Shown here piece after piece: positions 1-64,000 of a stretch of 64,000 bases of DNA. How positions within the stretch are numbered: the first letter of the stretch is position 1; each line of letters starts with the position of its first letter. A program made the position numbers and the translations under genes. The notes under the pieces were generated by a model. That model did no database searches. It was not told where the DNA came from and was given only the letters and a program-made list of their open reading frames with translations. The stretch comes from Arcobacter venerupis (GTDB lineage Bacteria > Campylobacterota > Campylobacteria > Campylobacterales > Arcobacteraceae), in contig NZ_CP053840.1 in NCBI RefSeq assembly GCF_013201665.1, positions 1,364,001 through 1,428,000 on the forward strand. Direction: 5' to 3'.

Positions 1-692
1 TTAAGGGTTGTGATATTATGGTAGTTCGTGAGTTAATTGGTGGGATTTACTTTGGTCAACCAAGAGCGAATGATGGATTTAAAGCTTATAACACAATGGT
101 TTATACAAAACCAGAAATTGTAAGAATTGGTAAACAAGCATTTGAATTGGCAATGAAAAGAGATAAAAGAGTTTGTTCTGTTGATAAAGCAAATGTTTTA
201 GAAGTTTCTCAACTTTGGAGAGATACTATGAATGAATTATCAAAAGATTATCCAGAAGTTACACTTTCTCATATGTATGTAGATAATGCAGCTATGCAAC
301 TTGTAAGAAACCCAAAACAATTTGATGTTATTGTAACAGGAAATATTTTTGGAGATATTCTTTCTGATACAGCTTCAATGGTTGTTGGTTCAATTGGATT
401 ATTGCCATCAGCTTCAACAGGAGATAAAACTGCAATTTATGAGCCAATTCATGGATCAGCTCCAGATATTGCAGGAATGGGAATAGCAAATCCAATAGCA
501 ACAATTCTAAGTGCTTCAATGATGTTAAGATACTCTTTAAATGAAATTAAAGCAGCAGATATGATAGAAGATGCAATAAAAGCAGCATTAAAAGATGGTT
601 ATAGAACAAAAGATTTAGCTTCATTTGATGCTAAGGAAGTTTTAAATACTACTGCTATGGGCGATTTAATCGTTAAATATATAAACAAATAA
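1..692 (+). CDS. leuB: 3-isopropylmalate dehydrogenase, C-terminal part (start lies before the window)
   Basis: Catalyses the NAD-dependent oxidative decarboxylation of 3-isopropylmalate in cytoplasmic leucine biosynthesis. The open frame runs in from base 3, so the gene is cut by the window edge and not broken; about 230 C-terminal residues are present. Visible family motifs are [14 protein letters not shown] near the start, the substrate- and metal-binding stretch [13 protein letters not shown], and the NAD-binding [14 protein letters not shown]. Leucine specificity (leuB) over isocitrate dehydrogenase is supported by the IYFG and [10 protein letters not shown] segments. A hairpin terminator follows directly. 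Whether leuC and leuD lie upstream cannot be seen. Confidence 0.93.
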
Positions 693-716
693 TAAAGAGA
701 GCTTTGCTCTTTTTAT
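693..716 (+). terminator. Intrinsic terminator of leuB
   Basis: Just after the leuB stop, AGAGC-TTT-GCTCT forms a short hairpin followed by a T run. The stem is short but its position is typical. Confidence 0.65.
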
Positions 717-798
717 TTCCTTTAAATTAAATAATAACTACTTTAAATATAATTAACATTTACTATGATAAGATAAAATCAAAAATTTGGTGATAAAT

Positions 799-1725
799 AT
801 GAATAAAAAATATAGATTAATTACAAGAAGTGATATGGATGGTTTAGTATGTGGGACACTACTTATATACTTAGATATTATTGATGAAATTATTTTTGTT
901 CATCCAAAAGATATGCAAGATGGGAAAATTGAAGTTACACCAAATGATATTACAACAAATCTTCCTTATGTTGATGGAGTATATTTAGCATTTGATCATC
1001 ATTATTCAGAAACATTAAGAAATGAAAAAAAAGATAACCACATTATAAATGCAAATGCTCCAAGTGCTGCACAAGTTGTTTATGATTATTATGATGGGGA
1101 TAATGCTTTCCCTGGATATTTTACAGGAATGATGAATGGAGCTAATAAAGCTGATAGTGCTGATTTTGTTGAAGATGACATTTTAAATCCACGCGCATGG
1201 GCATTACTTAGTTTTATTATGGATTCAAGAACAGGTTTAGGAAGATTTAAAGATTTTAGAATTTCAAATTATCAGCTTATGATGGATTTAATAAAATATT
1301 GTGCAAAACATAATATTGACCAGATTCTTGAATTACCAGATGTAAAAGAAAGAACAGATTTATATTTTAAATATGAAAATGAATTTAAAGAACAACTAAA
1401 AAAAGTAACAACAATAAAAGATAATTTACTGGTAATTGATTATAGATATGAAGAAATTATTTATCCTGGAAATAGATTCATGATTTACGCAATGCATCCA
1501 GAACAAAATATTTCAATACATATAATGTGGGCAAAAGATAGGGAAAAAGTAGCTTTTAGTGTTGGAAAATCAATAATAAATAAATCTTCAAAAACAAATG
1601 TTGGAGAACTTATGCTTAGATATGGTGGTGGGGGACATGAAGCAGCAGGTGGTTGTCAAATAGATGAAAAAGATTCTTTAATAGTTTTAGAAGAGTTAAT
1701 TAAACAAATTAATCAAGATGGATAA
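799..1725 (+). CDS. DHH-family phosphoesterase (exopolyphosphatase-like)
   Basis: A 308-residue cytoplasmic protein of the DHH/DHHA1 phosphoesterase superfamily. Metal-binding motifs are visible: SDMDG at about residues 11-15, the family signature in FDHHYSE at about 65-71, and the DHHA1 substrate-binding glycines GGGGHEAAGG near 277-286. The frame could begin at a TTG at 787 or a GTG at 790, but I chose the ATG at 799 because GGTGA lies about six bases before it. Relatives cleave nanoRNA, cyclic dinucleotides or polyphosphate; the sequence alone does not tell which substrate is used here. It is convergent with the HIT gene and shares its terminator. Confidence 0.82.
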   Translation: MNKKYRLITRSDMDGLVCGTLLIYLDIIDEIIFVHPKDMQDGKIEVTPNDITTNLPYVDGVYLAFDHHYSETLRNEKKDNHIINANAPSAAQVVYDYYDGDNAFPGYFTGMMNGANKADSADFVEDDILNPRAWALLSFIMDSRTGLGRFKDFRISNYQLMMDLIKYCAKHNIDQILELPDVKERTDLYFKYENEFKEQLKKVTTIKDNLLVIDYRYEEIIYPGNRFMIYAMHPEQNISIHIMWAKDREKVAFSVGKSIINKSSKTNVGELMLRYGGGGHEAAGGCQIDEKDSLIVLEELIKQINQDG

Positions 1726-1750
1726 AAGAAGCTTTTAGAGCTTCTTTTTT
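1726..1750. terminator. Bidirectional terminator between the DHH and HIT genes
   Basis: AAGAAGCT-tttag-AGCTTCTT is a perfect 8-bp stem followed by Ts on the plus strand and preceded by As, so it can serve both convergent genes. The stop codon of the minus-strand HIT gene sits in the loop. Confidence 0.8.
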
Positions 1751-2097
1751 AGATTTTGATAAAATTCTTCAAAAGAGGGTAAATCTAAATTTGCTTCTCT
1801 TTGTTTTTTACCCCACATTGGTTCTGGGAAATATGAATCTTCTTCAAATCTTGCCATTATGTGAAAATGTACATGAGGAACATAATTTCCAAAAGAGGCA
1901 ATATTTATTTTTTTAGGATTGAAATAATCTAACATCTCTTTTTCAATAATATCAAGATACTTAAATATTTCTTGTTTAGTTTGGCTATTACATTGCGAAA
2001 ATTCTTTTATATCTTCTATAGTAAATATTTTAAGCCATGGAATTTCAGAACTTTCCACTTCAATTTTTATTAAATCATTTTTATAAATTATAGACAA
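1735..2097 (-). CDS. HIT-family (histidine triad) nucleotide hydrolase/transferase
   Basis: A 120-residue cytoplasmic protein. HVHFHIMAR near residues 75-83 is the histidine triad (H-x-H-x-H) that gives these enzymes their nucleophile. The C-terminal stretch with FPEPMWG is common in the HIT branch of Campylobacterota, as far as I recall. Family members hydrolyse nucleoside phosphoramidates or Ap4A-type dinucleotides; the exact substrate cannot be read from sequence. It is transcribed alone on the minus strand, away from the ribosomal operon, and ends inside the shared terminator. Confidence 0.85.
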   Translation of the reverse strand: MSIIYKNDLIKIEVESSEIPWLKIFTIEDIKEFSQCNSQTKQEIFKYLDIIEKEMLDYFNPKKINIASFGNYVPHVHFHIMARFEEDSYFPEPMWGKKQREANLDLPSFEEFYQNLKKKL

Positions 2098-2355
2098 AAT
2101 TAATCCTTTTAATAATCATTTTTTTGGAATATTACAATAATTATAATTAAATTAGATATCTATAGTATATTCAACTAGCTTTAAGTAAAAATTAATTATA
2201 ATCCAACTCCATTTTTTCAACCATCGAGGAAGTTTTTGTAAAATATTTACTATTTTATAAAGGGTTGGTAAAAGCTGAAAAATAAAATATATTTATTTTT
2301 TAAGGCTTTTTCCTGTTGAAAGTGGAAACAACACAAAAAAAGAGGAGACAGACTT
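2098..2355. other. Divergent intergenic region and leader of the ribosomal alpha operon
   Basis: This 258-base gap separates the minus-strand HIT gene from rpmJ and must hold both promoters. TTGTAA at 2236 and TATAAA at 2256 resemble promoter elements but are spaced only 14 bases apart, so I do not call a promoter. GAGGAG at 2342-2347 is a good ribosome binding site for rpmJ. Weak dyads around 2308-2335 (TTTCC/GGAAA and TGTTG/CAACA) could be leader structure. No reading frame for infA, often found before rpmJ, is present. Confidence 0.4.
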
Positions 2356-2469
2356 ATGAAAGTAAGAGCTTCAGTAAAGAAAATGTGTGATAAATGTAAG
2401 GTTATCAAAAGAAGAGGTGTCGTAAGAGTAATCTGCGAAAACAAAAAACATAAACAGAGACAAGGATAA
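2356..2469 (+). CDS. rpmJ: 50S ribosomal protein L36 (bL36)
   Basis: A 37-residue protein of the large ribosomal subunit. The four zinc ligands are present as C11, C14, C27 and H32 (CDKC ... C-x4-H), so this is the zinc-binding form. The length and the basic C-terminus match the family exactly. It is the first gene of the alpha operon, with GAGGAG about nine bases before the ATG and five bases between its stop and rpsM. Confidence 0.96.
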
Positions 2470-2474
2470 GGCAC

Positions 2475-2843
2475 ATGGCAAGAATCGCAGGTGTTGATTT
2501 ACCAAATAAAAAGAGAATGGAATATGCGTTAACGTATATCTTCGGAATCGGATTACATAACTCTAGATTAATTTTAGATGCTGTTGGAATTGATTACAAT
2601 AAAAGAGCTTTCGAATTAACAGAAGACGAAGCAGCAATTATCAGAAAAGAAATCCAAGACAACTATTTAGTTGAGGGTGATTTAAGAAAAAAAGTTGCTA
2701 TGGATATTAAAGCTTTAATGGATTTAGGTTCATATAGAGGGTTAAGACATAGAAAAGGTTTACCTTGTAGAGGGCAAAAGACTAAAACTAATGCTAGAAC
2801 AAGAAAAGGTAAAAAGAAAACTGTTGGTGCAGCAACTAAATAA
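2475..2843 (+). CDS. rpsM: 30S ribosomal protein S13 (uS13)
   Basis: A 122-residue protein of the small-subunit head that contacts 16S rRNA and the P-site tRNA through its basic tail. The family opening [14 protein letters not shown], the central YIFGIG, and the C-terminal [23 protein letters not shown] are all present, and the length is normal. It lies between rpmJ and rpsK in the usual alpha-operon order. Confidence 0.98.
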
Positions 2844-2853
2844 GGGATTGTAG

Positions 2854-3246
2854 ATGGCAAAAAGAAAAGTTACTAGAAAAAAAATTGTAAGAAAAAATAT
2901 TGCTGACGGTATCGTACATATTGCTGCAAGTTTTAATAATACAATGGTTACAGTTACAGATAATGCAGGAAACGCAATCGCATGGTCAAGTGCTGGAAAC
3001 TTAGGATTCAAAGGTTCTAAAAAATCAACTCCATTTGCTGCTCAAGCAGCTGTTGAAGATGCAATGGCAAAAGCAATGGAACATGGAATCAAAAATGTTG
3101 GAATTAAAATTCAAGGACCAGGTTCAGGTAGAGATACAGCTGTTAAAGCAGTTGGAGCTATGGATGGAGTTAGAGTTACTTGGTTAAAAGATGTTACACC
3201 ATTACCACACAATGGTTGTAGACCTCCTAAAAGAAGAAGAGTGTAA
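2854..3246 (+). CDS. rpsK: 30S ribosomal protein S11 (uS11)
   Basis: A 130-residue protein of the small-subunit platform near the mRNA exit. Family hallmarks are [15 protein letters not shown], the GPGSGR turn, and the terminal [13 protein letters not shown]. Intergenic gaps of about ten bases to rpsM and rpsD, each holding a ribosome binding site, indicate one transcript. Confidence 0.98.
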
Positions 3247-3256
3247 GGAGTAAATA

Positions 3257-3883
3257 ATGGCAAGATATAGAGGACCAGTAGAAAAAATCGAAAGAAGACT
3301 TGATGCGGATCTTGGACTTAAAGGTGAGAGAAGATTATCAGGTAAAAGTGCTTTAGAAAAAAGACCATTTGCTCCAGGACAACATGGACAAAGAAGAGCT
3401 AAAATTTCTGAGTATGGTTTACAATTAAGAGAAAAGCAAAAAGCTAAATTTATGTATGGTGTTTCTGAAAAACAATTTAGAAAATACTTTACTGAAGCTG
3501 CTAGAAGAGAAGGTAATACAGGGGCTAACCTTATTACATTAATTGAACAAAGATTAGACAATGTTGTATTTAGAATGGGATTTGCTACAACTAGAGCAAA
3601 TGCTAGACAATTTACAACTCATGGACATGTTTTAGTTGACGGGAAAAAAGTTGATATCCCTTCATTTTTAGTAAAACCTGGACAAAAAATTGAAATTAAA
3701 GAAAAATCAAAAGCTAATCCTCAAGTTGTAAGAGCATTAGAATTAACTAATCAAACTGGAATGGTTGATTGGGTTAATGTTGATAAAGACAAAGTATTTG
3801 GAATTTTCACAAGAATCCCAGCTAGAGAAGAAGTTGTTATCCCTGTTGAAGAGAGATTAATCGTAGAGTTATATTCTAAATAA
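3257..3883 (+). CDS. rpsD: 30S ribosomal protein S4 (uS4)
   Basis: A 208-residue 16S rRNA-binding assembly protein and, in E. coli, the translational repressor of the alpha operon. It starts MARYRGP, has the S4 RNA-binding core with [12 protein letters not shown] and [14 protein letters not shown], and ends in VELYSK. It lacks the zinc-finger cysteines found in some S4 paralogues. The length and operon position are typical. Whether S4 regulates this operon cannot be told from the sequence. Confidence 0.98.
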
Positions 3884-3900
3884 TAAGTAAAAGGTAGTTA

Positions 3901-4899
3901 ATGAAAAAATTTGCAGAAACACCGTTTTTACCAACTGAAGTTGAAATAGAGGCTATCAGTGATAATGAAGCTAAAATATCAGCATATCCATTTGAAGATG
4001 GTTTTGCAATTACTTTAGCACACCCTTTAAGAAGACTTTTATTAAGTTCTTCAGTTGGTTATGCACCAATTGCAGTAAAAATAGAAGGTGCTTCACATGA
4101 GTTTGACTCATTAAGAGGTATGTTAGAAGATATAGCTATTTTTGTTATAAATTTAAAGAATATTAAGTTTAAAATAAATGGTGATAAAGAACAAGTTGTA
4201 GTTGAGTATTCTTTCAATGGACCAAGAGAAATTAAAGGTGAAGACCTTATTAACTCTGATGTTGAAATTGTGTCAAAAGATGCTCACTTAGCAACAATTA
4301 ATAGTGATTGTAATTTAACTTTCTCTGTAATTATTCAAAGAGGTATAGGATATATGCCTTCAGAAGATATTAGAGATATTGTTGGAGCTGATTATATTCC
4401 TATTGATGCTTTTTTTACACCAGTTAAAAAAGTGGTTTATGATATTGAAAAAATGTTAGTTGAAGATAATCCTAACTTTGAAAAAGCTGTATTTACAATA
4501 CAAACTAATGGACAAATTTCTCCAATTACTGCTTTTAAAGAAGCTGTATCAGTTATGTATGCACAAATGTCAGTTTTTAACAAAGTTTTTGATTTATCTG
4601 AAGTAACTGTAAGTGAAAGTGGTGAAGAGCCATTAGAACTTAAAGAATTAGTTATCAAAATTGATGATTTAAATTTAAGTGCTAGAAGTTTTAACTCTTT
4701 AGATAGAGCTGGACTTAAATTCTTAGGTGAATTAGTACTTATGAGTGAAGTTGAAGTTAAAAATATTAAAAATCTTGGGAAAAAATCTTATGATGAAATC
4801 GCAGAGAAATTAGAATCTCTAGGTTACCCAGTTGAAAATACACTTCCAGAAAATGTTGCTTCTGCATTAAGAAGAAAATTAGAGCAACTAAAAGCATAA
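3901..4899 (+). CDS. rpoA: DNA-directed RNA polymerase subunit alpha
   Basis: A 332-residue subunit that dimerises to nucleate core RNA polymerase and contacts UP elements and activators. The N-terminal domain contains FAITLAHPLRRLLLSS and the C-terminal domain contains LDDLNLSARSFN-type residues (about 255-270) and the helix-hairpin-helix NIKNLGKKSYDEI. Both domains are intact. The sequence is divergent from gammaproteobacterial rpoA, as expected for Campylobacterota. It sits between rpsD and rplQ. Confidence 0.97.
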   Translation: MKKFAETPFLPTEVEIEAISDNEAKISAYPFEDGFAITLAHPLRRLLLSSSVGYAPIAVKIEGASHEFDSLRGMLEDIAIFVINLKNIKFKINGDKEQVVVEYSFNGPREIKGEDLINSDVEIVSKDAHLATINSDCNLTFSVIIQRGIGYMPSEDIRDIVGADYIPIDAFFTPVKKVVYDIEKMLVEDNPNFEKAVFTIQTNGQISPITAFKEAVSVMYAQMSVFNKVFDLSEVTVSESGEEPLELKELVIKIDDLNLSARSFNSLDRAGLKFLGELVLMSEVEVKNIKNLGKKSYDEIAEKLESLGYPVENTLPENVASALRRKLEQLKA

Positions 4900-4912
4900 T
4901 TAAGGGTTTAAT

Positions 4913-5263
4913 ATGAGACATAAGCATGGATATAGAAAGTTAAGTAGAACTTCTTCTCATAGAAAAGCATTGTTAAAAAATATGGCAATTGCTATCATCG
5001 AAAGAGAAAAAATCGAAACAACTGTACCTAAAGCAAAAGAATTAAAAAGATATATTGAAAAATTAGTAACTGTTGCAAGAGTTGCTGATTTAAATACACA
5101 TAGATATGTATTTGCTGCTTTACAAAGTAAAGAAGCTACAAAAAAATTAATTAACGAAATTGCACCAAAATACGAAGGTAGAAATGGTGGATATACTTCA
5201 ATAATTAAAACAAGAATTAGAAGAGGTGATGCTACACCAATGGCATTCATTTCATTCGTATAG
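4913..5263 (+). CDS. rplQ: 50S ribosomal protein L17 (bL17)
   Basis: A 116-residue large-subunit protein at the end of the alpha operon. It has the family opening [20 protein letters not shown] and the C-terminal [13 protein letters not shown]. The start follows rpoA by 13 bases with a short ribosome binding site (AAGGG). A strong terminator follows. Confidence 0.98.
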
Positions 5264-5284
5264 TAGAAATTTTACTATATTTCT

Positions 5285-5318
5285 AAGGGATAGAAGATTT
5301 TCTTCTATCCCTTTTTTT
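5285..5318 (+). terminator. Strong intrinsic terminator of the alpha operon
   Basis: AAGGGATAGAAGA-ttt-TCTTCTATCCCTT is a perfect 13-bp stem with a three-base loop followed by further Ts. It closes the rpmJ-rplQ unit. Confidence 0.92.
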
Positions 5319-5433
5319 ATTAGTAAAATAATAAAAAATAACTTTTTCAAAACCTCTTTTATAACCTAATTTTAATCATTTATTAGATACAATCCAGCGT
5401 AATACTACAACTGTAGAATCATAGGAGAACCGA

Positions 5434-6795
5434 TTGATAACACTAAAAGAAGCACTAACTTTAGCTAGTGATGATATAAAAAAACTAAGAGATGATTTAA
5501 CTTCAAAAATAAAACAAAACAATATAGGTGCTTATGTTGAGCAACTAACTTCAACAGATATTTCACAATCTGGAATGGGTATCCCAATTGCAATAAAAGA
5601 TAATATAAATGTTAAGAATTGGGAAATTACTTGTTCTAGTAATATTTTAAAAGGTTATATCTCACCATATAATGCAACTGTAATTAATAATTTAGAAAAA
5701 GCTGGTTTATGCGCATTTGGTAGAACAAATATGGATGAATTTGCAATGGGAAGTTCAACTGAATCTTCTTGTTATGGAAAAACACTAAATCCAATTGATA
5801 ATGAAAAAGTTCCAGGGGGAAGTTCAGGTGGTTCAGCAGCTGCTGTTGCTGCTGGAATTGCAATTGCTGCTCTTGGAACAGATACAGGTGGAAGTATTAG
5901 GCAACCTGCTGCTTATTGTGGTGTTGTTGGAATGAAACCAACTTATGGAAGAGTTTCTAGATATGGAATTACTGCTTATTCTTCATCACTAGATCAATGT
6001 GGACCAATTACACAAAATGTTGAAGATGCGGCTATTTTATATGACATTATTTCAGGATATGATCCAATGGATTCAACTTCTGCAAATGTTGAATATGAAG
6101 CAGTAACTCCAAAACTTAATGCAAATAAAAAATTAACAATAGCAGTAATTGATAACTTTGTATCACAAGCTAGTCCAGCAATTCAAAAAGGTTTTGAAAA
6201 AGCAGTGATTGCTTTAGAAAAAGCTGGACATAAAATAATTCATAAAAATATGTTAGACACCGATAAAATTGTATCAACTTACTATATTGTTGCAACCGCT
6301 GAAGCATCTGCAAATCTTGCTAGATTTGATGGTGTTAGATTTGGAAATAGAAAAGGTGATGCTGGACTTAAAGATATGTATGTTCAAACAAAATCACAAG
6401 GTTTTGGAGAAGAAGTACAAAAAAGAATTATGTTAGGTTCTTTTGTATTAAGTTCAGGATATTATGATGCATATTATATAAAAGCTCAAAAAGTTAGGCA
6501 TTTAATTAAAGATGAATATTCTGCTATTTTTGCTGAAGCTGATTTGATTTTATCTCCAGTTGCTCCAACAACTGCTCCAAAATTTGGTTCATTTAAAACT
6601 TCTTTAGAGATGTATTTAAGTGATATTTACACAATTTCAATAAATCTTGCAGGACTTCCTGCTATTTCATTACCAGTTGATAAAGATGAAGATGGAATGC
6701 CAGTTGGTCTTCAATTCATTGCAAAGGCTTATGATGAACAAACACTATTTGACGGGGCTTTATCTTTAGAAAAAGCAATAAATTATAATAAATAA
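5434..6795 (+). CDS. gatA: Aspartyl/glutamyl-tRNA amidotransferase subunit A
   Basis: The glutaminase/amidase subunit of GatCAB, which converts misacylated Glu-tRNA(Gln) or Asp-tRNA(Asn) to Gln-tRNA or Asn-tRNA. The 453-residue protein carries the amidase-signature triad: K55 in PIAIKDNI, S130 in GGSSGGS, and S154 in GTDTGGS. Translation begins at a TTG at 5434, with AGGAGA five bases before it. The gene stands without gatB or gatC; 23 bases separate it from guaB, so the two are likely co-transcribed. Nothing appears broken. Confidence 0.95.
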   Translation: MITLKEALTLASDDIKKLRDDLTSKIKQNNIGAYVEQLTSTDISQSGMGIPIAIKDNINVKNWEITCSSNILKGYISPYNATVINNLEKAGLCAFGRTNMDEFAMGSSTESSCYGKTLNPIDNEKVPGGSSGGSAAAVAAGIAIAALGTDTGGSIRQPAAYCGVVGMKPTYGRVSRYGITAYSSSLDQCGPITQNVEDAAILYDIISGYDPMDSTSANVEYEAVTPKLNANKKLTIAVIDNFVSQASPAIQKGFEKAVIALEKAGHKIIHKNMLDTDKIVSTYYIVATAEASANLARFDGVRFGNRKGDAGLKDMYVQTKSQGFGEEVQKRIMLGSFVLSSGYYDAYYIKAQKVRHLIKDEYSAIFAEADLILSPVAPTTAPKFGSFKTSLEMYLSDIYTISINLAGLPAISLPVDKDEDGMPVGLQFIAKAYDEQTLFDGALSLEKAINYNK

Positions 6796-6815
6796 TAAAT
6801 ATTAATTAGGATTAA

Positions 6816-8263
<1,448 letters not shown>

Positions 8264-8264
<1 letters not shown>

Positions 8265-8290
8265 AAAGTGATGTTATAAACATCATCTTT
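8264..8290 (+). terminator. Intrinsic terminator of guaB
   Basis: AAAAG-TGATGT-tataa-ACATCATCTTTT forms a hairpin with one bulged base right after the stop codon and ends in Ts. Confidence 0.65.
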
Positions 8291-8371
8291 TCGCCTTACT
8301 CCGCGTTGAATCTTGAATTTTAATGCTCACGTACTAATTGTACGCTCCGCTTAAAATCCAAGCTTCGCCTT
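8290..8371. repeat. Imperfect inverted repeat flanked by an 8-bp direct repeat
   Basis: The inner arms 8313-8334 and 8340-8361 pair around GTAC-taatt-GTAC and share TTG, ATTTTAA, GC and GTAC blocks. Outside them TTCGCCTT occurs at 8290-8297 and again at 8364-8371 in direct orientation. The stretch is richer in C and G than the surrounding intergenic DNA and has no reading frame. It could be a small dispersed repeat. No second copy was noticed in this window. Confidence 0.55.
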
Positions 8372-8481
8372 GATTAAAACAAAAATCTAATATTTCTAAC
8401 ATCACTTCTAAATGTTCAAGATTTATTAAAATTGTGGTATAAATTTTATATAATTGACATACTTACTACATAGGAAAGTTT

Positions 8482-9240
8482 ATGATTTCAGAACATCCAG
8501 TTTTTATTTCACCTGAAAATAAAGAACAAGTAATTTGGAGATATTTAGATTTTACAAAACTTGTTAGTTTATTAGAAAGTTCAGAGTTATTTTTTACAAG
8601 AGCAGATAAATTTGAAGATCAATTTGAAGGTTCTTTGCCTAAACCCCTTGTTTATGGACGAAATATTTGGGTTAAGAATATGGTTGAACAAGGAAAATTA
8701 AGTCAAGAATATTTAGATTTTAATATTCTATCTGATAGCACAAAAAATGCCAAAATTGAAAAAGTAATAAATTGCTGGCATATGAATGATTATGAATCTG
8801 CAGCAATGTGGAAATTATATTTAAAATCAAATGAAGGTATAGCAATTAAATCTACATATTCTAGACTTTATTCAGCATTAAGTAGTTCAGAATTTGATAT
8901 AAATATTGGTAAAATAAAATATATTGATTATGAAAATGATATTTTCCCTTTAGATAATGGATTTTATCCATTTGTACATAAACGAAAAAGTTTTGAACAC
9001 GAACAAGAATTAAGAGCTCTAATATGGTTGAAATCTGCACATAATAATAAATTAATTGAAAATATAGATGTATTATATGGAATTAATATTGAAGTAGATT
9101 TAAATATATTAATTGAAAGTATATATGTTAGTCCAAATTCTCCAAAATGGATTTATGATTTAATAGTTTCTATAATAAAAAGATATAAGTTAAATAAAAA
9201 TGTTTATCAGTCGAAGATAAATGAGTCTCCAATATATTAA
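8482..9240 (+). CDS. DUF2971-family protein of unknown function
   Basis: A 252-residue soluble protein with no signal peptide or membrane segment. The N-terminal pattern WRYLDFTKLVSLLES ... LFFTRADKFEDQFEGS, then CWHMNDYESAAMWKLY and EGIAIKST, is what I know of DUF2971. The biochemical role of that family is not established to my knowledge; it is often found in variable regions of bacterial chromosomes. A TATAAT lies at 8449-8454 and TAGGAAAG at 8471-8478 before the ATG. It is transcribed separately from guaB. Confidence 0.7.
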   Translation: MISEHPVFISPENKEQVIWRYLDFTKLVSLLESSELFFTRADKFEDQFEGSLPKPLVYGRNIWVKNMVEQGKLSQEYLDFNILSDSTKNAKIEKVINCWHMNDYESAAMWKLYLKSNEGIAIKSTYSRLYSALSSSEFDINIGKIKYIDYENDIFPLDNGFYPFVHKRKSFEHEQELRALIWLKSAHNNKLIENIDVLYGINIEVDLNILIESIYVSPNSPKWIYDLIVSIIKRYKLNKNVYQSKINESPIY

Positions 9241-9286
9241 TAAATCCTCAATATCAATATAGCACTCAAAAACACAAGGAACAGCC

Positions 9287-9535
9287 ATGTCATATTTTGT
9301 ATACATCCTAGAATGTAATGATGGAAGTTTATATACTGGTATTACTACTGATATAACAAAACGTTTAGATGAGCATAATACAAAAACTTGTGGTGCAAAA
9401 TATACAAAATCTAGACGACCTGTAAAACTATTATATGATGAGCCATCATCTGACAGAAGTAGTGCCTCAAAGCGTGAATATGAAATTAAAAAACTTACAA
9501 GATTAAAGAAACTTGAATTAATAGATAATCTTTGA
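9287..9535 (+). CDS. GIY-YIG nuclease-domain protein (UPF0213/YhbQ-like)
   Basis: An 82-residue protein made of a single GIY-YIG domain. FVYILECNDGSLYTGIT is the paired GIY/YIG strand motif, followed by the conserved arginine and histidine in KRLDEHN and the metal-binding glutamate in SKREYEIKK. Stand-alone proteins of this size are common in bacteria, where some relatives are linked to DNA repair or DNA damage responses. The substrate here is unknown. It follows the DUF2971 gene by 46 bases and may share its transcript. Confidence 0.85.
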   Translation: MSYFVYILECNDGSLYTGITTDITKRLDEHNTKTCGAKYTKSRRPVKLLYDEPSSDRSSASKREYEIKKLTRLKKLELIDNL

Positions 9536-9768
9536 TATATAAAAAGAAACAAAATGAACAATAAAAACATACCATTTCAAACTTCTAATTGAAGTAATAT
9601 CCCAAAAACAGAACATAAAGTTGAAACTTGTTTTATTTATTGCTAGACAATTCAGTTTGATGGGTTGAGAATTAGAGTTAAAAAAATACCAACTTAATGA
9701 TACATATAAACATCAAATGACTAATTTGATATTATTATAATAGTGATATTGAGTGAAAGGAAAATTAT

Positions 9769-10023
9769 ATGATTAAAGATAAAATAATAGAATATTATAA
9801 ATTATTAAAAGTAAAAAGAATTGATACATTATTAATACAAATAGGAATACTTGGTGTTATTATTGGTTTATTTTTTGATGTACTAATAATAAATCAAATA
9901 TTTGTATGGCCAATTTTATTTGGTGTTTGTATTAAGTTATATGATTTTACTGAAAAAATTGAGAGAAATATAGTTCCTTATGATTTTAATAAATTATTGC
10001 CACCACCAAAAAAGAACAAATAG
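9769..10023 (+). CDS. Small hypothetical membrane protein
   Basis: An 84-residue protein I do not recognise. The N-terminus is basic and polar (about residues 1-18), followed by two hydrophobic stretches at about 19-38 and 43-57 that probably form a hairpin of two membrane helices, and a polar tail ending PPPKKNK. GAAAGGAAAA before the ATG is a good ribosome binding site, and a perfect hairpin follows the stop, so the gene is probably real. Confidence 0.55.
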   Translation: MIKDKIIEYYKLLKVKRIDTLLIQIGILGVIIGLFFDVLIINQIFVWPILFGVCIKLYDFTEKIERNIVPYDFNKLLPPPKKNK

Positions 10024-10030
10024 GATAATT

Positions 10031-10068
10031 AATAGATAAAAGATTTTTCTTTTATCTATTTTATACTT
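10031..10068 (+). terminator. Intrinsic terminator after the small membrane protein gene
   Basis: AATAGATAAAAGA-tttt-TCTTTTATCTATT is a perfect 13-bp stem followed by a T-rich stretch on the plus strand. It overlaps the stop codon of the convergent slyD gene and may also act for it, though the minus-strand T run is weak. Confidence 0.8.
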
Positions 10069-10475
10069 TTAATAATAACTTTAAAATCCAAATCACATCC
10101 AGCTAAGGGATGATTATAATCAATTGTTACATCTTCTTTTGTTACATCAATTACTGTGGCTCTTACTGTTTCATTATTCTCATCTTCTGCTTCTATTGTC
10201 ATTCCAATTTCTAAATCCATTCCCTCAAAATCTTCGATTGGAACAATTTGCGTTAATGTTTCATCATATTCTCCATAGGCTTCAATTGCTGGAACATTTA
10301 TGTCTAAAGTTTCACCTTCGTTCATATCTATAATTCTGCTTTCTAAACCTGAGATTATTTGTCCTGAACCATAACTAAAACTGATTGCTTCTTTATTTAA
10401 ATTACTATCAATTATTTCATTTTGAACTTTTAATTCATAAAACATTTCTACTATTTGATTATTTTTTATTGCCAT
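10056..10475 (-). CDS. slyD: SlyD-like FKBP-type peptidyl-prolyl cis-trans isomerase
   Basis: A 139-residue cytoplasmic prolyl isomerase/chaperone. The FKBP core is interrupted by the insert-in-flap domain typical of SlyD (GEYDETLTQIVPIEDF onward to about residue 120) and closes with DYNHPLAGCDLDFKV. The histidine-rich nickel-binding tail of E. coli SlyD is absent, so a role in nickel delivery is less certain. The ATG is preceded by AAGGA on the minus strand. It is a single-gene unit. Confidence 0.88.
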   Translation of the reverse strand: MAIKNNQIVEMFYELKVQNEIIDSNLNKEAISFSYGSGQIISGLESRIIDMNEGETLDINVPAIEAYGEYDETLTQIVPIEDFEGMDLEIGMTIEAEDENNETVRATVIDVTKEDVTIDYNHPLAGCDLDFKVIIKSIK

Positions 10476-10604
10476 TTTAATCCTTCTTTTGTTAGCTTTA
10501 CTATATCAAAAGAAAATTATATAAAACTAAAATGATACTAATAAAAGCCTTTGTGATTAAATTGTATAATCATTTTTTAAAATGATTAAAGGACTATAAA
10601 AAAT

Positions 10605-11606
10605 ATGAAAGAATTTATAAAAAAATTACCAAAGGCAGAACTTCATATTCATATCGAGGGTGCACTTGAACCTGATTTAATGTTTAGACTTGCTACAAAA
10701 AACAATATAAAAATACCCTATCAAACTATTGAAGAGGTAAAAGCCGCATATAACTTCACAAATCTTCAATCTTTTTTAGACATCTATTATGCAGGTGCAA
10801 ATGTACTTATCACTAAAAATGATTTTTATGATATGACTTGGGCATATATTTTAAAATGTGTGGAAAACAATATCATTCACACTGAAATATTTTTTGATCC
10901 ACAAACTCATACTTCAAGGGGAATTTCTTTTGATACAGTTATTTTGGGTATTAGTGAGGCTTTAAAAGATGCAAAAGAGAAGTATTCAATTACTTCAAAT
11001 ATTATCATGTGTTTTTTAAGACATTTAAGTCAAGAAGAGGCTTTTAAAACTTTTGAAGAGTGTTTGTCTCACAAAGATAAAATTATAGGAATTGGACTTG
11101 ATTCTTCAGAACTTGGTCATCCACCCTCAAAATTTAAAGAGGTATTTCAAAAAGCTAAAGAAGAGGGTTTTAAACTTGTTGCTCATGCAGGTGAAGAGGC
11201 TGATTACTCTTATATTTATGAAGCTTTGGATTTATTAGATATTCAAAGAATTGATCATGGAGTGCAAGCTATTAATTCAGCTGATTTAATGCAAAGACTA
11301 AAAGATGAGCAAATTCCTTTAACAGTTTGTCCAAACTCAAATATTGAGTTAAAGGTTTTTGATAATTACAAACAACACAATATTAAAAAACTTTTAGATT
11401 ATGGATTAAATGTAACAGTAAATTCAGATGATCCTGCATATTTCAAAGGTTATTTAAATGATAATTTTATAAATTTATGTGAAAATATAGACTTAACAAA
11501 AGAAGATATTATAAAACTTATAAGAAATTCTTTCAACTCTTCTTTTATTTCACAAGAATTTAAAAATGAGTACATAAATAAATTAAATAATATAGGACAA
11601 AATTAA
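10605..11606 (+). CDS. Adenine deaminase (adenosine deaminase-like family)
   Basis: A 333-residue zinc hydrolase of the adenosine/adenine deaminase family that deaminates adenine to hypoxanthine for purine salvage. Metal ligands and catalytic residues are in AELHIHIEGAL, HAGEEA, RIDHGVQA and NSDDPAYF. I favour adenine over adenosine as substrate because GLDSSELGHPPSKF, FFDPQTHTSRG and SDDPAYFKGY match the Aah1/Pseudomonas-type adenine deaminases I recall. Its stop overlaps the start of the next gene by one base (TAATG). Confidence 0.83.
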   Translation: MKEFIKKLPKAELHIHIEGALEPDLMFRLATKNNIKIPYQTIEEVKAAYNFTNLQSFLDIYYAGANVLITKNDFYDMTWAYILKCVENNIIHTEIFFDPQTHTSRGISFDTVILGISEALKDAKEKYSITSNIIMCFLRHLSQEEAFKTFEECLSHKDKIIGIGLDSSELGHPPSKFKEVFQKAKEEGFKLVAHAGEEADYSYIYEALDLLDIQRIDHGVQAINSADLMQRLKDEQIPLTVCPNSNIELKVFDNYKQHNIKKLLDYGLNVTVNSDDPAYFKGYLNDNFINLCENIDLTKEDIIKLIRNSFNSSFISQEFKNEYINKLNNIGQN

Positions 11607-12538
11607 TGAGTAAAATCAAAGAGATATTAAAAAATCAAAAAGTTCTAATAATAGATGGAGCAACAGGAACTGAGTTAGAAAGAAAAGGTTATGATATAAA
11701 TGACTCCCTTTGGTCAGCAAAATTTTTGATTGAAAATCCAAAGGCTATTTATGAAGTTCATAAAGATTATTTAGAAGCTGGAAGTGATTGTATTACAACT
11801 TTGAGTTATCAAGCAACTTTTGAGGGTTTTGAAAAAAAAGGATTGACGCAATCACAAGCAAAAGAGCTTTTACAATCTTCTGTAAAATTGGCAATTCAAG
11901 CAAGAGATGAGTTTTGGGCAAATAATGAGTCAATAAATAGAATAAAACCTCTTGTAGCTGCTTCTGTTGGTCCTTATGGCGCATATTTAGCGGATGGTTC
12001 AGAGTTTAGAGGAAATTATGGTTTAAGTGAAGATGAACTTGTGAATTTTCATAGAAAAAGAATGCAGGCTTTAATTGAAGCAAAACCTGATTTATTAGCT
12101 TGTGAAACAGTTCCTTGTTTAATTGAAGCAAAAGCTTATGTAAAATTACTTGAAGAGTTTCCTTCAACTCAAGCGTGGATTAGTTTTAGTGCGAAAGATG
12201 GAAATCATATCAATAGCGGTGAGAGTATAAAAGAGTGTGCAAAATTTTTAGATGACAAAGAGCAAATCGTTGCTATTGGTATAAATTGTACTGCACCTCA
12301 ATATATTGAGTCTTTAATTGAGCAAATTAAAGAAGTTTCAACAAAACCAATTATTGTTTATCCAAATGGTGGAGCAGCTTACGATGGAGCTACAAAAACT
12401 TGGAGTACACAAGCTAATACAAAAGATTATGGGAAAATGGCTTTTATGTGGTATGAAAAAGGTGCTAGTGTTATTGGAGGATGTTGTCAAACAACACCAA
12501 ATGATATAGAACAAATTGCTTCTTGGGTTAGAAAATAG
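11606..12538 (+). CDS. mmuM: Homocysteine S-methyltransferase
   Basis: A 310-residue cytoplasmic enzyme that transfers a methyl group from S-methylmethionine or S-adenosylmethionine to homocysteine to make methionine. It has the family opening DGATGTELERKG and the zinc-binding cysteines in GINCTAP and the paired GGCCQTTP near the C-terminus. There is no cobalamin domain, so it is the MmuM type and not MetH. It is translationally coupled to the adenine deaminase gene. Confidence 0.9.
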   Translation: MSKIKEILKNQKVLIIDGATGTELERKGYDINDSLWSAKFLIENPKAIYEVHKDYLEAGSDCITTLSYQATFEGFEKKGLTQSQAKELLQSSVKLAIQARDEFWANNESINRIKPLVAASVGPYGAYLADGSEFRGNYGLSEDELVNFHRKRMQALIEAKPDLLACETVPCLIEAKAYVKLLEEFPSTQAWISFSAKDGNHINSGESIKECAKFLDDKEQIVAIGINCTAPQYIESLIEQIKEVSTKPIIVYPNGGAAYDGATKTWSTQANTKDYGKMAFMWYEKGASVIGGCCQTTPNDIEQIASWVRK

Positions 12539-12582
12539 TAATAAATTTTTAAGTAATGATAATTTAAGAATAAGGTTAAAGT

Positions 12583-13215
12583 ATGAATATTGACACTTTT
12601 TTAATATATTCAGTAATTGCATTTTTTTATGTTTTAAGTCCTGGACCAGCAGTTTTATTAGCTATTGTAAATGGTATGAGAACTGATATGAAAACAGTTG
12701 CAATATCTTCTTTCGCTAATGTTCTGGGTTTAGCTATTTTATCAACTGCTTCAATTTTAGGTCTTGGAGTATTGATTTTAACTTCGGCTACACTTTTTCT
12801 TATAGTAAAAGTTGCAGGTGCTTTTTATCTTATATATTTAGGGATAAAATTCTTAAGAAATAAAGGAATTTTAAATATTGAAGATATTGAAAAGAATGTA
12901 AAACAAAAAAGTAAAAGAGCATACTTCTTTGAATCATTTTTTGTAGCAGTAACAAATCCAAAACCAATTATATTTTTTACTGCTATATTTCCACAATTTT
13001 TAGATTTACATAAAGCTATCGCACCTCAATTTTTTATTATGACTGGTGAGTTTATATTTTTCTCATTTTTTGGACTTTGCACTTATGCTTTTTTATCTAA
13101 AAAATCAAAAGCTTTGTTAAAAGATGAAAAAAGAATGTATTGGTTTAATAAGTTTACAGGTGGGTTATTTATATTTTTAGGAATAGGTTTATTAAGATTA
13201 AAAAATCAAGCCTAA
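12583..13215 (+). CDS. LysE/RhtB-family amino-acid exporter
   Basis: A 210-residue inner-membrane protein with about six hydrophobic helices. The family signature SPGPAVLLAIVNG is at about residues 19-31, and VAVTNPKPIIFF marks the central region. These proteins export amino acids such as homoserine, threonine or lysine; the substrate cannot be chosen here. The homocysteine methyltransferase upstream hints at a sulphur amino acid or homoserine lactone, but this is only inference. A GC-containing dyad follows and is shared with the convergent gene. Confidence 0.88.
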   Translation: MNIDTFLIYSVIAFFYVLSPGPAVLLAIVNGMRTDMKTVAISSFANVLGLAILSTASILGLGVLILTSATLFLIVKVAGAFYLIYLGIKFLRNKGILNIEDIEKNVKQKSKRAYFFESFFVAVTNPKPIIFFTAIFPQFLDLHKAIAPQFFIMTGEFIFFSFFGLCTYAFLSKKSKALLKDEKRMYWFNKFTGGLFIFLGIGLLRLKNQA

Positions 13216-13256
13216 AAGGGGAGTTATTATAAAATAACTTCACCTTTTGGAGTTTT
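13216..13256. terminator. Probable bidirectional terminator between the LysE-like and Panacea-like genes
   Basis: AAAGGGGAGTTATT-ataa-AATAACTTCACCTTT is a long dyad with one mismatch and one bulge, placed between convergent stops. It overlaps the last codons of the minus-strand gene. Confidence 0.55.
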
Positions 13257-13721
13257 TCTTACTTCATCTATTTTAAAACATTCATTTGCAATATTTCTAG
13301 GAGATGTTTCTTGATATTGACTTACTATTTTATGAATAGTTTTTATTTCATCTTTATCAAATATTGATTCATCAAACTCTTCTTCCATTTTTATAAAATT
13401 TAGTTCAATAAATTTCTCTTTTTCAACAACTTCAATATCTAAATAATCCAATAACTCTTGCATTAAAAAGATTCGTTCATCATCTTCTTCTAAATCCTCT
13501 TCATTTGCAACAATATCAAAAAGTTCACTAATAATCACAGGTTCAGGATGTCTTGCACCTTTTATATATGAATCGTTGAAAATCTTTTTTCCACAATATT
13601 TTTGATGATTAAAATCCATTAAAAAAAGCATAATTGCTACTTTCTTATCATTTAAATTTTTTACTTGTTTATGTAACATATATAAAATTACATTTGCTAC
13701 TTTTGTCATGTCAATATTCAA
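13227..13721 (-). CDS. Panacea/SocA-like (DUF4065-type) protein
   Basis: A 164-residue protein whose first part resembles the Panacea domain: KVANVILYMLHK, then a helix in the place of the usual 'KLQKLLYFA', and YCGKKIFNDSYIKGARHPEPV where relatives have 'gkplf...A...GPV'. The C-terminal half is acidic and helical. Panacea proteins commonly act as antitoxins or proteolytic adaptors (SocA type) beside a toxin, but no toxin-like gene lies next to this one. I am moderately sure of the family and not of the function. Confidence 0.6.
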   Translation of the reverse strand: MNIDMTKVANVILYMLHKQVKNLNDKKVAIMLFLMDFNHQKYCGKKIFNDSYIKGARHPEPVIISELFDIVANEEDLEEDDERIFLMQELLDYLDIEVVEKEKFIELNFIKMEEEFDESIFDKDEIKTIHKIVSQYQETSPRNIANECFKIDEVRKTPKGEVIL

Positions 13722-13853
13722 CTATTTTCCTTTTTTAATCTTATTTCGAAGTATAGTATATATAAAATAAATATCTATTTTAATTTGATATTTTGTTCTT
13801 TATGTATTTTCTATTTTTTTTATAAATTATTAAATGATTTTCTAATAGCATGA

Positions 13854-13859
13854 TATAAT
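13854..13859 (+). promoter_or_regulatory. Probable -10 element of the giant-protein export operon
   Basis: TATAAT lies 33 bases before the tolC-like start codon. There is no clear -35 box; a T-rich stretch lies upstream, as is usual for vegetative promoters in Campylobacterota. Confidence 0.55.
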
Positions 13860-13891
13860 ATGAAAATTAAACAAAAACAAGGGCGTAGAAT

Positions 13892-15343
13892 ATGATAAAA
13901 AAAGTATCAAAAATTGTAGTTTTGTCTGTTGTAACATCTTTTTTAATTACAGGTTGTTCTGTGTCTCCACAACCTATGTTAAATGAGGATGTAAAAGAGC
14001 AAGTAAAGAATGATTTATCTATTTTAAGTGAAGTAGTTCAACCAGTAACTAAACCTATTTCTTTAGATGAAGCAATACAAAGAGGGCTTAATCATAATTT
14101 ACAGAAAAAAGTAAAAATATTACAAAGTGCATTATCTCAACAACAATTAGATTTAGTGTATTATGATATGTTACCAAGTTTAACAGCAGCAGCTGGATAC
14201 TCAGAAAGAAACAATTATGCAGCAACTCAAAGTGCTTCATTTACAAATGGTGAGCCTCAACCTTTAGGTAATTCTTATTCAATTTCTCAAGATAAAGATA
14301 GAGTTACTAGTGACATAACATTTAGTTGGAATATTTTAGATTTTGGATTGTCTTACGTAAGAGCTCAACAACAATCTGATAAATTTTTAATTGCAAAAGA
14401 AGAAGAAAAGAAAGTAGAACATAACTTAACTCAAGAGATAAGAAAATCATACTATCAAGCCGTTTCTTCACAAGATTTATTAAAAAGAATACAACCAATG
14501 ATGCTTGAAGTTAAGCAAGCATTAGATGATTCAAAACAAATACAAAATGAAAGAGTGTCAAAAACTCCTATGGAAGCATTATCATACCAAAGAGAGTTAT
14601 TAGATATATTAAGATCATTACATTCTTTAGAAAGTAGTTTAATTTCTGCAAAAATTGAATTAGCTGAATTAATGGGATTGAAGCCAGGAATAGCATTTGA
14701 GTTGGCTGATAAAGTTGAAAAAGATTATGTGATTCCAGAATTTAAAATGAATCTTGATGAAATGGAAAAAATTGCTTTAGAAAATAGACCAGAAGTAACA
14801 CAAAGTAGATATCAAGAACGAATCTCTGAAAAAGAAATAACAGCTGCAAAACTTAAAATGTTACCGGGTATTAATTTAAGTACGTCGTTATCTTATGAAA
14901 ATAGTGATTATATGTTAAATAATGATTGGTACTCTTATGGAGCGAATGTTTCTTGGAATTTACTAAATGTCTTTAAAGGTAATGAACTTAATAAATTGGC
15001 GAAAACTCAAGTTGAAATTGCGAAAGAACAAAAATTAGCTCTTTCAATGGCTGTATTATCTCAAGTACATTTATCAATTGTAAAATTTAATCAAGCTAAA
15101 AAAGAGTACTTACTTTCAAAAGATTATTTAAATGTAGCTGATGATATTTATAAACTTACGGAAATTGAAACAAATCTAAATGTAAACAATAGATTAGTAT
15201 TAATAAAAGAAAAACTGAATGATATTCTTGCAACATTAAGATATTCTTCGTCATATGCAAATGTACAGAATAGTTATGGAAGAATTTTTGCTTCTTTAGG
15301 TATTGATGAAAAAAATATTGAAAAAACTGAAGTGAAAAAATAA
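13892..15343 (+). CDS. TolC-family outer-membrane efflux lipoprotein
   Basis: A 483-residue outer-membrane channel protein. The N-terminus is a lipoprotein signal with lipobox LITGC (cysteine at about residue 22). Two long coiled-coil repeats follow, with the TolC/OEP pattern (SLDEAIQRGLNHN, TFSWNILDFGLSYVRAQQQ, then NVSWNLLNVFKGNEL in the second repeat). TolC proteins form a trimeric channel that joins a periplasmic adaptor. It is the first gene of a six-gene run, with ten bases to the adaptor gene, so it very likely serves as the outer-membrane exit for that system. Confidence 0.88.
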   Translation: MIKKVSKIVVLSVVTSFLITGCSVSPQPMLNEDVKEQVKNDLSILSEVVQPVTKPISLDEAIQRGLNHNLQKKVKILQSALSQQQLDLVYYDMLPSLTAAAGYSERNNYAATQSASFTNGEPQPLGNSYSISQDKDRVTSDITFSWNILDFGLSYVRAQQQSDKFLIAKEEEKKVEHNLTQEIRKSYYQAVSSQDLLKRIQPMMLEVKQALDDSKQIQNERVSKTPMEALSYQRELLDILRSLHSLESSLISAKIELAELMGLKPGIAFELADKVEKDYVIPEFKMNLDEMEKIALENRPEVTQSRYQERISEKEITAAKLKMLPGINLSTSLSYENSDYMLNNDWYSYGANVSWNLLNVFKGNELNKLAKTQVEIAKEQKLALSMAVLSQVHLSIVKFNQAKKEYLLSKDYLNVADDIYKLTEIETNLNVNNRLVLIKEKLNDILATLRYSSSYANVQNSYGRIFASLGIDEKNIEKTEVKK

Positions 15344-15353
15344 GGGTTATAAA

Positions 15354-16073
15354 ATGAGAAAATTTCTAAGTTTTGTATTATTCGTATCAACTTTATATGC
15401 AAATGAAAATCCAACTGCCCGAGCGGTAATTGTTTCACTTGATAGAACAACTCTTTCAAGTGAAATTGCAGGAGAAATAATTGAACTATCTAAACAAGAA
15501 GGGGATTCATTTAAAAAAGGCGAATCTTTGATAAAAATTGATTGTTCAATATATAAAGCTCAAAAAAGAAAAATTGAAGTTGAAAAGAATATTGCAAACT
15601 TAGAACTTGAAAAAAATAAAAAATTAGATAGTTATGGTTCAATTGGAACTTTTGAAATACAAATTTCTCAAGAAAACTATTACAAACAACAAGCAGAAAA
15701 TGAGATTGCTGCCATTAATGTATCAAGATGTGATATAAAAGCTCCATTTGATGGAAGGATTGCATCAAAAAAAGTATCAAAATTTCAAAGTATTAAACCT
15801 CAAGATGAACTTTTAGAAATTATTAGCATAGATAATCTTGAAGCAAAAGTTGTAGTGCCTTCTTCTTGGCTTGTTTGGCTAAAAAAAGGTATAGAATTTA
15901 ATTTGAGTATTGATGAAACAAAAACAGTAGTAAAAGCTCAAATTGTACAAATAGATTCAATTGTAGATCCAACAAGTCAATCTATTACAATTAGAGCAAA
16001 ATTATTAAAACCATTTGAAAATATTATTCCAGGTATGAGTGCAACGGCTGACTTTTACCAACAAAACAACTAA
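15354..16073 (+). CDS. Short periplasmic adaptor (HlyD/RND membrane-fusion type)
   Basis: A 239-residue exported protein. It has a signal peptide with likely cleavage after YA near residue 16, a split biotinyl-lipoyl domain (SLDRTTLSSEIAGEIIEL ... SRCDIKAPFDGRIASKK), a short helical hairpin, and a beta-barrel region ending GMSATADFY. It is shorter than most adaptors and has no transmembrane helix. It lies between the TolC-like gene and the giant-protein gene, which makes it the candidate bridge to the outer-membrane channel. It is one of three lipoyl-domain proteins in this operon. Confidence 0.82.
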   Translation: MRKFLSFVLFVSTLYANENPTARAVIVSLDRTTLSSEIAGEIIELSKQEGDSFKKGESLIKIDCSIYKAQKRKIEVEKNIANLELEKNKKLDSYGSIGTFEIQISQENYYKQQAENEIAAINVSRCDIKAPFDGRIASKKVSKFQSIKPQDELLEIISIDNLEAKVVVPSSWLVWLKKGIEFNLSIDETKTVVKAQIVQIDSIVDPTSQSITIRAKLLKPFENIIPGMSATADFYQQNN

Positions 16074-16088
16074 TATCAAGGACATAAA

Positions 16089-19000
16089 ATGAAAAGAAAA
16101 AATTTAAAAAAACCAATGATTAGTGCCTTAGAACAAAGAATTCTTTTTGATGGGGCAGCTGTTGCTACAGCTGTGGATGTTCTTGATAATAGTAGCTTTT
16201 CAACAACATCTTCTTCTGATTCAACTAGTAAAAATGATGTAACAAATAATAATGCAGAAAATAGTGTGCATGAAGTACAAGCAGTTCAAGGGTTTGAAAA
16301 AGATAGAAAAGAAGTGGCTTTTGTAGATATTACTGTAAAAGATTATCAAACTTTAGTTGATGGTATAGGAGCTGGTGTTGAAACATATCTTGTTAGTTCC
16401 TTTGATGAAATAAACTCAATACTTCAAAACCAAAAAGATATTGATGCAATACATATTTTATCACATGGAAGTACAGGAGAGATAACAGTAGGGAATGATG
16501 TATTAAATAAAGAAAGCTTGAATAATTTTAATGAAGTACTTCAAAGTATGAAGAATTCATTAACACAAGAAGGAGATATATTATTATATGGATGTAATAT
16601 AGCAAATGATGGAAGCGGGCAAGAGTTTATAGACACAATTTCAACTTTAACACAAGCAGATGTAGCAGCATCAGATGATTCAACTGGTTCAAGTGCTCTT
16701 GGTGGAGATTGGGATTTAGAAAAGAGTAATGGTTTTATTGATACAAATACCATTAGTGTAACAGATTATAATGATATTCTTAGTTTATCTGTTGTTGTAG
16801 AACATGGAAATACAGTTGAAACATATGATAATATTAGTTCAGGAGTAGCCCATTTAACAAGTGGAGGGAATGCTGTTGCTTATTTGGTTCAAACAAGTGG
16901 AGATATGAATGTTGATGGGTATTCAGGATATAGCGGGATTATTCAAGTTACAGATAGTAGTACTACTGTAATTAAATCTATAGATATGACTGAACACTTA
17001 TCAGATAATTCCAATTTTATTAGTGATATGTCTATAACATCCTTGAAAAATGGAGGTTTTGTAGTTGTATGGACAGAAGGAAATGCCTCTGATTTTACTC
17101 TAAATAAGTATTATGAAATCTTTGATAATAACGGTAATCAAGTTGGAAGTAATCCTTTTAATTTATTAACTGCAACAGATGGTGGAAATATTAAGGTTAC
17201 ATCATTGACTAATGGAGGTTTTGCTGTTGCTTTTTTAAATGGACAAACAGGTATTGTAAAAACTTATGAATATAATTCTGGAAGTTTTACTGCCAATAGT
17301 GAATCAATTTTTATTGAAAATGTAAATGATGTTTTAGGAGCTAATGCTGGAGATTCTACTACTCCAACAACATATGGTCCTGATGCATCAGATGTTAGAA
17401 GATTATTTGCTCTGGGTTCTCTTTCAATTACAAATTTATCAGATGGTTCTTTCGTCGTTGCTTGTTCTACATACGATTGGGTAAATTCTTCTTATACACC
17501 TTTAGGGGATTTTATATATAAATTTAATGCTGATGGAACTAAATCCTCATTTAGTGGAGGAAGTGGTCAATATTGGGAGAGAGTTAATTGGAATCCTGGA
17601 CAGACTAATAATATTACAGCTTTAACTTCATTTGATGGAGGTTTTGCATCTTTAAATAAAGGTAATAATGGAGAATGGCAAATAACAGTTTATAATAATG
17701 ATGGTTCTTTAACTACAACAAATAAACTTACTGATACGGTATATTATGGAGGAAATTATTATAATAAATATTATTATGCTGTAAATTTAGGGGCAATTAC
17801 ATCAAATTTAAGTAATTTATATGGTAATCAAAATACTTATGCAAATGATTTTCAAGTTGATTTAGAATTTGATGGTACGAATTTAGTTGCTATTTTGCCT
17901 AATGATACTGGTGGTCTTAGTATCGCTAATATTTCCACAACAACAGGTAATTTAATAGGTTCAATTACTACATTAAGTGATATTCCAGTTCCCTCAGGTA
18001 AAAATATTACAAATCCACATTATTTAACTACCTCTAGTGGCTTTTCTTTATTATATGATGTACAAAGTACAAATACCGTAACAATCAATGACCCAGGGGG
18101 AGATTGGGATGCAACTTATGTATTATCTGATGTTTATCAATATGATTTATTGACATTTTCTCCTCCAGATACAATTGCCCCAACATTCGATGTAACACCA
18201 GCAACATCAAATGTAACAGCAACAACAGTAGATTTAAGTGCAAGTTTAGATGAAGCAGGAAAAATTTATTATGTTGTAGTACCTGATGGTTCAACTGCTC
18301 CAAGTCTAGCTCAAATACTTGCAGGTCAAGATTCATCTGGTTCAGCTGCTTTAAAATCAGGAAATAGTGATGTAGCAACAATGCCATTTACAGGAACATA
18401 TAATATTACAGGGCTTAGTGCAAATACAGCTTATGATATTTATGTAATTGGACAAGATGATGAGGGAACTCCAAATGTTATGACAACAGCTACTAAAGTT
18501 GATGTTACAACACCTCATGCACTTATTACTTTTGAGTCGGGAAATGGTGTATTATCATCGGATAATAGTATTAGTATGACTTATTCACATACTGGAACAT
18601 CAACTACTTTTACAATAACTGCAAAAGATACTAGTGATCAACAAGGACATCTTAAATATGGTTCTTTAGTGGGAGATCCTTCTGGACACATAGGTAGTGA
18701 ATCTATATATGCCATAAATGAAGGGAAAGCTAATTCAATTACATTTAGTGTAGAAAATGGTAAAACCTTTGATTTAATATCATTTTATTTAAGTAATCAA
18801 AATGGTGATGGTGATGAAACTTTTACTATCACAACAAATAAAGGTGGTTCTACAACGGGAATTTCTGGGGCAAATATTAGTTTGGATAGTGATAAAATTA
18901 CTTTGCCATCAACAGCTTTATTTCAAGGAATTACTTCATTTACAATTACAGCACCATCAGGTGGTGCATACATGGAAATTGATGATATTGTATTACAAAA

Positions 19001-22000
19001 TATAATGGTAGTTGGCCCAACAGTAAACCCAGCAATAGGAACATATACAGATACAAGTGCAAATGATACATTTGCAAATACAACAGGAACTATAAGCGCA
19101 ATACCATCAAGTGGTTTAATTACAGGTTATGGAATAAGTGGTGGAATAACAGGTGGAAATAGTGATGTTGAAGGAACAACTTACGATGTATCAAAAGCTG
19201 GAACTTATGGAACACTGTATGTAAATAGTACAACAGGAGTTTATGTATATGAACCTACAAGTGATAGTGTGATAAATGCTACATCTACAACTGTAACTGA
19301 TACGTTTACAATTCAAGCAACAGATTCAAATGGTACAGGAAATGGAACTTTAACAATCACAATAAATGGGGTAAATGATACGCCAGAATTAACAACACCG
19401 ACAAGTGCAAGTTATACAGATACAAGTGCATATAATACTTTTACAAATACAATAGGAACTTTAAGTGCAAGTGATAGAGATAGTAATACAACATTAACTT
19501 ATGGAATAAGTACAGGAATAACAGGAGGTTCTACAAATGTTGGAGGAACTATTTATGATATTTTAAAAGTAGGAAATTATGGAATATTATATGTAAAATC
19601 AAGTGATGGAAGTTATGTATATGTTCCAAGTGCAAATGCTATAAATGCTTTAACTTCAAACGCAACTGATACATTTACAGTAAGCACGAGTGATGGAAAC
19701 GCAAGTGATACACAAACATTTACAGTGAATATTACAGGTTTAAATGATACACCAACTGCTAATGGGAATAGAATTACAATAAATGAAGATACAACAACAT
19801 TATTAAGTGCAAATGATTTTAACTTTAGTGATATAGATACAGGTAGTGAATTATCAACCATTAAAATAACTTCATTAGAAACGGCAGGTATGTTAGAGTA
19901 TTATGATGGAGCATCATGGATTGATGTAACATTAAATCAAGAGATAACAAAGACAGATATAGATGCAAATAAATTAAGATTTACTCCTTTTTTAAATGCA
20001 AATGGTGAAGATAGTGCATCATTTAATTTTAAAGTAAGTGACGGAACAGTTTATTCAGATAGTGCTTATACAATAATATATGACGTTACTGCTGTGAATG
20101 ATACTCCAACAGTAGTAAATGAAATAGTTAATCAAAATGCAAGTATATCAAATGCCTTTAGTTTCACAGTTCCATCAAATAGTTTTGTAGATGTTGATAC
20201 AAGTGATACTTTGGCATATACAGCACAACTTGTAGATAGTAATGGAAATTTAGTAAGTGGTGGAACTCTTCCATCATGGTTAACATTTACAGCAGGAACA
20301 AGAACATTTAGTGGAACACCAGCAATAGGTGATGTGGGGACTATTTATGTAAAAGTTACAGCAACAGATAATGGAACAGGAAATTTAAATGTTTCAGATA
20401 TATTTACAATAACAACAAATAGTGGACCAACTGTAAGTGCAGTAACAGATACATACACAGATACAAGTGTAAATGATACATTTACAAATAAAACTGGAAC
20501 TATAGGTGCAACAGCATCAAGTGGAACAATCACAGGATATGGAATAAGTACAGGAACAACTGGTGGAAGTGATACTATAGGTTCTGTAACTTATGATGTA
20601 TCAAAAGTAGGGACTTATGGAACATTGTATGTAAATAGTACAACAGGAGCTTATGTATATGAACCAACAAGTGATAGTGTAATAAATGCAACATCTACAA
20701 CTGTAACAGATGTATTTACAATTCAAGCTACTGATGGTTCAGGTACAACTGATAATAGTTTAACAATTACAATAAATGGGGTAAATGATACGCCAGAATT
20801 AACAACACCGACAAGTGCAAGTTATACTGATACAAGTGCATATAATACTTTTACTAATACAACAGGAACTTTAAGTGCAAGTGATAGAGATAGTAATACA
20901 ACATTAACTTATGGAATAAGTACAGGAATAACAGGAGGTTCTACAAATGTTGGAGGAACTATTTATGATATTTCAAAAGTAGGAAATTATGGAATATTAT
21001 ATGTAAAATCAAGTGATGGAAGTTATGTATATGTTCCAAGTGCAAATGCTATAAATGCTTTAACTTCAAACGCAACTGATACATTTACAGTAAGCACGAG
21101 TGATGGAAACGCAAGTGATACACAAACATTTACAGTGAATATTACAGGGACAAATGATAAACCAACAGCTAATGGAACTAGAATAGTTATAAATGAAGAT
21201 ACATCAACAGTGTTGAGTGCAAGTGATTTTGGATTCGCAGATGTAGATACAGGAAGTTTATTATCAAAAGTTCAAATTACAAATTTAGTAAATAATGCAG
21301 ATGGAGTATTAGAATATAAAAATGGAGAAGATTGGATATCTGTAATAGAAAATCAGGAAATAACTAAATCAGATATAGATACAGGAAGACTAAGATTTAA
21401 TCCAACAGAAAATGCAAATGGAGAAGATAGTGCATCATTTCAGTTTAAAGTTAGTGATGGGACATTTTATTCAGATAGTGCATATACTATAATTTATGAT
21501 ATTACATCTGTAAATGACGCACCAACACTTGATAATATAATAGCTGACCAAAATGCAAGTGTATCAAATGCCTTTAGTTTCACAGTTCCATCAAATAGTT
21601 TTGTAGATGTTGATATAAATGATACATTAACATATTCAGCACAACTTGTAGATAGTAATGGAAATTTAGTAAGTGGTGGAACTCTTCCATCATGGTTAAC
21701 ATTTACAGCAGGAACAAGAACATTTAGTGGAACACCAGCAATAGGAGATGTGGGAACTATTTATGTAAAAGTTACAGCAACAGATAATGGAACAGGAAAT
21801 TTAAATGTTTCAGATATATTTACAATAACAACAAATAGTGGCCCAACAGTAAGTGCAGTAACAGATACATACACAGATACAAGTGTAAATGATACATTTA
21901 CAAATAAAACTGGAACTATAGGTGCAACAGCATCAAGTGGAACAATCACAGGATATGGAATAAGTACAGGAACAACTGGTGGAAGTGATACTATAGGTTC

Positions 22001-23804
22001 TGTAACTTATGATGTATCAAAAGTAGGGACTTATGGAATATTGTATGTAAAAAGTTCTACAGGTGATTATGTATATGTACCAACAAGTGATAGTGTAATA
22101 AATGCAACATCTACAACTGTAACAGATGTATTTACAATCCAAGCTACTGATGGTTCAGGTACAACTGATAATAGTTTAACAATCACAATAAATGGGGTAA
22201 ATGATACGCCTACTGTAGTAAATATGATTGAAAATCAAACTGTAACACAAAATAGTATATATAATTTTCAATTTTCATCAAATATATTTTCAGATGCTGA
22301 CTCAGGAGATATACAAACTTATACAGCTCAATTAGTTGATAGTAATGGGAATTTAATTAATGGAGGAACATTACCTGCGTGGTTAACTTTTACATCGGGA
22401 ACGAGAACTTTTAGTGGAATACCAACTAATGATGATATAGGAATTCTAAATGTAAAAGTTACTGCAATAGATGGTTCAAATGAAATTGTAAGTAATACTT
22501 TTTCTTTAACTGTAGTTAATGTAAATGATGCTCCAACGGGAAATGTGATAATAAGTGGAACACTAAAACAAGGTGAAACATTAACAGCTTCAAATACAAT
22601 AGCTGATGTGGATGGATTAGGAACAATAAGCTACCAATGGTATGCAGATGGTCTTCTAATTAATGGTGCTACTAATTCAACATATGTATTAACTCAAAAT
22701 GAAGTAGATAAAGTAATAACTGTAAAAGCTAACTATACAGATGCACAAAGTACAAATGAAATAGTAACAAGTAGTGCAACAACTTCAATAGTAAATGTAA
22801 ATGATGCACCAACAGTATCCTCAGAAAATATAGATGTAACAGTTCCTTTTGGAAATGATTATATAAAAAATATATCTACATTATTTAATGATATAGATAA
22901 TTCAGATACTTTCACTTTTGAAGCTATAAATTTACCATCAGGATTATCAATAGATCCTATTACAGGGATAATTTCAGGTAAACCAACACTATCAGGTAAT
23001 TTTATTATTATAATAAAAGGAACAGACTCAGGAACTCCGGCTTTAAGTGTTAGTAGAACATATAATATGTTAGTTTTAGCTCCTGCTCAAATTATAGTAG
23101 ATGCACCTACAACAAATACAGCTACAGAAAATAATACAATTCCAACTGAAAGTAATACAAATTTATCTTTAAATATTTTTACAGATACTACAAATTTGGG
23201 AGTATTAAATAATAGTAAAAATGAAGGTAATATTGATAATCCAGGAGAAGGTTTCATAAGTAGTAGTAATCCTCAAGATAATCCATCTCAAAATACAACA
23301 GAAATTCCAACTCAGACTAATATCCAAACTGATAATGGAAAAGGAATAATACAATCAAATGTGGATTTAAATGTATCTACAAATGGACAAATATCATTTA
23401 ATCAAGGTAATCAAGACTCTTTTTCTATTGTTGGAATAACTATAGAAGATATTAAAGTTGAAAATGGTAATTTGGAAATTAAAGTAGTAGATACAAATCT
23501 TTCTCAAAATTTTATTGTTACTCAATCTGATGGAACATCACTACCAACTGGATTATCTTTTGATCCAAAAACAGGAAGTATTTCAGGTACAATTCCTGAA
23601 AATTTAGAGAAACTAGAAATAAGTATTAAATCTGTAAATACGGATGGAACAACAAAAATTCTAAATTTAAAATTAGATTTAAAACAATTAAAACAAAAAA
23701 CTCAAGCTGAAGCAGAAAGTTTTATAGGATTGAAAGAACAAATAGCTTTAGAAAATCAAAAAAATGATGGCTATGGTTCTTATCTTACAAAACTATTTGC
23801 ATAA
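16089..23804 (+). CDS. Giant repeat protein with LEPR-like N-terminus and DUF4347 domain
   Basis: A 2571-residue presumed surface or secreted protein. Residues 1-13 are basic without a hydrophobic signal peptide. Residues 14-23 read LEQRILFDGA, close to the LEPRxLFDGA motif that opens many giant bacterial surface proteins. Residues about 77-230 form a DUF4347 domain with H126 in ILSHG and C169 in LLYGCN, a pair placed as in clan-CD cysteine proteases (inference). Then come a long non-repetitive beta region, a fibronectin-III-like unit at about 695-809, VCBS, cadherin-like and putative-Ig repeats at about 977-2040, more Ig-like units, and a C-terminal putative-Ig unit ending YLTKLFA. No RTX GGxGxD nonapeptides are visible. 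AAGGA precedes the ATG. It is encoded between the adaptor genes that probably handle it; adhesion or biofilm is the likely role. Confidence 0.85.
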   Translation: MKRKNLKKPMISALEQRILFDGAAVATAVDVLDNSSFSTTSSSDSTSKNDVTNNNAENSVHEVQAVQGFEKDRKEVAFVDITVKDYQTLVDGIGAGVETYLVSSFDEINSILQNQKDIDAIHILSHGSTGEITVGNDVLNKESLNNFNEVLQSMKNSLTQEGDILLYGCNIANDGSGQEFIDTISTLTQADVAASDDSTGSSALGGDWDLEKSNGFIDTNTISVTDYNDILSLSVVVEHGNTVETYDNISSGVAHLTSGGNAVAYLVQTSGDMNVDGYSGYSGIIQVTDSSTTVIKSIDMTEHLSDNSNFISDMSITSLKNGGFVVVWTEGNASDFTLNKYYEIFDNNGNQVGSNPFNLLTATDGGNIKVTSLTNGGFAVAFLNGQTGIVKTYEYNSGSFTANSESIFIENVNDVLGANAGDSTTPTTYGPDASDVRRLFALGSLSITNLSDGSFVVACSTYDWVNSSYTPLGDFIYKFNADGTKSSFSGGSGQYWERVNWNPGQTNNITALTSFDGGFASLNKGNNGEWQITVYNNDGSLTTTNKLTDTVYYGGNYYNKYYYAVNLGAITSNLSNLYGNQNTYANDFQVDLEFDGTNLVAILPNDTGGLSIANISTTTGNLIGSITTLSDIPVPSGKNITNPHYLTTSSGFSLLYDVQSTNTVTINDPGGDWDATYVLSDVYQYDLLTFSPPDTIAPTFDVTPATSNVTATTVDLSASLDEAGKIYYVVVPDGSTAPSLAQILAGQDSSGSAALKSGNSDVATMPFTGTYNITGLSANTAYDIYVIGQDDEGTPNVMTTATKVDVTTPHALITFESGNGVLSSDNSISMTYSHTGTSTTFTITAKDTSDQQGHLKYGSLVGDPSGHIGSESIYAINEGKANSITFSVENGKTFDLISFYLSNQNGDGDETFTITTNKGGSTTGISGANISLDSDKITLPSTALFQGITSFTITAPSGGAYMEIDDIVLQNIMVVGPTVNPAIGTYTDTSANDTFANTTGTISAIPSSGLITGYGISGGITGGNSDVEGTTYDVSKAGTYGTLYVNSTTGVYVYEPTSDSVINATSTTVTDTFTIQATDSNGTGNGTLTITINGVNDTPELTTPTSASYTDTSAYNTFTNTIGTLSASDRDSNTTLTYGISTGITGGSTNVGGTIYDILKVGNYGILYVKSSDGSYVYVPSANAINALTSNATDTFTVSTSDGNASDTQTFTVNITGLNDTPTANGNRITINEDTTTLLSANDFNFSDIDTGSELSTIKITSLETAGMLEYYDGASWIDVTLNQEITKTDIDANKLRFTPFLNANGEDSASFNFKVSDGTVYSDSAYTIIYDVTAVNDTPTVVNEIVNQNASISNAFSFTVPSNSFVDVDTSDTLAYTAQLVDSNGNLVSGGTLPSWLTFTAGTRTFSGTPAIGDVGTIYVKVTATDNGTGNLNVSDIFTITTNSGPTVSAVTDTYTDTSVNDTFTNKTGTIGATASSGTITGYGISTGTTGGSDTIGSVTYDVSKVGTYGTLYVNSTTGAYVYEPTSDSVINATSTTVTDVFTIQATDGSGTTDNSLTITINGVNDTPELTTPTSASYTDTSAYNTFTNTTGTLSASDRDSNTTLTYGISTGITGGSTNVGGTIYDISKVGNYGILYVKSSDGSYVYVPSANAINALTSNATDTFTVSTSDGNASDTQTFTVNITGTNDKPTANGTRIVINEDTSTVLSASDFGFADVDTGSLLSKVQITNLVNNADGVLEYKNGEDWISVIENQEITKSDIDTGRLRFNPTENANGEDSASFQFKVSDGTFYSDSAYTIIYDITSVNDAPTLDNIIADQNASVSNAFSFTVPSNSFVDVDINDTLTYSAQLVDSNGNLVSGGTLPSWLTFTAGTRTFSGTPAIGDVGTIYVKVTATDNGTGNLNVSDIFTITTNSGPTVSAVTDTYTDTSVNDTFTNKTGTIGATASSGTITGYGISTGTTGGSDTIGSVTYDVSKVGTYGILYVKSSTGDYVYVPTSDSVINATSTTVTDVFTIQATDGSGTTDNSLTITINGVNDTPTVVNMIENQTVTQNSIYNFQFSSNIFSDADSGDIQTYTAQLVDSNGNLINGGTLPAWLTFTSGTRTFSGIPTNDDIGILNVKVTAIDGSNEIVSNTFSLTVVNVNDAPTGNVIISGTLKQGETLTASNTIADVDGLGTISYQWYADGLLINGATNSTYVLTQNEVDKVITVKANYTDAQSTNEIVTSSATTSIVNVNDAPTVSSENIDVTVPFGNDYIKNISTLFNDIDNSDTFTFEAINLPSGLSIDPITGIISGKPTLSGNFIIIIKGTDSGTPALSVSRTYNMLVLAPAQIIVDAPTTNTATENNTIPTESNTNLSLNIFTDTTNLGVLNNSKNEGNIDNPGEGFISSSNPQDNPSQNTTEIPTQTNIQTDNGKGIIQSNVDLNVSTNGQISFNQGNQDSFSIVGITIEDIKVENGNLEIKVVDTNLSQNFIVTQSDGTSLPTGLSFDPKTGSISGTIPENLEKLEISIKSVNTDGTTKILNLKLDLKQLKQKTQAEAESFIGLKEQIALENQKNDGYGSYLTKLFA
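19020..22205 (+). repeat. Tandem 1416-bp repeat (about 2.25 copies) inside the giant gene
   Basis: Copies begin near 19021, 20437 and 21853, an exact 1416-base (472-residue) spacing; the third stops near 22205. Each full unit holds two VCBS-like domains, one cadherin-like domain and one putative-Ig domain. The segments 20437-20790 and 21853-22205 are almost base-identical, as are 19386-19738 and 20802-21154. In the third copy a GILYVKSS segment of the second VCBS domain replaces the GTLYVNST seen in the first, a sign of recombination between units. Copy number may vary between strains. Confidence 0.88.
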
Positions 23805-23819
23805 AGGGAAATATAAAAT

Positions 23820-25166
23820 TTGGAATCAAATATATCAAAACTTCTACAGTTAGAACATAACTGTAGAAATTGTGAAAGTCTAAAAGAGCTCTATTTTCAA
23901 ATAGTGAATGAAACAAGAGGCCTTGTGAATTATTCACAAGGGATTTTATTAACTACAGATTTAAGAGAAAAATATAAAGTTGTGGCAATTTCAGATATTT
24001 CAGTTGTTGATTCAACTTCACCTTATATTCAATGGCTTGAAGATGTTGTAGATGATTTAAATAAAAATGAGAAATCAAAAGATATTTTCATAGTCGATAT
24101 AAAAAAAGATTTAAATGAGGTGAATTTTAAATCTCTTTCTGACTTTGCACCATCAAATATAGTTTATATTCCTTTGAAAAATTTAAAAGAAAATATAGAA
24201 ACTAATTATATTTTTGTTCTATTTAAAGAAGAAAACTGGATAGAAAATGATATTTTAATATTAAAACATCTATCTTTTTCCTTATCATATTTTTTATTTG
24301 CTATGAGAAGTTGTGGGATTCTTCAATCTTTAAAAAAAATCTCATTAAAAAATAAATACTTTAAAATTGTAGTTATTATTTTATTTGCTTTGATGTTTTT
24401 ACCTGTTAGATTGTCAGTTCTAGCTCCACTTGAAGTTGAAGCAAAAAATCCTTATGTTGTTTCTTCACCTCTAAATGCTGTTATTGAAGAGGTAAAAGTT
24501 TTTCCAAATGATAAAATCACAAAAGAGCAACTTCTAGTAAAGTTTGATGATGTTGATTTTAATAATAATTACTTAGTTGCTAAGAGAACTTTAGATGTTG
24601 CAAATGCAGAACTTTTTAGTACAAAACAAAGTAGTTTTTTTGATCCAAAACAAAAAAGTCAAATCTCACAACTTGAGAATCAAGTAAAACTAAAAGAGGC
24701 TGAACTCTCATATGCGAAAGAACAACTTGATAAAACAAAAATTTATGCAAAAGAAGAGGGTGTTGCAATTATTAATAATCCAAATGATTGGAAAGGGAAA
24801 CCCGTATCAACAGGAGAGAGAATTTTTTTAATAGCAAAACCAGAAAATATAGAATTAAAAATTATGCTTCCAGTTAGTGATGCAATATTTTTAGAAGAAA
24901 ATGCAATAGTAAAAGCCTTTTTTGATAATGATCCAACAAACTCATGGAATGCGAAAATAAAATATATTTCATATAAACCAGAACTTACAGAGCAAAATAT
25001 TTTAAGTTATAAAATAACTGCAAATTTTGATGATATGCGAGAAAATGGCTATCTTCCTTCTATTGGTTTGAGAGGAACTGCGAAAATATATTCAAAAAAA
25101 GTAACTTTATTTTTTTATATATTTAGAAAACCAATAACTTCTGTTAGACAATGGATAGGTTGGTAA
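23820..25166 (+). CDS. GAF-like domain, membrane anchor and HlyD-like adaptor fusion
   Basis: A 448-residue inner-membrane protein. Residues about 1-165 form a cytoplasmic alpha/beta domain resembling GAF (ILLTTDL..., then VYIPLKNLKEN). One hydrophobic helix follows at about 180-198. The C-terminal part is a membrane-fusion protein with a split lipoyl domain (LEVEAKNPYVVSSPLNAVIEEVKV ... IYAKEEGVAIINNP) around a short coiled coil, and a beta-barrel. It starts at a TTG after AAAGGGAA. A cytoplasmic sensory domain on an adaptor is uncommon and suggests that export is gated by a ligand or a protein partner (inference). It is followed at once by the M50 protein gene. Confidence 0.72.
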   Translation: MESNISKLLQLEHNCRNCESLKELYFQIVNETRGLVNYSQGILLTTDLREKYKVVAISDISVVDSTSPYIQWLEDVVDDLNKNEKSKDIFIVDIKKDLNEVNFKSLSDFAPSNIVYIPLKNLKENIETNYIFVLFKEENWIENDILILKHLSFSLSYFLFAMRSCGILQSLKKISLKNKYFKIVVIILFALMFLPVRLSVLAPLEVEAKNPYVVSSPLNAVIEEVKVFPNDKITKEQLLVKFDDVDFNNNYLVAKRTLDVANAELFSTKQSSFFDPKQKSQISQLENQVKLKEAELSYAKEQLDKTKIYAKEEGVAIINNPNDWKGKPVSTGERIFLIAKPENIELKIMLPVSDAIFLEENAIVKAFFDNDPTNSWNAKIKYISYKPELTEQNILSYKITANFDDMRENGYLPSIGLRGTAKIYSKKVTLFFYIFRKPITSVRQWIGW

Positions 25167-27283
25167 TGCTTAAGGATCAACAAGAAATACTTTTACCAAA
25201 AATTAGAAATGATTTAAAATTAATAGAAACTTCAGTTGATGAAGATGGATCAAAAAGATGGCTTTTATTTGATTCAATACAAAATAAATATTTTAATATT
25301 GGACTTGATGCTTTTGAATTAATTTCAAATTGGCAAAGTGACATAGAAATTGAAGAATTCTTAAAAGTATTAGAAGCAAAAGATTATGATATTGATAAAG
25401 AGTCTTTGCAAACTTTTGTAGATTTCTTAATAAATAATAATTTGATTTTATGTGAAGATTCAAAATATACAGCAAGAATGATTAATATTCAAAAACAATC
25501 AAAACAAAATATCTTTAAATGGTTAATTCATAATTATTTATTTATTAGAATTCCTTTATTAAAACCTGATAAATGGTTAGACAAAAATAAAAATAGAATT
25601 GATCTTTTGTATTCAAAACTTTGGCAAAATATAGTTCTACTTTTAGGTTTTATAGGAGTTGTTTTTGTATTAAGAGATTGGGAAAATTTTATTTCTACTT
25701 TTATGTATTTATTTTCAAAAGAGGGATTTTTTTATTACTTTTTATCTTTAGTTTTTGTAAAAAGTTTTCATGAATTAGGTCATGCCTTCACTGCAAAAAG
25801 ATTGGGTTGTAAAATTCCAACTATGGGTGTTGCCTTTTTAGTTTTATTTCCTGTTTTATATACAGATACTACAGATGCATGGAAGTTAAAATCAAAATAT
25901 CAAAGATTGAAAATTGTAGTTGCAGGAATGAAAGTTGAACTTTATCTTGGTTTAATCGCAACTTTTTTATGGTCTTTTGCTCCTGATGGGATTTTTAAAA
26001 GTATTTTATTTATTATTGCAACTACAAGTTGGATTAGTTCATTACTTATAAATATTAGCCCATTCTTGCGATTTGATGGATATTATGCACTTTCAGATTT
26101 AACAGATAGTAAAAACTTACAACCAAGAGCATTTGCAATGGCTAGATGGTTTATTCGAAAAAATATTTTAGGTTTAGAAGAGATAAAACCTGAAATATTG
26201 ACAAAACAAAAGGAGAGATTTTTCGTTATCTATGCAATCGGAACTTGGATTTATAGATTCTTTTTATTTTTAGGAATTGCTGTTTTAGTTTATCATTTTG
26301 CTTTTAAGATTTTAGGAATTATTCTATTTTTAGTTGAAATTTTATGGTTTGTACTTTTGCCAATTTATCGAGAATTAATGGTTTGGTGGAACAAAAAAGC
26401 TCAAGTAAAATTAAATCATAAAAATAAAATTTCATTATCAGTTTTTTTGTTTCTGTTACTTCTAATATTTATTCCTTGGAATAGTAGTATTAAAATGCCA
26501 GCAATAATAGAATCAAAGAACTATTTTGAATATTATCCAAATGAAGATGGATATATTGAAAAGGTATATTTTACAAGTGGAGAAAGTGTAAAAAAAGATC
26601 AATTACTTTTAACGATGAAATCTCCTGAAATAGAGTTTAAAATATCTCAAATAAAAAAAGAGATAGAACAAATTAATCTTGAAATAAATAAACAAGCAGG
26701 TTTTAAAGAAAATCTAAATAAAAGATTTATTTTAGAAGAGAATTTACAAAAAAAACAAAATGAATTAGATGGTTATGAAAAAGTTATTAAAAAATTTGAA
26801 ATAAGAGCTAAATTTGATGGAAAAATATACTTTTCTGATGTATTCAAAGAGAATCAATGGATTAGTAAAAAAGAGCCAATTTTTGTTTTATATGACAATT
26901 TAGATTATAGAATTATTGCTTTTTGTAATGAAAATGATTTTAAATTATTAAAAGATAATAGTAATAGTAAATTTATTTTTAGTTCAGGTGATATAAAAGA
27001 CATTCACTCAAAATTATCAACTATATCTAAAGTTTCTATCCCGTATTTAGAGTTTCCAGAATTATCTTCTGAATATGGTGGAAGTATAGCAACTAGAGAA
27101 GATAATAAAAAAATAAAAACAGAACAAGCTTATTATAAAATTTCTGTTGCTTTAGAAAAAAATAATTTAGATTTAAAAAGTAGAAAAGTAGGAGTTTTAG
27201 TTACAAATGGTGAATATTCAAGTTTTATTTCAAGAATCTTTAAAAAAGCAGTTTCTGTCATGATTCGAGAAAGTGAATTCTAA
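25166..27283 (+). CDS. PqqD-like / M50 zinc metalloprotease / HlyD-like membrane protein
   Basis: A 705-residue polytopic membrane protein. Residues about 10-95 resemble a PqqD-type peptide-binding winged helix (KYFNIGLDAFELIS, then a helical C-terminus). The membrane core has HELGH at about 202-206 and a third-ligand motif FLRFDG with D near 304, as in site-2-type M50 proteases. The C-terminal third (about 430-705) has a single helix and a split lipoyl/HlyD domain with a coiled coil. I chose the ATG at 25166, overlapping the previous stop as TAATG with AGG ahead of it; an in-frame ATG at 25151 is possible. Similar M50 proteins process peptides in RiPP clusters such as YydH. A role in cleaving or moving the giant protein is inference. 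Confidence 0.8.
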   Translation: MLKDQQEILLPKIRNDLKLIETSVDEDGSKRWLLFDSIQNKYFNIGLDAFELISNWQSDIEIEEFLKVLEAKDYDIDKESLQTFVDFLINNNLILCEDSKYTARMINIQKQSKQNIFKWLIHNYLFIRIPLLKPDKWLDKNKNRIDLLYSKLWQNIVLLLGFIGVVFVLRDWENFISTFMYLFSKEGFFYYFLSLVFVKSFHELGHAFTAKRLGCKIPTMGVAFLVLFPVLYTDTTDAWKLKSKYQRLKIVVAGMKVELYLGLIATFLWSFAPDGIFKSILFIIATTSWISSLLINISPFLRFDGYYALSDLTDSKNLQPRAFAMARWFIRKNILGLEEIKPEILTKQKERFFVIYAIGTWIYRFFLFLGIAVLVYHFAFKILGIILFLVEILWFVLLPIYRELMVWWNKKAQVKLNHKNKISLSVFLFLLLLIFIPWNSSIKMPAIIESKNYFEYYPNEDGYIEKVYFTSGESVKKDQLLLTMKSPEIEFKISQIKKEIEQINLEINKQAGFKENLNKRFILEENLQKKQNELDGYEKVIKKFEIRAKFDGKIYFSDVFKENQWISKKEPIFVLYDNLDYRIIAFCNENDFKLLKDNSNSKFIFSSGDIKDIHSKLSTISKVSIPYLEFPELSSEYGGSIATREDNKKIKTEQAYYKISVALEKNNLDLKSRKVGVLVTNGEYSSFISRIFKKAVSVMIRESEF

Positions 27284-27301
27284 ATTAAATATTGGAATAA
27301 A

Positions 27302-29050
27302 ATGAATAATGATTTAAAACAACCAACAAAAGAGTATAAAATTGAAATAATAAATAAAGATAATTTCGATATTAATTTATTATTTAAATGGTTTTATGAA
27401 GTTTTAAATCTTGAAAAAGAAGAAATCTATGATGATAAAATTAAAAATATTTGTGATTTTGCATTAATTTTAAATAGAAAATTATCACAAACTTCTTTGA
27501 TTCCTATTTTTTATAAAGGAAAAATAACAGATATTCGGATTGATGATAAAAAGATTATTTTTGTTTTATCTTTATCTTATGTGGATTTAATTCCTCAAGA
27601 ATTTTATTATAAGATTGTTGAGTTCTCTTTTAGATATATATTTTGGATGATGGAAAATGAACCAATTTTTGAAAATATACAAGTATTTTCAACTGCTTGT
27701 ATAAATGAAATAATAAATCCAATTGCAAGTAACTTAGCACCTGGAAAATCAAGAATACCTGTGTTGCAGGAAGTTTTTAATAAAAATATTCCATTTATTC
27801 ATCTAGGTTATGGAATATACCAAATAGGTTGGGGAAGTAATAGTAGAAAAATAGATAGAAGTACAATTGATTCTGATAGTTCTATGGGATTGCATTTATC
27901 TCAGAATAAAATTACAACAGTTAATTTGCTAAAAATGGCAGGTTTTCCATATCCTATTCAATCTGCAGTAAAAACAAAAGAAGAATTAATAAATATTATT
28001 AAAAAATTCAATTTTCCAGTTGTTTTAAAACCTATTGATTTAGACAGAGGGGAGGGTGTAACTGTTAATATTTATGATTACAATAAACTTTTTTCAGCTT
28101 TTAATGAAGCTATGTTTTTATCAAAAAATAAATTAGTAATTGTTGAGAAACAAGTACCAGGAGTTTGTCATAGATTATTCATATCTAATAATGAACTATT
28201 GTATTGTGTAAAAAGATTGCCAATTTGTATAAAAGCAAATGGGAAAAATACAATAGAAGAGTTAATTGATAATGCAAATGATAAAGAATCAAAAAAGATT
28301 TTTTGGACTGAAAAAGAATTTTTCCCAAAAGACTCTTTTACTTTAGAAGTTTTGAAAAAAGCTGGATATAGTTTAAACTCAATTCCTAAAAAAAATATTT
28401 GGATTGAATTAAGAGATATTGAATCAACAAAATGGGGTGGTAGAGATGAAAATATGACAGACTTAGTCCATCCTGATAATTTAGATATAGCAATAAGGGC
28501 TACAAAAGTATTTGGTTTAAATGTTGCAGGAGTAGATATTATAACAACAGATATATCAAAATCTTGGCTTGAAACAAATGCAATAATAAATGAGATAAAT
28601 TATGCGCCACTTTTAGGTGGAGCAGAAATATCAAAAAGATATATACCAACTTTCATTAATAAATTTATAGAAAAAGATGGAAGAATTCCTATTGAAATTT
28701 TTATTGGAAATACTAAAGAAACTTTTGATAATGCAAAAAAGAAATCTCAAGAATATTTAAGTTTAGGTTTTAAATCATATTTAACAAGTCATAATATAAG
28801 CTTAGATAATAAATTAAATGAAATAAAGTTTTTACACAAAAGTATTTCTAATAGAGTTCAAGCTTTATTATTAAATTCGAATGTTGAAGCTTTGATTATT
28901 GTAGTTCAAAATAGTGAGTTTTTATACAACTTTTTTCCAATTGATAAAATATTAAAAATGAATATTATTTCTAATGAAGTAGTTGATATAAAAACCAATA
29001 AAGATTTAAGTGAAGAAAAATTTAAACTTTTAATTGATAAATTATCTTAA
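27302..29050 (+). CDS. Cyanophycin-synthetase-like ATP-grasp enzyme without Mur-ligase domain
   Basis: A 582-residue cytoplasmic protein. The centre (about 195-450) is an ATP-grasp domain: SSMGLHLSQNKITTVNLLK, FPVVLKPIDLDRGEGVTV with the ATP-binding lysine and glycine loop, VIVEKQVPG-CHRLFI, the CphA-like KRLPICIKANGKNTIEELI, and the metal-binding end INEINYAPLL. The N-terminal region resembles the CphA N-terminal domain only weakly, and the C-terminal 130 residues show no Mur-ligase motifs. ATP-grasp enzymes join a carboxylate to an amine, so peptide tagging or cross-linking is the expected chemistry. It is last in the operon, 18 bases after the M50 gene and convergent with a J-protein gene three bases away. 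Confidence 0.75.
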   Translation: MNNDLKQPTKEYKIEIINKDNFDINLLFKWFYEVLNLEKEEIYDDKIKNICDFALILNRKLSQTSLIPIFYKGKITDIRIDDKKIIFVLSLSYVDLIPQEFYYKIVEFSFRYIFWMMENEPIFENIQVFSTACINEIINPIASNLAPGKSRIPVLQEVFNKNIPFIHLGYGIYQIGWGSNSRKIDRSTIDSDSSMGLHLSQNKITTVNLLKMAGFPYPIQSAVKTKEELINIIKKFNFPVVLKPIDLDRGEGVTVNIYDYNKLFSAFNEAMFLSKNKLVIVEKQVPGVCHRLFISNNELLYCVKRLPICIKANGKNTIEELIDNANDKESKKIFWTEKEFFPKDSFTLEVLKKAGYSLNSIPKKNIWIELRDIESTKWGGRDENMTDLVHPDNLDIAIRATKVFGLNVAGVDIITTDISKSWLETNAIINEINYAPLLGGAEISKRYIPTFINKFIEKDGRIPIEIFIGNTKETFDNAKKKSQEYLSLGFKSYLTSHNISLDNKLNEIKFLHKSISNRVQALLLNSNVEALIIVVQNSEFLYNFFPIDKILKMNIISNEVVDIKTNKDLSEEKFKLLIDKLS

Positions 29051-29053
29051 ATC

Positions 29054-29524
29054 TTACTTTACAGTTTTCATCAAAACATCTCTATAATGATTTAATTCTT
29101 TCATTTTTGCATCTTCACCATTGTTAATATCTGGATGATATTTATGTGCTAATTCTTTGTATCTTTTTTTTATCTCTTCTTTTGTTGGTGAGTGCGTAAA
29201 TCCAAAAAAATCTTTTGCTTTTGCAATTTCATCAACTCTTGGAGCATTTGCAAAACCTTGAAAATCCGATTGATTAAAATTATTAAAATCTTTAAAATTA
29301 AAATTTTGACCATTTTGGAAGTGTGAACTATCAAATTTGAAGCTGTAAGTATGGCTTTTCATTTTTTTTCTAAAATTATAAATCACAAAACTTATAATCA
29401 CAAAGATGATTCCTATAATCATCAAAAAAGTTCCAAAGTTGGTAAATATAAGATATAAAATAAAAAATAGAATTGATAATCTAATTAGTCTATTAAAAAT
29501 ATAAACAATAGTGTTATTGGGCAT
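29054..29524 (-). CDS. Membrane-anchored J-domain protein
   Basis: A 156-residue protein with one or two adjoining hydrophobic helices at about residues 12-52 and a C-terminal J domain (about 105-156) containing FGFTHSPTKEEIKKRYKELA and the Hsp70-activating HPD in YHPDINNG. The layout, with the J domain at the very C-terminus behind a membrane anchor, is like TIM14/DjlC-type co-chaperones. It would recruit DnaK to the inner membrane. It converges on the ATP-grasp gene. Confidence 0.85.
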   Translation of the reverse strand: MPNNTIVYIFNRLIRLSILFFILYLIFTNFGTFLMIIGIIFVIISFVIYNFRKKMKSHTYSFKFDSSHFQNGQNFNFKDFNNFNQSDFQGFANAPRVDEIAKAKDFFGFTHSPTKEEIKKRYKELAHKYHPDINNGEDAKMKELNHYRDVLMKTVK

Positions 29525-29652
29525 AAAAAATAATCCTTTTAAATAAAGTGTGTATTATATAATGCTTTATACTATAAACAAATTAATCAATATTAAATAA
29601 AAATTATTTTATTGATAAATATTATTCTTTACTATAATTTATATCTATATCT

Positions 29653-29660
29653 TGTATAAT
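29653..29660 (+). promoter_or_regulatory. Extended -10 promoter of the binding-protein/sensor-kinase pair
   Basis: TTGTATAAT (TG one base before TATAAT) lies about 40 bases before the start codon at 29701. No good -35 box is seen, as expected with an extended -10. Confidence 0.5.
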
Positions 29661-29700
29661 CAGCCAAATTTTATCTAAGGTCATAGTTAATGGAGTCAAA

Positions 29701-30486
29701 ATGCAGGTTACTAAAAAAATATTTTTTATAATATTTTTCGTTTTAAATGCTTATTCAAATGAAAATATTCTTGATGAAATAAAATCAAATAATAAAATCA
29801 AAGTTTGCATTTGGCCTGAATATTATGGAATTTCATTTTTAGACCAAAGAACACAACAATTTTCAGGAATTGATAGTGATTTAGCGCAAGAATTAGCAAA
29901 AGATTTAAAAGTAAATTTAGAGTTTGTCCCTAGTTCATTTTCAACTTTAATTGATGATATAAACAATAACGCATGTAATATTGCAATGTTTGCAATAGCA
30001 GATACAGCCCAAAGAAAAGAAAAAATTAGATTTACAACAGCACATTTATCAAGTGATGTTTATGCAATTACTACAAAAAATAATAGAAGAATTCAAAATT
30101 GGGATGATTTAGATAAAAAAGGGAATATTATTGCCGTTGCAAAAGGTACTTATCATGAAACAATAATGAAAGATAAATTAGAAAATGCTCAACTTATTGT
30201 ACTTGATAAAATGCACAAAAGAGAAGATGAAGTTCAAGCAGGTCGTGCTGATGCTTTTATGACAGATTATCCTTTTGCAAAAAGAATGTTAACAAAAACT
30301 GATTGGGCAAAGTTAATAGAACCAAAAGAAACTTATTTTAAAACAGATTACGCATGGGCAATGAAATATGGTGATGATGAATTTTATAATAAAGTTGAAG
30401 AATTTATAAAAAATATTAAAGAAGATGGAAGACTTCTTGCTATTGCTAAAAAAAATGCTTTAGAACCAATTATTAAGTTAAAGTAG
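29701..30486 (+). CDS. Periplasmic solute-binding protein (SBP family 3)
   Basis: A 261-residue exported protein of the family that binds amino acids and related acids. It has a signal peptide with cleavage near NAYS-NE at about residue 20, the opening IKVCIWPEYYGISF, FSGIDSDLAQELAKDL, and the ligand-contact region RKEKIRFTTAH. No permease or ATPase gene is next to it. Instead a sensor kinase starts 13 bases after its stop, so it probably delivers ligand information to that kinase and does not feed a transporter (inference). Confidence 0.85.
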   Translation: MQVTKKIFFIIFFVLNAYSNENILDEIKSNNKIKVCIWPEYYGISFLDQRTQQFSGIDSDLAQELAKDLKVNLEFVPSSFSTLIDDINNNACNIAMFAIADTAQRKEKIRFTTAHLSSDVYAITTKNNRRIQNWDDLDKKGNIIAVAKGTYHETIMKDKLENAQLIVLDKMHKREDEVQAGRADAFMTDYPFAKRMLTKTDWAKLIEPKETYFKTDYAWAMKYGDDEFYNKVEEFIKNIKEDGRLLAIAKKNALEPIIKLK

Positions 30487-30499
30487 GAAAAAAGTTTTT

Positions 30500-32911
30500 A
30501 TGAAGTTTGTTGTTTTAAAAATATTATTCGCAAGTTTATTTATTACTTCTCTTGTGCTTACGGGAGTTTTTTTATCAATTTCAGTTTTAAAAGATGAAAC
30601 TATTAAAACTCATCTTAAATTAGTTCAATTATATTCTAGTATTTTTGTTGATAATTTAACAAAGAGTATAGATACTATGAATTATCTAACAGATAATTTA
30701 GTTGTATTTTTAGAAAATGAACAAAATAATGAGATTATTAATTCAAAATTATCCGAATTATTAAGAAATAATTTGGAAATTAGATCAATAAATATCTTAG
30801 ATGGAAATGATAAAGTTGTATATAGTTCTAATGAATTGAACAATAATCTTTCAATAAATTTAGATTCTTTTTATCCCTTGCCAAGTTACAATAACAATGT
30901 TTTAAGAGTTGGAAATACAAAAGAAGGAAGAGATTTTTATGATGAAAGAGATATTGAATATTCAAAAAATGATTTAGATATAAATTTTTTCCCAATTTTA
31001 AAAGAGTTAAAAGTATCTAATAAAAAAATAAAAGTATTAATTGCGGTAAATGGTGATTTTTTATTAAATAGATATAACAATTTTTTAAATATCGAACATT
31101 GTTATATTGATATTTTAAAAATTGATGGAACATTATTATCATCAAACGATTTTAGAGAACAACAAGATAAAAGTATGAGTAAAGATTTGTTAAATCTTAT
31201 AAAAGAAAAAATCTCTTATTCTGGTATTTTTGATTTTAAAGAAGAAAAAACAATTCTATCTTTTAATTCAACTACAAATTATCCTTTTGTTGTAATAGTT
31301 AGATTAAACTTTGACAAAACATTACAAACTTGGGAAAAGAAAAGTCAACCTCTTTTATTAACAATTTTTGCTTTATTGTTTTTATCAATTGTATTAGTTC
31401 TTTTTTGGTTATATACTTATAATAAAAAAGTAAATAAAGAATTTTCATTAAATAAGAAATTTAAAATTTTATTTGAACAAAGTAGCTTTTTTGCATTGAT
31501 AATAAACTCTAATGGAAAAATATTAGAAATAAATAATAGTTTTGAATTAGCTTTTTTTGATAAAAATCTTCATAATAAAAATATTTGGGAATATTCTTGT
31601 TGGCAAGAAAAAGAAAAATTATGGCTAGAGAATATAATAAAAAATTATTCTAAAAATAAAAAAATACAACGGGAATTAAATATTTTAGGATTAGATGGAA
31701 AACAAAGAGTATTAGAAATAGTTATTTCATCTTTTGAAATAGATGAACATATAGAATATGTAATGATTGCTTTAGATATAACTTTAAAAAAACAAAGAGA
31801 AAAAGAGCTAAAAAATGCTCATATTGTTTTTGCAAATGCTCATGATGGAATTGTTGTAACAGATGAAAACATAAATATTGTAAATGTAAATAAAGCCTTT
31901 GAAGAAAATACAGGTTACTCTTTAAAAGAAGTTTTAGGTAAAAATCCAAGAATTCTAAAATCAGGAATTCAAGATAATGATTTTTATAAAAATATGTGGA
32001 CTCAACTAAATGAAACAGGTTATTGGGAAGGTGAAATTACAAATAAAAATAAAAATGAAGAGTTTTACATAGAAAGAATAAAAATAAATGCTGTTTATAA
32101 TGAAGAACAAAAATTAACAAATTATATTGCAGTTTTTTCTGATATTACTTTACAAAAAGAGCAAGAGAAACTTCTACACGAAAAAGAAAAACTTCTTTTT
32201 CAACAATCAAAACTCTCTGCAATGGGAGAAATGATAGGAAATATTGCTCATCAATGGAGACAACCTTTAAGTGTAATTAGTTCTTCAACTAGTGCTATAA
32301 AACTATATGAGCAAGAAGGAATATATTCAAAAGAAGAAATTATTGAGTTTATTGATGTGATTTTAAATTCAACAAAATACTTATCAAATACTATTGATGA
32401 TTTTAGAAATTTTTATAAAGAAGATTCTGAAAAAATTGATTTTGATGTTGAATTAGCTATTAATAACAGTTTAAATTTGATAAAAACTGAACTGGTAAAA
32501 CAAAATATAAAAGTAATTTTCATAAATGAAGAAAGTTTTAATATATGTGGTATTCGAAATCAATTTTTACAAGTTATGATAAATATTTTAATAAATGCAA
32601 AAGATGCCTTTTTAGATAAAGATATTATAAATAAAGCAATATTTATTGATTTTTATCAAGATAGCCAGAATAATATCATAGAAATATATGACAATGCAGG
32701 TGGAATTGATGAAAAGGTTATTGAACATATATTTGAGCCATATTTTACAACTAAACATAAATCTTTAGGTACAGGAATTGGTTTATATATGAGTGAAGAG
32801 ATTATTACAAAACAATTAAAAGGTGAAATTATCGTTTCAAATAAGGAATTTACATATAAATATGAAAAGTGTAAAGGGGCAGAATTTAAAATTATCATTA
32901 AAAAAATATAG
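30500..32911 (+). CDS. Large membrane sensor histidine kinase with two PAS domains
   Basis: An 803-residue inner-membrane kinase. A membrane helix at about 7-28 and a second at about 288-310 enclose a 260-residue periplasmic sensor domain. Two PAS domains follow (about 320-430 and 438-555), then the dimerisation helix with the phospho-acceptor H584 in IAHQWRQPL, and an HATPase domain with NILINAKDAF, DNAGGID and GTGIGLYM. There is no receiver domain and no response regulator gene nearby. It is preceded by its likely periplasmic partner and followed by a lactate permease gene, which may be its target. Confidence 0.9.
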   Translation: MKFVVLKILFASLFITSLVLTGVFLSISVLKDETIKTHLKLVQLYSSIFVDNLTKSIDTMNYLTDNLVVFLENEQNNEIINSKLSELLRNNLEIRSINILDGNDKVVYSSNELNNNLSINLDSFYPLPSYNNNVLRVGNTKEGRDFYDERDIEYSKNDLDINFFPILKELKVSNKKIKVLIAVNGDFLLNRYNNFLNIEHCYIDILKIDGTLLSSNDFREQQDKSMSKDLLNLIKEKISYSGIFDFKEEKTILSFNSTTNYPFVVIVRLNFDKTLQTWEKKSQPLLLTIFALLFLSIVLVLFWLYTYNKKVNKEFSLNKKFKILFEQSSFFALIINSNGKILEINNSFELAFFDKNLHNKNIWEYSCWQEKEKLWLENIIKNYSKNKKIQRELNILGLDGKQRVLEIVISSFEIDEHIEYVMIALDITLKKQREKELKNAHIVFANAHDGIVVTDENINIVNVNKAFEENTGYSLKEVLGKNPRILKSGIQDNDFYKNMWTQLNETGYWEGEITNKNKNEEFYIERIKINAVYNEEQKLTNYIAVFSDITLQKEQEKLLHEKEKLLFQQSKLSAMGEMIGNIAHQWRQPLSVISSSTSAIKLYEQEGIYSKEEIIEFIDVILNSTKYLSNTIDDFRNFYKEDSEKIDFDVELAINNSLNLIKTELVKQNIKVIFINEESFNICGIRNQFLQVMINILINAKDAFLDKDIINKAIFIDFYQDSQNNIIEIYDNAGGIDEKVIEHIFEPYFTTKHKSLGTGIGLYMSEEIITKQLKGEIIVSNKEFTYKYEKCKGAEFKIIIKKI

Positions 32912-33038
32912 GAATTGTGTTACAAATATTATCATTTCGTATATATTTTATTGCTATTTTATTGTAATGATTTTTTTATCATAAAAATATCATATGGGAT
33001 AACTATTCTTCTTGTAATTTTTTATAGGAGGAAATTAA

Positions 33039-34730
33039 ATGGGTTTAGGTCTTCAAGCATTTTTTGCTGTATTGCCAATACTTCTTGCTGGTATTTTACT
33101 AGTAGGTCTTAGAGTTTCAGCAAAAAAAGCAATGCCATTAGTTTACATATCAGCGGTTGCTATTGCATACGTAGTTTGGGAAGTTTCATTTAGTAGAGTT
33201 TTAGCTTCTACGATTGAGGGTGTATTAATTACAGTTTCAGTTTTATGGATTATTTTTGGAGCTATCTTGCTTCTAAATACACTTAAACATTCAGGTGCAA
33301 TTGTTGTAATTAGAGAAGGATTTAATAATATTAGTCCAGATAGAAGAATTCAAGCAATTATTGTAGCTTGGTTATTTGGATGTTTTATTGAAGGTGCTTC
33401 AGGATTTGGAACGCCAGCTGCAATAGCTGCTCCTTTACTTGTTGCAATTGGTTTCCCTGCAATGGCTGCTGTTATGTTAGGAATGATGGTACAAAGTACA
33501 CCTGTTTCTTTTGGAGCGGTTGGAACTCCAATTTTAATTGGAGTAAATAAAGGTTTAGATTCAGCAGGTATTGGTGCAACTTTACAAAATTTAGGTTCAT
33601 CTTGGGATACTTATTTACAAATAATTACTTCTGAAGTTGCTATTACTCATGCAATTACTGGAACATTGATTCCTTTATTTATGTGTGTTATGCTTACTAG
33701 ATTTTTTGGTGAAAACAAATCTTGGAGTGAAGGTTTAGCAATTATTCCTTTTGCTATTTTTGGAGGAATTGCGTTTACTATTCCTTATGCACTAACTGGT
33801 ATATTCTTAGGTGCTGAATTCCCATCTTTAATTGGATCTTTAGTTGGTCTTGCTGTTGTTATAACTGCTGCTAAAAAAGGATTTTTAGTTCCTAAAAAAA
33901 CTTGGGATTTTGCTCCAGTGGAAAAATGGCCATCTTCTTGGATGTCAAAATTTGAGATGAAATTTGATGCAATGACTTCAAAAATTCCAATGTCTTTAAC
34001 AAAAGCTTGGATTCCATATATTTTAGTTGCAATTGTTTTAGTAATCACAAGAGTTAGTCCAGATGTGAAAAAATTCATATCTTCATTTTCATTCTCTTAC
34101 AAAAATATTTTAGGAGAAGGGCTTAACTTTACTATGGCACCTTTATATTTACCAGGTGGGATTTTAGTATTTGTAGTACTTATTACTTATTTCTTACATA
34201 AAATGGAATTTAAAGAGATAAAAGAGGCTATTGGTGAATCTTCAAAAGTTATGATTGGTGCTGGATTTGTATTAATGTTTACAGTTCCACTTGTTAGGAT
34301 TTTAATTAATTCAGGTGTAAATGCTTCTGGATTTGATTCTATGCCAATTGCAATGGCAAACTTTGTTGCTCACTCAGTTGGAGATATTTATCCATTTTTT
34401 GCCCCAATGGTTGGAGCTTTAGGTGCATTTATTGCTGGAAGTAATACTGTTTCAAATATGATGTTATCACAATTCCAATTTGGTGTTGCAGATGCTCTTG
34501 GTATTTCAACAGCATTTATGGTAGCTCTTCAAGCCGTTGGTGCTGCTGCTGGTAATATGATTGCAATTCATAATGTTGTTGCAGCTAGTGCCACTGTTGG
34601 ATTACTTGATCAAGAAGGTGAAACTTTAAGAAAAACTGTAATTCCAACTATTTATTATTGTGTTGTTGCAGGAATCATTGGTCTTATTGGTATGTATGTT
34701 TTAGGACTTGCAGATCCATTAATGAAATAA
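33039..34730 (+). CDS. lctP: L-lactate permease (LctP family)
   Basis: A 563-residue inner-membrane transporter with about 13 hydrophobic helices that imports lactate (or glycolate) with protons. The family pattern GASGFGTPAAIAAPLLVAIG, TPVSFGAVGTPILIG, and the C-terminal AGSNTVSNMMLSQFQ are all present. A strong AGGAGG ribosome binding site precedes the ATG. The 127 bases before it can hold its own promoter. A perfect terminator follows. No lactate dehydrogenase genes (lldEFG, dld) are adjacent. Confidence 0.93.
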   Translation: MGLGLQAFFAVLPILLAGILLVGLRVSAKKAMPLVYISAVAIAYVVWEVSFSRVLASTIEGVLITVSVLWIIFGAILLLNTLKHSGAIVVIREGFNNISPDRRIQAIIVAWLFGCFIEGASGFGTPAAIAAPLLVAIGFPAMAAVMLGMMVQSTPVSFGAVGTPILIGVNKGLDSAGIGATLQNLGSSWDTYLQIITSEVAITHAITGTLIPLFMCVMLTRFFGENKSWSEGLAIIPFAIFGGIAFTIPYALTGIFLGAEFPSLIGSLVGLAVVITAAKKGFLVPKKTWDFAPVEKWPSSWMSKFEMKFDAMTSKIPMSLTKAWIPYILVAIVLVITRVSPDVKKFISSFSFSYKNILGEGLNFTMAPLYLPGGILVFVVLITYFLHKMEFKEIKEAIGESSKVMIGAGFVLMFTVPLVRILINSGVNASGFDSMPIAMANFVAHSVGDIYPFFAPMVGALGAFIAGSNTVSNMMLSQFQFGVADALGISTAFMVALQAVGAAAGNMIAIHNVVAASATVGLLDQEGETLRKTVIPTIYYCVVAGIIGLIGMYVLGLADPLMK

Positions 34731-34732
34731 AT

Positions 34733-34766
34733 AAAAAAGGAAGATTTTATAATCTTCCTTTTTTTA
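34733..34766. terminator. Bidirectional terminator between lctP and the DsbA-like gene
   Basis: AAAAAA-GGAAGATT-ttat-AATCTTCC-TTTTTTT is a perfect stem with A and T runs on both sides, placed between convergent genes. Confidence 0.9.
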
Positions 34767-35390
34767 TTAAGAATGGCTATTTTTAACTATATTATTTATC
34801 TGATTTAACATAGATTCATAATCATTATATTTTATATTTATAGGGTATAACTCTTTTTCAGATTTTAAAATCAATGATGGAAAACTTCTTACATTTAGTG
34901 AACGTCTAAAATTTAACTCATTTTGTAAATCTTCTTCTATTTTTTGTGATTTTAAATCTTCTTCAAACTTTTTTTCATCCATTCCAATATTTTTTGCCAA
35001 TTCAATAAGCGTTGAAGCATCACTTGGATTTAAGGCTTTTTGATAATAAGCTTCTTGAATAGCTTCTATCATCTCATCCTCTTTATCTTCATCTCTTGCT
35101 AAAATGGTAGCTTGACAAGCTAGATAAGTTGAACGTCTAGGTTTACACTCTTTCCAAAAATCATGGTTAAATTTTGTTCCAACAACATCTTCAATTTCAT
35201 ACCAAATAGCTTCAATTTTTTCTTGCATCTCTTTTGGCATAATTTCATCGCTATGTTTTGCTAAACCTCCAACCACATGAACTAATTTTATATTATCAGC
35301 TAAATATTTTCTAAGTTCATCTAAAGTTGGTTTAAAAGCATAACACCATGAACACATTGGGTCATGAACATGATATAAACTGTAAATCAT
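34767..35390 (-). CDS. DsbA-family thioredoxin-fold protein (FrnE/COG3531-like)
   Basis: A 207-residue protein with the active site CSWC at about residues 13-16 in HDPMCSWCYAFKPTL, followed by an all-helical insert and the cis-proline segment VRSFPSLIL. No signal peptide is present, so it is probably cytoplasmic, as are FrnE-like disulphide oxidoreductases. The substrate is unknown. It is a single-gene unit divergent from the small J-protein gene. Confidence 0.86.
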   Translation of the reverse strand: MIYSLYHVHDPMCSWCYAFKPTLDELRKYLADNIKLVHVVGGLAKHSDEIMPKEMQEKIEAIWYEIEDVVGTKFNHDFWKECKPRRSTYLACQATILARDEDKEDEMIEAIQEAYYQKALNPSDASTLIELAKNIGMDEKKFEEDLKSQKIEEDLQNELNFRRSLNVRSFPSLILKSEKELYPINIKYNDYESMLNQINNIVKNSHS

Positions 35391-35509
35391 AAATTTCCTT
35401 TTAAAGTAGATTAATATTTTTATTTAGACTAACATTATTGCAATAAAATACTTCTAAATTGAAATTAAATATTTTTGTGTACAATATAGAAGATATTAAA
35501 AGGATTTTT

Positions 35510-35776
35510 ATGGAATATGAAGAGTTTGAAAAAGCTGTTGATATGTTTGGAATATTAACAAGGGTTTCAAGAAAAGATTTAAAAAAGAAGTATTTAAAAC
35601 TATCAAAAATATACCATCCAGATATGGAAACTGGAAGTGAAGAAAAGTTTTTGGAATTGAAAAAAAATTATGATTTATTATGTGCATACATGGATTCATA
35701 CTACTTTTCATTTGATAAAGATGAGTTTAAACATCAGTTTCCTTCATTTACAAATTATAAAAACTGGAATAAATAG
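35510..35776 (+). CDS. Small cytoplasmic J-domain protein
   Basis: An 88-residue protein formed almost wholly of a J domain: FEKAVDMFGI, KDLKKKYLKLSKIYHPD with the essential HPD, then KFLELKKNYDLL. The open frame extends upstream to 35459, but AAAAGGA before the ATG at 35510 favours that start. It has no zinc-finger or substrate domain, so it would act as a simple DnaK recruiter or have a specialised client. It is nine bases ahead of the ADP-ribosylglycohydrolase-like gene and may be co-transcribed with it. Confidence 0.8.
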   Translation: MEYEEFEKAVDMFGILTRVSRKDLKKKYLKLSKIYHPDMETGSEEKFLELKKNYDLLCAYMDSYYFSFDKDEFKHQFPSFTNYKNWNK

Positions 35777-35785
35777 GAGATTAAA

Positions 35786-36640
35786 ATGTTCGAAGAAAAA
35801 ATAAAAGATTTAGTTACAAGTGCCTTAGTTGTTGATTCATATTGTTTGGGAACTCATTGGGTTTATGATGAGCAACAATTAATTAATAATTCAATTGATT
35901 GGAATGGTTTAAATGCACCATTAGCTATGTGGCATAAGGGAAAAACAGCAGGTGATTTTACTCACTATGGTGACCAAACTTTATGGTTATATGAATTTTT
36001 AAAAGATAAAGATAATTTTGATGAAGAAGCTTTTAAAGATTTTTGGTTTGAAAAAATGCAAACTTATACAGGTTATGTGGATGGAGCTTCAAGAAATACA
36101 ATTGAAAATATCAAAAATAAAATAGAACCATCAGGTTCAACTTCTACAGATTTATCAATTGTTGGAAGAATTGCTCCACTTTTAAAAGTTTCAAAAACAA
36201 AAGAAAAGTTTTATAAAAATGTAGAAAAGTTTGTAAATATCACTCATAATAGCCAATTAGCAAAAGAGTGTGCTGATTTTTTTGCAAAATTATTGATTTT
36301 AGTTTTAGAAAAAAATGATATAAAAGAATCAATTTTAAAATTAAAAGATGAGTGTAATGAACATTTTCAAGATATGCTAGAAAAAGCTCTAAATTCAAAA
36401 GATGAAGATAGTTTTAAAGCTATTAGAGATTTTGGACCAGCTTGTGGTATAAATGATGGTTTTAGTGGAGTTATTCATCTTTTAGTAAAATATGATAATC
36501 TAAAACAGATGTTAATTGCAAACTCAAAAGCTGGTGGAGACACGAGTGCACGAGCAATGATTGCAACTATAATATTTATGGCAAACAATGAAATAGGGCA
36601 ATTACCAAAAGAGTGGATGAATATAAACGCAAAAATTTAG
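35786..36640 (+). CDS. ADP-ribosylglycohydrolase-like protein (divergent subfamily)
   Basis: A 284-residue cytoplasmic helical protein of the DraG/ADP-ribosylglycohydrolase family. The N-terminal metal motif, usually DDT, reads HYGDQT near residue 53, and the C-terminal GGDTDT reads GGDTSARA near 252. Both changes occur together in a recognisable subfamily, so this is unlikely to be simple decay, but the metal site and substrate probably differ. Family members remove ADP-ribose from proteins or small molecules. The next gene begins just after its stop, at 36652. Confidence 0.78.
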   Translation: MFEEKIKDLVTSALVVDSYCLGTHWVYDEQQLINNSIDWNGLNAPLAMWHKGKTAGDFTHYGDQTLWLYEFLKDKDNFDEEAFKDFWFEKMQTYTGYVDGASRNTIENIKNKIEPSGSTSTDLSIVGRIAPLLKVSKTKEKFYKNVEKFVNITHNSQLAKECADFFAKLLILVLEKNDIKESILKLKDECNEHFQDMLEKALNSKDEDSFKAIRDFGPACGINDGFSGVIHLLVKYDNLKQMLIANSKAGGDTSARAMIATIIFMANNEIGQLPKEWMNINAKI

Positions 36641-36651
36641 AAGGAGTATTT

Positions 36652-37068
36652 ATGAAAAAAACTTTAGTAAATTTTTTTTCAGATAAGTTATATATAGAGT
36701 TATCAATTACCTCAGTACTATTTCTGATTGCACTTGCTATGGATAAACTTATGGATTTTATTATTTATATGCTTTATTTTGTGATTTTTCTAGAAATTGT
36801 ACGAGCTGTTGTAAATTATGTCAGAGAGCAGCGTGTTACTATGACATTACTTGTTGATGCTTTTATTATTTTAGCTTTAAGAGAGTTTATTGTAAATGTT
36901 GTAAAAGTAAATAAAGAAGATTTAGGTAGTCTCGAAGCAATATTTTCAAGCCCTATAAATTTTAACCTTTTAATTTTATCAGGGGTTATAATATTTTTAT
37001 TACTTGTGAGATATTTATCAATTATTACATCTCAAAAAAATGTACTAAAAAACATAGAAGAAGATTAA
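36652..37068 (+). CDS. PsiE-like small integral membrane protein
   Basis: A 138-residue inner-membrane protein with about four hydrophobic helices and the PsiE-family pattern (FLEIVRAVVNYVRE, DAFIILALREFIVNV). PsiE is phosphate-starvation induced in E. coli but its function is not known. AAGGAG lies seven bases before the ATG at 36652; an in-frame extension to 36613 would overlap the previous gene and has no ribosome binding site. It is 19 bases ahead of the nagZ-like gene. Confidence 0.78.
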   Translation: MKKTLVNFFSDKLYIELSITSVLFLIALAMDKLMDFIIYMLYFVIFLEIVRAVVNYVREQRVTMTLLVDAFIILALREFIVNVVKVNKEDLGSLEAIFSSPINFNLLILSGVIIFLLLVRYLSIITSQKNVLKNIEED

Positions 37069-37087
37069 ATCAAAAGAAAGAGTGTAT

Positions 37088-38185
37088 ATGCAGAAAATTT
37101 TAGTTGTAGCCTTTTTACTATTTTCACTAGTTAATAATTTATTAGCAAATGAAGGTTATACAAAACAAGAGATTGAAAGAATGATTTCAAAAATGGTGAT
37201 TTTAGGTTTTAATGGTGAAAGTGTAAATCAAAATGATGAAATTTATAAAAACATAAAAGCAGGTTTAGGTGGAGTTATCTTATTTGATAAAGATCCAAAT
37301 GATAAGAAAAAAGTAAAAAATGTAAGAAGTAAAGAGCAGTTAAAAAAATTAACTTCTTCATTACAAACTATTTCAAAACAAAAACTTTTAATTTCAATTG
37401 ACCAAGAGGGTGGAATAGTTCAAAGATTAAAAAGTGAAGATGGTTTTGTAAATACGCCAAAAGCTATTGATGTGGCTTCAAAAGGTGAAGATTTTGCTAA
37501 ACAAACATATAAATTATTAGCAAAAGATTTAAGCGAATCAGGTATAAATGCAGATTTTGCACCAGTTGTAGATTTAGCAATAAATAAACAAAATAAAGTA
37601 ATTGTAACACGAGGAAGATCATTTGGTGAATCATCAAAAGAGGTTATAAAATACTCTTCTATATTTGTAGATGAACTAAAAAAACAACATGTTATTTCTG
37701 TTTTAAAACATTTCCCAGGACATGGATCATCTTTGGCTGATTCACACTTAGGTTTTGTGGATATTACAAATACTTGGAATGAAAAAGAGTTAGAGCCATA
37801 TAAATATTTTATTAAAAATAATAAAGTTGATATGATAATGACAGCTCATGTTTACAATAAAAATTTAGATGAAGAGTATCCAGCAACTCTATCTTATGAA
37901 ATTAATACAAAATTATTAAGAGATAAGTTAGGTTTTAATGGAGTTTTAGTAAGTGATGATTTACAAATGTATGCTATTTCAAAACATTATGATTTAAAAC
38001 AGACTTTAACTTTGGCTATAAATTCAGGTGTAAGTATGCTTTTATACGCAAATCAATTAGCAAAACCTATTACATTAAAACAAATAGTTGATACAGCTTA
38101 TTCATTGGTTTTAAGTGAAGAAATTTCTTTAGAACAAATCGTAAAAGCAAACGAGAGAATTGATAAAATGATGAGTAAATATTAA
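37088..38185 (+). CDS. nagZ: Exported beta-N-acetylhexosaminidase (NagZ-like, glycoside hydrolase family 3)
   Basis: A 365-residue hydrolase that removes N-acetylglucosamine from muropeptides. Family motifs are DQEGGIVQRL, the catalytic KHFPGHG with the acid/base histidine, MTAHV, and the nucleophile aspartate in LVSDDLQM. Unlike the cytoplasmic E. coli enzyme it begins with a signal peptide (hydrophobic LVVAFLLFSLVNNLLA, cleavage near residue 21), which points to the periplasm. I chose the ATG at 37088; a GTG at 37082 is in frame. A terminator shared with the convergent gene follows. Confidence 0.87.
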   Translation: MQKILVVAFLLFSLVNNLLANEGYTKQEIERMISKMVILGFNGESVNQNDEIYKNIKAGLGGVILFDKDPNDKKKVKNVRSKEQLKKLTSSLQTISKQKLLISIDQEGGIVQRLKSEDGFVNTPKAIDVASKGEDFAKQTYKLLAKDLSESGINADFAPVVDLAINKQNKVIVTRGRSFGESSKEVIKYSSIFVDELKKQHVISVLKHFPGHGSSLADSHLGFVDITNTWNEKELEPYKYFIKNNKVDMIMTAHVYNKNLDEEYPATLSYEINTKLLRDKLGFNGVLVSDDLQMYAISKHYDLKQTLTLAINSGVSMLLYANQLAKPITLKQIVDTAYSLVLSEEISLEQIVKANERIDKMMSKY

Positions 38186-38201
38186 TCAATTCTAAATTAA
38201 A

Positions 38202-38228
38202 AAAGAGGTTTTAATTTAAAACCTCTTT
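38202..38228. terminator. Bidirectional terminator between nagZ-like and AI-2E-family genes
   Basis: AAAGAGGTTTTAA-t-TTAAAACCTCTTT is a perfect 13-bp inverted repeat between convergent genes and overlaps the 3' end of the minus-strand gene. Confidence 0.8.
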
Positions 38229-39263
38229 ACTTTTATCTCTTTTTCTTGATAAATCTGACATCAAAATCCCAATCCAATGACTACTTGTATTTGAATCGAA
38301 GGCAATTTTTAAAGTCATAGTAATTGGAACTGCTAAAAACATTCCAACAATTCCTAGAATATAACCCCAAAAAATTAGTGAAAAGAAAATAACTAATGGA
38401 GAAAGTCCTAACTCTTTTCCCATAAGTTTTGGTTCTAAAATATTACTTATTGAGATATTTATTACAACATATAAAACTATAACCCAAATAGTTGCACTTA
38501 AAGGCAAATTCATTAAAGCTAATAAAATTGCAGGAATAGACGCAATAATAGATCCAACAACAGGAACAAAGTTAAATAACATTGCAATTACTCCCCATAA
38601 TATTGGATAATCAACTCCAAAAAATGATAAAACAATAGCTATTATGAATCCTGTTAAAAAACTTGTAAAAGATTTAACTACAAAATATCTTTGGATATTG
38701 TATGAAAATAGATTGAAGTGTTCTAGTTTTCTAGCATTATTTCTAAAAATTACTTTTAATTTTGTTTGAAAAGATTTTGATTCAGCAAGGATAAAAGCTA
38801 CTCCAATAATTACAAGTAAAAACTTAGATAAAAAGGTACCGATACTTCCTATAATATTTGTTGTATAACCAAAAAATGAGCTAAAACTTAGTGTATTTAA
38901 TATTTTTTGTTTATCAATTTCAAAACCTGATACTTGGGCAAAATGTATTGAATTTATAATAAGATTTTTAAATTTTTCTTCATATGCAGGTAAATTTTCT
39001 ACAAAATCATTTAAAGATATATTTATCACATAGGCAAACATGAAACTTATAAAAACCACAATTAATAATATTAGAAAATAAGAAATAATTCTTGGAATAT
39101 TCTTTTTTTCTAAAACATTAAGAAGTGTTGAGAATATCGAAGATATAAAAATTGCTAAAAAAAGTATTACTACTACTTCACTTGCCATTTTTATTCCAGC
39201 TATTATTACAATAAAACTTGCAAAATAGAAGAAATAATTTTTTAAATTGAATGAATCTATCAA
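38211..39263 (-). CDS. AI-2E/PerM-family membrane transporter
   Basis: A 350-residue inner-membrane protein with about seven to eight helices. The conserved C-terminal region is recognisable: FGVDYPILWGVIAMLFNFVP, GSIIASIPA, then ISNILEPKLMGKELGLSPLVI. The family includes autoinducer-2 exporters and sodium/proton antiporters, so the substrate cannot be assigned. It lies 43 bases downstream of the ABC exporter on the same strand and may be the last gene of that unit. Confidence 0.85.
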   Translation of the reverse strand: MIDSFNLKNYFFYFASFIVIIAGIKMASEVVVILFLAIFISSIFSTLLNVLEKKNIPRIISYFLILLIVVFISFMFAYVINISLNDFVENLPAYEEKFKNLIINSIHFAQVSGFEIDKQKILNTLSFSSFFGYTTNIIGSIGTFLSKFLLVIIGVAFILAESKSFQTKLKVIFRNNARKLEHFNLFSYNIQRYFVVKSFTSFLTGFIIAIVLSFFGVDYPILWGVIAMLFNFVPVVGSIIASIPAILLALMNLPLSATIWVIVLYVVINISISNILEPKLMGKELGLSPLVIFFSLIFWGYILGIVGMFLAVPITMTLKIAFDSNTSSHWIGILMSDLSRKRDKSKEVLN

Positions 39264-39306
39264 AATAATCCTTTAAAATTTTTATTTTAATTATAGTTAA
39301 AAAAAG

Positions 39307-41079
39307 TTAAATTAACTGTTTCTTTACAAACTCTAAATAGTGACCCTCTTGTTCTTCTAGTTCTTTGTGTTTTCCTTGTTGTACAACTTTACCATCATCT
39401 ATCACATAAATCATATCAGCATTTTTTACTGTACTTAATCTATGAGCTATTGTAATAACAGTTTTATCTTTTAAGAACTCTTCCAATTCAGTAAATAGTT
39501 TAACTTCTGTATGAACGTCCAAAGCTGATGTAGATTCATCAAAGATAACAATAGCTGGATTTGCTATAATCATTCTTGCTATTGATAATCTTTGTCTTTG
39601 CCCACCACTTAATCTAATCCCATGTTTTCCCACAATAGTATCAAGTTTATCCGTCATATTTTCAACAGTTTGAAAAAGTTGCGCAATTTTTAAAGCTTTG
39701 TAAATCTCAACATCGCTTATATTTTCATTTCCCATTGTGATGTTAAATCTCAAACTGTTATTAAACAAAATTGGCATTTGTAAAACTAAAAAGATATTTT
39801 CTCTTAGACTTTGTTTATTTAAATCTTCAATATTAATATTATTATAAAAAATATCTCCAGAATTTTTTGCATAAAAACCAGAAATTATATTTGCAATTGT
39901 AGTTTTTCCACTTCCACTTGCACCAATGATTGCTACTTTTTCACCTGATTTAATATTAAAAGAGATATTTTTTAATACTTCTTTATCTTCATTATAATAA
40001 AAACTTAGATTTTTCAAAGAAATATCAACTTTTTTAGAGTTTGAATCAAGTTTTAAAATTCCATTTTTTTCTTGTTTTAAATCCAAGATTTTATTTATTC
40101 TAGTTATTGCAGCACTAGCACTTGAATATGCATATTGAATAGTTAAAATATCTTGAACAGGAGTCATAATAAACCAAATATATCCAAACATAGCAAACAT
40201 TAAACCAATAGATAAATCGCTATATGCCACAAGTAAAAGTCCTACCGCTCTAAAAATCTCAAAAGCTATTAAAAAAATAGTAAAAGAAAATCTTTCATAA
40301 GCAACACTTTTATAGTTGAATTCATTTGAAGTTTTTTGGATATTTTTAGCTTTATTTATTGAGTCTTCAAAAAAGAAATTTTCTTTATTACTAGCTTTTA
40401 TTTGACCAAATAAATCTAAGGTTTCATTTATATTATTTTGAAATTCTTCAATTGCTTTATTTTCTTCTTTTTTTAATACACCTGTTTTTTTAGAGATTTT
40501 TTTAGAAAGAACCATAATAATTGGTTGAATAAATAAAATCATAAGTCCTAAAATTGGGTCTATTGTAATTATTACAATAGCAACTGCAATTAAAGTTAAA
40601 ATTGAAGCTATGAATTTACTAGCAATGGTAACTATAAAATTATCTAAGGTATTTACATCTGTTACTAAGTTTGCACCAATTGAGCCAGAACCTAAACTCT
40701 CATATTCATTCATATTTACAAGTTCAAGATGATTTAAAAGTTTTTCTCTTATTTTAAAAGTTACATATTTTGATATTTTTGTAAATATTTTAGTGATTAG
40801 TACACTAAACAAAAAATATATTATTCGAAGAAATAAAACAATAAAAGTAACAAGTGCAATGTAATAAAAGGCACTTCCACTTCCTAAAAATTTATCAATA
40901 TTATTTACAAAAAAATCAGGCTTTTTAAGTAACACTTCATCGACTAATAAAGGTAAAAGTAAAGGAATTGGAACACTCACCAATATTGCAATAATTGTGA
41001 GTACTTGTCCAATTATTAATGATTTTTTGTCATCAAGAAGTAGTTTTAATATGTATTTTAATGATATTTTATTGTTCAT
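39307..41079 (-). CDS. ABC exporter, fused membrane and ATP-binding half-transporter
   Basis: A 590-residue inner-membrane protein: six helices in about residues 15-310 and a nucleotide-binding domain at about 345-590 with Walker A GASGSGKTT, signature LSGGQRQRLS, Walker B IVIFDEST and the H-loop IAHRLST. It would work as a homodimer. It has no C39 peptidase or similar N-terminal domain. Its start overlaps the stop of an atypical regulator gene by four bases, so the two are translationally coupled and the regulator probably controls it. The substrate is unknown; lipids, drugs or peptides are all possible. Confidence 0.9.
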   Translation of the reverse strand: MNNKISLKYILKLLLDDKKSLIIGQVLTIIAILVSVPIPLLLPLLVDEVLLKKPDFFVNNIDKFLGSGSAFYYIALVTFIVLFLRIIYFLFSVLITKIFTKISKYVTFKIREKLLNHLELVNMNEYESLGSGSIGANLVTDVNTLDNFIVTIASKFIASILTLIAVAIVIITIDPILGLMILFIQPIIMVLSKKISKKTGVLKKEENKAIEEFQNNINETLDLFGQIKASNKENFFFEDSINKAKNIQKTSNEFNYKSVAYERFSFTIFLIAFEIFRAVGLLLVAYSDLSIGLMFAMFGYIWFIMTPVQDILTIQYAYSSASAAITRINKILDLKQEKNGILKLDSNSKKVDISLKNLSFYYNEDKEVLKNISFNIKSGEKVAIIGASGSGKTTIANIISGFYAKNSGDIFYNNINIEDLNKQSLRENIFLVLQMPILFNNSLRFNITMGNENISDVEIYKALKIAQLFQTVENMTDKLDTIVGKHGIRLSGGQRQRLSIARMIIANPAIVIFDESTSALDVHTEVKLFTELEEFLKDKTVITIAHRLSTVKNADMIYVIDDGKVVQQGKHKELEEQEGHYLEFVKKQLI

Positions 41080-41729
41080 ATTTGAATATCTATTCTATAT
41101 CCTATGCCAGAGACATTTTTTATAAGTTCTTTATATGTTTTTTTTCTTAACTCTTTAACTAAAGATCGTAAAGAATCATGAGTCATTGCTCCACTCCAAA
41201 CATTTGTATTTATATCTTCATATGATAAAGAACAGTTATGATTTTTTAATAAAAAATCTAAAAATAAAAGTTCTTTATTTGTTAATGAAATAACAATGTT
41301 ATTTTTAAATAAACATTTGTTGTAGTTATCATAAATAAAATCATTTCCTAAATCCATAATATTAGATTTATTTGAATCTAGATTTTTTACACAATCTTTA
41401 AGAGCATCAATAAATATATTTATGCACTCTAAATTTTGTATAAATTTTACATATTTAAGTTCTAAACTTTCTAATAAATGAGTATGATTATATTCGTCTA
41501 ATATGGCAATAATTTGTATTTGTTTATTTAACCTTCTAATAGTTTTTAATAACTCAAAATCATATCTTGTAACGACAAAATGAATATCTTTAGTATTTAT
41601 AAGTTCAATTAATTCATCTTTATGTTCATATGTGAAAAAATTATTTATATAAGAAGAAAAATATTCGCTAAATTTATTATCAATATGTTTAGTATCATAG
41701 CAAACATTTAAAAATTTTAACTTTTTCAT
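41076..41729 (-). CDS. OmpR-type DNA-binding regulator with degenerate receiver domain
   Basis: A 217-residue protein. The C-terminal half is a winged-helix domain (LTNKELLFLDFLLKN, ELRKKT, NVSGIGYRI at the wing). The N-terminal half has the alternating pattern of a receiver, but the strand that normally ends with the phospho-acceptor aspartate reads HFVVTRYDFE, and the acidic pocket is reduced to one D (residue 12). It is therefore unlikely to be controlled by normal phosphorylation. It is coupled to the ABC exporter gene by a four-base overlap and follows a lipoprotein gene; no histidine kinase is in this operon. Confidence 0.8.
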   Translation of the reverse strand: MKKLKFLNVCYDTKHIDNKFSEYFSSYINNFFTYEHKDELIELINTKDIHFVVTRYDFELLKTIRRLNKQIQIIAILDEYNHTHLLESLELKYVKFIQNLECINIFIDALKDCVKNLDSNKSNIMDLGNDFIYDNYNKCLFKNNIVISLTNKELLFLDFLLKNHNCSLSYEDINTNVWSGAMTHDSLRSLVKELRKKTYKELIKNVSGIGYRIDIQI

Positions 41730-41751
41730 AAAAATCCTAGAAATTAAATTA

Positions 41752-42051
41752 TTATTTATCAGTAGAAGATAACATATTTTGACAAATTTCTTTTTTCATG
41801 CCTTCATTATATCTACAGTTTAAACCGCATTTGAACATGGCAATATTTTCTAAACTTTGTTTTTTGATTTCTAGAATAGAAACCTTTTTACACTCTTCTA
41901 ATGATGAAAAAGTCATAGGACTTTTTATATTTTGAGTCGTATCTTCCTTATTTGGATAGATAAAAGCAGACCATTTCTCTTCTTCTGTTGCACCAAAGCA
42001 ACCATTAATAATAAATGCGAAACTAGCAATTAGTAAAATATTTTTAAACAT
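41752..42051 (-). CDS. Small hypothetical lipoprotein
   Basis: A 99-residue protein that I do not recognise. It has a signal sequence with lipobox INGC (cysteine at about residue 18), so it should be lipid-anchored in the periplasm. The mature part holds further cysteines in ECKK, KCGLNC and ICQN, enough for two disulphides. The ATG at 42051 is preferred over the TTG at 42054. It sits 22 bases before the atypical regulator and ABC exporter genes and is probably in their operon, perhaps as a sensor component (inference). Confidence 0.68.
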   Translation of the reverse strand: MFKNILLIASFAFIINGCFGATEEEKWSAFIYPNKEDTTQNIKSPMTFSSLEECKKVSILEIKKQSLENIAMFKCGLNCRYNEGMKKEICQNMLSSTDK

Positions 42052-42137
42052 CAAATCTCTTTTTTATATGAATTCTAGTCAAAAATTATTTATAAAAGCT
42101 TAAAAGAGATTTATATACAATTATTATACATTTAATA

Positions 42138-42146
42138 TGCTACAAT
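42138..42146 (+). promoter_or_regulatory. Probable extended -10 promoter of the two-component/haem operon
   Basis: TGCTACAAT lies 26 bases before the ATG at 42172 in the divergent region between the lipoprotein operon and this one. No clear -35 box is seen. Confidence 0.4.
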
Positions 42147-42171
42147 CAAAACAAAAAATAGAGTTATAAAA

Positions 42172-42402
42172 ATGAAAAAAATCACCATTATATTTCTTTT
42201 ATTGTTTACTATTCTTTTCGCAAAACAAGAAAATTATTCAGATATGAGCACTCAAGAGTTAATATCAATTATTGGTTATGTAAAAGAAGAAAACAAAGCT
42301 AAATTTATCAAAGAGTTATATTTAAGGATTCCAAATATGACACAAGATGAAAAAACTCAATTTGAACAAAGTATGCAAGAGATGCAAAAAAATGAAAACT
42401 AA
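42172..42402 (+). CDS. Small exported protein preceding a two-component system
   Basis: A 76-residue protein with a clear signal peptide (IIFLLLFTILFA, cleavage near residue 18), leaving a mature acidic helical peptide of about 58 residues (STQELISIIGYV, ending in a QEMQK-rich helix). The ATG of the response regulator lies inside its 3' end, an 11-base overlap. The pattern resembles small periplasmic sensors or inhibitors (CpxP-like in position only) linked to kinases. I do not recognise a family. Confidence 0.65.
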   Translation: MKKITIIFLLLFTILFAKQENYSDMSTQELISIIGYVKEENKAKFIKELYLRIPNMTQDEKTQFEQSMQEMQKNEN

Positions 42403-43060
42403 AATATTATTATTAGAAGATGACTTAAATTTAAGTGATACGGTTTGTGATTATTTTGAAGAAAAAGGTTTTGAAGTAATATGTGTTTATGATGGAGAAG
42501 AAGCTCTATCTTCAATATATGAAAACTCTTTTGATTTGTTATTACTTGATGTAAATGTGCCAAATAAAAATGGTTTTGAAGTATTAAAAGAAGTAAGACG
42601 TGAAAATAATCTTACACCAGCTATTTTTATTACTTCATTAAATTCTATGGATTCATTAGAACAAGGATATTCAAGTGGTTGTGATGATTATATTAGAAAA
42701 CCATTTGAATTAAAAGAACTTTTAATTCGAGTTCAAACCATATTAAAAAGAGAATTTGCTCATAAAAGCGACATTGTTTATATAACAGAAACAATAACTT
42801 TTAATTCAATATCTAGTGAATTAAAAGATGCAGATGAAGAGATTAAACTTAATTTAAAAGAGTTAAAACTTTTAAAACTATTTTTACAACATCCAAATGA
42901 ACTTTTAGTTCATGATAGAATTTATGATTATGTTTGGGATTATGATGAAGAGTACAGCGATAACTCTTTAAGAACTTATATAAAAAATCTTAGAAAGATT
43001 TTAGGAAAAGATAAAATTGTTAGTCTTAAAAAACTCGGGTATAGATTTAACCAAAAGTGA
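42392..43060 (+). CDS. OmpR-family response regulator
   Basis: A 222-residue regulator with an intact receiver domain (acidic pair in LLEDD at residues 10-11, phospho-acceptor D53 in LLDVNVP, conserved T near 84 and K near 105) and a winged-helix DNA-binding domain ending in KLGYRFN. The frame is open further upstream, but the ATG at 42392, overlapping the small exported gene, fits the family start KILLLEDD. It is the partner of the next gene. Confidence 0.92.
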   Translation: MKTKILLLEDDLNLSDTVCDYFEEKGFEVICVYDGEEALSSIYENSFDLLLLDVNVPNKNGFEVLKEVRRENNLTPAIFITSLNSMDSLEQGYSSGCDDYIRKPFELKELLIRVQTILKREFAHKSDIVYITETITFNSISSELKDADEEIKLNLKELKLLKLFLQHPNELLVHDRIYDYVWDYDEEYSDNSLRTYIKNLRKILGKDKIVSLKKLGYRFNQK

Positions 43061-44204
43061 AACTAGAACACTTTTAGGTTTTAGTCTTTTATACTCTTTT
43101 TTGGTTTTAGTAATTTTAAGTGTTGTTTCTTATTTATACTATAAATTCCAAAAAGACTTGATGCTTCAAGAAAAAAGACAAATCTTGCAAAATTATTCAA
43201 ATGACTTAATTGGAAGATTAAGAGATTTACATGTAAATATTGATAAAAATAATATTTATCCAAGAGATGAGAGATTTGAATCTGCTATTTTTGATAGTGA
43301 TAAAAAAGAGATTTTTTCTACATTAAAATCTCAAGATGTAAGTTTAGATGATATTATTTATTTAAATGATGGTGAAATACATTTTATTAAAGAGCCAGAA
43401 TCATACTATTTAGGTAGTAAATATATTATTGTTGAAGTTCCAGATGATGGTGTTTGGTTTGATCAAATTAGATATAACATCATAATATATTTTTTATTGG
43501 CATTTTTGTTTATGATGTTTTTAGGCTATTTCATTCTGAGGCTATTTTTAAAGCCAATGCGTGATGCCTTACATCTACTTGATAGATTTATAAAAGATAC
43601 AACCCACGAATTAAATACGCCAGTTACAGCCATTATTACAAATATAGAAATGATTGATAAAAATAGTTTAGATGAAAAATTACTTAAAAAAATAAATCGA
43701 ATCGAAATAGGTGCAAAAACTATTTCAAATATTTATGAAGATTTAACTTTTGTTACTTTAAATAATCAACTAATTTCAAAAAATGAAGAGATAAATCTTT
43801 CAAATGTTTTAAGACAAAGAATTGAATATTTTAACAGTATTGCAACAATGAAAAAAATAAGCTTTGATTTAAACATAGAAGATGATATTTTTATTTTTTG
43901 TGATATGAAAAAGATAACAAAATTAATAGATAATATTTTATCAAATGCAATTAAATATAATAAAATTGCAGGTTATATAAAAGTAAATTTAGATGATAAT
44001 ATTTTAAGTATTGAAGATAGTGGAAAAGGTATAAAAAAAGAGAATCTTAAAAATCTTTTCAAAAGATATTCAAGATTTGATAAAAGTGTTGGTGGCTTTG
44101 GTATAGGTTTAAATATTGTCTCTTTAATAGCAAAAGAGTATGATTTAAAGATAGATGTTAAATCTGAAATAGATGTAGGGACTAAAGTGGAAATAAAATG
44201 GTAA
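43017..44204 (+). CDS. Membrane sensor histidine kinase
   Basis: A 395-residue kinase with membrane helices at about residues 22-44 and 155-177 and a periplasmic sensor loop between. The H-box is THELNTPV with H197, and the ATPase domain has NILSNAIKYN, EDSGKGI and GGFGIGLNIV. There is no HAMP domain visible between helix and H-box, or only a very short linker. No ATG lies near the start: the TTG at 43017 overlaps the regulator by 44 bases and is the best available start, but the true start may lie a few codons later. It pairs with the upstream regulator. Confidence 0.85.
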   Translation: MLVLKNSGIDLTKSETRTLLGFSLLYSFLVLVILSVVSYLYYKFQKDLMLQEKRQILQNYSNDLIGRLRDLHVNIDKNNIYPRDERFESAIFDSDKKEIFSTLKSQDVSLDDIIYLNDGEIHFIKEPESYYLGSKYIIVEVPDDGVWFDQIRYNIIIYFLLAFLFMMFLGYFILRLFLKPMRDALHLLDRFIKDTTHELNTPVTAIITNIEMIDKNSLDEKLLKKINRIEIGAKTISNIYEDLTFVTLNNQLISKNEEINLSNVLRQRIEYFNSIATMKKISFDLNIEDDIFIFCDMKKITKLIDNILSNAIKYNKIAGYIKVNLDDNILSIEDSGKGIKKENLKNLFKRYSRFDKSVGGFGIGLNIVSLIAKEYDLKIDVKSEIDVGTKVEIKW

Positions 44205-44542
44205 AAAACGTTTTTTTAATTATCTTGATGGTTTTGTCTTTAAATGCTGATAATACTGATTATTCAATATACAATTTAAATTGTGTTCAATGTCATTCTC
44301 AACTACCAGTTAGTATTGATAAATACTTTTATAAATATTTATTGAAATATAGCAGTGAAAGAGATGTTAAAAAAGCAATGTTTGATTATCTAAAAAACCC
44401 AACTTCAGAAAAAACGGTAATGACTGAGTCATTTATTACAAGATTTGGGGTAAAAAAGAAAACAAATTTAAATGATTCTAAATTAAGAAATGCAATAGAT
44501 GGATATTGGGACAAATATAAAATTTTTGGTAAATTAAAATAG
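44198..44542 (+). CDS. Small exported mono-haem c-type protein
   Basis: A 114-residue protein with a signal peptide (FLIILMVLSLNA, cleavage near residue 17) and one haem c motif, CVQCH, at about 31-35. The rest is helical and basic and does not fit a standard cytochrome c fold well, and no obvious axial methionine can be picked. Its ATG overlaps the kinase stop by seven bases, so it is made together with the two-component system. A redox-sensing or electron-transfer role next to the kinase is inference. Confidence 0.75.
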   Translation: MVKNVFLIILMVLSLNADNTDYSIYNLNCVQCHSQLPVSIDKYFYKYLLKYSSERDVKKAMFDYLKNPTSEKTVMTESFITRFGVKKKTNLNDSKLRNAIDGYWDKYKIFGKLK

Positions 44543-44610
44543 TTTTATATTCACAATACTTTCACAATCAAGCTTTATACTTTTAAAATAAATACAATTG
44601 GAGTTATAAA

Positions 44611-45057
44611 ATGAAAAAAATATTATCAATGTTTCTTATTACAAGCTCTTTAGTTTTTGCAGATAATAATTCAATTGGTCTTGATACAATTGTAGGCGCA
44701 ACACTTGGAGTTGCAATTGGTAATCAAATTGGAAAAGGTAATGGAAGAGACGTAGCAAAAGTTGCTGGTGGATTATTAGGTGCAACCATTGCAAATAATT
44801 CTAGAACACCATCTTATTCTACTCCAAATTATTCATACAGAGATAACTCTTATAGAGATAGTTATTATGATAATAACTATGAAAGAACAACTACTTATGT
44901 AAGAACTGATAGATATTATGATGACGATTATTATTATAGAAGACAACCTGCACAAGTTACAGTGATTTACCAAAATTATGACAGATTTCCACCTCCACCG
45001 AGATATTACTATGATAGACATCCTCATCACAGAGATATGTATAGATATGGAAGATAG
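44611..45057 (+). CDS. Glycine-zipper exported protein with tyrosine/arginine-rich tail
   Basis: A 148-residue protein with a signal peptide (cleavage near VFA-DN, residue 18), a glycine-zipper segment (about 24-60, IVGATLGVAIGNQIGKG and VAGGLLGATIA) of the 17-kDa surface antigen/OmpA-like type, and a long tail rich in Y, R and D with short repeats such as YRDNSYRDSYYD. Glycine-zipper proteins associate with the outer membrane or envelope; the tail's role is unknown. It is a single-gene unit closed by a perfect terminator. Confidence 0.72.
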   Translation: MKKILSMFLITSSLVFADNNSIGLDTIVGATLGVAIGNQIGKGNGRDVAKVAGGLLGATIANNSRTPSYSTPNYSYRDNSYRDSYYDNNYERTTTYVRTDRYYDDDYYYRRQPAQVTVIYQNYDRFPPPPRYYYDRHPHHRDMYRYGR

Positions 45058-45086
45058 AAAATAGACTCAAGTTTTGAGTCTATTTT
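45058..45086. terminator. Bidirectional terminator between the glycine-zipper and flagellin genes
   Basis: AAAATAGACTCAA-gtt-TTGAGTCTATTTT is a perfect 13-bp stem between convergent genes with A and T runs on both sides. Confidence 0.9.
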
Positions 45087-45094
45087 AAAGATTT

Positions 45095-45922
45095 TCAGCT
45101 AAGTAATCTTAATACACTTTGTTGGTTAATATTATTAGCTTGAACTTGTCCATAAGCTCCAATTTGAGATAAAATATTTTGTTTAGAAAAATTTGATGTC
45201 TCTTTTGCATAATCTGTTTCAAATAATGAAGCTGCACTTAAAGTACTCGTTTCTTGTGCAAGAAGATTTCTATTTGAACTTTCAAGTTGATTTTGTGTAG
45301 CTCCAATTTCAGTTTTTATATCATTTAAGCCATTTATTGCTTTATCAATATTCTCCAAATAACTTCTAGCATCACTTGCTGTAAATGTTGCAGAATTTTG
45401 ATTAACAAGATCAGTTAATCCTAAGCCTTGAGTATTAGATTGAACGCTTGAAGTTTCAATTATATTATCACCTATTATTCCAGATTGGTATTGTTGAACA
45501 TCTGAAGCTGCTGTATCACTTTCACTTTTTTGAAGTAGTGTTTGACCATTATAATTTGTTTCACTTGCTATTTTATCAAATTGTTTAAGTTGAGATTGAA
45601 TATCTTTTAATATTGAATCTCTTCCTTCTTGGCTTGTTGTATCTGTTGAAGCTTGAAGAAGTTTTTTCTTAACATCATTTAATATTGTTGATTGCTCATT
45701 TGTGGCACTTGATGCTATTTGACTTGAAGCAATTGCTGAATTTGTATTTTCAATAGCTTGAGAGTAACCATTAGAGTCACTTATTAAACTATTTGCAATA
45801 GATAAGCTAGAAGCATTATCACTTGACTGATTTAATTCAACACCAGTTGCAATTTTATTTAGACTTTGATTAATATTTAGATAAACATCTTGATTTAAGG
45901 CATAATTTGTATTTACTTGCAT
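45095..45922 (-). CDS. Short flagellin
   Basis: A 275-residue flagellin made of the conserved D0/D1 regions only: N-terminal NTNYALNQDVYLNINQSLNKI and the typical SSLSIANSLISD helix, C-terminal ETDYAKETSNFSKQNILSQ and the hydrophobic end SVLRLLS. The surface-exposed D2/D3 part is nearly absent; short flagellins of this kind are known from Arcobacter. The spacing and GAAAGGAG ribosome binding site are good. I see no clear sigma-28 or sigma-54 promoter upstream. No other flagellar gene is near, so it could be a structural or a minor paralogue. Confidence 0.9.
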   Translation of the reverse strand: MQVNTNYALNQDVYLNINQSLNKIATGVELNQSSDNASSLSIANSLISDSNGYSQAIENTNSAIASSQIASSATNEQSTILNDVKKKLLQASTDTTSQEGRDSILKDIQSQLKQFDKIASETNYNGQTLLQKSESDTAASDVQQYQSGIIGDNIIETSSVQSNTQGLGLTDLVNQNSATFTASDARSYLENIDKAINGLNDIKTEIGATQNQLESSNRNLLAQETSTLSAASLFETDYAKETSNFSKQNILSQIGAYGQVQANNINQQSVLRLLS

Positions 45923-46029
45923 AATTTACTCCTTTCATTTTTATCATTTAATAAATTCTATTCTTTTAAAGATTAAAGTAATATTAAGTATAAATGTAAT
46001 ATTAGTGTATAAATTTAAATAGGTTAGTT

Positions 46030-46371
46030 ATGAATATAAATTTAGAACATGAAAAAATTATTTTTCTTCTTGAAAATGACGAATTCGTAAGAGCTCATGA
46101 TATTTTAGAAGAAGATTGGCGAAAATACAAAGATAATCAACAAACAAGACCAGAATCTTTTATTTTAAAAGCGTTATTAAATGCAAGTGTAAGTATTGAA
46201 CTTCATAAAATGCAAAGATTTGAACACTCTTTTAATGTTTGGAATACTTACAAAAAATATGAGTATTTAATAGATGAGATTAATTGTATAAATACAAAGA
46301 ATTATAAAAAAATAAAAGATATAATTTACGAAAAAAGAGAAATATACATAAATGATAATAATAGATTTTGA
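46030..46371 (+). CDS. DUF309-like protein
   Basis: A 113-residue helical cytoplasmic protein. The motif DEFVRAHDILEEDWRKY at about residues 18-34 corresponds to the DUF309 pattern 'EAHEvLEelW', followed by a helix (FILKALLNASVSIELHK) as in the family. DUF309 has no established function to my knowledge. It overlaps the next gene by 20 bases, which suggests translational coupling with the exonuclease. Confidence 0.68.
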   Translation: MNINLEHEKIIFLLENDEFVRAHDILEEDWRKYKDNQQTRPESFILKALLNASVSIELHKMQRFEHSFNVWNTYKKYEYLIDEINCINTKNYKKIKDIIYEKREIYINDNNRF

Positions 46372-46867
46372 AACAAATAGTAGTAATATTGGTGATGTAA
46401 TTGAAGTAGCAGCTGTGCGAATTGATAAAGATTTTAATGTTTTAGATAAGTTTCATAGATATTATTTATCACGTTATCCAGTTAATTACTTCTCATTTGC
46501 AGTTCATAGATTAACACCTGAATTAATACTTGATTATAGAAAAGACAAATCATATTGTTCCTATTTCACAGAAGATGAAGATTTTTTAGAGTTTTGCTCA
46601 AATTCTAAAACTCTAATTGCCCATAATATTACTTTTGAATTAAGACATATTGATAATAAAGTGAAATTTCAAAAGCATATTTGCACAATGAAAGAAAATA
46701 AAGATATTGTAAAAGTTTATGGAAAAAGTGGAAGATTAAAAAATCCAAAATTAGATGAAACTTGCCTATATTATGGAATTGAGTTTGATGGAGATAAATA
46801 CCATAGTGCAACTTATGATGTAACAAAAACCTATGAAATACTCAAAAGAATGAATATAAAACTATAA
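46352..46867 (+). CDS. DnaQ-like 3'-5' exonuclease (DEDDh family)
   Basis: A 171-residue exonuclease domain protein. ExoI is IIIDFETN with the two acidic ligands, ExoII is LIAHNITFELRHI (the usual N-x3-[FY]-D is changed to N-x3-FE), and ExoIII is HSATYDVTKT, the H-x4-D of the DEDDh type. It is the size of a lone exonuclease domain, as in epsilon-subunit-like proteins or RNase T. The substrate, DNA or RNA, is not determined. It is coupled to the DUF309-like gene. Confidence 0.83.
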   Translation: MIIIDFETNSSNIGDVIEVAAVRIDKDFNVLDKFHRYYLSRYPVNYFSFAVHRLTPELILDYRKDKSYCSYFTEDEDFLEFCSNSKTLIAHNITFELRHIDNKVKFQKHICTMKENKDIVKVYGKSGRLKNPKLDETCLYYGIEFDGDKYHSATYDVTKTYEILKRMNIKL

Positions 46868-46933
46868 ACAGCAGATATTTACCTACAAGAAGACCTTTTT
46901 TTAGTATAAAATAAAAGAAAAAAAGGATTTCTT

Positions 46934-47890
46934 ATGAAATTAGGAGTTTCAGCTTGTTTAATCGGTACACAATGCCGTTATGATGGTGTTGGTGCAAGTG
47001 ATAAGTTTATAGTTGATGTTTTAGCCAAATATTTTGAAACATCTGCATATTGTCCTGAAACTATAATTTGGGGAAGTCCACGAGAAGCAATTAGACAAAC
47101 ATTAAATGAAGATGGAAACTTGCGAATTGTAACTTCTACAAAAAATCCAAAAGATGTAACAGCTGAGCTTCAAAATGTCTCAATAGATTGTGCAAATAGA
47201 ATTGAAAATGATGATTTATGCGGATTTATTTTAAAATCATCATCACCTACATGTGGAATGGAGCGAGTAAAAGTTTATAAACCTTTTAATGCACCTAGCG
47301 TGAAAAATGGTGTTGGAGTTTTTGCACAACAAATCAAAGAGAAATATCCATATTTGCCAGTTGAAGAAGAGGGCAGATTAATTGACCCTTGGCTTAGGGA
47401 AAATTTTTTAATGCAAATTTTTGCATATCAACACTTGCATGAGTTCTTAAAATCAAATCCAAGTTTTAATGACTTGGTGATTTTTCATACATCTTACAAA
47501 TATCTTATTTATTCAAAAGCTCAAAAATCATATACAACACTTGGAAGAATCGTTGCAAACAAAGAAAAAAAACAGTTAGATGAAATTTTACTTGAATATA
47601 AAGAAGAGTTTTTAAAAGCAATAAGTCTAAAAGGAAATGTAAATAAAACTTACAATGTTTTACTTCATATGTTTGGATATTTCAAAAAACTAATAACAAA
47701 AGAGGAAAAAGAGGATATTTTACAATCTCTAAATGAATATAAAGAAAAAATTATTCCTTTAATTGCAGTTATGAAGATAATAAATCTTTATGTAAAAAGA
47801 TTTGATGTTCAGTACTTAAAAGTACAGAAATTTTTAAATCCATATCCAAAAGAATTGGCTTTAAGAAGTGATATTAAGGCTTATAAATAA
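46934..47890 (+). CDS. DUF523 (TudS-like) / DUF1722 (YbgA-like) fusion protein
   Basis: A 318-residue cytoplasmic protein. Residues about 1-150 form DUF523, with conserved cysteines in SACLIGTQCRYDG, AYCPE and SPTCGMERV; a relative, TudS, is a [4Fe-4S] thiouracil desulphidase. Residues about 185-310 form DUF1722/YbgA (HTSYKYLIYSKAQKSYTTLGRI). The fusion next to a photolyase gene is common in bacteria; YbgA is next to phrB in E. coli. Its stop shares one base with the photolyase start (TAATG). A role in nucleobase repair or salvage is inference. Confidence 0.85.
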   Translation: MKLGVSACLIGTQCRYDGVGASDKFIVDVLAKYFETSAYCPETIIWGSPREAIRQTLNEDGNLRIVTSTKNPKDVTAELQNVSIDCANRIENDDLCGFILKSSSPTCGMERVKVYKPFNAPSVKNGVGVFAQQIKEKYPYLPVEEEGRLIDPWLRENFLMQIFAYQHLHEFLKSNPSFNDLVIFHTSYKYLIYSKAQKSYTTLGRIVANKEKKQLDEILLEYKEEFLKAISLKGNVNKTYNVLLHMFGYFKKLITKEEKEDILQSLNEYKEKIIPLIAVMKIINLYVKRFDVQYLKVQKFLNPYPKELALRSDIKAYK

Positions 47891-49242
47891 TGAAACAAAT
47901 TTTATGGTTTAGAAGAGATTTAAGAATCACAGATAGTGCAATTTTACATTTTGCAAAAGATGAAGTATTGCCTATTTTTATCTTTGATAAAAATATCTTA
48001 AATTTACTTTCAAATGATGACAAAAGAGTAACATTTATTTATAAAAGCGTTTTAAAACTAAAACATGAGTTGAAAGAAATAGGGCTAGATTTAGCCATAT
48101 TTTATTCAACTCCCAAAGAGGTATTTTCAAAGCTAAAAATTGAAGGTTTTGAAAATATTTTATGTTCAGTTGATTTTGATGAGTATGCAAAAAAAAGAGA
48201 TGAAGAAATCTCTGGAATCATGCCAATGCAAACTTTCACAGACTCTTTTATAACTCATCCAAATGATTGCCTAAAAGCTGATAAAACACCTTACAAAGTC
48301 TTTACTCCATATTATAATAACTTAGAGTTTATTTGGAATTCATATAGACTTGAAGAGTTTAAAACAAATGAAAATTTGAAATTAATCTCTTTTGATTATG
48401 AGTTTATTCCAACTTTAAATGAAATGGGCTTTGAACTTCAAAAATTGCCAGATTTTTTACAAAAAAGTGCAGATAAATTACTTGAAGAGTTTGGTCAAAA
48501 AATAGATAATTACAAAATTGATAGGGATTTTTTTGATAAAAATGCAACTTCAAATCTAGCTGTTTATTTACGATTTGGACTAATTTCTCCAAGGCAAGCT
48601 TTTAATAAAATAAAAGAGTTAAAAGCTAGAAATGAAAACAAAGAGTTTTTTATTAGAGAGCTTTTTTGGAGAGAATTTTATAACTATATTTTATTTCATT
48701 TTCCAAAAAGTGAGTTTCAAAATCTAAATAAAATAAAAGTAAATTGGAATGAAGATGAAAGCGTTTTTCAAAAATGGTGTGAAGGAAATACAGGTGTTCC
48801 AATAATTGATGCGAGTATGAGATATTTTAATCAAACAGGAACTATGCATAATCGTTTAAGAATGATTGTTTCTTCATATCTAACAAAAAATTTACTGGTT
48901 GATTGGAAAAAAGGGGAACGATATTTCGCTTCAAAATTGCTTGATTATGAAGCAAGTTCAAATGTAGGTTCTTGGCAATGGGCAGCAAGTACGGGAGCTG
49001 ATAGTGTTCCATATTTTAGGATTTTTAATCCATATCTACAATCGGCAAAATTTGACAAAGAAGCTATTTTTATTAAATCAGTGATTCCTGAACTAAAAGA
49101 TGTGCCAGCAAAACAAATTCATAGTGAAAATGGTGTTCAATCAAATATATTTTTAGATTATCCAACTCAGATTGTAAGTATTGAATTCTCTAGAAAAAGA
49201 GCAATTGAAGAGTTTAAAAGAGCAAATAATGAAAAATATTGA
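47890..49242 (+). CDS. phrB: Deoxyribodipyrimidine photolyase (class I, CPD type)
   Basis: A 450-residue flavoprotein that uses blue light to split cyclobutane pyrimidine dimers. The N-terminal antenna domain starts ILWFRRDLRITDS, and the FAD domain contains ELFWREFYNYIL, WCEGNTGVPIIDASMR, MHNRLRMIVSSYLTK and WQWAASTGADS-PYFRIFNP, which includes the electron-transfer tryptophans. All these regions are intact. It is coupled to the TudS/YbgA gene before it and overlaps the next gene by 14 bases. Confidence 0.94.
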   Translation: MKQILWFRRDLRITDSAILHFAKDEVLPIFIFDKNILNLLSNDDKRVTFIYKSVLKLKHELKEIGLDLAIFYSTPKEVFSKLKIEGFENILCSVDFDEYAKKRDEEISGIMPMQTFTDSFITHPNDCLKADKTPYKVFTPYYNNLEFIWNSYRLEEFKTNENLKLISFDYEFIPTLNEMGFELQKLPDFLQKSADKLLEEFGQKIDNYKIDRDFFDKNATSNLAVYLRFGLISPRQAFNKIKELKARNENKEFFIRELFWREFYNYILFHFPKSEFQNLNKIKVNWNEDESVFQKWCEGNTGVPIIDASMRYFNQTGTMHNRLRMIVSSYLTKNLLVDWKKGERYFASKLLDYEASSNVGSWQWAASTGADSVPYFRIFNPYLQSAKFDKEAIFIKSVIPELKDVPAKQIHSENGVQSNIFLDYPTQIVSIEFSRKRAIEEFKRANNEKY

Positions 49243-50647
49243 TATTGCAATTGTAGGTTCTGGAATTGGTGGAAGTTTGATTGCTGCACTAAATAAAAAC
49301 AAAGATATTGTTGTTTTTGAAAAAGACCATAATCTTGGAGGTTGTGCTTCAACTTTTAAAAGATTTGGACACTTTTTTAACACAGGTGCTACAACTTTTG
49401 TAGGATATGAGGATGGTCATATTATTAAAAATATTTTTGATAAAGTTGGTTTAAAGCCTGATATTTTACAAAGTAAAATTGCCATTAGAAATATCCAAGG
49501 AAATAAAAAAGTAGATAGAATTCAAAATTTTGAAGAGTTTTTAAGCCAATTAAATAGTGTTTATTATCACAAAAATAATAGAGCTTTTTGGACAAAAATA
49601 AAAGAGATTGATGAAAAGTTTTGGAAATTAAAACATATCTATTTTGCAAAATATTCTTTAAAAGCTTTTTTTAAATCTTCAATTTTTGTAGCTGAACTTT
49701 TAAAAGAGTTTAAAACAGATTTATTAATTAGTGCTCAAAAATTTATAAATGATACTTTGCCAAATATTAGTGATGAATATAGAGCTTTTATTGATTCACA
49801 GCTTTTAATCACACTTCAAACAACATCGAAAAATGCCACACTATTATCAATGAGTTTAGGATTAGCATATCCATTTCATAAGGTTTTTTATGTAAATGGT
49901 GGAATGGGAAAACTAATTGAAGATTTATTAAAAGATGTAAAAGTAAATAAAAATGAACAAGTAATTTCTGTTATAAAAAAAGAGAAACAATATCTTTTAA
50001 AAACCACAAAAGATGAATATTTATGTAATAAAGTAGTTTTAAACTCAACTATTTTTGATAGCTCAAAACTCTTTATAGATGAAAATATAAAATCATATTT
50101 TCAAGGTTTTAAATTTGGTGACCAAAGTGCTTTTGTTGTTTATGTGAAATTAGATATAAAAAAAGAATTTTTACACCACTATCAAATAGTTTTAAAAGAA
50201 AATATTCCAAACTGCATATCAAACTCTTTTTTTGTCTCTTTTAGTGATGTAAATGATGAAAAAATGTCAAAAAATGGACTAAGTCTCACAATATCAACCC
50301 ACTCAAAAGCAATTTTCTGGGAAGCTTTAACAAAAGAGGAGTATGAAGAAAAAAAAGAGCAAACAAAAGAGTTTATTATTCAAGAGTTTTTGAAATATTT
50401 TGACACTATAAAAAAAGAAAATATCACATCAAATTTTGCAGCAACTTCAAAAACTTTTTACTCTTTTATAAATAGAACAAATTGTGGTGGAAAACCAATA
50501 AATATAAAATCAGCCTTTAGTTTGCCGAGTTGTAACACACCATTTGAGGGTTTATACAATGTTGGAGATACAGTTTTTGCAGGGCAAGGCTGGCCTGGGA
50601 TTGCTGTTGGAGTTGATGTTTTAAATAAGGAATTAAATAAAATATAA
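49229..50647 (+). CDS. Phytoene-desaturase/CrtI-like FAD-dependent oxidoreductase
   Basis: A 472-residue enzyme with an N-terminal dinucleotide-binding motif GSGIGGSLIAAL, the FAD ribose glutamate in VVFEKDHNLGGCAS, and the C-terminal FAD-contact region NVGDTVFAGQGWPGIAVG. It resembles CrtI/CrtO and retinol saturase proteins. I chose the ATG at 49229 (MKNIDIAIVGSG) inside the end of the photolyase gene. No other carotenoid genes are near. Co-occurrence with a photolyase suggests a light- or photo-oxidation-related role, but the substrate is unknown. Confidence 0.82.
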   Translation: MKNIDIAIVGSGIGGSLIAALNKNKDIVVFEKDHNLGGCASTFKRFGHFFNTGATTFVGYEDGHIIKNIFDKVGLKPDILQSKIAIRNIQGNKKVDRIQNFEEFLSQLNSVYYHKNNRAFWTKIKEIDEKFWKLKHIYFAKYSLKAFFKSSIFVAELLKEFKTDLLISAQKFINDTLPNISDEYRAFIDSQLLITLQTTSKNATLLSMSLGLAYPFHKVFYVNGGMGKLIEDLLKDVKVNKNEQVISVIKKEKQYLLKTTKDEYLCNKVVLNSTIFDSSKLFIDENIKSYFQGFKFGDQSAFVVYVKLDIKKEFLHHYQIVLKENIPNCISNSFFVSFSDVNDEKMSKNGLSLTISTHSKAIFWEALTKEEYEEKKEQTKEFIIQEFLKYFDTIKKENITSNFAATSKTFYSFINRTNCGGKPINIKSAFSLPSCNTPFEGLYNVGDTVFAGQGWPGIAVGVDVLNKELNKI

Positions 50648-50676
50648 TTGACAAAATAAATATTAAGTATTATAAT
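50648..50676 (+). promoter_or_regulatory. Consensus sigma-70 promoter of the AAA/DUF4143 gene
   Basis: TTGACA at 50648-50653, a 17-base spacer, and TATAAT at 50671-50676: both boxes match consensus exactly. The -35 box begins at the base after the previous gene's stop codon. Exact -35 boxes are rare in this AT-rich group. Confidence 0.85.
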
Positions 50677-50689
50677 ACTTAATATTTAT
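50656..50689. promoter_or_regulatory. Perfect 34-bp palindrome overlapping the promoter (candidate operator)
   Basis: Seventeen bases on each side of the centre 50672/50673 are exactly complementary; the half-site reads ATAAATATTAAGTATTA. It covers the spacer, the -10 box and the expected transcription start, which is the placement of a repressor operator. It lacks the G/C-rich stem and T run of a terminator. Confidence 0.75.
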
Positions 50690-50708
50690 AAATTATAAGG
50701 AGTATATC

Positions 50709-51959
50709 TTGAATAATGTTTTAATTTCGCAGAATAAACATTGGGAAAAAAGATATGAAAATCTTTACAAAAGAGAAGTTTTTCAAAAATTAGTAAAAAA
50801 TCTTTCTCTAAAACATATACAAGTTTTACAAGGTATTAGAAGAAGTGGAAAATCTTCTTTATTTAAACTTCTTATAAATGAACTTTGTTTAAATACAGAC
50901 CCTATGGAAATTTTATATATAAATCTTGATGACCCTTTTTTTATGAAATATTCAAATGAACCAACAGGATTTTATGAAATAATCCAAACAGCAAAAAAAC
51001 TTACCCAAAAAAATATAAAATATCTTTTTTTAGATGAAGTTCAAGCTATAAATGGTTGGGAAAGATTTGTAAAAAGTGTTTATGATAGTGAAGAATTTAT
51101 TAAGATATTTATTACAGGTTCCAACTCTTCACTTTTAAATACGCAGTTTGCAACACTTTTAAGTGGACGATATATTTCAACAAAAATTTATCCACTTAGT
51201 TTTTCTGAAATACTTGAAATAAATGGCATTGATAATTTTTTAAAACTTAATAAAGAACTTCCAAAAGTTTTAAAACTTGTAGATGATATGATGAATTATG
51301 GTTCATTTGTGGAAGTTTATGAGTTGGATGATGAATTTAAAAGAGAAGTTTTAAGCACTTATTATGAAACCATTTTATTAAAAGATTGTGTTGCAAATAA
51401 TCAAATTCGAGATATAAAGAGTTTTAAAGAACTTGGTTTTTATGCTTTGACAAATTTAACTTCTTTATATTCGTATATTTCTTTGTCAAAAGTATTAAAA
51501 ATCAATGATAAATCTATAAAAGATTATATTTCTTTTTTAGAAAATTCGTATCTTTTTAGTGAGTTGAAACTTTTTTCATATTCATTAAAAGAGCAAATTA
51601 ATAATAAAAAGAAATTATATTTGAGTGATAATGGTTTTATTAGTTTAGGATATGCTTTTTCTTCAAATTATGGAAAGTTATTGGAAAATCTTGTTTTTAC
51701 TGAACTTCAAAAAGCAGATTTTGAGATTTTTTATTTTAATAGTGATTTCGAATGTGATTTTATAGCAAAAAAAGCTAATAAGATTATAGCTATTCAAGTT
51801 TGTTATAGTTTAACTGAAGAGAATAAAAAAAGAGAAATAAATGCATTTTTAAAACTCCCTTTTAATGTGGATGAAAAATATATAATTACCTATAATCAAA
51901 GGGATAAAATTGATGATATAGAGGTTATAAGTTTTTGGGAATATTTTGCAAAATTTTAA
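50709..51959 (+). CDS. AAA-type ATPase with DUF4143 domain
   Basis: A 416-residue protein. The N-terminal P-loop domain has Walker A GIRRSGKSS at about residues 44-52 and Walker B YLFLDEVQ near 114-121, with the sensor ITGSNSSLL. The C-terminal part is DUF4143, ending in a nuclease-like fold pattern (ENLVFTELQKADFEIFYF ... ECDFIAKKANKIIAIQV). These proteins are widespread and strain-variable; their function is not established. Translation starts at a TTG with AAGGAG five bases before it. Its promoter is covered by a perfect palindrome. Confidence 0.87.
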   Translation: MNNVLISQNKHWEKRYENLYKREVFQKLVKNLSLKHIQVLQGIRRSGKSSLFKLLINELCLNTDPMEILYINLDDPFFMKYSNEPTGFYEIIQTAKKLTQKNIKYLFLDEVQAINGWERFVKSVYDSEEFIKIFITGSNSSLLNTQFATLLSGRYISTKIYPLSFSEILEINGIDNFLKLNKELPKVLKLVDDMMNYGSFVEVYELDDEFKREVLSTYYETILLKDCVANNQIRDIKSFKELGFYALTNLTSLYSYISLSKVLKINDKSIKDYISFLENSYLFSELKLFSYSLKEQINNKKKLYLSDNGFISLGYAFSSNYGKLLENLVFTELQKADFEIFYFNSDFECDFIAKKANKIIAIQVCYSLTEENKKREINAFLKLPFNVDEKYIITYNQRDKIDDIEVISFWEYFAKF

Positions 51960-51992
51960 AATAGTAAAGATAAAAGTTTGAAAGGATTATAT

Positions 51993-54011
51993 TTGGAAGA
52001 AGAAAAATTATATGAATGTGAAATTTGTAATAAAAAGTATCCTAAAAAAGAGTATCTTTATTCAAAATATGAAAATAAGTGTATTTTACATTGTGAAAAA
52101 GATATTTGGTTTGATTTAATAGATGGAAAAAAAGATTGGACTAAATCTGAAGAAAATATAAAATATTTTTGGTCGGAAATTAGAAAATATATTTTAAATA
52201 CACTTAAAGATGAAGAATATAAAGTGGAACAATATTATATAAGTTTAACAAATGTAATTTTCCCAAAATTTGAAGAACTCTATGAGGATACTTATGAAGA
52301 AGGACTTGGATATTGGCGTTGTGATGATTGGTATCATAATTTTTGTGATGAAATTATAACAAATAGTGAATTCCCAAGTAATGATTTAAAAAAAATTTCA
52401 GGATTTAATTTTAGTAATTCAATATTTTTAGATGTTGTAGATTTTACTAATTATGAATTTGAAGGACTTGTATTCAATAATACAGTATTTATAGAAGAGT
52501 GTAAAATTTCAAATTCTAAAATAATAAATGTTTCTTTTAAAGAAACTATTTTCCAAAAAGCTACATTATTTGAAAATTCAACAATAAATTTTTTTTCTTA
52601 CCAAAAAGATTTTGAAAATTGTGAATTTTATAAAGAATTAACTTTTGATAACATTATTTTTAATAATCAACATAAGAAATTAGATTTAGATTTTAAAAAT
52701 ACTAAGTTTAAAGAGTTAAATATTTCAAATACAACTTTTGAAAAAGGTTTAAGATTTTATAAAGAATCAAGTATAAAATCTTTAAATATTAAGAATTGTA
52801 AAATCAAAGATTTACTTTTGGCAGCAGAAGTATCTATTATAGATTTAGATTCAAATAAAAAAGAGATAGATAGATTTGTAATCAAACCAAATAATCTCAA
52901 AAGCTTAACAATTTCTAATTCTCTAATAAATAAAGATTTTTTATTAAAGGATGAAGTGAATAATAGTAGATCTAATTTAGATTTGATTGATTTAAAAGAA
53001 TCAACTTTTAAAGGAAAAGCAAAAATACAATTTTATAATTGCATAAAAGATGCAAATTTTTATAATACTAAATTTGAAGATTTAGCAGACTTTTATAGGA
53101 CTAAATTTAAAAAAGTAAATTTTGAAAGAACAGATTTTAAAAACATAGCTGTATTTAGTGAAGCAGAATTCCATTGTGATGTAGATTTTAAATATACAAA
53201 ATTCTTAGGAACATCAATTTTTAGAGATATGGTTATAACTGGAAAACTAAATCTACGAGATACTATTTTTAAAGAAGATGCTAATTTTTTAGATATTACT
53301 TCAAAATCAAGAAAAGTTTATGATGAAGAAAAAAGAGATTATTTTTATATTGGCGAGTTAGAAGATATAAAAGTTTCAAATAGAGAAACAGCAAGAGTTA
53401 TCAAAAACTTTTTTGATAGTTCAAATAATATTATTGAAGCAAATAGATTTTATAAATTGGAAATGAAAGAAAGAGAAGACGAATTAGAAAAAAGTTTTGA
53501 TAAAGGTAAAAATATTTTTGAATACTTAATTTTTAAATTTCATGGGTTAAGCTCTAATTATTCTCAAAATCCATTATTGGCATTTTTTTGGATATACCTA
53601 TTTTCTATGTTTTATTCTTTTTTTGAATTTAATAGTAAAAAGCAAGAATACAGTGATAAATTTCAATTTTCATATTTTGAAATAATATTTGAGAAGATTT
53701 CTTTAAATCAGGATTTATTTGGTTTCTTAATTGTTATTGGAACAATATTTATAATATGTGTAATATTTTCTTTAATTACTAAATTTAAAGAAGTGGGACT
53801 TTGTTCAATTTTCTTAATTTTTATTACTATTTTATATATTATTTACACTAAAGATTATTGTTTATCAATAGTTTCAAATAGTTTTAATCCTTTTTCAATT
53901 ATGACAGGTAAAGATTCTCTAAATATAATTACATTGATTTATAAAATAGTAATTGCATATTTGATTTATCAGTTTATTATTTCAATCAGACAAAATACAA
54001 GAAGGAAATAA
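51993..54011 (+). CDS. Pentapeptide-repeat-like membrane protein with N-terminal zinc-ribbon-like motif
   Basis: A 672-residue protein. The N-terminus has CEIC and CILHC, a possible metal site. The centre (about residues 120-440) shows F/L-x-x-T/S-x-F periodicity (FKNTKFKELNISNTTF, FKYTKFLGTSIF), a loose form of pentapeptide beta-helix. Then comes IEANRFYKLEMKEREDELEKS, which commonly links such helices to membrane domains, and four hydrophobic helices at about 525-660. AAAGGA six bases before the TTG at 51993 supports that start; a TTG at 51978 is also in frame. The stop touches the start of the LytS-like gene, so it may be a partner of that system. Confidence 0.72.
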   Translation: MEEEKLYECEICNKKYPKKEYLYSKYENKCILHCEKDIWFDLIDGKKDWTKSEENIKYFWSEIRKYILNTLKDEEYKVEQYYISLTNVIFPKFEELYEDTYEEGLGYWRCDDWYHNFCDEIITNSEFPSNDLKKISGFNFSNSIFLDVVDFTNYEFEGLVFNNTVFIEECKISNSKIINVSFKETIFQKATLFENSTINFFSYQKDFENCEFYKELTFDNIIFNNQHKKLDLDFKNTKFKELNISNTTFEKGLRFYKESSIKSLNIKNCKIKDLLLAAEVSIIDLDSNKKEIDRFVIKPNNLKSLTISNSLINKDFLLKDEVNNSRSNLDLIDLKESTFKGKAKIQFYNCIKDANFYNTKFEDLADFYRTKFKKVNFERTDFKNIAVFSEAEFHCDVDFKYTKFLGTSIFRDMVITGKLNLRDTIFKEDANFLDITSKSRKVYDEEKRDYFYIGELEDIKVSNRETARVIKNFFDSSNNIIEANRFYKLEMKEREDELEKSFDKGKNIFEYLIFKFHGLSSNYSQNPLLAFFWIYLFSMFYSFFEFNSKKQEYSDKFQFSYFEIIFEKISLNQDLFGFLIVIGTIFIICVIFSLITKFKEVGLCSIFLIFITILYIIYTKDYCLSIVSNSFNPFSIMTGKDSLNIITLIYKIVIAYLIYQFIISIRQNTRRK

Positions 54012-55007
54012 ATGCAAACAGTTGAACTAAAAATCGCACCAAAAGATTGGCTTTATATCATAATTATTGGGGCATTTTTTGGTTTTTTTATCTCTTTGTG
54101 TTTCTATTTTTTAAGTGATGATTTACAAAATATTTCAACTATTATTTTTAGTACAAGCAGTGCCATTTCTATTTCATTGTTTGCATTTTTTTTAATCACT
54201 ATTTCCAATAAATTTATACTTCCAAAGGTAAATAAGAAATTCTGGTATTTGATTAGTTTTATTTTCTCTTTTTTAGCTGGTTTTCTAGGATTTAGTTTTT
54301 CTTTTATACTTTTTTCTTTTAGTGATTTTAAAATTTTATATATTATCTCACCATTTTGGCACTATATAGCTGTTACAATTGGTTTTCTGACCTTTTTAGT
54401 TGGTTTGATTTTGCATCAATTTATCTCTATGAAATACAAAAATGAAGAGATAAAAACGCAAATTTTAGAGACAAAACTAAAAGCTTTAGAAAATGAGCTA
54501 AATCCTCACTTTTTATTTAATGCTTTAAATTCAGTTTCTGAGTTGATTTATCAAGACCAGAAAAAAGCTGAAAATGCAGTGATTGAAATATCAAAATTTT
54601 TGCGAAATGCCATAAATAAAGAGAGTTTAATCTCTCTTGAAACTGAACTTTCTATGGTGAAAACTTATGTAAATATTGAAAATGTAAGATTTGATGGAAA
54701 AATTGTTTTAAATATTGAAGATTTTAATGAATATAAAAATATAAAAATACCAAAATTCTCAATTCAACTTTTGGTTGAAAATGCCATAAAACATGGATAT
54801 TTAGGAAAAACTCTGAATATTGATATAAACTTTTCAAAAGACAAAATAAGAGTACAAAATGATGGTAAAATAGCTAATATTGTGAAATTTGGAACGGGTT
54901 TATCAAATCTTCAAAAAAGATTGGAACTTCAAAAAGTTGGCAATTTATCGTTTGAAAAGTTAGATGATAAGATGTTATTTGTAATAGAATTAAAGGATAA
55001 AAATTGA
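54012..55007 (+). CDS. LytS-type sensor histidine kinase
   Basis: A 331-residue inner-membrane kinase of the His_kinase (LytS/YehU) family. Four hydrophobic helices occupy about residues 14-140, then a coiled segment leads to the phospho-acceptor in ELNPHFLFNALN (H at about 166), and an ATPase domain with LLVENAIKHGYLG and GTGLSNLQKRLEL. It begins at the base after the pentapeptide-like gene's stop and overlaps the LytTR regulator gene by four bases, so all three are probably one unit. Confidence 0.92.
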   Translation: MQTVELKIAPKDWLYIIIIGAFFGFFISLCFYFLSDDLQNISTIIFSTSSAISISLFAFFLITISNKFILPKVNKKFWYLISFIFSFLAGFLGFSFSFILFSFSDFKILYIISPFWHYIAVTIGFLTFLVGLILHQFISMKYKNEEIKTQILETKLKALENELNPHFLFNALNSVSELIYQDQKKAENAVIEISKFLRNAINKESLISLETELSMVKTYVNIENVRFDGKIVLNIEDFNEYKNIKIPKFSIQLLVENAIKHGYLGKTLNIDINFSKDKIRVQNDGKIANIVKFGTGLSNLQKRLELQKVGNLSFEKLDDKMLFVIELKDKN

Positions 55008-55714
55008 AAATAATGATTGTTGATGATGAGAGTTTAGCTTTAAGCAGATTAAAAAGGTTATTAAATGAAAATGGAATTGAAGATATAACAGCTTTTGATA
55101 ATCCAATAGATGCTCTAAAAGAGATAACAAAAACAAAATTTGATGCAGTTTTTTTGGATATTTCAATGCCAAATATTTCGGGACTTGAGCTTGCTGATTC
55201 TATCATGCAAATTGAGCCAAAAACATTTATTATATTTCAAACAGCTTATTCAGAGTTTGCACTTGAAGCTTATAAAAGTGGTGGAATGGGATATTTAGTA
55301 AAACCAATAGAGTCAAATGACATAAAAAATATCCTAGATAAAATTAAAAGTTTTGCAGTTTCATCTAAAGATGAATCAAAAAAAATCTTAGGAAAAAGAG
55401 GAGATAAACTTTATTTGATTGATATAAATGATATTTATTATATAAAAGCTGATTTAGATGAAGTTATCATCAAAATAAAAGAAGCAGATGCTTATGTAAG
55501 ACGAAAAATAGGGGATTTAGAAACACTTTTAAGTGATAAAAACTTCTTTAGAGTTCACAGATCTTATATTGTAAATGTTGATAAAATCAAATCTATGCGA
55601 AGTGTGGAACAATCAAAACTTGAAATATCTTTTGATGGAATTGCAGAAATTGTGACAAGTTCAAAAGAGGGTGCTAAAGATTTTAGAGAGTACATTGAGC
55701 GAAGAAGTTTATAA
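55004..55714 (+). CDS. LytTR-family response regulator
   Basis: A 236-residue regulator with a receiver domain (MIVDDE at the start, phospho-acceptor D52 in VFLDISMP) and a C-terminal LytTR DNA-binding domain (about 125-230; YLIDINDIYYIKADLDEV, FFRVHRSYIVNVDKI). The TTG at 55004 overlaps the kinase stop by four bases; an in-frame ATG at 55013 is a fallback. LytTR proteins bind paired direct repeats and act with LytS-type kinases. The target genes are not evident; the upstream membrane protein is a candidate. Confidence 0.92.
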   Translation: MKIMIVDDESLALSRLKRLLNENGIEDITAFDNPIDALKEITKTKFDAVFLDISMPNISGLELADSIMQIEPKTFIIFQTAYSEFALEAYKSGGMGYLVKPIESNDIKNILDKIKSFAVSSKDESKKILGKRGDKLYLIDINDIYYIKADLDEVIIKIKEADAYVRRKIGDLETLLSDKNFFRVHRSYIVNVDKIKSMRSVEQSKLEISFDGIAEIVTSSKEGAKDFREYIERRSL

Positions 55715-55794
55715 ACCTACAAAAACTACCTACTAAAAACATCTTATTTTTTGTAAATTATCCTTGTATAAAATATTTGTGCAAGGATAAAAAA

Positions 55795-56247
55795 ATGCAA
55801 ACATTTATAAAAAGTTCATATATCAACTGTGATACAAAATCTCTTTTTGATTTTCACTTAGATACTAATAATCTAACATATATTACTCCTCCTGATACTA
55901 AAGTGGAATTATTAACAAAAGATTTTAAACCCGTTGTATCACAAATATTGAAAATAAAAAGCACCAAATATTTTATACCAATGAATTGGGAAGTTAAAAT
56001 AGAAAAAATTGATGAACCAAATTTATTGGTAGATATTGCAATGAAATCTCCATTTTCTTTTTGGGAACATAAACATATCTTTATAAAACATGGAAATATA
56101 AGTGAGTTAAAAGATATTGTTACTTTTAAAATGCCATTTGGATTTATAGGAAAGTTATTTGAAAGATTAGTAATAAAAGATTTACAAAAAATGTTTGATT
56201 TTAGACATAAAATTACAAAAAAGATGTTAGAAAAGGAAAAGTTTTGA
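55795..56247 (+). CDS. SRPBCC-family (START/cyclase-like) protein
   Basis: A 150-residue cytoplasmic protein with the helix-grip pattern of SRPBCC proteins: TFIKSSYINCDTKSLFDFHLD at the start, the WEVKIEKID strand, the FWEHKHIF strand and a long C-terminal helix (FDFRHKITKKML). Such proteins bind hydrophobic ligands; no specific ligand can be named. AAGGA lies before the ATG at 55795. It overlaps hemH by four bases, so a link to haem or porphyrin handling is possible (inference). Confidence 0.75.
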   Translation: MQTFIKSSYINCDTKSLFDFHLDTNNLTYITPPDTKVELLTKDFKPVVSQILKIKSTKYFIPMNWEVKIEKIDEPNLLVDIAMKSPFSFWEHKHIFIKHGNISELKDIVTFKMPFGFIGKLFERLVIKDLQKMFDFRHKITKKMLEKEKF

Positions 56248-57173
56248 AAAGAGCAGTTGTTTTAATGAATATGGGTGGCCCAAATAATTTAGATGAAGTA
56301 AAAGTATTTTTAAGAAATATGTTCAATGATAAATATATTATTGGTGCACCACAGCCAATAAGAGCAATGATTGGGCAAATAATTATTTCAAAAAGACTAA
56401 AAGAATCAAAGGCAAATTATGCAAAGTTAGGGGGAATGTCACCAATTGTTGGCCATACAAAAAGATTAGTGCGAAGATTAAATAAAGAGCTTGATGCGGA
56501 TGTTTTTTATGAGATGAGATACACTCCACCATTTGCAAAAGATATTATGCCAAAACTAAAAAACTACGATGAAATATACGCAATTCCAATGTATCCACAC
56601 TATTCAAGTACAACTACAAAATCATCAATTGAAGAGTTTGTAAAAGTTGCAAAAAAATATAATCTTGATAAAAAAATCAAAACAATAGATAGTTATTATG
56701 ACAATATTCATTACAATAAAGCGATAGTTGAGCGAATAAAAGAGGTTTTAAAAGGCGAAAATTCAGAAGATTTTGAACTTATATTTTCAGCTCACGGATT
56801 AACACAAAAAATCATAGATAAAGGTGATTTATACCAAAAACATATTTTAGCAAATGTTGAATGTGCAAAAAAAGAGCTAGAAAATCAAAATATATCTTTC
56901 AAAAAAATTCATGTGGCATATCAATCAAGACTAGGACCAATGGAGTGGTTGCGACCTTATATGGAAGATAAATTAAAAGAGATAAAATCAAAGGTAATAA
57001 TCTATCCTATATCATTTACAGTTGATAATTCTGAAACTGAATATGAACTTGATATGGAATATGCAGAAGTTGCTCATAAAATTGGGTTAACGGATTATAG
57101 AGTTGCTAAGGCTCCAAATCATCATAGATATTTTATAGAAACAATCAAAGAGATTTATGAGGGGATGAAATAG
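56244..57173 (+). CDS. hemH: Ferrochelatase
   Basis: Inserts ferrous iron into protoporphyrin IX, the last step of haem synthesis. The 309-residue protein has MNMGGPNNLDEV at the start, the MYPHYSSTTTKSS region, the catalytic histidine in FSAHGL, and YQSRLGPMEWLRP. The C-terminal glutamate-rich segment (NSETEYELDMEY) includes the second metal-side residues. It begins at a TTG overlapping the previous stop. A terminator shared with the helicase gene follows. Confidence 0.94.
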   Translation: MKRAVVLMNMGGPNNLDEVKVFLRNMFNDKYIIGAPQPIRAMIGQIIISKRLKESKANYAKLGGMSPIVGHTKRLVRRLNKELDADVFYEMRYTPPFAKDIMPKLKNYDEIYAIPMYPHYSSTTTKSSIEEFVKVAKKYNLDKKIKTIDSYYDNIHYNKAIVERIKEVLKGENSEDFELIFSAHGLTQKIIDKGDLYQKHILANVECAKKELENQNISFKKIHVAYQSRLGPMEWLRPYMEDKLKEIKSKVIIYPISFTVDNSETEYELDMEYAEVAHKIGLTDYRVAKAPNHHRYFIETIKEIYEGMK

Positions 57174-57176
57174 ATT

Positions 57177-57206
57177 AAGAGAAGTTGTTAACTTCTCTTA
57201 TTTTTT
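57177..57206. terminator. Terminator between hemH and the DEAD-box helicase gene
   Basis: AAGAGAAGTT-gtt-AACTTCTCTT is a perfect 10-bp stem followed by ATTTTTT on the plus strand; it lies between convergent genes. Confidence 0.85.
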
Positions 57207-58490
57207 CCCAAAACTTCTATTATCATCTCTTTTAGTAATTTTTTTCTTCTTAGCTGGTTTTTTTTCAGGGGCATTTGTTTTTGCAAAACCTGTTTTTTTA
57301 GCTACTTTTCCAGCTTCAGCTTTTTTTACACTTAGTTTTTTAGGTCTTGCTTTAAATAGTCTTGGTTTTTTTTCTGTTGCTTCAAAACCTTCAACTTCAG
57401 TTCTTGGAATATTTATGATTAACTCTTTTTCAATATCAATCATCATTTTATAATCCTTAACACTTAAAAGCGTCAAAGCAATTCCTGGATTCCCAGCTCG
57501 TCCAGTTCTTCCGATTCTATGTGTATAATCAGTTACAGTTTCAGGTAAGGCATAATTTACAACTATTGGTAAAAGTTCTATATCAATTCCACGAGCAGCA
57601 ATATCAGTTGCTACTAAAACTCTAATTTCTCCTGATTTGAATTTTCTCATAACTTTTGCACGAGCAGTTTGTCTAACATCTCCATGAATACAACCAGCTG
57701 GAAGACCATCAAGTTCTAAATGTTCAACTAAAGTATCAGCTTCAATTTTCATATTTACAAAAACTAAAACTTGAGAATAGTTTTTTGAACCAATGATATA
57801 TGATAATGCCGCTGCTTTATTTGCTTCATCAACTAAAACAATTTGTTGGTCAATGATTTTTACAGCTGATCTTTGTTGTGCAACTTCAATTACAACTGGA
57901 TCTGTTAAAAACTCTTTTGCAAGTTTTTTTACATTTTGATTCATAGTTGCTGAGAACATCATGATTTGTCTTTTTGGTCCAACACTTGGAAGAATTTTTT
58001 CAATATCTTCTAAAAATCCCATATCAAGCATAGTATCAACTTCGTCAATTACAACTGTTGTAACACTTGATAAATCAACAGTTCCATTTTTTAGATGTTC
58101 CATTAATCTTCCAGAAGTTGCTACTAAAATGTCAAGACCTTTTGTAATTTTTTTCTCTTGGTCTTTTGTTGAAACTCCACCAACCATAGCTATTGATTCT
58201 ACTTCCATATACTTTGAAAAATCATCAACTGCTTTTGATATTTGAGTTGCTAATTCTCTTGTTGGAACTAAAATTAAAGCTCTAAGAATTGGTTTGTTTG
58301 CTTGTTTATTTGCCAAAATTTCTGTTAAAATTGGTAATAAAAATGCAGCAGTTTTACCTGTTCCACTTTGTGCAGCTGCTAGAATATCTCTTTTTTTTAA
58401 AGCGATAGGAATAGCTTTTTTTTGTATTTCCGTTGCTTCTTTGTAATCTAAATCTTTTAAAGCATTTATGATTTTTTCATCTAAGTTCAT
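57198..58490 (-). CDS. DEAD-box ATP-dependent RNA helicase
   Basis: A 430-residue helicase of the RhlE/DeaD type. Motif I is AAQSGTGKTA, Ia PTRELATQ, motif II DEVD (V replaces A of DEAD), motif III SATMNQ, and motif VI HRIGRTGRAGN. A lysine-rich tail of about 60 residues (KKPAKKKKITKR) follows the core and should bind RNA. The N-terminal Q motif is near residues 1-25. Likely roles are ribosome assembly and mRNA turnover in the cold. It is divergent from aroB. Confidence 0.93.
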   Translation of the reverse strand: MNLDEKIINALKDLDYKEATEIQKKAIPIALKKRDILAAAQSGTGKTAAFLLPILTEILANKQANKPILRALILVPTRELATQISKAVDDFSKYMEVESIAMVGGVSTKDQEKKITKGLDILVATSGRLMEHLKNGTVDLSSVTTVVIDEVDTMLDMGFLEDIEKILPSVGPKRQIMMFSATMNQNVKKLAKEFLTDPVVIEVAQQRSAVKIIDQQIVLVDEANKAAALSYIIGSKNYSQVLVFVNMKIEADTLVEHLELDGLPAGCIHGDVRQTARAKVMRKFKSGEIRVLVATDIAARGIDIELLPIVVNYALPETVTDYTHRIGRTGRAGNPGIALTLLSVKDYKMMIDIEKELIINIPRTEVEGFEATEKKPRLFKARPKKLSVKKAEAGKVAKKTGFAKTNAPEKKPAKKKKITKRDDNRSFGKK

Positions 58491-58671
58491 TGATGTAAAA
58501 GTTTTAATAATGTTTCCTTCTAATCTTAATTTTTATTAATTATACCTAAAAGTAGATTAGAATGTTGTATTAATTACTTTTTGACTCATAAATAGGGACT
58601 TTTCAATCTATTTTTAGCTTTTTTTAGCTAATATAAAGACCTTATTAAATAAATATTTGGATAGATAAAAA

Positions 58672-59706
58672 ATGACTGTTAAAATTACTTTACCCCATGA
58701 TAACTCTTATGAAATTTTTATAGATGAATTAAACGAACTATATTTTGATAGAAAAGTTGTGATTATTACAAATCCAACTGTTAGTGGATTTCATTTGGAT
58801 TATTTAAAAACAAAAATAAAAGCACGTGAGCTTAGTGTTTGTACAATTCCAGATGGTGAAGAGTACAAACATATGCAAACAATTGAAGATATGTTAGCTC
58901 ACTGTTTTACTCATAGACTTGATAGAAAATCACTACTTATAGCATTTGGTGGTGGTGTTATTGGAGATATGACAGGATTTGCAGCTTCAATTTATCAAAG
59001 AGGGATTGATTTTGTTCAAATTCCTACAACTTTACTTTCTCAAGTTGATGCAAGCGTTGGTGGAAAAACTGGGATTAACAATAAATTTGGAAAAAATCTT
59101 GTTGGTGCATTTCATCAACCAATTGCAGTTTATATCGACCCGAATTTCTTAAAAACTTTACCAAAAAGAGAGTTTGGTGCAGGAGTTGCTGAGATTGTAA
59201 AAATGGCAGTAACTTTTAACAAAGACTTTTTTGAGTGGTTAGAACAAAATGATTTAAATGATGATAAAAATATTAGAATAGCAATTGCTAAATCTGTTCA
59301 AACAAAAGCAGATGTTGTGTCACAAGATGAAAAAGAGTTAGGAATAAGAGCAGCACTTAATTATGGTCATACTTTTGGGCATGTAATTGAAAATGAGACA
59401 AATTATGATACGTATTTGCATGGTGAAGCTGTGGGAATTGGTATGTGTATGGCAAATGCTCTAGCTGTAAAAATTGGACTTATGAGTAAAGATGAAGAGT
59501 TAAGAGTAAAAAATCTATTAGAAAAATATGAGATTCCAACAACTTATAAAATCAAAGATGTTGAAGATTTTTATGAGCACTTTTTCTTAGATAAAAAGTC
59601 TTTGGATAATAAAATTAAATTTATTCTTCCAGTTGGTTTGGGTGATTGTAAAATCACAAATGAAGTTACAAAAAATGATGTTATTGAAATATTAAAAGGT
59701 TTTTAA
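58672..59706 (+). CDS. aroB: 3-dehydroquinate synthase
   Basis: The second enzyme of the shikimate pathway, cyclising DAHP to 3-dehydroquinate with NAD and a divalent metal. The 344-residue protein has the NAD-binding FGGGVIGDMTGFAAS, IPTTLLSQVDASVGGKTGIN, and metal ligands in AEIVKMA, the NYGHTFGHVIE histidines, and the HGEAVGIGM segment. The length is typical. It starts the block aroB - mscS-like - mtaB - AAA gene, with one base between its stop and the next start. Confidence 0.95.
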   Translation: MTVKITLPHDNSYEIFIDELNELYFDRKVVIITNPTVSGFHLDYLKTKIKARELSVCTIPDGEEYKHMQTIEDMLAHCFTHRLDRKSLLIAFGGGVIGDMTGFAASIYQRGIDFVQIPTTLLSQVDASVGGKTGINNKFGKNLVGAFHQPIAVYIDPNFLKTLPKREFGAGVAEIVKMAVTFNKDFFEWLEQNDLNDDKNIRIAIAKSVQTKADVVSQDEKELGIRAALNYGHTFGHVIENETNYDTYLHGEAVGIGMCMANALAVKIGLMSKDEELRVKNLLEKYEIPTTYKIKDVEDFYEHFFLDKKSLDNKIKFILPVGLGDCKITNEVTKNDVIEILKGF

Positions 59707-59707
59707 A

Positions 59708-61471
59708 TTGATTAAAAAATTAGCATTTATATTATGTCTTACTTGTTTTTTATGGGCTGAAAATACAGTAAAACCAAATGATAATAGTGTTCCTACTGTA
59801 GATAAAAAAGATAAAGCAGAAGTTAAACAAATTGAACAAAATCTTATTACTGAAAAGTATGAAGAGGCTCAAAAAGAGTTAGAGCTCAAAAAAAAGCAAG
59901 AGCTTGATGATTTAAAAACCAAAGAGCAAAATATGCAAAATATGGCTCAAATTAACACTTTACTTGAAAGTATTGCAAAAATTGATACCGAGTTAAAAGA
60001 TAATATTCTATTAAAAAGATATTCAAATTATAGTTCATATAGTAAAATTTCTACAGAGTTAGCTATTTTAAAAGATAGTTTAAAAAGAAAAACTAATGCT
60101 TCTGATGAGTTAACTTACCAATTACACAATAAAATAAGAGTAAAAGAAAATGAATTAGAATTAATTGATGAGTACAAAGGTTCACCTATTGGTGGACTTA
60201 TTAATCCTCCTGAAATTGATAAATATGAAAATATTACAAATCCTTTTGGAATAATAAATGCTTTATCTCATATAAAAAAATTAGAGAATAATAAAAAAAT
60301 ATTTAAAACACTAGATATGGATATTGATTATTTAACTATTAAGCTTGATGAAGAGTTACTTTTATATTTAGAATTATTTAATTTAGACCAAAAACCTGAA
60401 TATAAAGAAAAAATTACTTTTTTGGATAAACAAAAAAAAGATTTTGTAATGGTTCTTGAAATTGTATCTACAACAGAAGAGGTATATACAAGAAAAATTG
60501 AGCAAGTAATATTAGAGATTAAAAACCAAATATCACAACAAATCCAAAAAATGATAGTTATTTTTATAATAATTGTTGTTTTATCATTAATCGCTTTTTT
60601 AGTAAAACTTGCTTTAAAAAGATATTTTTCTCAAAATGAAAACTACTATATGGTAAATAAAATAATCAATTTTACATTAGTATTTTTAATTTTAATGGTT
60701 ATTTTATTTTCATATATTGATAACGTTTCATACCTTGTTACTATCCTAGGATTTGCATCAGCTGGGATTGCCATTGCCCTAAAAGATTGGTTTATGTCGA
60801 TTTTTGGTTGGATGGTTATTGTAACATCTGGTTCTATTCAAGTGGGAGATAGAATCAAAGTTAGTAAAGGAAATGTGGAAACTGTTGGAGATGTTTTAGA
60901 TATTTCATTATTTAAAATTACTATCAGGGAAGATATTACACTTACTTCATATACAACAAATAGAAGAACAGGAAGAATATTTTTTATTCCAAATAACTAC
61001 ATTTTTTCTGAGTTAATTGCAAACTATACGCACTCAGGTTTAAGAACCGTTTGGGATGGAATTGATATTACAATTACCTACGATTCAAATTATAAAAAAG
61101 CTCAAAAAATATCTAGAGAGATTTTGAAACATTATTCAAAAGGTTATACAGATATGACAAGAAAACAGTTGTCAAAAATGAGAAATAAATATCAGTTAAG
61201 AGCAACTGGAGTAGAACCAAGAGTTTATACTTTTGTTGAACCTCATGGCATTGTTATTTCTTCTTGGTATTTGACAAATTCTTATGCAGCTCTTGTATTA
61301 AGAAGTACAATAAGTCCAGAAATACTTGATGCTTTTATGAAAGAAGATGATATTCATATTGCTTATCCTACTTCTCAAATTAATATTAATAGAACAGATA
61401 ATCCTTACGGACCTGCTTCAAAAAGTAAAATAGTTCCAAAAGATTTGGAAGATGAAATTATACAAAGATAA
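59708..61471 (+). CDS. MscS-family mechanosensitive channel with large periplasmic domain
   Basis: A 587-residue protein. A signal peptide (LAFILCLTCFLWA, cleavage near residue 17) precedes a coiled-coil-rich periplasmic domain (about 30-270). Three membrane helices follow at about 283-303, 318-338 and 343-372, the last with the glycine/alanine-rich pore pattern FASAGIAIALKDW. The MscS cytoplasmic beta domain (VGDRIKVSKGNVETVGDV, FFIPNN) and the C-terminal alpha-beta part follow. It opens under membrane tension to relieve turgor. The TTG at 59708 is used, with AAAAGG ahead of it. Confidence 0.88.
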   Translation: MIKKLAFILCLTCFLWAENTVKPNDNSVPTVDKKDKAEVKQIEQNLITEKYEEAQKELELKKKQELDDLKTKEQNMQNMAQINTLLESIAKIDTELKDNILLKRYSNYSSYSKISTELAILKDSLKRKTNASDELTYQLHNKIRVKENELELIDEYKGSPIGGLINPPEIDKYENITNPFGIINALSHIKKLENNKKIFKTLDMDIDYLTIKLDEELLLYLELFNLDQKPEYKEKITFLDKQKKDFVMVLEIVSTTEEVYTRKIEQVILEIKNQISQQIQKMIVIFIIIVVLSLIAFLVKLALKRYFSQNENYYMVNKIINFTLVFLILMVILFSYIDNVSYLVTILGFASAGIAIALKDWFMSIFGWMVIVTSGSIQVGDRIKVSKGNVETVGDVLDISLFKITIREDITLTSYTTNRRTGRIFFIPNNYIFSELIANYTHSGLRTVWDGIDITITYDSNYKKAQKISREILKHYSKGYTDMTRKQLSKMRNKYQLRATGVEPRVYTFVEPHGIVISSWYLTNSYAALVLRSTISPEILDAFMKEDDIHIAYPTSQININRTDNPYGPASKSKIVPKDLEDEIIQR

Positions 61472-61489
61472 ATTAGGAAATAGATATTT

Positions 61490-62758
61490 ATGAATTTTTC
61501 ACAAAACAAACCAAAAGTTTATTTTAAAACTTTTGGTTGTAGAACAAATGTATTTGATACTCAAGTTATGATGAGTAATCTAAAAGATTTTGAAGTAACA
61601 CAAAACGAAAAAGATGCTGATGTAGTTGTAATAAACTCATGTACAGTTACAAATAGTGCAGATAGTACAGCCAGAGGTTATATAAGTGGTTTAAAAAAAC
61701 TTCCAAAAGACCCAAGAGTTGTATTTACAGGCTGTGGAGTTTGGACAAAAGGTGAAGCACTTTTTAAAGAAGATAAAGTTGATTCACTTTTTGGTCACTC
61801 AGAAAAAGAGAAAATAAATGAGCTTTTATTAAATGAAAGTAGATTTTTTCATGCTGGCGATTTAACACATATTGATGAAACAATTGTTGAAGAGTTTGTT
61901 GGAAAAAGTAGGGCATTTATTAAAATTCAAGAGGGTTGCGATTTTAGATGTTCATATTGCATAATTCCTTATGTAAGAGGTGATGCTAGAAGTTATTCTG
62001 AAGATAAAATTCTAGAGCAAGTTACAACTTTGGCCTCAAATGGTTTTGGAGAGTTTATTTTAACTGGAACAAATGTTGGCTCTTATGGGAAAAAACAGCA
62101 TACAAGTCTGGCAAAACTTCTAAAAAAAATGTCTTTAATCAAAGGTGTAAGAAGAATAAGAATGGGAAGTATTGAACCTATTCAAATTGATGATGAATTC
62201 AAAGAGCTAATAAACGAGCCATTTATGGCAAAACATCTTCATATTGCACTTCAACATACTTCAAAAGAGATGTTACAAATAATGAATAGAAGAAACAAGG
62301 TTTTATCTGATTTAGAACTTTTTGAGTTTTTAAGTTCAAATGGATATGCTTTAGGAACTGATTTTATTGTTGGACATCCTGGTGAAACTGATGAATTATG
62401 GCGTGAAGCTATGCAAAATCTTCATAGATTTCCTTTAACTCACGTTCATGCTTTTACATACTCAAAAAGAGATGGAACACCAAGTGCTACTATGAAACCT
62501 CAAATTAAAGGGGACATAGCAAAACATAGATATAATGAGTTAGTACAAATAATTGATGAAAAAAATTATGATTTTAGAAAAAATAACACTCAAAAATTAG
62601 AAGTTTTAGTAGAATCAGTAAAAAATGGAAAATATCTAGGTTTAGATCAATTTTTCAATCAAATAGAAATAGATTCACCAGTTGATTTAGTTGGAGATTG
62701 GGTTTTTATTGATGATTATGAAGTAAAGGCTAATAAAAATGTTGCAAGATTCAAATAA
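61490..62758 (+). CDS. mtaB: tRNA t6A37 methylthiotransferase
   Basis: A 422-residue radical-SAM enzyme that adds a methylthio group to t6A at position 37 of tRNAs. The N-terminal UPF0004 domain binds one [4Fe-4S] cluster (cysteines in FGCRTN, NSCTVTN and TGCGVW), and the radical-SAM domain has the CxxxCxxC cluster motif in GCDFRCSYCIIPYVRG. The GCRTN opening is the MtaB rather than the MiaB type. The TRAM region is short. It overlaps the FtsH-like gene by 20 bases. Confidence 0.92.
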   Translation: MNFSQNKPKVYFKTFGCRTNVFDTQVMMSNLKDFEVTQNEKDADVVVINSCTVTNSADSTARGYISGLKKLPKDPRVVFTGCGVWTKGEALFKEDKVDSLFGHSEKEKINELLLNESRFFHAGDLTHIDETIVEEFVGKSRAFIKIQEGCDFRCSYCIIPYVRGDARSYSEDKILEQVTTLASNGFGEFILTGTNVGSYGKKQHTSLAKLLKKMSLIKGVRRIRMGSIEPIQIDDEFKELINEPFMAKHLHIALQHTSKEMLQIMNRRNKVLSDLELFEFLSSNGYALGTDFIVGHPGETDELWREAMQNLHRFPLTHVHAFTYSKRDGTPSATMKPQIKGDIAKHRYNELVQIIDEKNYDFRKNNTQKLEVLVESVKNGKYLGLDQFFNQIEIDSPVDLVGDWVFIDDYEVKANKNVARFK

Positions 62759-64000
62759 CAAAAATATTGACAAAAATTTTAAATTAATGGCTTTATCAGC
62801 AGTTGTTTTGCTGGTTTTATTTATTTATACTATTTATAAAAGTAGTTCACATATAACAGGAAGTTCTTATTACATAGGAATTATCTTTTTATTTATTTTA
62901 CTTTTTTTAGCTTTGTTTTTAAAATTAAAACAAGACCAAGTAAGGACTTTTTTTAGTAAATATAAAAAAGATTCATCAGCTTTTGATGAAGAACTTAATA
63001 AAACAAAAGCAGCTACAAAAGTTTTAAATGAAGATTTAAATTCAAATATTCAAGCGGTTACTTCAAATATAACTTTTAAAGATGTTGCAGGAATAAATGA
63101 AATTAAAGAAGAGTTAGAAGAGGTTGTAGATTTTTTAAATCATCCTCAAAAATATCTTGAATATGGAATTAAACTTCCTAAAGGTGTTTTATTAGTAGGC
63201 CCTCCAGGTGTAGGAAAAACTTTAATTGCAAGAGCCGTAGCAGGTGAAGCTGATGTTCCATTCTTTTATCAAAGTGGTGCTAGTTTTGTTCAGATTTATG
63301 TGGGAATGGGTGCAAAAAAAGTGCGTGAACTTTTTGCAAAAGCAAAACAAAGTGCTCCTGCAATTATTTTTATCGATGAAATTGATGCTGTTGGAAAAGC
63401 TAGAAGTGGAAAATCAAATGATGAGAGAGAATCAACTTTAAATGAACTTTTAACACAAATGGATGGATTTGATGGAGAAAGTGGAGTAATTGTAATAGCA
63501 GCAACAAATAAAATAGAAGTTTTAGATGATGCACTTTTACGAGCTGGAAGATTTGACAGACGTGTTCATGTGGGACTTCCAAATATAAATGATAGAAAGA
63601 AAATTTTAGAACTATATTTAAATAATAAAAACTATGAAATAAATATTGATAAATTAGTAAATGAAACAGCTGGATTTAGTTCAGCGGCACTTGCAACTTT
63701 AATTAATGAAGCTTTATTAAATATGATAAAAAATAACAAAAAAATATTAGATGACAGTGATATTTTAATTGCAAAAAATAAACTAGAATTTGGTAAAAAA
63801 CAGATTAAAATTCTTGATGATAGACAAAAAGAGATTTTAGCAATTTATCAAGCTAGTAAAGCTTTTATTTCTAAAACAAAAGTTGCTTTATTTGATGAAA
63901 GTGTACAAAAACTTAATTCTACGTATCCATCATATTATGAATTATGTGAAAATATAAAAAGAGATTTAGCAGGATTTATTGGTCTTGAAGTTATAGAAAA
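62739..64000 (+). CDS. FtsH-like membrane AAA ATPase with degenerate peptidase site (runs off the window)
   Basis: The ATG at 62739 lies inside the end of mtaB and the frame stays open to the window end (about 420 residues, incomplete). Two membrane helices (about 18-34 and 43-61) precede an intact AAA domain: Walker A VGPPGVGKT, Walker B IIFIDEID, the GRFDRRV arginine region. At the position where FtsH has the zinc motif HEAGH, this protein reads AIYQASKAF, so both histidines and the glutamate are missing. It is thus probably a chaperone or remodelling ATPase and not a protease. I recall Cj1005c and HP0286 as orthologues in the same context. Confidence 0.85.
   Translation, partial: MLQDSNNKNIDKNFKLMALSAVVLLVLFIYTIYKSSSHITGSSYYIGIIFLFILLFLALFLKLKQDQVRTFFSKYKKDSSAFDEELNKTKAATKVLNEDLNSNIQAVTSNITFKDVAGINEIKEELEEVVDFLNHPQKYLEYGIKLPKGVLLVGPPGVGKTLIARAVAGEADVPFFYQSGASFVQIYVGMGAKKVRELFAKAKQSAPAIIFIDEIDAVGKARSGKSNDERESTLNELLTQMDGFDGESGVIVIAATNKIEVLDDALLRAGRFDRRVHVGLPNINDRKKILELYLNNKNYEINIDKLVNETAGFSSAALATLINEALLNMIKNNKKILDDSDILIAKNKLEFGKKQIKILDDRQKEILAIYQASKAFISKTKVALFDESVQKLNSTYPSYYELCENIKRDLAGFIGLEVIE

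Follow-up and report, generated by a model that had tools for sequence, protein, structure and literature searches.

A conserved dyad on the promoter of a mobile PDC-S01 ATPase gene in Arcobacter venerupis: a candidate operator for self-repression

We report on a single-gene unit in a 64-kb stretch of the Arcobacter venerupis genome (hereafter the window, to which all coordinates refer; 27% G+C, host genome 3.2 Mb). The gene, at 50709..51959 on the forward strand, starts with a TTG codon at 50709 and encodes a 416-residue AAA_14/DUF4143 ATPase, as indicated by matches to domain profiles (AAA_14, 1.4e-33; DUF4143, 1.6e-18). The protein also matches the PADLOC PDC-S01 model PDLC04787 over its full length (residues 18-414 on model positions 9-407 of 412, E 1.3e-108), and so do the relatives L041, L044 and L048. 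Upstream, on the same strand, an AAGGAG ribosome-binding site (50697..50702; its GGA is conserved in the orthologue upstreams) lies 6 bases before the start codon, and an exact -35 hexamer, TTGACA (50648..50653), is separated by a 17-bp spacer from an exact -10 box, TATAAT (50671..50676). Over the spacer and the -10 box lies a perfect 34-bp palindrome at 50656..50689 (17+17 without loop; arms 50656-50672 and 50673-50689, 100% complementary), which includes the forward-strand half-sites TATTAAGTA (left, 50661..50669) and TACTTAATA (right, 50676..50684). Judging from sigma-70 geometry, transcription is expected to start at 50683..50684 (forward strand), approximately 7 nt past the -10 box and in the right arm. 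The arrangement given in the initial annotation, i.e. TTGACA-17-TATAAT with the palindrome over it, was thus confirmed at 50648-50676 and 50656-50689.

The window has no other zero-loop perfect palindrome with arms of at least 8. In 100 dinucleotide-Markov simulations arms reached 13 at most, and an arm of 17 is expected by chance approximately 9e-5 times per 64 kb, or 0.0045 times per 3.2 Mb. The exact TTGACA-17-TATAAT combination (12/12) also occurs once in the window, either strand counted. All 100 simulations gave at least one zero-loop palindrome with arms of at least 8, and the window outside 50656-50689 has none; perfect palindromes may be avoided by this genome. A second promoter-like pair, TTTAAA-17-TATAAT (10/12), is present at 50620-50648 and ends where the main -35 box begins; transcripts from it would bear the entire palindrome as a 5' hairpin.

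Homology to relatives without the ATPase gene stops at the stop codon of an upstream FAD oxidoreductase gene (approximately 50645-50651) and restarts at a histidine kinase gene (approximately 54000). The slot between these two genes (window 50648-54011) holds the ATPase gene and a gene for a pentapeptide-repeat protein. In relatives, where the names of the slot genes were read from the sequences without a domain scan, it is empty (L063, L064) or is filled by a VapBC-like pair that has a repeat of its own, ACTTATAAGT (L061, L065, L069), by an HD-domain protein (L059, L060) or by another gene (L066). In G004 the VapBC-like pair takes the position of the window's ATPase gene. Over the 31 genomes compared in the genus, the oxidoreductase gene is common and the AAA gene is not, in keeping with the earlier description of the latter as strain-variable. 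By these comparisons the space between oxidoreductase and kinase is a cargo slot, or hotspot, in the genus. The TTGACA hexamer sits on the junction of the inserted module; since the unit starts on its -35 box, the strong promoter arose at insertion or came with it.

The pentapeptide-repeat protein (51978..54011, forward strand) has a hydrophobic C-terminal part; its gene lies 18 bp behind the ATPase gene, with which it is possibly co-transcribed, and is not conserved with it. The same genome encodes two more relatives of this protein (G000 2646583 and 575013), and the genus has others that are truncated or divergent. No gene consistently accompanies the ATPase gene among the orthologue loci. 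Three of these loci (L047, L048 and L050) have direct repeats of 22-59 bp on either side of the gene, such as an insertion that duplicates the adjoining DNA would leave.

The promoter comparison covered the upstreams of 19 orthologues, the window included, whose proteins are >60% identical and whose flanks are unrelated. The orthologues come from many families (13 loci from genome contigs and more from whole genomes) and are mostly 60-77% identical. In 16 of the 19 (window included; L099 is cut off) the distance from the beginning of the -10 box to the start codon is exactly 38 nt. The dyad centre of the window, which falls on the -10 box, is the symmetry centre of the whole group as well, with 9.95 of 17 positions paired, compared to 4.8-7.4 at shifted centres. 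The 19 upstreams have TATWTCGTA-N6-TACGARATA as their consensus dyad; the -10 box occupies its middle, and transcription is expected to start within its right half. From this consensus the half-sites of the window depart symmetrically, at two dyad positions; this change counts as one event only, since covariation between the arms over the 19 upstreams was not significant (p = 0.13-0.15). Left half-sites are weak in L095, L102 and L103, and single-sequence palindrome scores for the upstreams of most relatives are not above those of shuffled sequences, so the evidence comes from conservation across relatives. Perfect 34-bp symmetry is absent from the orthologues, but the 24-bp dyad is conserved, and the former is an extreme form of the latter; the outer palindrome bases show no conservation in the orthologues and may have arisen by chance. 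Likewise, the designation as a full-consensus promoter holds for the copy in the window, where both boxes are exact, but not for the orthologues, among which the -35 box is not conserved; TTGACA is peculiar to the window copy and a few others. By these alignments the palindrome of the window represents a conserved operator in diverged form, and the idea of an operator that overlaps the promoter gains support from a dyad fixed on the -10 box.

These comparisons bear on whether the inverted repeat instead acts as RNA, as a 5' hairpin or a terminator in transcripts from the upstream gene. The AU hairpin folds better than shuffled sequences (-13.8 kcal/mol, z -3.4), and the second promoter-like pair, which ends at 50648, would allow some transcripts to hold both arms. 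However, the overlapping promoter would transcribe the right arm only, there is neither a T tract nor a terminator or Rfam match, and what the orthologues keep is the -10 box and the half-sites, not perfect pairing; we therefore regard an RNA function as highly improbable. An intrinsic terminator was considered separately and rejected, the stem being almost all A+T instead of a G+C-rich stem followed by a T run.

Conservation around the gene is confined to the proximal ~75 bp. Orthologue pairs from different genomes (283 pairs) have a mean local score of 19.4 in the promoter-proximal 75 bp, compared to 7.8 farther upstream and 8.4 downstream, which is background. By contrast, 13 pairs of paralogues residing in one genome score 10.7, the same level as unrelated pairs (10.8). 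Orthologues across hosts hence share the operator and paralogues of the same genome differ, i.e. the site follows the gene and not the host. The genome-wide search for the half-site that had been proposed earlier was carried out on both strands of the 3.2-Mb genome and gave an exact match at this one place only, while near matches (4 forward, 16 reverse) are not in excess of a reversed-pattern control (15 and 15). In neither the genome nor the phylum is the consensus dyad enriched, and it is no commoner than its reversed control. A degenerate scan of viral contigs gave no relative of the ATPase, and none of the viral stretches that match the operator patterns encodes one.

A host regulator encoded elsewhere could bind the palindrome, with the ATPase gene as one member of its regulon. 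No dedicated repressor gene adjoins the unit, and a LytTR response regulator is encoded 3 kb downstream (55004-55714). Such a regulator would, however, yield the opposite of what is seen for orthologues and paralogues, since operators differ between paralogues of the same genome and are common to orthologues in different families. Neither do a palindrome that is unique in the genome and half-sites that are not enriched resemble a regulon, and the LytTR gene pair is present even in relatives with an empty slot. We consider this explanation unlikely, and the distant factor offered in the initial annotation finds no backing in a site that moves with its gene and is not repeated in the genome.

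A site that moves with its gene might also be the end of a mobile unit that serves insertion, its overlap with the promoter being secondary. The cargo hotspot, the direct repeats that flank three of the orthologue loci, and the extent of conservation, which begins near the dyad and ends at the stop codon, agree with this. On the other hand, the 3' end of the unit has no repeat to match it in the window and in most loci, and the flanking repeats are situated beyond the dyad and vary from locus to locus. The position of the dyad is in addition fixed on the -10 box and, at 38 nt, relative to the start codon, neither of which transposition needs. We find an insertion function very unlikely. A MITE or transposon end was rejected, as no direct-repeat partner above shuffles is present in the 300 bp behind the window gene and the half-site is found nowhere else in the genome.

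The statement that no repressor gene lies next to the ATPase gene is correct insofar as no separate one was found, but the gene itself has an HTH-like segment. This stretch, SLSKVLKINDKSIKDYISFLEN (residues 256-285; 51474..51563, forward strand), was recognised by eye in alignments, lies between the ATPase part and the nuclease-like end, and is a predicted DNA-binding part; an HMM search with the segment gave no HTH family at significance and a PDB sequence search gave nothing useful. In an unbiased scan of the protein, identity in residues 256-285 and in residues 16-30 was the best predictor of operator similarity over and above overall identity, with equally high scores and a modest effect (partial rho ~0.2, rows non-independent). 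The C-terminal motif region E...ECDF...IQVCY (residues 322-367; 51672..51809, forward strand), read in the alignment, is one that we take to have a nuclease-like fold. As in most clades, the window protein is without the usual lysine of E-x-K (IQVCY), and clade G7 has EIKS (L041); from these motifs, most of the family may be catalytically inactive or function in another way.

Operators are clade-specific. Clade G7, 26-30% identical and PDC-S01 by PADLOC, has the same half-site by the same -10 box, CGTA-N-TANNNT, which in its strict form is present in 3/3 G7 members of the tree set, 4/18 members of clade A and 0/47 members of clades B-F. Its half-site is repeated in direct copies, three or four of them, exactly 22 bp apart, in 6/6 members. 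The other clades, which like these were recovered as groups in the FastTree tree, have promoter repeats of their own, as seen by eye: GGAATACATTCC directly past the -10 box in clade B, GTATTATAC/AAGTATACTT in clade C and TATCCTT-N-AAGGATA, twice, in clade D. Some upstreams of plasmid relatives from archaea and other phyla hold repeats (L169, L170, L171), which are too few for a claim. Upstream of L170, from a Deferribacterota plasmid, is CCTTGACAATAAGGA, a repeat identical to that of clade D in Campylobacterota. In a distant clade of the same family (L037-L041, L139, L140) three to four half-sites of the form TTTCGTAAT are found upstream, exactly 22 bp apart, and L040 has six in two groups.

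Together our data suggest that the palindrome is probably the operator of a self-contained mobile unit with a single gene, whose ATPase represses its own promoter. The unit would comprise promoter, operator, ribosome-binding site and one PDC-S01 ATPase gene (AAA_14, HTH-like segment and DUF4143). The ATPase, as two copies or as a higher oligomer, would use its HTH segment to bind both half-sites and would come to lie over the -10 box and the start site, such that RNA polymerase would be unable to open the promoter and expression would be kept low. If the ATPase were drawn away or changed in state, perhaps on phage infection or by foreign DNA, the promoter would be freed and expression would rise. 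Of the two options in the initial annotation, that of a protein controlling its own gene is thereby favoured on inferential grounds.

The conservation among orthologues could, however, also serve an activator: the operator may be real and the protein may activate, or help to activate, its own promoter, or may bind just to sense the state of the DNA. An HTH assignment is silent on the sign of regulation, and -35 boxes that are poorly conserved in the orthologues resemble those of promoters that need help. Against this, the dyad covers the -10 box and the start site, and proteins bound there usually repress; furthermore, the full consensus promoter of the window copy needs no activator. To activation or mere sensing we assign a low probability, and self-repression is the reading that we carry further. 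It is possible, and put forward tentatively, that PDC-S01 ATPases in general are their own repressors, each clade having its own promoter-overlapping operator that is read by the HTH of the ATPase. Effector and sensor-repressor would then be one polypeptide, and which DNA the protein recognises could be told from the operator sequence.

The genes of PDC-S01 rank with the most frequent of the suspected defence genes. Should the ATPase recognise a specific DNA site, a binding assay and a reporter for the releasing signal would be at hand, and the HTH segment would be linked to a DNA code that differs between clades. With self-control, a possibly costly gene could also change hosts and remain independent of the regulators there. 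Palindromic autorepression is already known; in the literature searched, no single-gene defence candidate is described whose ATPase acts as the repressor.

PDC-S01 is a PADLOC single-gene candidate for phage defence made up of AAA_14/DUF4143 (COG1373-type) ATPases, of which the window gene is a member by PDLC04787. One study ranks PDC-S01 fourth among the defences of prokaryotes by how common they are, and calls PDCs unvalidated (PMC12988326); the passages of the literature searched hold no mention of an operator or self-regulation for it. Autoregulated toxin-antitoxin operons such as VapBC resemble the window unit in being small and mobile and in having inverted repeats that overlap the promoter. 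They differ in that the window unit is one gene, with effector and presumed repressor in the same polypeptide, an ATPase with a nuclease-like part, and no antitoxin. A toxin-antitoxin module was accordingly rejected, there being a single gene instead of two adjacent ones and the downstream DNA differing in all orthologue loci. The WYL-type proteins BrxR and CapW offer a likeness in that a defence locus is silenced by a DNA-binding protein at its promoter, which for the window is a proposal. In those systems the repressor is a separate gene (PMC9122588, PMC9122589), whereas none was found for the window unit. Finally, TT_P0211 of Thermus thermophilus has the same domain set (AAA_14, DUF4143, HTH motifs), a likeness at the level of the domains described. 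No operator is described for it, and its RNA is 6.6-fold up in the wild type with plasmid compared to without, only with Argonaute present (PMC4406477). By analogy, this rise with a plasmid hints that expression in this family can be inducible.
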